Positions 1 to 24,498 of a stretch of 24,498 nt of DNA are shown here, one piece after another. Made by a program: the position numbers and the translations under genes. How positions within the stretch are numbered: the stretch's first letter is position 1; every line of letters begins with the position of its first letter. The notes beneath the pieces were generated by a model, which searched no databases, was not told the DNA's origin, and was given only the letters and a program-made list of their open reading frames with translations. The DNA comes from a virus: IMG/VR virus record IMGVR_UViG_3300005534_000045, positions 1 through 24,498 of that record; one strand, 5' to 3'.

Positions 1-24
1 GATGTTCCACGGAGATGTTCCACG
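1..24. repeat. 13-bp tandem repeat at the extreme tip
   Basis: GATGTTCCACG occurs at 1-11 and again at 14-24, a 13-bp period. The inverted copies lie at 24475-24498. The contig ends inside or at the edge of this repeat, so further units may exist outside the window. Iteron-like arrays are typical of replication origins and protein-bound ends, but two units are too few to claim that. Confidence 0.6.
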
Positions 25-61
25 TTATAGAGGTTATAAAGGAGGGTAGAGTATTGAGCGT

Positions 62-1324
62 TTAGCCTGGGTAAGAGTAGGTAGACGGCTGCCCTGGGGT
101 GTCGTATAATCGCCGGTACTGCACTGCTAGGTACCGAAATGAATCAGCGATATGTATTGCCCAGTTTTCGAGAGGATGCTTTTTATATACGCCTTTCTTT
201 TCATCAAATTCACGTTGAAACTCTCGTAATGCACGTACGGCTAAATCACAATTGATTTTATCGATACGCATACGCGGAAATAGATAGCGAACAGATTCAA
301 TACCATCCTCGATTGAAACTTTTGGAACCATTTGAAAGTGCCAACCGTAACGTCTTGCTTGCATGAGTCTAGATTCTGTATGTTCCCATCCTTGGTGCTT
401 TTGGTCGATATCATGGGGGCCGAAGTGATATCCCCATTCGCATCCGAAGTTTTGTCGTACGCGTTCAGCTTCATCGAGATAGCTTTTAAATCCTCGTCCT
501 GTATCATGGATAAGGTAAAGAACGTGAACAAATCTTCCAGTGACTTGGAAAAGGATTCCGGCTGTTGCATCAGTTCCTCCTAAATCCCATACAGTATGTA
601 ATTTTAAACGTGGGTCAGGTTTTAATTGCATGATACGACCTTCTCGTACCATATCACTCATTTCTCTGGTATAGTATGCACCCAAATTACCTACCTCGAA
701 ATCTACGAAGAATTCTTGGCGTATTAACTCGTCTGACATTCCCAAGTCTTTAGCGCGTTTAATGTCTTGCTGAGTAATGATTGGAGTAACACCATCATGT
801 TTAAATGTCTGGTCGACGCCAAGATGTTCGACGTGGTAATCTGGTAAATCTTTAACTTGATTGAAGACTTCCCAACCATGGTTCATTCCTCTAGGGGTAA
901 ACTGAAGAATCTCTTTTCCTTTATTTTGAACTATAATCGGGTTGAGATACTGGCGAGCCAAAGGATTATGAAGACTAAATTCAGAATAAATAATGGTAAC
1001 AGGATTAGATCCCATGAGTCCGTTATAATTATTTGAGCCTGCAAGAATAAGTTTACTACCATTAAAGAGATTGATTTCCATTCGTGCTTCATTGCGTTTA
1101 GAAACAAGTTGAGGCGGTATCGCATCCATGAAAGGACGTCCATCGAAGTCTAATCCCTGCCAGATAACTGAACGGGCTTGTTTGTGCAATGGAAAGAGGT
1201 ATACATGTGTACCAATCCTTTTGAGTCCACGCAGTAGCCATGCTTGGAGTGAGAAGATATCTTTTCCTGCTCTTCTATGTATGACGGCGCAGACATTTTT
1301 ATCTTCAACCATACCTTTGAACAT
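62..1324 (-). CDS. Terminase large subunit (packaging ATPase/nuclease)
   Basis: Motor that pumps phage DNA through the portal and cuts it. Counting from the first ATG, 420 residues show a Walker A variant HRRAGKD (16-22), a Walker B-like VTIIYSEF (109-116), and nuclease acidic positions in WDLGGTDAT (about 247), GPHD (about 305) and HIADSFRY (about 394). The first-ATG start is probably too short. The same frame runs upstream to a stop at 1376-1378 and encodes IPNILPYPHQAR, which resembles the conserved N-terminal segment before Walker A in this family. No ATG, GTG or TTG exists there; an ATT at 1370-1372, 7 bases behind AAAAGGA, is the best candidate start and gives 436 residues. The last 19 residues (from Y403) and the stop lie in the inverted terminal repeat, past the usual FRYLA end. 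The integrase gene is immediately upstream. Confidence 0.93.
   Translation of the reverse strand: MFKGMVEDKNVCAVIHRRAGKDIFSLQAWLLRGLKRIGTHVYLFPLHKQARSVIWQGLDFDGRPFMDAIPPQLVSKRNEARMEINLFNGSKLILAGSNNYNGLMGSNPVTIIYSEFSLHNPLARQYLNPIIVQNKGKEILQFTPRGMNHGWEVFNQVKDLPDYHVEHLGVDQTFKHDGVTPIITQQDIKRAKDLGMSDELIRQEFFVDFEVGNLGAYYTREMSDMVREGRIMQLKPDPRLKLHTVWDLGGTDATAGILFQVTGRFVHVLYLIHDTGRGFKSYLDEAERVRQNFGCEWGYHFGPHDIDQKHQGWEHTESRLMQARRYGWHFQMVPKVSIEDGIESVRYLFPRMRIDKINCDLAVRALREFQREFDEKKGVYKKHPLENWAIHIADSFRYLAVQYRRLYDTPGQPSTYSYPG
82..110 (+). promoter_or_regulatory. Mirror copy of the promoter, antisense to terL
   Basis: The inverted repeat places the same TAGACG-17 bp-TATAAT promoter (TATAAT at 105-110) at the left end, pointing rightward. 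Its transcript would run antisense into the large terminase gene and meet the leftward late transcripts head-on. No plus-strand gene follows it. Confidence 0.45.
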
Positions 1325-1388
1325 ACGAGCCTGATGTGGGTATGGTAAAATATTTGGAATCTTGATATAAATAACTTAATCCTTTTCA

Positions 1389-2354
1389 TTATAAAAACTT
1401 CTCACCTGCATGATTTTCAAAGAGATTTTCATTCCTGACATACCCCACTAAGGTGTTTATATCAGAATGGCGAGAAATCTCCATTATCTTATTAATGCTG
1501 GCACCTGACTTTGCTGCGGTAGTGATTAACCCAGACCTTAGGCTATGACCAGAGAAGTTCTCAACCGTTAGACCTAATAATCTAGCATATTTCTTTACAA
1601 TCTCAGCTATGGCATGAGATGTTAAAACACGTTCCTGAACTTTGCCGCCTTTTCGGATACTGCGAAATAAGAATCCATTGACAATATGAGCTTCTTTAAG
1701 CCACGCAAATAGGTGGTCAACGACTCTTAAATTCTGGCCATTTGGAATTGCTATGGTATGACCTTTACCTTCTTGGTCGGTTTTTGAACGTCTTATGATG
1801 ACCTTTATACCATCATCGGTTCGAGTGATATCTCTTGTAGTTAATGCAACGAGTTCAGAACGTCTAAACGCACCAGCGAATCCTAAAAGTAAAATGGCTT
1901 TGTCTCGTAATCCACTGATATTATCTGGGCAATGATTAATCATTTCTTGTATTCTGTCGACTGTAGCAGCTGATTTCTTCTTTACTTCATGACTTGTGTT
2001 TCTCTTAATCCCTTTCATACACATAAGGACAGCAGGGTGTTTAGTTGGTGAATCCAGTCCTGCGCGGTCATAGCAACGCTTTATGGCAGCCAATCTTCTA
2101 ATCAGAGTAGCAGGTGCAAAACCAGCATTCGCTTGCTCAGTCAAAAATATACACAGTACTTCAGGAGGAATAGGCAAAGGATTTACATTATGAGCCAAAC
2201 ACCATTCAGAAAAAATACGCCAGTCTATTTTGTACATTTCTCTAGTGCCTTTGGAAAGACACGATTCTATATTGTCACGGACAGATTTTAAGGTTTCCTG
2301 TGGTATGACTATATTGTGACCATTTTTGAACCGAGTGGCGATATCATTTGACAT
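1389..2354 (-). CDS. int: Tyrosine recombinase / integrase
   Basis: Site-specific recombinase of 321 residues, the usual full length. An N-terminal SAM-like core-binding domain (about 35-115) is followed by a complete catalytic domain: Arg164 in AFRRSEL, Lys191 in RRSKTD, His270 and Arg273 in GHSLRSG, His296 in SRHSD and the nucleophile Tyr305 in VGYVR. All catalytic positions are intact, so it should be active. It is far too short for a protelomerase. It sits on the same strand as the late genes, between small tail-module genes and terL, an unusual place for a lysogeny gene. No repressor or excisionase is visible nearby. Its ribosome-binding site GGAAGG lies in one arm of a hairpin (2362-2394). 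Its stop TAA overlaps an ATG in a frame that does not encode the terminase. Confidence 0.93.
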   Translation of the reverse strand: MSNDIATRFKNGHNIVIPQETLKSVRDNIESCLSKGTREMYKIDWRIFSEWCLAHNVNPLPIPPEVLCIFLTEQANAGFAPATLIRRLAAIKRCYDRAGLDSPTKHPAVLMCMKGIKRNTSHEVKKKSAATVDRIQEMINHCPDNISGLRDKAILLLGFAGAFRRSELVALTTRDITRTDDGIKVIIRRSKTDQEGKGHTIAIPNGQNLRVVDHLFAWLKEAHIVNGFLFRSIRKGGKVQERVLTSHAIAEIVKKYARLLGLTVENFSGHSLRSGLITTAAKSGASINKIMEISRHSDINTLVGYVRNENLFENHAGEKFL

Positions 2355-2361
2355 TGAATTA

Positions 2362-2394
2362 TAACCTTCCAGAAGTCAGAGTTTTAGAAGGTTA
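2362..2394 (-). promoter_or_regulatory. Hairpin sequestering the integrase ribosome-binding site
   Basis: An 8-bp inverted repeat (2362-2369 against 2387-2394, arms TAACCTTC and GAAGGTTA in the transcript) with a 17-base loop fills the gap before the integrase. The 3' arm contains the GAAGG Shine-Dalgarno core. Folding would hide it; ribosomes finishing the upstream gene (stop at 2399) could open it. It could alternatively be a recombinase-binding arm site. Confidence 0.5.
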
Positions 2395-2398
2395 AGTA

Positions 2399-2587
2399 TC
2401 ACACAGACTCGTTAATCGGTCTATCGTAATTTCCATAAACTGGCTCGATACTATGTTTAGTATAGACATGAGGATGAGCGGCAGCTTGAGGATTTGGAAC
2501 GCGACCATACTTTTCAGCTTCGCGTTCCTGACGTTCTACTGCAAAATTATCTTTGTAAAACTTATTGCCCGTATTTATGTCGTTCAT
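2399..2587 (-). CDS. Small hypothetical phage protein (62 aa)
   Basis: I do not recognise a function. The product is soluble and charged, with an acidic/basic helix (VERQEREAEKYGRVPNP) and a His/Pro-rich, Tyr-containing second half ending in YDRPINESV. I chose the ATG at 2587, which overlaps the last 26 bases of the upstream gene, as is common in this operon. A longer reading from 2662 would begin inside the upstream gene with atypical sequence. The ribosome-binding site is weak (AGAAAGAGAG), so translation is probably coupled to the upstream gene. It lies between tail-fibre accessory genes and the integrase. Confidence 0.6.
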   Translation of the reverse strand: MNDINTGNKFYKDNFAVERQEREAEKYGRVPNPQAAAHPHVYTKHSIEPVYGNYDRPINESV

Positions 2588-2750
2588 GAGCGTGTCTCTC
2601 TTTCTGACGTTCTTCATGAGTATGACGTTCAGCATCTCGCTGATTATGATATGCCGCAGCAACGGCTTGCATAACAGGGTGACCTGAAGAAATCATTTCT
2701 TTTATATTTGATTGACGAGCTTCTTTAGAACCTGAATGTATTAATGGCAT
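2562..2750 (-). CDS. Small conserved phage protein, MPLIHSGSKEA type (62 aa)
   Basis: The N-terminal half (MPLIHSGSKEARQSNIKEM, then HPVMQAVAAAYHNQRDA) matches a pattern I know from many small phage and prophage proteins of unknown function, in which an N-terminal MPL..S.S..A segment is followed by a Q-A-V-A-x-A-Y helix. The C-terminal third is strongly His/Glu/Arg-rich (ERHTHEERQKERHAHERH), an imperfect HEER/HERH repeat that could bind metal or nucleic acid. AGGAT precedes the ATG by about 6 bases. The upstream coiled-coil gene ends 8 bases before it. Confidence 0.78.
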   Translation of the reverse strand: MPLIHSGSKEARQSNIKEMISSGHPVMQAVAAAYHNQRDAERHTHEERQKERHAHERHKYGQ

Positions 2751-2758
2751 AAGGAATC

Positions 2759-3055
2759 CTATTTTTCTAAATCAGCAATACGATGTGTAGCATCATCTAA
2801 TTGTTTATTTAAACCTTCTATTTGTTTATTTAAACCTTGAATAATTTCAGTTAATCTTTTGTGTTGTTTTTCTAACAAAAGAGTATGAGCCTTTAAATTT
2901 AAGGATGCAGTTAATGATTCGTTTAGCATTCCTTTATGTGCATCTAATTGCGACATTAAAGCTTCAGCACCTTGACTGTGATTTAAAACTTGTTGTGTCA
3001 ATTCTTGATTTGCTTTTGTTAATTCATCAATTTTATTCTGTAATTCTTGTGACAT
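2759..3055 (-). CDS. Coiled-coil small protein (98 aa)
   Basis: Almost the whole product is predicted helix with a clear heptad pattern (residues about 1-25 and 55-98, with the repeated motif GLNKQIEGLNKQL near the C-terminus). There is no transmembrane segment or signal peptide, so it is not an obvious holin or spanin. I chose the ATG at 3055 because AAGGAA lies 9 bases upstream, outside the preceding gene. A longer start at 3115 would overlap that gene and lacks a good site. Possible roles are trimerisation partner or fibre chaperone in the tail-fibre module; this is inference from position only. Confidence 0.68.
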   Translation of the reverse strand: MSQELQNKIDELTKANQELTQQVLNHSQGAEALMSQLDAHKGMLNESLTASLNLKAHTLLLEKQHKRLTEIIQGLNKQIEGLNKQLDDATHRIADLEK

Positions 3056-3074
3056 TTTTGATTTTTCCTTAAAT

Positions 3075-3278
3075 TTATTTTTCGAGAACTTTGTCTGCTT
3101 TCGAATCGATTTCATGAAGCATGCTCATTGAAATATGGCCTTTATTGTATTGCTGCGATGCACGTGCTTTAGCATTAGCGGCATGAGAAGCATTTTCAAT
3201 TGGATATTTGCGTTCGCTTGGCAAAGCAAACTCCTTTTCAGGTAATTTGTTTCTTGCTTGGGTAGTTAATTTAGACAT
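3075..3278 (-). CDS. Small conserved phage protein, ARNKLPEKEFALP type (67 aa)
   Basis: Matches a widespread small phage/prophage protein of unknown function. The recognisable pattern is an N-terminal (A/K)LT..ARN.LP...FALP segment, ERKYPI, then HAANAKARASQQ and a C-terminal DSKADKVL helix. The AAAAGGA site lies 9 bases before the ATG. It follows the 383-aa fibre gene. Proteins of this type usually sit among late or tail genes; no biochemical role is known to me. Confidence 0.82.
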   Translation of the reverse strand: MSKLTTQARNKLPEKEFALPSERKYPIENASHAANAKARASQQYNKGHISMSMLHEIDSKADKVLEK

Positions 3279-3310
3279 GTATTTTAATCCTTTTATCGTT
3301 AATAAATCAA

Positions 3311-4462
3311 CTAGTTTGAAACTTTATATGCTTCGATAAAGCTACCCCATAAAAGTGTGGTTGAAGTTACCCATGATACAGATAAAACTGCATATACAGC
3401 TTGCGTTCCACTAGCAACGGTCACATAACATTCTAATGGAAATAGTATATAGTTGCCGGTATTAGTTTGAGTTGGCATTGGGTTATAAGTGGCATTACCT
3501 GATAATGCATTATATGTTAGTGGTCCTGTCGTAGTAGAAGAAATAGCTGTTGGAGGTGTAGCATTATTAGCACCGTCCGCACCAAAAAAACCACTCAAAT
3601 AACTCACCGCACAATTAACTGTACTCGCCCCGAAATTCATAATGGCATACATCTTACAGCGCCATGTACCCTGAGTCAGAGTAATATGTGCAGCACCACT
3701 TTGATAATTACCCGTGGAACCACTGACAGAATTACCAACAGAAGCATTAGATAAATAAGATGGCGTATTACCAACTAAAGCACTTGCCTGACCTGAAGTT
3801 AATCCAGAAGCGGTACCAGAAATATTCGTTCCTGTCATTGAAGAAGGTGTGCCACCAGCGCCATTGAATGTGATGAATGCACCGGCAGAACCTATATTGA
3901 TAGCAAGAGCTGTGGCAACCCCAGTTCCTAATCCTGTGATTCCCCCGACTGCAACGGCGCTAGCCGTGCCTGCCGTTAAGCCAGCAGCAGTACCTGTGAT
4001 ATTAGTTCCTACCATTGAGGAAGGCGTTCCACCTGCACCATTAAATAATATTGGAGCACCAACGGAACCAATGTTAATCGCTAAAGCAGTAGCAACACCT
4101 GTACCAAGGCCGGTAATTCCACTTAATGCCACAGAAGTTGCAGTAGAGGCATTTCCGCTTAATGCTCCTGAAAATGTTGTAGTCGTAAGAGTAGCAGTAC
4201 TAGGATTATAATGAATCCCTGAGTTTAAGTTAAAAACTTGATTTCCATTTGTAGTTGATGCAACAAATAAAGGATAAAATTCTGCATTAGTGCCAATTGA
4301 AATTGTAGACCCTTTTGCTGCATTTGTTGCATTCAATGCAATAAAATTTTGATATTGCATGCCTGAATCTAGGCCACCTTGTTCAAAATACATTAAATCG
4401 GTATTTGTATTAGAAGTTATCGGATTTGCAGCATAAACTTGTACTAAATTTAATCCACTCAT
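3311..4462 (-). CDS. Tail fibre/collar-type protein with 59-residue tandem repeat (383 aa)
   Basis: Low-complexity Gly/Ala/Thr/Ser-rich beta protein typical of phage fibres. Two near-identical 59-residue units begin at residues 115 and 174 (GITGLGTGVATALAINIGS..., NGAGGTPSSM..GTNI.GTA.GLT). The C-terminal part (about 255-383) looks like a compact beta-sandwich head: LTQGTWRCKMYAIMNFG, then LECYVTVASGTQAVYAVLS. Predicted role is receptor binding or fibre extension. AAAAGGATTACTTAT precedes the ATG, and the site begins at the stop of the 59-aa gene, implying coupled translation. Confidence 0.75.
   Translation of the reverse strand: MSGLNLVQVYAANPITSNTNTDLMYFEQGGLDSGMQYQNFIALNATNAAKGSTISIGTNAEFYPLFVASTTNGNQVFNLNSGIHYNPSTATLTTTTFSGALSGNASTATSVALSGITGLGTGVATALAINIGSVGAPILFNGAGGTPSSMVGTNITGTAAGLTAGTASAVAVGGITGLGTGVATALAINIGSAGAFITFNGAGGTPSSMTGTNISGTASGLTSGQASALVGNTPSYLSNASVGNSVSGSTGNYQSGAAHITLTQGTWRCKMYAIMNFGASTVNCAVSYLSGFFGADGANNATPPTAISSTTTGPLTYNALSGNATYNPMPTQTNTGNYILFPLECYVTVASGTQAVYAVLSVSWVTSTTLLWGSFIEAYKVSN
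3767..4120 (-). repeat. Two tandem 177-bp units inside the fibre gene
   Basis: Codons 115-173 and 174-232 encode near-identical amino acids, but many codons differ at third positions between the copies. The DNA repeat is therefore old while the protein repeat is preserved, which points to selection on the fibre structure rather than recent duplication. Confidence 0.75.
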
Positions 4463-4475
4463 ATAAGTAATCCTT

Positions 4476-4655
4476 TTACAAATTAGCTAATAAAAAGTTT
4501 TGACCATTCATTAATTTGAACGGTTGCTCATTCATTAATAGGAATTGATTTAATTCCTCAGGTGGTACAGGAATAATATTCGAATTTCCAAATGTAGAAC
4601 CTTGCATAATGTTGTTAATAGGCTCTAAGGTAAATTCATTCTTTCTACTTTGCAT
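4476..4655 (-). CDS. Small hypothetical protein in fibre cluster (59 aa)
   Basis: This reading frame fills the gap between the 118-aa gene and the 383-aa fibre gene exactly: the ATG at 4655 overlaps the upstream gene's end by 11 bases, and the TAA at 4476-4478 abuts the next ribosome-binding site. The product begins MQSRKNEFTLEPINN and ends with an internal duplication, QFLLMNEQPFKLMNGQNFLL. I do not recognise it. The perfect fit into the operon and normal amino-acid composition argue it is real. It may be a fibre chaperone or small structural adaptor; that is inference from position. Confidence 0.65.
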   Translation of the reverse strand: MQSRKNEFTLEPINNIMQGSTFGNSNIIPVPPEELNQFLLMNEQPFKLMNGQNFLLANL

Positions 4656-5001
4656 AAATAGCTATTCCAACAAATGCGCCGCCAGAATCTCCGCAAATTA
4701 AGCTAATAGAACTACCAGAAGGTAAAACTCTTTGACCAGGACAAATCTCAGAATTTGATGTTTGAAATGTAGAATTATTTGGAACAGTAGCAGGAGAACC
4801 AGAATAATCAACCCACACATTTGAGCCGGCTGAATACGAAAAACAAACTTCATAATTTGCGATATTAGTCTCAGTTGGTAATGTAATTGAAGCAGCGACA
4901 TTCTGCGTTAACAAAACGCGATAAATTAAGTTAGAAACATTCGGAGCATATGCATTACGGCCCTGTTTATCTGTTCCAAAATTTAATGATGCAGTAGTCA
5001 T
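4645..5001 (-). CDS. Small beta-rich virion/fibre-associated protein (118 aa)
   Basis: Predicted all-beta protein of the kind found next to podovirus fibre genes. It starts MTTASLNFGTDKQGRNAYAP and has alternating hydrophobic/polar strands, two separated Cys residues (NYEVCFSYS, SEICPGQ) plus one more (LICGDSGG), and a C-terminal GIAIYAK strand. AAGGA lies 9 bases before the ATG. The gene sits between the T7-type fibre and the 59-aa gene. A capsid- or fibre-tip beta-barrel is likely; no enzyme motif is visible. Confidence 0.7.
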   Translation of the reverse strand: MTTASLNFGTDKQGRNAYAPNVSNLIYRVLLTQNVAASITLPTETNIANYEVCFSYSAGSNVWVDYSGSPATVPNNSTFQTSNSEICPGQRVLPSGSSISLICGDSGGAFVGIAIYAK

Positions 5002-5025
5002 GAAAATATTCCTTGTAAAATTTAA

Positions 5026-6246
5026 TTAACGAGCACGTCTTGCGTATATACCGCCATACATTGTAGTAGAACCAGCAGCAAAAACAGAAATTGCACTTAC
5101 GTAAACAATTGTGGTACTGGCTAATGATAAACGGACAAATGGAGATGTTATAGCTAAAAAAGAATGACTATTCGCACCTACGATACCAGAAAATAGAGAA
5201 GCATCCGGCTGGGTTGCAGAAGTCGTACTAGTCCAACATAATCCTTCACTTAATACGCTGCTAGCATTTTCCATCGTGACATTAGAATAAATATCCCAAT
5301 CACCAGCAGTTAAAGATATAGAAGTTAAGTCTTTTGCTGTTGCCGTAACCATTGAAACTGCGCTGCCGGAAGAAATTACGCTACTAATAAATTCTCCTAC
5401 ATTGCCAGTTATTGAATTTCCATTTGTACTTGTTCCTTGTATTCCAACACCTAAATTACCTTTACCTTGTAGTTGCAATAAAATATTTGTATCTGACCCT
5501 AATGCTTCAATAATAGGTTGTGATGTTGTTGGGGCATTTGATATTCCAACATAATTTACAGCAGTAGTAGATGCAAAAAAACTTAAAAGATTATTTCCAT
5601 TAATATCATTTATCGCTGATAAACGAGGTGATTGAGTACCACTTAATACATTACCAGCTCCAGCATAATAGGCAATTTGATAGGGAGAACCAATGTTAAT
5701 TGTTCCATTTATTCCACCACCAGGTGTAATGGTTATAGGAACTATTGCGGTGTTAGAACCATTTTTAGCCCACGTTTGATTTGCACCAAGAATAGGTAAT
5801 ATAGTATCTACAACGTCAATAATAACAGAAGAATAATTATATCTAGGGGCAATCAGTTGATTAACTAACTGCGCTTGTTGGTCAACAAGAGTTAGGATAC
5901 CAAAATCATTATTTAACATGCTGGGAGTAAAGTTCGTATTGGTGTAGAGGTTTTCTCTATCAGCCGGAGTCTGGCGAGTAATAGTAACAATGTCACCAAT
6001 ATTTACAGCTCCTGTTACCAGTGTCACTTGAACTTGCTGTTGACTTCCAATAAATGATACTGAGTAATCGGCTGGATATGAGAGAATTTGGGTTGCATCA
6101 TTAGGACTAGAATTAAGTTGTGTGTAGTAAACAACAACATCCGAAGCAGCATTTGCCGTCCAATTAGTGCCAAATACTGTTTGTCCTTGGCTAGTGGCTG
6201 GCGATTGAGTATATGGAAGAATATCTCCGATGACCACGTTAGACAT
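5026..6246 (-). CDS. Tail fibre with T7 gp17-type N-terminal domain (406 aa)
   Basis: Residues 1 to about 140 match the podovirus tail-fibre attachment domain that docks onto tail tubular proteins: an extended start, an FGTNWTANAASDVVVYY core, SYPADYSVSFIGSQQQVQV strands, DIVTITRQTPADRENLY, then DFGILTLVDQQAQL leading into the coiled shaft. The middle is Gly/Asn-rich. The C-terminal region of about 120 residues (SLTAGDWDIYSNVTM ... TMYGGIYARRAR) looks like a beta-sandwich tip that may bind the host receptor. At 406 residues it is shorter than T7 gp17 (553). AGGGAG precedes the ATG, and the gene overlaps the end of the GIY-YIG gene by 8 bases. Confidence 0.86.
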   Translation of the reverse strand: MSNVVIGDILPYTQSPATSQGQTVFGTNWTANAASDVVVYYTQLNSSPNDATQILSYPADYSVSFIGSQQQVQVTLVTGAVNIGDIVTITRQTPADRENLYTNTNFTPSMLNNDFGILTLVDQQAQLVNQLIAPRYNYSSVIIDVVDTILPILGANQTWAKNGSNTAIVPITITPGGGINGTINIGSPYQIAYYAGAGNVLSGTQSPRLSAINDINGNNLLSFFASTTAVNYVGISNAPTTSQPIIEALGSDTNILLQLQGKGNLGVGIQGTSTNGNSITGNVGEFISSVISSGSAVSMVTATAKDLTSISLTAGDWDIYSNVTMENASSVLSEGLCWTSTTSATQPDASLFSGIVGANSHSFLAITSPFVRLSLASTTIVYVSAISVFAAGSTTMYGGIYARRAR

Positions 6247-6868
6247 TTTTATTCTCCCTAAATTTATGCCATCTTTCTTTGGCTGCTTTACTTATGGCAG
6301 CACGATGGGCATCCGATTTTATATGTCCTTTTTGGATAAATGTTTTTGAAACTTTCTCTCTCCATAAAGGGTCTTGAGAACGTTTTTTAGCAGCTAATTT
6401 CATTTTTAATTTTGTTTCTTTTGAAATAATTTTACCTTTATGAGCTTTACCAATTTTATCTTTTTGTTCTTGAGTATGTTTCTTACCGTTCCAAGTTGCT
6501 AGTTTTTTTCTTTCTTCCTCTGATTTAATTCTTCCTCTATTAGCATTACCAATTTTAATTTTTGTTTCTTCATGAACACGAGAGTTATTACCGCCTGCTC
6601 TTATATTGTATCCATTAGGTTTAATGGTATTAAAATATTTAATATAAAACTCTTCCCAAAAGCTAGCTTCTTCAAGTGTTAATCCATCTTTCAGGATTTC
6701 ATGTTTGAAATTATTCCAACCATACTTTTGAATAGCATTATAAAAGGCACGAGATTTACTAGGTCTTTGATGTTCCCAGCATCGTCTTTGATAATTAAAA
6801 GTCTGTCCGATATAAGACTTACCGTTTGGAGCGGTATGTTTATATACCAAGTATAAAACTTGAGACAT
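6239..6868 (-). CDS. GIY-YIG homing endonuclease with NUMOD3-like repeats
   Basis: DNA endonuclease of 209 residues. The N-terminal GIY-YIG nuclease domain (about 4-95) shows YLVYKHT (LVY in place of GIY), SYIGQT (19-21 YIG), Arg28/29 and catalytic-type Glu72 in ASFWEEF. The C-terminal half contains Lys-rich NUMOD3-like DNA-binding repeats such as HEETKIKIGNANRGR and SKETKLKMKLAAKKR. It sits between the large internal virion gene and the tail-fibre gene, on the same strand and expressed with them (AAGGATAATAAATT before the ATG). No intron boundary is visible and both neighbours look intact, so it is a freestanding homing gene. Confidence 0.9.
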   Translation of the reverse strand: MSQVLYLVYKHTAPNGKSYIGQTFNYQRRCWEHQRPSKSRAFYNAIQKYGWNNFKHEILKDGLTLEEASFWEEFYIKYFNTIKPNGYNIRAGGNNSRVHEETKIKIGNANRGRIKSEEERKKLATWNGKKHTQEQKDKIGKAHKGKIISKETKLKMKLAAKKRSQDPLWREKVSKTFIQKGHIKSDAHRAAISKAAKERWHKFRENKNV

Positions 6869-6886
6869 AATTTATTATCCTTAAAA

Positions 6887-9800
6887 TTAACCGTTATCTA
6901 ACTCTGCGGCTCTTTTGTTACTAGGTAAACCGAGTCCTTCTATCAACTTATCACCCAAATAATGACCATACATTGCACCTGTAATCGGCAGCATATGAGC
7001 GGCTGTTTTTAAATCTTTCTCATCAAGTCCAGAGTTAACCATGCCGAATATCGATGATATATTACTGGCTGTTGAACTCACCAAATCACTCATACCAAAT
7101 ATACCAGTTTTCATTCGATTCTTAAATTTGTCATTTTTCAAATCACCTAATAATTTATCACCTGACATTAAATTGACCACTGATAATAAGTTACCTAGTG
7201 AACTTGTGACACCACTATCCTGCCACACTTCGTAAGCATGTTGCTCAGGAGTCATATCTTCTGGAATAGGGTCTTCTCCTCGCGTTATACGGCGCATAGG
7301 ACTGACTAAAGAACCTGCTCCTAACATCCACATCATCTTTAACAATAAAGCGCCGTCAGCATGCTGTAATGAAGGGATAAGATAACGGTTTGTAGCAGCG
7401 TATGTCCAACCAGTAAAAGTATGGAAGAACATTCCTAATAAATTGTCTGAAAGAAATGGACTATCAGCCATTCCTTTCCAAATGAGTGTATTTTGAATTC
7501 CACGAAATACTGCTTCATTAAAGACATTAGCCGCCTCAAGGTCTTGCCAATGCCAGGATTTTGACATATAGCCACCTAACTTTGTTTTAAAACCGCCAGA
7601 AGCTTCATAGGAATCTACCATTCGTTGAGCCCATTTTTTTGCATCTATACCGTATTTCGTTAGGTATAATCTCTCTTTATCCGATAGATTACCTTTTACT
7701 TCTTTATGTAGTAGTTCCATGAAACGAGACTGAATCACACTTCCATTAGCTCTTTGTACACCGTTATCAATATATGCGGATAAATCTGTTAAAGCTGAGA
7801 AATGTGCATATTTCTCAATACCATTGACAATTTTTCCCATGTTGATATAAGGCTGTAATTCAGAATGCCAATTTCTATCAGCATAATTATTCAATACATC
7901 CTGATAACCAAGATTAACATGAGGAGCCATTTCTCGTAATGCTTCAGCATCTTTTGTCTTTAAGATTCCCCCTAAACTTTCTATGATGGGGTATATACCA
8001 TCTCGAATAGAAGGCCATATACCATGTTGAAATCCACCCCAGGCTAAATCAGTAATCTGAGTAGCTGGTAGGTTATGAAGAAATGAAGCCGAAGTTAATG
8101 CCATTAAACTACGTCTTACCATTAAATCAAAATTATCTCGCTTATTAATCCCCATCATGCGATTTTCAAATAAGCGTTTCATTGTTGTTTTAATTTCATT
8201 GAATTTAACAGCTTCTTTTTTTAATAGCTTTTTCTGTGCATCAATTTCTGATTTATCAGTCAGTTTAGAAATACGCTGATTGATTAACTCACGTCTTGTT
8301 TTGTATTCTGTTAAAAGATTCTCAGCAAGTTCTTCGAAACTTCCATTTACAGTGACATGCTCAAATGATGTTTTTAAATGAGTTCTTCTTGCAAGAAAAT
8401 TGACATAATTTGCTGTCTTTGAAAATACGTCTTTTGTTAAAAAATTATTGTTATAAAGAATCTCATCTGGAATCATTAATGTTCTTTTCTTTAAAGAATT
8501 TGATTCTGTATTACCCATTAACTTTCCAAATACATCAGAAACAATATCTTCTGGTTGCATATTCATAATAGAATGATAATAAGACTTAGCAGCTTGCTGT
8601 CTATGAAAATCAGATTCATAAACATCACGAAATTTTAATCTGTCATTTGGGTCTTTAAATTTAAAGTTTTCAGGATAATAAAGACGTGGATTGATTTCAC
8701 CACTTTTCGCACGTTCGTAAAGTTTAAATTCTTCATCTAAATGATACCGTTCTAATTCACGAAGTTTATCTTCTTCTGCTTCGATTGCTTCTTTTTGAAC
8801 GACATATTCTTCGGCATGAGGTTTTGCTTTTTCAACAGTAGGTTTATTTTTTGCAGTAGATAGTTTTCGAGATTTCTTTTTCTTTAAATCAGATATAATG
8901 GATTTTTGTTCATCAATTTGTTTCTTCAAATTATTGAGTGGTTTTAAAATACCTTTTAACTCTTTAGCCTCATTAGCAGAAAGAGCATGAACATTATCAA
9001 CATGAATGTTGTATTCGGGATTGGAACGTAGTTCATTTTGAAGATTGTCCTTCATCGTACGTAATCGTTCACGCATCTTAGATAATGTTAAAACATTTTG
9101 TGTATTTAATCCCGTAGTTGTCTTTCTTCCAGGAATTTCTTTAACCCCTGAGGTTAATCTTTTTTGTTCTGGAATAGTATACGTTTTAATTCCAGGGCCA
9201 ACTTCTTGTGAATAAGGAACGAGACCTGTGCCTGGATTTAAACCCGCTTCACGTTTACCTAGTTCTTCAACAGCTTCTGTATGTGCTAATTCGAAATCTT
9301 TTATCTGAGATTCTAAATCATGAATAGGTTGCATTTTCTGCGTAATCAAATCATCAGAATCTTGTAACCATTTCGTAACAACAGAATTCCATAGGTTCTC
9401 ATTATCATTTAAGAATGAAGTATCATAAACGCGCATTAAATATTGTTGTGCTGTTTTAGGGGGTGTCCAATCTTTTGGAAGATTATACGCCTTTCTATAG
9501 TCTTCCCATGTTTTATCAATGATATTGCGATATATGGCAGCCGCATCGTTTACAGGTGCATGTTGACTTGTTTCTCCTGAATAAAGTACGTGCTGAATCT
9601 CATCCATGAATTGTTCTTTTCCAATATAATCGGTGGATTGAGTTTGTTTAGACAGAGCTTCAATAGACTTTTGTTTAATAGCACTCCACGCATTTTGTAT
9701 ATTTAAGGTAGGACGAGCGGTAATTTTATATCCATTACGTTCAGCATGAAGCGCATCTGTTTGGACTTTTAAAGCTGTTAGCGTGGCACGTGTTTGTTTA

Positions 9801-10999
9801 ACTTTCAATTCAAAACTTTTAGGTCTAACAATTCCTTTTGTTTCACCTTCTGTTGTAATAAAGTGGTCAAATCCTGCATCTGCAAACGCATTAGCGGCTT
9901 TATAATCGGATGTTTTTAATGCCACTAGAGGTGAACCAAATACATATTTAAATCCAGGGATATTGCCTGAAATTGCTTTTAATACAGCATCACCTACATA
10001 TGGAATCTTAAATAATCCACCTTTGTAAAATGCAGCGTCTGCATGTTCTTGAGCCCGTGTGACTTGAGCAGCACTTAACGAACCTATTGTATCCACTGCT
10101 TGAAAACCATTGAGATTGCCATTTTTATCAACTTTATAATTAAATCCAATACCATCTAACCAATCTCGGCTATATTGTTTTAACTTATTAAATTCAGACA
10201 AATTAATTAATGATTTTCCTGCCCCAATTGCTCCGAAAAAAGTCATGGCAAATGCAGTATCGACAAATGTGTCTTTTAAAAAGTTAGGCAAATTACCATC
10301 AATTTTATCCATTTGGTTTGCACCTTCATGGATGGCGGATGCAGCTAGAATCCCAGGTGTACTTTTAAATGCGGCTGAAAGAAACCCAGAACCTACTTTG
10401 GCTTTAGTTGCAATGGATGCTATGGGAATAAAATTTTCTACACTTCCAAGAGTTAATCCTATAGCACCCCCAAGTATTTTTCCTAATGTAGAACCATTTT
10501 GTAATTCATGGCTTCTATTCGCGTCTTCATTAATTGAATTGATTGTATAGTTAAAATCATCTGGATTTTTTGTATCCATTAGTTTAGGAATGAAACGAGG
10601 GTCAAGTGTATTACCTAACTTATCGATTTCCTGTTTAGGTGACCATCCATCGGGTGCAGGATGATAAAATTTATCATTTACGTCAGGATAATAAGCTTGG
10701 ACTTGAAGATTAGCAGGTTTAGTTAAAGGTCTATTCATTGCATGGAAAAAATGATATTCACTTGAAGTTTCTTTGAATTCATTAATAGCTGTTTTAATAA
10801 TACCAACTTTATCTGGTTCTACAGGGAATCCAGGATAACCGACACCTTGGTCTTCACTTTCGTTTGGAGGAATATCTATAGCAAAAGGATTTTGAGGTGT
10901 AATCTCAATCGATGTATCAATAGGTTGGTTTTGTAATCCATGAGAAGCAACATGGATATCACCTACATTGGATGCAATGATTTCATCGCTGGTTGCCAT
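6887..10999 (-). CDS. Large internal virion protein, T7 gp16-like position and size (1370 aa)
   Basis: By size and order this corresponds to the ejected inner-core protein that lines the DNA channel in T7-like phages. Visible features are a glycine-rich hydrophobic helix near 170-200 (ILGGAIGLTLGSVENFIP), another near 245-265, long charged coiled-coil segments around 580-780, and a conserved-looking helical C-terminal part (MALTSASFLHNLPATQITD; LLKMMWMLGAGSLVSPMRR). I see no transglycosylase domain at the N-terminus, unlike T7 gp16; a separate lysozyme-like gene lies at 23229-23705. AAAAGGATTGTTATC precedes the ATG. The start overlaps the end of the 749-aa gene by 37 bases. Confidence 0.82.
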   Translation of the reverse strand: MATSDEIIASNVGDIHVASHGLQNQPIDTSIEITPQNPFAIDIPPNESEDQGVGYPGFPVEPDKVGIIKTAINEFKETSSEYHFFHAMNRPLTKPANLQVQAYYPDVNDKFYHPAPDGWSPKQEIDKLGNTLDPRFIPKLMDTKNPDDFNYTINSINEDANRSHELQNGSTLGKILGGAIGLTLGSVENFIPIASIATKAKVGSGFLSAAFKSTPGILAASAIHEGANQMDKIDGNLPNFLKDTFVDTAFAMTFFGAIGAGKSLINLSEFNKLKQYSRDWLDGIGFNYKVDKNGNLNGFQAVDTIGSLSAAQVTRAQEHADAAFYKGGLFKIPYVGDAVLKAISGNIPGFKYVFGSPLVALKTSDYKAANAFADAGFDHFITTEGETKGIVRPKSFELKVKQTRATLTALKVQTDALHAERNGYKITARPTLNIQNAWSAIKQKSIEALSKQTQSTDYIGKEQFMDEIQHVLYSGETSQHAPVNDAAAIYRNIIDKTWEDYRKAYNLPKDWTPPKTAQQYLMRVYDTSFLNDNENLWNSVVTKWLQDSDDLITQKMQPIHDLESQIKDFELAHTEAVEELGKREAGLNPGTGLVPYSQEVGPGIKTYTIPEQKRLTSGVKEIPGRKTTTGLNTQNVLTLSKMRERLRTMKDNLQNELRSNPEYNIHVDNVHALSANEAKELKGILKPLNNLKKQIDEQKSIISDLKKKKSRKLSTAKNKPTVEKAKPHAEEYVVQKEAIEAEEDKLRELERYHLDEEFKLYERAKSGEINPRLYYPENFKFKDPNDRLKFRDVYESDFHRQQAAKSYYHSIMNMQPEDIVSDVFGKLMGNTESNSLKKRTLMIPDEILYNNNFLTKDVFSKTANYVNFLARRTHLKTSFEHVTVNGSFEELAENLLTEYKTRRELINQRISKLTDKSEIDAQKKLLKKEAVKFNEIKTTMKRLFENRMMGINKRDNFDLMVRRSLMALTSASFLHNLPATQITDLAWGGFQHGIWPSIRDGIYPIIESLGGILKTKDAEALREMAPHVNLGYQDVLNNYADRNWHSELQPYINMGKIVNGIEKYAHFSALTDLSAYIDNGVQRANGSVIQSRFMELLHKEVKGNLSDKERLYLTKYGIDAKKWAQRMVDSYEASGGFKTKLGGYMSKSWHWQDLEAANVFNEAVFRGIQNTLIWKGMADSPFLSDNLLGMFFHTFTGWTYAATNRYLIPSLQHADGALLLKMMWMLGAGSLVSPMRRITRGEDPIPEDMTPEQHAYEVWQDSGVTSSLGNLLSVVNLMSGDKLLGDLKNDKFKNRMKTGIFGMSDLVSSTASNISSIFGMVNSGLDEKDLKTAAHMLPITGAMYGHYLGDKLIEGLGLPSNKRAAELDNG

Positions 11000-13212
11000 G
11001 ATAACAATCCTTTTCTTTTATTAGCTTGAAATTCTTTGTCAATTGCATCTTTATTGGGTTTATATGTCGTAACTCCTAAATGGGGTGCAACTAAAAATAA
11101 ATTTCGTTCTCCATAGGGAGTTTTAACTACAACATCCCATTGATTACCCGCTCGTCCTACTAACTCCACTGGATAACGATATTCTTTTCCATTGACATGC
11201 CGTGCAACCTCAACTCCTACATTACCTAAAATACCTTTCTGTGCGGGAATAGTTTCCCAATAATCATTTGGGTTTTCTTTTTTGGCTTTATCAAAGGAAA
11301 CTTGTAATTGATTTCGCATATCGTTATGTACATAAGGTGTAACCGCATTTCCTTCATATCCGAGATATTTCTCAACGGGGCTATCGGTTGTTTGTCTGAA
11401 TCCATTAACATAAGTTTCTCCATAATGCGTATCAACATAATCCTTTGTCATTTTAACTGCCGCTTGATAATCACCTCTTGTTGAAATGAAATTTGAATTC
11501 AATTGATTGTAAATATCATTTCCATAAATGACATCAAAGTATTTACCCCCGAACTTTGATATAGATTTGCTTCCAATATTAGGAACACTCATTCCAACCT
11601 CATCAAGAGCAAATTTATAAAGTGGTTTTGATAATCCAAGTCCACCTGCACCTTTAGATGAAAGTATAAGTCCCCATGAATTATCAAGGGTCTTCTGTGT
11701 TTTCTCATCAATATTAGATAAATTATCAGTAATCTGTCTTGCTAAATCAGTATCAGGCATTGAACCTCTTTGTTGTTGAAAGAGAGTAGCAATAGCTTTA
11801 GCCTTTTGAGAAACACCTGCATATACACGACCTTGTTCCATATCATCAAGCATTGCCATTTGATGTGAAGCTGATACGATATTGCTAGGACTTCCACTTA
11901 ATAATTTATTTTCAAGGCTTTTTTCAAATACGGGAACTCTACCACCTGCTGACGCGGCTATTTGAACTTCTGCTTCTTCATAACTGATTGGACTACCTTG
12001 CTGTTCACGTTGTTGAACATAGCGATTGACTTGTGTGTCAAATGCTTTATTAATTCCCTTTTCCGTTTGTCTTGCAAATGAACTTGGGTCATTCCAAGAA
12101 GCAAGAGCATTATTGACATTACCTTGTTCAGTAGCATAAGTCTTAACAGCACTAATATAATGAAGTTGCGCTTTTTCATAGGCTTCGGGGGATACATTAT
12201 TTTTTAAGTCCTGTAACTTTGAAGCCATATCAGGTGCCATTGGATTCATAGCCACAGCAGTTTGAAATGATGCCATTCGTAATGATTGGTCTTGAGACCT
12301 TAGACTATCTTGATGGGCAACATAATTTAATAAATTCTGTGTAACAGGTTGATAATCTTCATCACTTAAATACCCTGGTTTTTTGTCAGCAACCGATTTT
12401 AAATATTCTTCTCCCTTTCCTTGCGCACGTGATTTCTCATATTCATTAATCATTTTACCAGAGAGATAGCTTTTACGAGCTGTAGCAATATTTGTTTGAG
12501 CATCTTCAGGTGTGATTAATCGGGCAGCCACGGATGCTTCATTTAATTTACGGGTATTTTCTACGGCTGCTTGGGCGGCTTTATCATTTCCATTTAATCC
12601 AAATGAATAAGCATGTTGGGAATTCATATCACTAGCGAATGCATTATTATTTCGTTGGTCTTCTTTATTTTCACGAATCATTCGGTTAGATAATGATTGC
12701 GTTTGGTCAAGCATTGCATTACCAAACTGTTCTTCCATGCGCGGCTTAACTGAATCGGGTGCATTCTTTAAAATATTCTGCAAGCCTTTCTGAATACTAG
12801 CATTTGTTTTATCGATTAATTCTGGTGTAATGCGAGTTGCTTGAGCTGTTGTAATATTAGAATCCGTAATAAGTTTATTTGCTTGTAATCCTAATGTTGC
12901 CTGCGCTTGAGTTTCATAACTATCCTTCATTGTCTTATCAAAGTCAGTCAGAGGAATTCCTACATTCCCCTTTGGATTTTTACCTAATTCACCACCAACC
13001 TGTTGAGCGATTTCATTCGATGCTTTAGCGGCCACAGCAGAGCCTAAGGATGACATCCAATTTGTGTTCTCGGCATAGTTGGATACCGTATCTTGGATAT
13101 CAGGTGTAGCAGTTGTCTGAATCGATTCAGTTTTATGATAGGGAGCAGGAACAGAAGGCCCAGAACTTGCGGGAACATCCGGTACACTTCGTGAGAAATC
13201 TAAATCTGACAT
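10963..13212 (-). CDS. Internal virion protein, T7 gp15-like position (749 aa)
   Basis: Mostly helical, Gln/Asn/Ala-rich protein with many coiled-coil segments. It has a proline-rich start (VPDVPASSGPSVPAPYHK) and a beta-rich end (YRYPVELVGRAGNQWDVVV). Size (T7 gp15 is 747 aa) and location between a gp14-type and a gp16-type gene support an ejected core protein. No enzymatic motif is visible. The ribosome-binding site GGAGGGGGATAATAC overlaps the stop of the 158-aa gene, so the two are translationally coupled. Confidence 0.8.
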   Translation of the reverse strand: MSDLDFSRSVPDVPASSGPSVPAPYHKTESIQTTATPDIQDTVSNYAENTNWMSSLGSAVAAKASNEIAQQVGGELGKNPKGNVGIPLTDFDKTMKDSYETQAQATLGLQANKLITDSNITTAQATRITPELIDKTNASIQKGLQNILKNAPDSVKPRMEEQFGNAMLDQTQSLSNRMIRENKEDQRNNNAFASDMNSQHAYSFGLNGNDKAAQAAVENTRKLNEASVAARLITPEDAQTNIATARKSYLSGKMINEYEKSRAQGKGEEYLKSVADKKPGYLSDEDYQPVTQNLLNYVAHQDSLRSQDQSLRMASFQTAVAMNPMAPDMASKLQDLKNNVSPEAYEKAQLHYISAVKTYATEQGNVNNALASWNDPSSFARQTEKGINKAFDTQVNRYVQQREQQGSPISYEEAEVQIAASAGGRVPVFEKSLENKLLSGSPSNIVSASHQMAMLDDMEQGRVYAGVSQKAKAIATLFQQQRGSMPDTDLARQITDNLSNIDEKTQKTLDNSWGLILSSKGAGGLGLSKPLYKFALDEVGMSVPNIGSKSISKFGGKYFDVIYGNDIYNQLNSNFISTRGDYQAAVKMTKDYVDTHYGETYVNGFRQTTDSPVEKYLGYEGNAVTPYVHNDMRNQLQVSFDKAKKENPNDYWETIPAQKGILGNVGVEVARHVNGKEYRYPVELVGRAGNQWDVVVKTPYGERNLFLVAPHLGVTTYKPNKDAIDKEFQANKRKGLLSWQPAMKSLHPM

Positions 13213-13215
13213 GTA

Positions 13216-13692
13216 TTATCCCCCTCCAATCGGAGTCATACCGAAATAATTAGAAGGATTAGATGATACTGTCTTAAACGTTCTTGAAGCAAATCCTTGC
13301 CATAGTTTCGAACTCTCGCTACTGTATTGTAATTTAGACATAATAGAACGTGTATTTAATTGATTTTCTTTTCCTAAGAGATTTAATTTTCTAATTCGTT
13401 CATCGGAATTAAAATTTGAAACCGATTCATTTAATAAACTTAATGCACTTCCTGCACCTACACTCGTACCGCGAGCAGTCGATGAAGCGATTTGAGAACC
13501 TAATGTTTGACGTAATTGCTTAACACTTTCTAAACTAGCATTTTGTGATTCTAATCTTGTTGTAGCTAATTCTGACTGGATACCAGCTTGCTGGACTTTC
13601 ATTCCCATTTTCATTAATTCATCTTGGCTTTTAGTACCAAAATAATCAACTACCATTCCGGCAGCTTGCATAGCTAATAATAATGGATTCAT
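13216..13692 (-). CDS. Internal virion protein, T7 gp14-like (158 aa)
   Basis: Small Ala/Gln/Ser-rich helical protein starting MNPLLLAMQAAGMVVDYFG, a hydrophobic N-terminal segment, followed by an amphipathic helix and the ASSTARGTSVGAGSALSLL stretch typical of podovirus internal virion protein B, the ejected protein that reaches the outer membrane. T7 gp14 is 196 aa. AAGGA lies 8 bases before the ATG. It directly follows tail tubular protein B. Confidence 0.8.
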   Translation of the reverse strand: MNPLLLAMQAAGMVVDYFGTKSQDELMKMGMKVQQAGIQSELATTRLESQNASLESVKQLRQTLGSQIASSTARGTSVGAGSALSLLNESVSNFNSDERIRKLNLLGKENQLNTRSIMSKLQYSSESSKLWQGFASRTFKTVSSNPSNYFGMTPIGGG

Positions 13693-13701
13693 AGTAAGTC
13701 C

Positions 13702-16326
13702 TTAAATCTCTACTGAATAGAAAACACCCAATAATCGGATATCAAATGGGTCATTATGTTCAATAGTAAATAATGGGAAATTAAAATCATCCCAAGCTTT
13801 CATAATACTCATTTCAAATATTCCTGTAGATGGAAATGGTGGCTCGCCAATATTTGCCATATCAAATGGTTCCAGTGCTATTGGCACTCCATTAATTGTA
13901 CCACCGATAGTGTTATTAAACATGAACCTAGCCCAATTAATTCTCTTAGGTTTTGTCAAGGTAGTTTCTTTTGAAGACGGCCCACTCGAAATATTAAGTG
14001 GCATAGGCTCAATAATAGTATTAATGGGAAATCCAATATATGCGTTACTAACTTGCACAGTTGAACCATGTGATTCAAAGACTATTTGATTGTTGATATT
14101 ATCTTCAGCAGGTGATTCAAAACCAAATCCATCACCAATCATTTTAACATCTTGCGCATTAAATAATATACCTGTTGCAACAGTATCTGTAGGTGAACCT
14201 TTATAACTGACTGCACAATCAAGAAAGACATCATTCGAAAGTTCTTCTAAAGTAAATATTGTAGAAAGACCCCAAGGCACAACATTACTTAATATTCCAG
14301 CACTTGAAAAATTAATTTCAGTACCAGGAATGCCAGCAAGAGCATCTTCTTGCGTTAGATAAACACTAAAGTCATCAGCATCAAGTCCAATAGCCCAATA
14401 ATAATTATTAAGTGTTATTTGAGGTGAGCTAATAGGTAATGAACCTGCCGTTGTAAATTGAATAGCTGTTGGTATCGTTGTACTAAAATTACTTCCAGGT
14501 GCTGTTAATGATGATTGTGCAGTAACTAAAGAAAACTGACTGCCATTAATAAGATTGAAATTAAGACCATTCATTAGTAGAAATGCGTCGAATGGTAGTA
14601 TTCTTTGCGTATAATCAGTAATAGCAACAGGAGAAATTGCATTTGCTATTTCTCTTTGAACCACAAACCAACATCTTCCATCAGAACTACTACCTGATTG
14701 TAGAAATGAGGCATTTCCATAGGACTGTTCCATTATCTGGGGAACAAACCCTGATACTCCTTGGGCTAATAATGTCTGGAATACTGCCATGGAACCATTC
14801 AAATTTATTATGAATACGAATCGGCTCCCTGCTCTATCAAGCGGAATATAAGGTGTTTCATCTACAGGGTTACGAATAGTCTGTTCATTAATGACAGAGA
14901 CAACATTTGACGTATAAGCATTATTAATACCATCCCAAATCATTTGATGTGCGTCATTACCAGATAAAACTAGAATCTGATTATCAATTGATTGAGGTTG
15001 AACAACATCGGCTGGTGTTGAATCTTGTAACTGTAATGTAAAGTTACTTGGAGTAATAGCTGAAATATCCGACAAGGGACTTGAATAAATACCGGTGTTT
15101 GTATGCACTGTAATACTACGATATGGCACAATGAACTTGATATAGTTCATATTATCTGAGGTTGGATACCAAGATATGGCATCATCATCATCCGTTGTTA
15201 AGTCACCAAAATTCGTGTAATCATTAATTACACTTGTCCAAAATCCATTAGGCAAACTAGACGTATTAGCAAATAAAGCCCTGTTCTGATAACTCGAACA
15301 GACTTGAGGCCATCCTCTTGTATTACTCCATGCAGGTTCAGCCAAAAGTGCTAAACTACCTTGGATTGGGTCAGTCGAATCAAACGGTGATTCAACAGAT
15401 ACAGTAAATGATGTTGTGCTTGCAACGGCTGTAATTCTTGCTGAACCACCACCTCCAATAAATGCACCCCCTATATAAGATGAATTTAAAGGTGCATAAG
15501 CACTACTTACAGTCATTGTTACACCTGTTCCGACCGTTGCACTAGGTGTAAATGTTAAAGCATCATATGAAGTAGTAAGACCATTAAAATCATAAAAAGG
15601 AACATTTTTAAAAACACTCGGTGAGAAGGTCCAAGTATTTTGTTGAACTAAATTAGAACTTGTTCCAGAATTTGTAATTTGAATAGGATTAATATTATTT
15701 TTTGCGTCAAAAGAAGAAATATAAAGTGTGAAGTTTGTCGCTGAATTAACATAAATAAAATATGTAATTCCAGCATAAATCTGCGGTAAAGTTGTTGGTA
15801 ACGCGCCTGAAGTAGTAAATTTTACAGGAACAACATAACCTGGCGTTAAACTTGCTGTACTAATGATTAATTGATTTCCAGCAAAACCATTAATAACTAA
15901 TGGGGAATTAGCACTTCTTGTCAAATCATAAGGCACTAACCCTTGACCTGTGGCTCTAAATATAGAACTCAATGTCGTTGTAAGAATACTGTAAACTTGT
16001 GGAGCCGTTAACGTTGTAGTAACAGTAGCAATTAATATACCTTCCAAATAAACAAAAATATTTCCAGGTACATAAACCAATTGATAAACGCATTCATTAA
16101 GGTATTGGAAAGTACTAAAACTAAGGTCTTTATATGAAGTAAGACCTGATAATGTGGCTTGATAAATAGTACCGAATCGTTTACCGACTGCACCTGACGG
16201 ATAGGTCAACGTGTTTTGCGCAGTTTTTAATCCATTATTGTATTCATTAACGGTAGCGCGTGCGTACATTAATGGCGAGAGTTCACCCCTAGTGAATATA
16301 TCCTGTGACCATAATGTGTATGGCAT
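13702..16326 (-). CDS. Tail tubular protein B (nozzle) (874 aa)
   Basis: Forms the tail nozzle below tail tubular A in short-tailed phages. The N-terminus carries the family signature: a WSQDIFTRGELSPLMYAR start, NGLKTAQNTLTYPSGAVGKR, then GTIYQA. A long beta-rich body follows. The segment WSNTRGWPQVCSSYQNRAL near 330-350 is also characteristic, as is DDAISWYPTSDNMNYIKF near 380. T7 gp12 is 794 aa. The ATG at 16326 is preceded by AGGGATTATGAG, and the gene starts 10 bases after tail tubular A ends. Confidence 0.92.
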   Translation of the reverse strand: MPYTLWSQDIFTRGELSPLMYARATVNEYNNGLKTAQNTLTYPSGAVGKRFGTIYQATLSGLTSYKDLSFSTFQYLNECVYQLVYVPGNIFVYLEGILIATVTTTLTAPQVYSILTTTLSSIFRATGQGLVPYDLTRSANSPLVINGFAGNQLIISTASLTPGYVVPVKFTTSGALPTTLPQIYAGITYFIYVNSATNFTLYISSFDAKNNINPIQITNSGTSSNLVQQNTWTFSPSVFKNVPFYDFNGLTTSYDALTFTPSATVGTGVTMTVSSAYAPLNSSYIGGAFIGGGGSARITAVASTTSFTVSVESPFDSTDPIQGSLALLAEPAWSNTRGWPQVCSSYQNRALFANTSSLPNGFWTSVINDYTNFGDLTTDDDDAISWYPTSDNMNYIKFIVPYRSITVHTNTGIYSSPLSDISAITPSNFTLQLQDSTPADVVQPQSIDNQILVLSGNDAHQMIWDGINNAYTSNVVSVINEQTIRNPVDETPYIPLDRAGSRFVFIINLNGSMAVFQTLLAQGVSGFVPQIMEQSYGNASFLQSGSSSDGRCWFVVQREIANAISPVAITDYTQRILPFDAFLLMNGLNFNLINGSQFSLVTAQSSLTAPGSNFSTTIPTAIQFTTAGSLPISSPQITLNNYYWAIGLDADDFSVYLTQEDALAGIPGTEINFSSAGILSNVVPWGLSTIFTLEELSNDVFLDCAVSYKGSPTDTVATGILFNAQDVKMIGDGFGFESPAEDNINNQIVFESHGSTVQVSNAYIGFPINTIIEPMPLNISSGPSSKETTLTKPKRINWARFMFNNTIGGTINGVPIALEPFDMANIGEPPFPSTGIFEMSIMKAWDDFNFPLFTIEHNDPFDIRLLGVFYSVEI

Positions 16327-16336
16327 CTCATAATCC

Positions 16337-16855
16337 CTAACCTATTTGTGGCCCTATGATACCAGTAATATTACGTTTAGTTAGCATCGGGATTTCCCAT
16401 TCATTAAATTGCGGTCTATTTTGAGCATCAGCAGCCGCAGCAATTGCCCATTGGATATTTTTCTTCTTTTCCAGCCAGTCCGCATAATCTGGCTTTTGCG
16501 CATTCGATAACGCACCGAATGATGCAATTTCATAAATAAAGTAATTAATAAAGGAAGCTGTTAATTGAGCAATAGAAGGTAAAAAAGCATACTCCATGTA
16601 GATAGGCGATGACGTTCCCCAATTACACCATATTTGATTATTTGAATAGATTTCGTAAACATAATTTTCAGGAATGATTCTTATGTTTTTTAAATAACCA
16701 GCAGGTAATAAGTAAATTTGACTGAAATTAGTTTGAGGAGGTGGTACTTCAGTCGATAAAGTCAATTGTTGAATCTGGACCGCAAAACGCCAGTTACCCG
16801 TTGATAAAACGGCAGGTAATAAAATATCAAATGCTTGTTCAGCAGAAGTTACCAT
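16337..16855 (-). CDS. Tail tubular protein A (head-tail adaptor), start lies upstream
   Basis: Adaptor ring between portal and nozzle. From the first ATG it is 172 residues (MVTSAEQAFDIL...LSTGNWRFAV), which cuts off the conserved N-terminus. The frame continues upstream to a stop at 16955-16957 and encodes SIISLAVQLLGHKPIQTLD, the expected N-terminal helix and loop of the gp11 family (T7 gp11 has AVNDILASIGEPPVSTLEG). The upstream piece has no ATG, GTG or TTG. An ATC at 16943-16945 or 16940-16942 lies 5 or 8 bases behind GAGGA and would give about 202 residues, close to T7 gp11 (196). An ATG at 16948-16950 is in another frame and stops after 10 codons. The gene lies just downstream of the plus-strand HNH gene. 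Confidence 0.88.
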   Translation of the reverse strand: MVTSAEQAFDILLPAVLSTGNWRFAVQIQQLTLSTEVPPPQTNFSQIYLLPAGYLKNIRIIPENYVYEIYSNNQIWCNWGTSSPIYMEYAFLPSIAQLTASFINYFIYEIASFGALSNAQKPDYADWLEKKKNIQWAIAAAADAQNRPQFNEWEIPMLTKRNITGIIGPQIG

Positions 16856-17053
16856 ATCATCCGCATTATCGAGGGTTTGGATTGGCTTATGTCCAAGTAG
16901 CTGTACAGCTAGGCTTATTATACTTGTCTTAGTGTATGCGATGATTGCATTCCTCTATATAATACGTTCCTCAAAACCTAGGTTCGCAACCGAAAAGCGG
17001 AATCATTAACCGCCTGGTTTTGTTCTATTAATGATAACCCTAATGAGGTCAAG
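16856..17053. other. Gap between tail tubular A and the HNH gene
   Basis: On the minus strand 16856-16945 almost certainly codes for the true N-terminus of tail tubular A. The remainder is the leader of the plus-strand HNH gene. It holds TATAAT at 16958-16963 (no convincing -35) and several short plus-strand hairpins: CCG/CGG at 16990-17000 and AACC/GGTT at 17008-17019, with GGTT at 16981 as an alternative partner. A 14-bp palindrome (TAGCTGTACAGCTA, 16898-16911) lies inside the tail tubular coding extension. Confidence 0.55.
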
Positions 17054-17584
17054 ATGTCATCTATTTGCAATGTTCCTTTTTGTCAAAATATCAAAAAGAA
17101 AAGTTCTGGTCTATGTAGCCAACATTGTTATGAAAAAACTAAATACAATGTTAAAAAATATAAAGAATTTTTGCCATTATGGTCAGTAAAAAGATGTAAT
17201 AAACATGGATTATTAAAAAAATCTCAGACTTATTATCATCCTTCAAATAAAATTTATATGTGTCTACAATGTAAGCCCCCTTATAATCCTGAAATTCATA
17301 AAAAATATAATGGTCGTTATAAAACTAAATCAAAAGAATCCAGATTAAAAAAAATATATGGAATATCAATATCTGATTTTCATGGCCTTATACATAAACA
17401 ACAGGGTAAATGTGCTATTTGTATGCAGCCTTCGAAGAGAAAATCTTTAGCTATAGACCATTGTCATGTAACTGGAAAAGTTCGTGAACTTTTATGTGGA
17501 GAATGCAATAGAGGACTAGGATATTTTTATGAAAATATTCAATTTTTAGAATCTGCAATTAATTATCTAAGCCGCCATAAATGA
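17054..17584 (+). CDS. Recombination endonuclease VII / HNH-type nuclease (176 aa)
   Basis: Freestanding nuclease on the strand opposite its neighbours. An N-terminal Cys/His cluster (C5, C10, C21, H24) and a second Cys pair (C70, C73) look like zinc sites. Residues about 98-172 are an endonuclease VII domain: KKIYGIS, zinc ligands C120 and C123, the active-site DHCH (135-138) with VTGKVRELLC, then C148-x2-C151 and N152. T4 endonuclease VII cleaves branched DNA, while isolated homologues between phage genes usually behave as homing endonucleases; I favour the latter. AATGAGGTCAAG gives a good ribosome-binding site. The gene is visibly richer in A and T than the structural genes. Its last codons lie within a hairpin. 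Confidence 0.9.
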   Translation: MSSICNVPFCQNIKKKSSGLCSQHCYEKTKYNVKKYKEFLPLWSVKRCNKHGLLKKSQTYYHPSNKIYMCLQCKPPYNPEIHKKYNGRYKTKSKESRLKKIYGISISDFHGLIHKQQGKCAICMQPSKRKSLAIDHCHVTGKVRELLCGECNRGLGYFYENIQFLESAINYLSRHK

Positions 17585-17615
17585 CGGCTTAGATACAAAT
17601 AGTTAACTATTTGTA
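17564..17615. terminator. Tandem hairpins between capsid operon and HNH gene
   Basis: Two adjacent inverted repeats. 17564-17595 is a 13-bp stem (one G:T-type mismatch pair in the DNA arms) with a 6-base ATAAAT loop and the GC-rich core AAGCCG/CGGCTT. 17594-17615 is a perfect 22-bp palindrome centred on the stop codon of the 295-aa gene. Both convergent genes end in this structure. There is no long T-run, so it may be a bidirectional terminator, an mRNA-stabilising end or a processing site. Confidence 0.6.
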
Positions 17616-18490
17616 CTGATGATCTCATACCAAACCCATAACTTGAATGTTGAGTCACCAGTTGTAAATGCAGCCGTTGCGTTAGAGATGTAAACAGCAG
17701 CATTCGCAGCAGAAGAGATAGCAGCACCAGTCGATAAACCAGCGCCAAACCGGAATAAAGTACTTGCAGCAGCTCCCGTAAAGTCGGTAGCAGCTTCTGT
17801 CGCAGAAGCAGCAGCACCAGCCAAGTGAGCCGAGTTGCCATATTGAAGACCTACCGCACCACCAGCAGCATACTGAGCTGAAACGAAGGTCATGTTCAAT
17901 ACGGCATGGTTAACGATAATGGCTTTATTGGCACCTGGTGCAGCAATAACCTGAACTGGAGTTGCATACATGCCATTGAACTGAGAAGCAGTTAAACTCA
18001 CTTCTACTACATTTAAGTAACTTGGTTTTAGTTCTAAGGCCGTGCTAGCAAAGTCTAAGCCGTTACCAAGTGTTACTTCGGAATAGTTAGCAGCACTTCC
18101 AGTTGGATTACCTAATAGAACGTTTCCAGCAGAAGCTTGTTGAATCTTAGCATAGGTCACCGCATTGTTCACGATGTTGGCCGTACCTATACTCGTAGTT
18201 AAACCAGTACTCGCGACAGTGACAGAAGTTGAACTTACTGCTGTAACCTGAACAGAGAAACTGGCATCTGTACCAAAACCAAGAATCCAGTCGCCAACGC
18301 TTAATGAGGCATACTCTGATAAGAAGTAGTTAGATGCTATAATGGTTGCTACTGTGTCATTTGGTGAGCCATACATGAAAATATTTGGTGCATTTTCAAC
18401 AGTGGAGGAGCCACCGAAAGGAACGACAGTAAGCTGACCTTGGTTTAAGGAAGACGAAATACACGTCCAGTTATTAATTGTAAAACTCAT
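17603..18490 (-). CDS. Capsid-associated decoration/head-fibre-like protein (295 aa)
   Basis: Follows the major capsid gene by 28 bases with its own AGGAG site. Ala/Ser/Thr/Gly-rich beta protein: an N-terminal domain (about 1-95) with strands such as SLSVGDWILGFG and SVQVTAVSSTSVTVAS; a fibre-like linker (NNAVTYAKIQQASAGNVLLG, 109-128) of the kind seen in phage fibres; and a C-terminal beta domain (about 150-295) ending in STFKLWVWYEII. Predicted to decorate the head or form short head fibres. Its stop codon is the centre of a 22-bp palindrome. Confidence 0.68.
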   Translation of the reverse strand: MSFTINNWTCISSSLNQGQLTVVPFGGSSTVENAPNIFMYGSPNDTVATIIASNYFLSEYASLSVGDWILGFGTDASFSVQVTAVSSTSVTVASTGLTTSIGTANIVNNAVTYAKIQQASAGNVLLGNPTGSAANYSEVTLGNGLDFASTALELKPSYLNVVEVSLTASQFNGMYATPVQVIAAPGANKAIIVNHAVLNMTFVSAQYAAGGAVGLQYGNSAHLAGAAASATEAATDFTGAAASTLFRFGAGLSTGAAISSAANAAVYISNATAAFTTGDSTFKLWVWYEIISTNS

Positions 18491-18518
18491 GGTTATTACT
18501 CCTATTCTTTAATGACTA

Positions 18519-19355
18519 TTAACCAACCAACTCATCACAGTTAATCTGAATGATACCGAGATTATCAATCGTGATAGCGCCGGCTGAAAATATGCCATTG
18601 ACTAACCAAGATGTTTCACGCGGTAGATAATTGATTTCGGTTCTAAAGTCATGACCGATACCCATACCAGTAGACTGTTTGTGCCAGAAGAATGTTTCAC
18701 GAATATTAGCACTCGCAAATGGTAACCCACCTTCATTCATCTGAGGGATGATAATAATGTTTACACCTAGATAGTCACGAACGTATCCTTTATCTAACAC
18801 ACGGTTTTGTGTGTAGAAAGTTGAAACGAACTGGTCAGCTTGCAATAAACTTTGGAAGTTACTTGCTGACATTGCTGCAAATCGTTCTGGCAATGGTACA
18901 GCATTGTTATCAAAGAACTGAATAGCCTGAGTATACTTGCTATATGTCATGTTCGTACCGCCATCTACGATGGTCTGACCTGGACTGACAGCTAGCGAAT
19001 TAATAATAATCTGGTCTGAACGGCGGCCAAGAGCATTTGCTACTAACATAGCATTTTCCATCTTAGCATCGAAGTTAACTGTCAATTCTTGTACAGAGTC
19101 AACCGCAGTAGGTGCAGTGTACTTTTGAAGAGTTGCAGAAGATTGGGTGTAACCAGGGTCTTGAATGACCACTGTTTGTAAGTAACCAGTAGGAACTGCC
19201 TGAATCTGATTTACTTTACGGAAAGAAACAGAAGCACCGATAACGTCACGTCTTACGCGAACCGTATCCCTTAACAAGAATCCTAATGATTGATATTCAG
19301 CTTTTACAAGCGCATCAAATTCAATTTGTTGGACGGCTGTTAATGAAGTAGACAT
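18519..19355 (-). CDS. Major capsid protein (278 aa)
   Basis: Main shell protein, HK97 fold expected. It follows the scaffold gene. The sequence shows an N-arm helix (TAVQQIEFDALVKAEYQ), then LLRDTVRVRRDVIGASVSFRK, VQELTVNFDAKMENAMLVAN near 100, and a C-terminal SWLVNGIFSAGAITIDNLG strand region, all typical of podovirus capsid proteins. T7 gp10A is 345 aa, so this is a compact version with no obvious C-terminal immunoglobulin-like extension; the 295-aa product next to it may supply surface decoration. AGGGGA lies 6 bases before the ATG. Confidence 0.85.
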   Translation of the reverse strand: MSTSLTAVQQIEFDALVKAEYQSLGFLLRDTVRVRRDVIGASVSFRKVNQIQAVPTGYLQTVVIQDPGYTQSSATLQKYTAPTAVDSVQELTVNFDAKMENAMLVANALGRRSDQIIINSLAVSPGQTIVDGGTNMTYSKYTQAIQFFDNNAVPLPERFAAMSASNFQSLLQADQFVSTFYTQNRVLDKGYVRDYLGVNIIIIPQMNEGGLPFASANIRETFFWHKQSTGMGIGHDFRTEINYLPRETSWLVNGIFSAGAITIDNLGIIQINCDELVG

Positions 19356-19501
19356 AGTAATCCCCTAAAAAAATAATCAATTAATACCTAAATTAATCGT
19401 CATTTTAATCAAGGGCTTTGCTATGTTTCGATTATCCTTTTACGGGTCGATTAGCTAAGTTGTCCTTTATAAAAGAACAAATCTTGACTATATTATCCTT
19501 C
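19356..19501 (-). promoter_or_regulatory. 146-bp leader before the major capsid gene
   Basis: The largest gap in the head module. No credible gene. On the transcript it holds three Shine-Dalgarno-like sites not followed by a start codon (AAGGATAATA at the scaffold stop, AAAGGACAAC, and AAAAGGATAATC), then an AT-rich stretch and the true AGGGGA site. A promoter or mRNA-processing/stability element boosting capsid expression is likely, but I find no convincing -35/-10 pair. Confidence 0.4.
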
Positions 19502-20176
19502 TTACGCACCTACTTTGTCAACATAACCTGTTGCATTTTTAGATGCAATTTCTAATCGCTTACGAATATCGTCTCGATATTTTGGGTCATCTTTATACTT
19601 CTGAAGGTTATTTACTAACTCCATTTTCACTTCTTCAAGCGATTGACTACTGCCTTGGACATTTCCATTATTATTAGGAACTTGTGCGGTATTGGACATC
19701 ATTTTTCCTCTTAATTCTTCAAGTGCTTTTATTGCATCTGCATTGTTTAGACTCTCAGTTAATCCTTCATAGGATTCTTTTGACAGATTTGCCTTAGCCC
19801 AGTTATCAAGAATTTGAACTCTTTCTCTTGCATTATCACCTAATTTTTTTAATTCTTCCCCACTATCAATTCTAAATTCATCAACATATTTATCAACAGA
19901 TTCAATCATCTTATCGATGAATTCTAAAGGCACTCTTTTTTCCTTAGCCGCTACTTGAAGTTCCTGAAATGGAACATAATCAGGGTCAAGAAACTTAGAT
20001 TTAGAAAAGTCATAATTCTCTGGTACTGTGCCTAATCTTTTTTCAAGTTCTGCATTACTTTTTGCCATATCAGCAACAGTCTTAAATTTATCTGGTAACC
20101 AAGAGGGTCTATCACCACTTCCTGGAATACCTTCATCAATAAACCATTTAGGTTGTTCACCACTTTCTGTACTCAT
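19502..20176 (-). CDS. Scaffolding protein (224 aa)
   Basis: Acidic/basic, mostly helical, low in aromatic residues except at the N-terminus, where PKWFIDEGIPGSGDRPSWLP followed by DKFKTVADMAKSNAELEKRLG is the pattern of podovirus scaffold/capsid-assembly proteins. The C-terminal tail has a helical, Lys-rich part (about 175-224) that in such proteins contacts the capsid. Position immediately upstream of the major capsid gene supports the role. Its ATG overlaps the stop of the 105-aa gene (TAATG), indicating coupled translation. Confidence 0.85.
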   Translation of the reverse strand: MSTESGEQPKWFIDEGIPGSGDRPSWLPDKFKTVADMAKSNAELEKRLGTVPENYDFSKSKFLDPDYVPFQELQVAAKEKRVPLEFIDKMIESVDKYVDEFRIDSGEELKKLGDNARERVQILDNWAKANLSKESYEGLTESLNNADAIKALEELRGKMMSNTAQVPNNNGNVQGSSQSLEEVKMELVNNLQKYKDDPKYRDDIRKRLEIASKNATGYVDKVGA

Positions 20177-20493
20177 TAATTATTCCCTGATTTGATTCTT
20201 TGAGTATGCGTTTGTATGCCCATATAAATCATTCTGGCAAAGTCTTTAAATCCTTCAGCCCATAACACATCAATCTGATAGGTAGCGGTTCCAGGTTTGG
20301 CTAATGCAGGAATAAGCCATCTTTCCCGCGCAATTTCCATGAAACGTTTTCCTTGTTCATTTAAAAAAAATAATTCAAAGAAAAGTTTATCTAGTTCAAT
20401 CATGGCTGGGTCATTTCGCATAGCTTCAATATTTTTTTTATAACCAGCAAAATAATCTTCTTGCTCTAAAATTGGATTAGGTTGTTGTTCCAT
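20176..20493 (-). CDS. Hypothetical protein between portal and scaffold (105 aa)
   Basis: I cannot assign a function. Acidic N-terminus (NPILEQEDYFAGYKKNIEAM), a helical hydrophobic centre (LDKLFFELFFLNEQGKRFM), then ARERWLIPALAKPGTATYQI and a C-terminal helix with VLWAEGFKDFARMIYMGI. No signal peptide or true membrane segment. It begins 11 bases after the portal gene stop and overlaps the scaffold gene by one base, so it is almost certainly expressed as a head-assembly gene. Confidence 0.72.
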   Translation of the reverse strand: MEQQPNPILEQEDYFAGYKKNIEAMRNDPAMIELDKLFFELFFLNEQGKRFMEIARERWLIPALAKPGTATYQIDVLWAEGFKDFARMIYMGIQTHTQRIKSGNN

Positions 20494-20503
20494 TTATTCC
20501 TCA

Positions 20504-22153
20504 TTATGACATTGCTATAGGTTGTGAACTTGGGTTCTGGGGTTGTTCTGGCATACTACCTTGTGGATTAGCTAATTCCATTAAGCTTTGCTTGTTCTGT
20601 ACTTGTTGCATAACTTTCGCAACATCTTCAGGTTTATTAAGGAAACGTTCATCAATCTGCATAAGTTCAGCTAGCATGTATGGTGTCGTCTTAGGATTAA
20701 TATAAAGCTGACTAGCTTCAGGCCCCATGATTCCTTGCATGACTTGAACAAACTGAACGAATTTTTCTACTTCAGCCCTTCCACGTGCTAAGGCAAGTGG
20801 AGATTTATATCTAAATTTTATGGGCAATCCACCAATTTGAGGATAAGGTAAGAATCCCATTCTATTTAGAATAAACGCAAATCTTTTAACAACAGGCCAT
20901 AACATTTCTTGTTGTTGACGAGAAAATATTGGACCAATCTTTTCAGCAAGTGTCGATTGCTTCATAGCAAGTTCATATGCGGTCTGAGGTTGTACGCTTT
21001 TAGAATCTTGTGGTTCTTCTGCAAAAAGAAGTTGTTTAATCTGCATTCTTAAATCGGCCATTGTCATCTGTGCAAATTCAGGGCTCGCACTATTAGGCAA
21101 AGGAATAAGAGGAACCTGGCCATTGCTACCAATCGGAGAAATCGGAATAATGGTGAATGGTTCGAGCTTAAACGTATGAGGATTAAATACTGCGTCACTA
21201 AATCCCATATAAGGTCTAAAAGTATTAAGGTTAGCAGAAGCAAGTTCCACCCTCGCCATTTCATTTAAACTAATAATAGAAGGTAATGCTTCCATTACAG
21301 GGCCACGTCCCCATGTTTCATTATTAACTTTTTTCCAACGCCAAACTATCCCAGGATTTGAATCTAACCATTGGTAATAAAGCAAATCATTATCAGCCCA
21401 TATAGCATATAAATAATTCTGTGGTTGATTGGCGAAGTAAGCGGTTCCTTCATAGACATTTCTAATAACAGCATCTGGGTCACTTGCTAATAAAGCTTGT
21501 AGATTCGGGGTAATAATTATATTAGGCCATCGTGTATTTAATTCAGCAATCTTTAAGTTTTGCCATGTACGAAACCATGATTCAATATTCCCATTAACTG
21601 CTTCTTCAATCGCAAGTTTGTCAGCAGGAATACTAGTACACATAAAAGGTGTCTTATCATCTATCTGATTAATTACAAGTGCAGCCGTTCCTACAGCTAA
21701 ATCATAATAACATTCATTGATAGTAGTATCGAAATTAGAAGCATGAATATAAGTAAATAATCTACGCATATAGTTATCCAAAACCATCTGCGCTTCTTCT
21801 AACAATTGAAGATTATCTTCGTCACCTGGATTATCTACCATATGTTCATCGACTTCTAAAAATCCCCATTGCGTCTGTGGGGGTGTCATACTATCGTGAA
21901 TCTTTGATACAAAGTTTGTTACAGATTCAACAGCAGTTGTGTCATAAACACGCGTATTTTGAATAGTTCCTTGGAATTCTTTACCAGGTAAATAATATCG
22001 ATTACGAAACGGTATACAGTAGAAGTAAGATGCTTGCTGGATAGGAATCCATAAATCAGCTACGTATTTCGCTGAGTTATAACGTTTACGTAAAGTTTCT
22101 AGCAATGAATTAGCTGGCATTGCTACTGGTGGCATTCCTTGGCTTGTATCCAT
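20504..22153 (-). CDS. Portal / head-tail connector protein (549 aa)
   Basis: Dodecameric ring through which DNA enters and leaves the head. Matches the T7 gp8-type head-tail connector family: LLETLRKRYNSAKYVADLW start, TRVYDTTAVESVTNFVSKIH with SMTPPQTQW near 75-97, NETWGRGPVMEALPSIISLN near 280-300, and VQPQTAYELAMKQ near 390, followed by the long C-terminal helical part (LARGRAEVEKFVQFVQVM). T7 gp8 is 536 aa. The C-terminus ends in a Gln/Pro/Ser-rich tail. The ATG follows the stop of the 97-aa gene by three bases, with TTAGGCGG as ribosome-binding site. Confidence 0.94.
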   Translation of the reverse strand: MDTSQGMPPVAMPANSLLETLRKRYNSAKYVADLWIPIQQASYFYCIPFRNRYYLPGKEFQGTIQNTRVYDTTAVESVTNFVSKIHDSMTPPQTQWGFLEVDEHMVDNPGDEDNLQLLEEAQMVLDNYMRRLFTYIHASNFDTTINECYYDLAVGTAALVINQIDDKTPFMCTSIPADKLAIEEAVNGNIESWFRTWQNLKIAELNTRWPNIIITPNLQALLASDPDAVIRNVYEGTAYFANQPQNYLYAIWADNDLLYYQWLDSNPGIVWRWKKVNNETWGRGPVMEALPSIISLNEMARVELASANLNTFRPYMGFSDAVFNPHTFKLEPFTIIPISPIGSNGQVPLIPLPNSASPEFAQMTMADLRMQIKQLLFAEEPQDSKSVQPQTAYELAMKQSTLAEKIGPIFSRQQQEMLWPVVKRFAFILNRMGFLPYPQIGGLPIKFRYKSPLALARGRAEVEKFVQFVQVMQGIMGPEASQLYINPKTTPYMLAELMQIDERFLNKPEDVAKVMQQVQNKQSLMELANPQGSMPEQPQNPSSQPIAMS

Positions 22154-22156
22154 TTA

Positions 22157-22450
22157 TTAACCGCCTAAATTCGTAGTCATATCATTATCACCTACACCTA
22201 GAAGACTTGCATTTTGTCCACGATAAGTACTTCTTAAAGAACGAATCTGTTTTTCATTAACTTTTCTTTTCTCTGCATCTTCCTGTGTACGCGCTTCATC
22301 AAGTTGTTGTTTCGCTAATTCAGTCTGGTCTTGATAAGCTTTAATTTGGGCATTTACCATCTGTTGTTGTTTGCGAATTGCTGCAGGGTCATATAATCCA
22401 CCTGTTACAGTTTTCTCTGCAGAATCTCTAAGATGTGTCCACCAACTCAT
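22157..22450 (-). CDS. Small coiled-coil virion-assembly candidate upstream of portal (97 aa)
   Basis: Starts MSWWTHLRDSAEKTVTGGLY, then a long Gln/Lys/Glu coiled coil (about 25-70), then KQIRSLRSTYRGQNASLLG and a Gly-rich end. Short proteins with this layout (aromatic start, coiled coil, R.LR...G..LLG tail) precede portal genes in many podoviruses. T7 gp7.3, a tail-assembly protein of about 99 aa, has the same position and size, but sequence similarity is only suggestive. AAGGAGAATAGCAT is a strong ribosome-binding site. Confidence 0.7.
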   Translation of the reverse strand: MSWWTHLRDSAEKTVTGGLYDPAAIRKQQQMVNAQIKAYQDQTELAKQQLDEARTQEDAEKRKVNEKQIRSLRSTYRGQNASLLGVGDNDMTTNLGG

Positions 22451-22462
22451 ATGCTATTCTCC

Positions 22463-22597
22463 TTATATCCAAATATGAACATATATAACCTTTGGTTCAA
22501 ACTCTTCTGGCTTAATTTCTCTATCAACGTAAATAATACGCCAAGGTATTTTTATGACTTTACGTAATTCCTTTATTTGAGAAAGGATTTTTGACAT
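22463..22597 (-). CDS. Small hypothetical protein (44 aa)
   Basis: A short frame starting MSKILSQIKELRKVIKIPWR and ending with FEPKVIYVHIWI. It fills the gap between the small-terminase candidate and the 97-aa gene. Its ATG at 22597 lies inside the upstream gene's last 38 bases, and its TAA (22463-22465) is directly followed by the next ribosome-binding site. The composition is protein-like (basic helix, then beta strands around an acidic KPEEFEP turn). The ribosome-binding site is weak (GAGTG), so coupling is expected. Function unknown. Confidence 0.6.
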   Translation of the reverse strand: MSKILSQIKELRKVIKIPWRIIYVDREIKPEEFEPKVIYVHIWI

Positions 22598-23174
22598 CAG
22601 TATTGGCACTCACAATCACTAAGTCCGATTTTAACTCATCTATTTGTTTTTGTAACTCAAAGACTTGATGGACGTTCAATCCTACATTTACCGCTTCCAT
22701 TAACTGTTTGAACTCTGAGGCAGTAAAATCGCCTTCTGAAGCTTGCTGCAATATAGCTGCATAATGCTTCGCTGGACTATCTTGTGAATTAATGTTAATC
22801 CTAATACGTGAGTTTCTACTAATACCAAATTTTGCCCAACCCATTAGCTTCCAGTGTTCAAACTCATAGTTCATTGTACCAATCTGATATTCTTTGTCTC
22901 TAATAGAACGTCCTTCTTCATACCATAATTGCTTAGCTACCATCTTTGTAAAATAGTATAGACTACAAAATATTGGATATTTTCTTATCCAGTCATAGAA
23001 TGTAGTTTCACAAATCATGGCTTGTACACAAAATGCCGTATAACAACCTAAATTTTTATCCATCATAACTTTGATTAGAAGTTTACAATGGTACTCTTCA
23101 TCGTATTTATAGTTATATTTTTTCTTAAAATGATTAAATATTACTTCTATATCTAATCCTGTGGTTAATGACAT
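22560..23174 (-). CDS. Terminase small subunit candidate (204 aa)
   Basis: Probable DNA-recognition partner of the large terminase. A helix-turn-helix-like segment near 45-70 (CVQAMICETTFYDWIRKYPI) resembles small-terminase DNA-binding domains, in which a TFY.W...YP motif is common. The following LWYEEGRSIRDKEYQIG and FEHWKLMGWAKFGI region fits the central part of such proteins, and the C-terminus (170-190) is a short coiled coil. The gene precedes the portal cluster, far from terL at the other end of the window. AGGAATTATACTACG precedes the ATG. It could be another HTH regulator, but length and location favour a packaging role. Confidence 0.65.
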   Translation of the reverse strand: MSLTTGLDIEVIFNHFKKKYNYKYDEEYHCKLLIKVMMDKNLGCYTAFCVQAMICETTFYDWIRKYPIFCSLYYFTKMVAKQLWYEEGRSIRDKEYQIGTMNYEFEHWKLMGWAKFGISRNSRIRININSQDSPAKHYAAILQQASEGDFTASEFKQLMEAVNVGLNVHQVFELQKQIDELKSDLVIVSANTDVKNPFSNKGIT

Positions 23175-23228
23175 CGTAGTATAATTCCTAATTATATGAT
23201 TAATCTATTTTAAAGGAATTTACGACTA
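23175..23228. promoter_or_regulatory. Divergent intergenic region
   Basis: Fifty-four AT-rich bases between the leftward small-terminase candidate and the rightward lysozyme-like gene. The leftward strand contains TATAAT with only a poor -35 (TTCCTT, 17 bp upstream). The rightward strand contains TATGAT at 23195-23200. Both genes have AAGGAAT/AGGAAT ribosome-binding sites. One or both strands must start transcripts here because the rightward gene has no other source, but I cannot define the promoter precisely. Confidence 0.35.
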
Positions 23229-23705
23229 ATGTTAAATATTAATCAATTTAGAGAGTTAATTGTTAAGTCTAGTCTTAATGACTTACTGATGTATTCTGAA
23301 GATGCTGAAGAACTAATGGTATTTACATGCGCTACTGAATCATTAGGAGGTACATATTTAGCACAAATCGGTGGGCCAGCTCTTGGCATCTATCAAATGG
23401 AACCAATGACCTATAATGACATCTGGCAGACTTACATTAACTTGCATGGCCCATTAACATTAAGATTATTTGCTAACTTTAATATTTCTAACATGCCAGA
23501 AGAATCACGACTTATCTATGACTTACGCTTCGCAACAGCTATGACCAGATTATTTTATGCTCGAATTAATGAACCTTTACCATGTTCCAAAGATGAAAAT
23601 GCAATATGGGAATATTACAAAAAATATTATAACACTTCAAAAGGTGCAGCAATTAAAGAGGTTTCTATCCAGCGTTATCATGATTTTGTGCAATCTCATC
23701 GCTAA
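23229..23705 (+). CDS. Lysozyme/transglycosylase-like protein (158 aa)
   Basis: Probable murein hydrolase. Residues 33-60 show the lysozyme-superfamily layout: catalytic-type Glu37 in CATESLGG, then ALGIYQMEP (51-59), equivalent to the G-L-(M/Y)-Q motif of soluble lytic transglycosylases, followed by an aromatic helix. The rest is helical (ATAMTRLFYARI, WEYYKKYYN). No signal peptide. It is one of only two plus-strand genes, and its 3' end overlaps the leftward 85-aa gene by 41 bases in convergent orientation. It could be the endolysin or a virion-borne lytic enzyme, replacing the domain missing from the 1370-aa core protein. No holin gene is visible beside it. Confidence 0.7.
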   Translation: MLNINQFRELIVKSSLNDLLMYSEDAEELMVFTCATESLGGTYLAQIGGPALGIYQMEPMTYNDIWQTYINLHGPLTLRLFANFNISNMPEESRLIYDLRFATAMTRLFYARINEPLPCSKDENAIWEYYKKYYNTSKGAAIKEVSIQRYHDFVQSHR

Positions 23706-23922
23706 CATCTTTGTACATGGCTACTAATGTAGTTGTATTGACATTACAAAAACAAACCCGACAAAGAAATCGTGAAACTCGTTTATATTTGATGCTATCT
23801 TTCTCTACGTAAAAATACTCTATTGGTATGTAATCATGCGGCCCGCGATTCTTACCACACAATTCTATTAACTCTCTTTTTCTTCTAGCTTCTGCTTCAT
23901 CTCTTGCAGGGTGCAAACTCAT
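23665..23922 (-). CDS. Third gene of anti-defence operon, putative zinc-binding (85 aa)
   Basis: I do not recognise the family with certainty. Acidic/basic N-terminal helix (ARDEAEARRKRELIEL), then a possible metal site: C22 and H29 (in CGKNRGPHDYIP) with C54-x2-C57 (FLCRVCFCNV), the spacing of a small zinc ribbon with a beta hairpin between. Its ATG overlaps the stop of the Tad2-like gene by four bases (ATGA), so the three genes are translated as a unit. The context suggests a role in early host takeover or defence evasion; this is guilt by association only. Confidence 0.7.
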   Translation of the reverse strand: MSLHPARDEAEARRKRELIELCGKNRGPHDYIPIEYFYVEKDSIKYKRVSRFLCRVCFCNVNTTTLVAMYKDVSDEIAQNHDNAG

Positions 23923-24167
23923 AATACGATTTCATCCGGATTGATTTGAGGTTTAGATTTAATCTGTTCTACTACTTCCCAGTCCATAGCTAATATGTCT
24001 TCTGAACTTGCGGCATACATAATGCAATTATTAATTGTTCGAACTTCGACATGGTTAATATTATTCAGTTTATTTTTAACCAGATAAACAGTGGCTTTGC
24101 CACCCCATTTCTTTCGTGTTACTCGCAAACCGGTATTAATAGCATCTAAAGCTTCTTTGAAATTCAT
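23919..24167 (-). CDS. tad2: Tad2-like anti-Thoeris protein (DUF2829) (82 aa)
   Basis: Matches the DUF2829/Tad2 domain over its whole length: MNFKEALDAINTGLRVTRKKW at the start (the M-NF-EAL-a-l--G--V-R--W signature), TVYLV strand, and a C-terminal SSEDILAMDWEVVE (the D-LA-DW-VV signature). Tad2 proteins form oligomers that trap the gcADPR signal made by Thoeris TIR enzymes; some also bind CBASS cyclic nucleotides. I chose the ATG at 24167 because it starts the domain, has AAGG 8 bases upstream, and overlaps the stop of the Acb2-like gene by ATGA. A start at 24188 would add seven residues not typical of the family. The last 15 residues are a free tail. Confidence 0.85.
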   Translation of the reverse strand: MNFKEALDAINTGLRVTRKKWGGKATVYLVKNKLNNINHVEVRTINNCIMYAASSEDILAMDWEVVEQIKSKPQINPDEIVL

Positions 24168-24367
24168 GTAATTGCCTTGACTGCCCACATAACTGATTGC
24201 TCAAGATTTGTTTTAGCTAATGCCATCGAACGTGCATCTATACTCATATTTGCATTAAGAGATTCAAATGTATCTAATAACTCTTCTGCTTTCTCTTTTA
24301 TCATTAATATAGAATCTTTTTGCAATGGGTCTAATTGCTTATATTCTTTGCGAAATGTATCTGACAT
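24164..24367 (-). CDS. acb2: Acb2-like cyclic-oligonucleotide sponge (anti-CBASS) (67 aa)
   Basis: Short two-to-three-helix protein that fits the Acb2/Tad1-hairpin family. The N-terminal pattern Y9-K-Q-L...ILMIKEKAEELL is followed by a linker and the C-terminal helix DARSMALAKTNLEQSVMWAV, matching the family's D-R--AI-KT-LQ-G-MAL-RA signature. From memory, Acb2 of Pseudomonas phage PaMx33 uses Tyr11 and Lys26 to bind cGAMP; here Tyr9 and Lys24 keep the same 15-residue spacing. At 67 residues it is shorter than that Acb2 (about 94). It is the first gene behind the repeat-borne promoter, with TGGAGG five bases before the ATG. Family assignment is by eye and needs a profile search. Confidence 0.7.
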   Translation of the reverse strand: MSDTFRKEYKQLDPLQKDSILMIKEKAEELLDTFESLNANMSIDARSMALAKTNLEQSVMWAVKAIT

Positions 24368-24378
24368 TTATACCTCCA

Positions 24379-24498
24379 AGTACCGGCGATTATACGACAC
24401 CCCAGGGCAGCCGTCTACCTACTCTTACCCAGGCTAAACGCTCAATACTCTACCCTCCTTTATAACCTCTATAACGTGGAACATCTCCGTGGAACATC
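24379..24498. repeat. Right arm of 120-bp inverted terminal repeat
   Basis: Perfect reverse complement of bases 1-120. Here the arm lies directly upstream of the leftward Acb2-like gene: the repeat ends one base before that gene's GGAGG ribosome-binding site. On this side it therefore acts as a promoter/leader. On the other side the same bases encode the end of the large terminase. Confidence 0.95.
24389..24417 (-). promoter_or_regulatory. Sigma70-type promoter in right repeat, drives the anti-defence operon
   Basis: Read leftward, TAGACG (24412-24417, 4 of 6 matches to TTGACA), a 17-bp spacer and a perfect TATAAT (24389-24394). Transcription would start near 24382, about 15 bases before the ATG of the Acb2-like gene, leaving room only for its TGGAGG site. 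It is the only strong promoter I see for the leftward genes, so it may serve most of the window by read-through. Predicted from consensus only. Confidence 0.6.

Follow-up and report, generated by a model that had tools for sequence, protein, structure and literature searches.

The small minus-strand operon at one end of the viral DNA analyzed here (the window, all 24,498 nucleotides of IMG/VR record IMGVR_UViG_3300005534_000045) is probably an early accessory slot that encodes two independent sponges, predicted from family membership to capture CBASS cyclic nucleotides and Thoeris ADP-ribose signals, respectively. Both sponge families are already known, and the operon adds one member of each. 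Their pairing is more suggestive of chance than of a purpose-built machine, because the corresponding slot in related phages holds one sponge, another small gene, or none. The window itself is a structural arm that was broken off at an inverted repeat in assembly.

In the proposed scheme, the operon is a small accessory unit at one end of the structural arm of an uncultured podovirus-like phage, probably of ~35 kb, and would be read from a promoter inside the inverted repeat. The product of gene 1 most likely forms an oligomeric Acb2-type sponge, and its binding of cyclic di- and trinucleotides would silence CBASS. The product of gene 2 most likely serves as a Tad2-type sponge for a TIR-made ADP-ribose signal (gcADPR or His-ADPR), an interaction that would silence Thoeris. 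Known Acb2 sponges act as hexamers and known Tad2 sponges as tetramers. Gene 3 would be a conserved phage gene that marks the locus and probably binds zinc. We infer the ligands, the oligomerization, and the independence of the two sponges. The features on which this scheme is built are collected in Table 1.

Table 1 Features of the operon, its surroundings, and the ends of the window
Feature	Coordinates	Strand	Remarks
Inverted repeat copy 1 (left end)	1..120		Covers the last terminase codons
Terminase large subunit	62..1324	-	phrog_2472 E 1e-28; phrog_2 (terminase large subunit) E 2.5e-14; last codons in copy 1
Convergent neighbor, phrog_3108	23229..23705	+	E 3.8e-35; overlaps gene 3 3' end by 41 bases
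Gene 3, orphan, 85 aa, conserved anchor gene of the lineage	23665..23922	-	ATGA overlap with gene 2
Gene 2, short Tad2-family (DUF2829) protein, 82 aa from ATG	23919..24167	-	PF11195 E 1.5e-13; ATGA overlap with gene 1
Gene 1, Acb2-family protein, predicted cyclic-oligonucleotide sponge, 67 aa	24164..24367	-	PF24729 E 4.2e-14
Inverted repeat copy 2 (right end)	24379..24498		Copy of the terminase gene 3' end
Promoter-like site TAGACG-17-TATAAT	24389..24417	-	~20 bases upstream of gene 1 start codon; 10/12 positions match

The operon consists of three small ORFs between 23665 and 24367, joined, as the sequence-only reading had described, by ATGA overlaps; both consecutive junctions read as ATGA on the minus strand. 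The ORF list gives gene 2 a longer GTG start at 24188, with an ATG alternative at 24167. The GTG is probably unused, because the four closest relatives begin at the equivalent of the ATG. A ribosome-binding-like GGAGG can be read directly upstream of gene 1. The near-consensus promoter that had been proposed ahead of the operon stands in part. The site is present, within the perfect 120-bp inverted repeat, and its TATAAT element is retained in ~14 of 25 readable relatives; promoter-like sites as such show no excess in the region, with 5 found versus 7.9 expected in shuffles. Support for the site comes, therefore, from its position and its retention in relatives. Early expression of the operon is plausible, with both promoter use and timing presumed.

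The assignment of gene 1 to the Acb2 family, made initially by eye, is upheld by profile searches. The protein scores 52.9 bits against PF24729 (Acb2/Tad1 hairpin), well above the curated cut-off of 27. A single-sequence phmmer search of the PDB with gene 1 gives no match; a profile built from 17 of its relatives finds Acb2 (8h2j and 8ixz), T4 Vs.4 (7uq2), and a short homologue (9ptq). By these profile criteria, gene 1 encodes a true member of the Acb2 family. The alignment of the relatives' profile also places Tyr9 and Lys24, the two residues singled out in the sequence-only reading, at Tyr11 and Lys26 of 8h2j, the latter presumably an important residue of the dinucleotide site. A block comprising R46, T53, N54, and W61 is conserved among gene 1 relatives. 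In T4 Acb2, the Y8A variant no longer binds dinucleotides, and a stacking contact with the ligand is made by Phe82 (PMC12657218). Gene 1 closes with Thr67, which probably stands at the place of this Phe82. The equivalence is read from where the alignment ends, since the profile alignment stops just short of the T4 Phe82 position.

The Tad2 (DUF2829) assignment of gene 2 is likewise confirmed, by sequence and by predicted fold. Its match to PF11195 (Tad2-like) reaches 51.5 bits, with a curated cut-off of 25, and a gene 2 profile run against solved structures returns Myroides Tad2 (8v3e and 9eib) as the best matches, with SPO1 Tad2 lower down. An AlphaFold model of gene 2 computed from seven sequences has a pLDDT of 83, and Foldseek places Tad2 structures in all of the top 21 positions for this model (TM (query) 0.65-0.72, best E 1.2e-5), including SPO1 Tad2 and Myroides Tad2 at E 1e-5 to 1e-4 and TM about 0.7. 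Judged by the Pfam match and the fold of the model, gene 2 truly belongs to the Tad2 family, although its protein is short.

Solved structures of the family contain several ligands: His-ADPR in ModTad2, gcADPR in SPO1 Tad2, and cGG in SptTad2 (101 aa). Cyclic dinucleotide binding by Tad2 has been attributed to an insertion between strands (PMC12043709), an element that is not required for ADP-ribose binding. In alignment with ModTad2 and the Tad2-like protein of L077, gene 2 has a shorter core and lacks the insertion. SPO1 Tad2, for its part, fails to bind 3'3'-cGAMP (PMC11722364). Taken together, the shortened core and the behavior of SPO1 Tad2 lead to the expectation of an ADP-ribose type ligand for gene 2, so that, as far as the alignments allow a prediction, the ligands of genes 1 and 2 probably do not overlap.

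Gene 3, which had been described as unknown, indeed remains without a family. Comparison with Pfam, PHROG, PDB sequences, solved folds, and viral models gives no meaningful match, and none of 50,697 phage records contains a match. A profile search of viral contigs, by contrast with these negative searches, recovers 35 related loci. Nine residues (Cys22, Gly23, Asn25, Gly27, Pro28, His29, Tyr31, Cys54, and Cys57) are invariant in 30 aligned members, defining a C22-x6-H29 plus C54-x2-C57 signature, and in the model of the protein a long helix leads into a beta hairpin that ends at the CxxC. The C..H..CxxC arrangement is likely a zinc site, to judge from the residues conserved. The phrog_3108 gene adjoins gene 3 in those relatives whose ORFs were read. 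Among bacterial genome assemblies, a relative of gene 3 turns up just once, on a 4.6-kb contig (L078, CAIKYO010000050.1) from a metagenome bin of Burkholderiales, which points only weakly to a host group.

Comparison of these loci reveals that gene 3 is constant in ~30 related viral lineages (near-identical contigs merged by eye), preceded by a slot that holds Acb2-like genes, Tad2-like genes, other genes, or none, the calls of an empty slot being of lower confidence where a contig begins inside it. Acb2-family genes above the cut-off lie directly before gene 3 in L055, L056/L057, L058, L064, and L069. A Tad2-like gene occupies this position in the four closest relatives (G021-G024), none of which has an Acb2 match, and in L042/L043. 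In the latter, the Tad2-like gene is preceded by a weakly Acb2-like gene, which scores 16.5 bits versus the Pfam cut-off of 27 and aligns to Acb2 by hhalign with E 2e-4 and a probability of 47%. The Acb2 and Tad2 genes are replaced in further relatives by small slot genes (L026:121-402, L060:96-455, L067:3747-3974, and L072:3604-3861) that have no match in Pfam. These four are candidates for new counter-defense genes.

The sequence-only reading had suggested that the two sponges, paired as one translationally coupled unit, work together against related signals. The ATGA coupling itself fits this description, as does the order of genes in L042/L043, where a weakly Acb2-like gene again precedes a Tad2-like gene and gene 3. 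The L042/L043 case lies under the Pfam cut-off, however, and each sponge is also found without the other, the Tad2-like gene in the four close relatives and Acb2-like genes directly ahead of gene 3 in five other lineages. Among the ~30 gene 3 lineages, Acb2 occurs above the cut-off in 6 and Tad2 in 6, and the two are joined above their cut-offs only in the window. With these counts, the hypergeometric probability of at least one joint lineage is 0.77, and that of at least two, counting the weak L042/L043 case, is 0.43. A survey for the same gene pair elsewhere gives a similar picture, with a Tad2-family match in 0 of 20 other viral contigs that carry a relative of this Acb2. Conservation of the pair as a unit is thus rejected, joint occurrence being no higher than chance, and cooperation of the sponges is left unsupported; a dedicated joint unit is very unlikely. 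The pairing calls for no further explanation than that two useful genes have both entered this slot. That the Tad2 fold of gene 2 performs a different job altogether, acting on another nucleotide or inhibiting CRISPR-Cas like AcrIIA7 of the same family, is an unlikely reading with somewhat more in its favor. PF11195 is broad, and membership leaves the ligand unfixed because the family profile also picks up type II CRISPR-Cas inhibitor entries (8kbi and AcrIIA7 9kzr). One PHROG of the Tad2-like family carries the label transcription regulation, and the shortened core of gene 2 is accompanied by diverged loops (NKLNNINH and MYAASSED), because of which the ligand could differ. Against this stand the nearest solved relatives by both sequence and fold, which are the Thoeris sponges ModTad2 and SPO1 Tad2, and the sharing of the slot with Acb2-like genes.

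The role of gene 3 bears on how the slot as a whole is understood. Its position is suggestive of an Aca-like regulator that marks a counter-defense slot, in which case the other slot genes would be undiscovered counter-defense genes: it always lies downstream, in most cases overlaps the gene in the slot, and stays conserved despite changes in slot content. A helix-turn-helix search, however, gives no match above the cut-off among 30 members, the protein has no fold match, and the gene is retained even where the slot seems empty. Because of this retention, a core phage gene fits better than an Aca-like regulator, and the regulator is improbable. A broader proposal would make the gene 3 slot a locus dedicated to counter-defense across a large lineage of uncultured phages. 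Gene 3 would then be a new kind of partner (a zinc-binding regulator or co-factor), and slot genes such as those of L026, L060, L067, and L072 would be undiscovered immunity inhibitors; this proposal is speculative and unlikely. The preferred reading, two independent sponges in an accessory slot beside a conserved phage gene, accommodates the variation in slot content described above.

The genomic setting differs from that assumed at the outset, when the operon was thought to belong to a very small phage that otherwise carries only structural genes. The window ends in a perfect 120-bp inverted repeat (1-120 and 24379-24498), and the ORFs that end in its two copies have residues YRRLYDTPGQPSTYSYPG in common. 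Equivalent repeats of 69-217 bp, again inverted copies of the terminase 3' end, flank the structural arm in at least 10 relatives, in independent assemblies with differing sequences (127 bp in G021; 121-127 bp in G028, G029, G030, G035, and G042; 99 bp in G047; and 217 bp in G032). Six relatives of 30.6-35.3 kb (G025, G032, G037, G038, G050, and G054) run past the copy on the gene 3 side. Beyond the repeat, the relatives of 33-35 kb contain an 11-14 kb arm whose genes serve recombination and regulation; in the two contigs read in detail they include a DUF3799 nuclease, RusA, and HTH and AlpA-like genes. Two others (G035 and G046) run past the terminase-side copy. The very small phage is therefore not borne out. 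The picture of structural genes alone is an assembly artifact, and with it goes the argument that the cassette is exceptional in a minimal genome. On the basis of these longer relatives and of annotated portal relatives of 34-35 kb, the genome of the window's phage is probably ~35 kb.

Two other explanations of the ends were considered and rejected. A small phi29-like phage with terminal inverted repeats would account for the repeats, which are real, but relatives continue past either copy. A provirus in a host chromosome would account for the sequence outside the repeat; tRNA and Rfam searches come back empty, and the genes in the outer arm are of phage type. Outside the repeat, the non-structural arm carries a conserved G-rich element of ~60 bases (...GGGGGCGGGG...GATTCCGGTGCCCCACAACTC...), seen at L042:3250-3340, L049:3640-3740, L045:330-430, and ~ten more loci, and the sequence into which G035 and G046 run contains the same element. 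It has no match in Rfam or among tRNAs and may be an origin, a packaging site, or a structured RNA. Outer sequence with this element joins either repeat copy in different contigs (L031/L032 and L098/L091), a possible sign of arm inversion or of ambiguous assembly. With either cause, inversion of the arms at the repeat or a repeat that assemblers fail to resolve, the window is an arm of a larger genome.

Several other genes of the window deserve mention. A GIY-YIG/NUMOD3 homing-type endonuclease (6239-6868) lies among the structural genes, as does an endonuclease VII-type gene on the opposite strand (17054-17584). Beside the terminase is a tyrosine recombinase (1389-2354, Phage_integrase E 2e-18), which suggests a temperate phage or a recombinase that acts on the genome arms.

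If both sponges work, a single short transcript would let one phage block two separate alarm pathways. For new counter-defense genes in uncultured phages, the variable slot that precedes gene 3 is a concrete place to search. A further implication concerns the lineage's 21-24 kb contigs in IMG/VR: they could be taken for small phages, complete and ending in inverted repeats, but are structural arms without the rest of the genome.

The nearest annotated portal proteins, 28-30% identical, belong to Methylophilales phage MEP301 and Pelagibacter phage EXVC031P; a portal search of genome contigs yielded nothing useful. The 34-35 kb genomes of these phages are similar in size to the full genome proposed here, whereas gene 3 sets the present lineage apart from them, as it does from all phage records searched. 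Relative to Acb2 of Pseudomonas phage p26 and T4 Vs.4 (PF24729), gene 1 shares the hairpin domain and the aligned Tyr and Lys residues, but it is 67 aa long rather than ~90 aa, its hairpin is shorter by ~20 residues, and it appears to end, at Thr67, where T4 has Phe82. Gene 2 resembles the Tad2/DUF2829 proteins SPO1 Gp34.65 and Myroides ModTad2 (PF11195) in fold and in its motifs, NF-EAL...R-W-GK at the N-terminus and D-LA-DW at the C-terminus; it differs in a core ~18 residues shorter than that of ModTad2, in its pocket loops, and in an extra C-terminal tail of ~15 residues. At the level of the locus, the closest parallel is with known clusters of small counter-defense genes, such as that holding acb4 in SPO1-like phages (PMC11722364), in which small genes of varying content likewise lie beside conserved genes. 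The locus described here is distinguished from these clusters by its place next to the terminase-end inverted repeat and by gene 3 as a fixed downstream partner.
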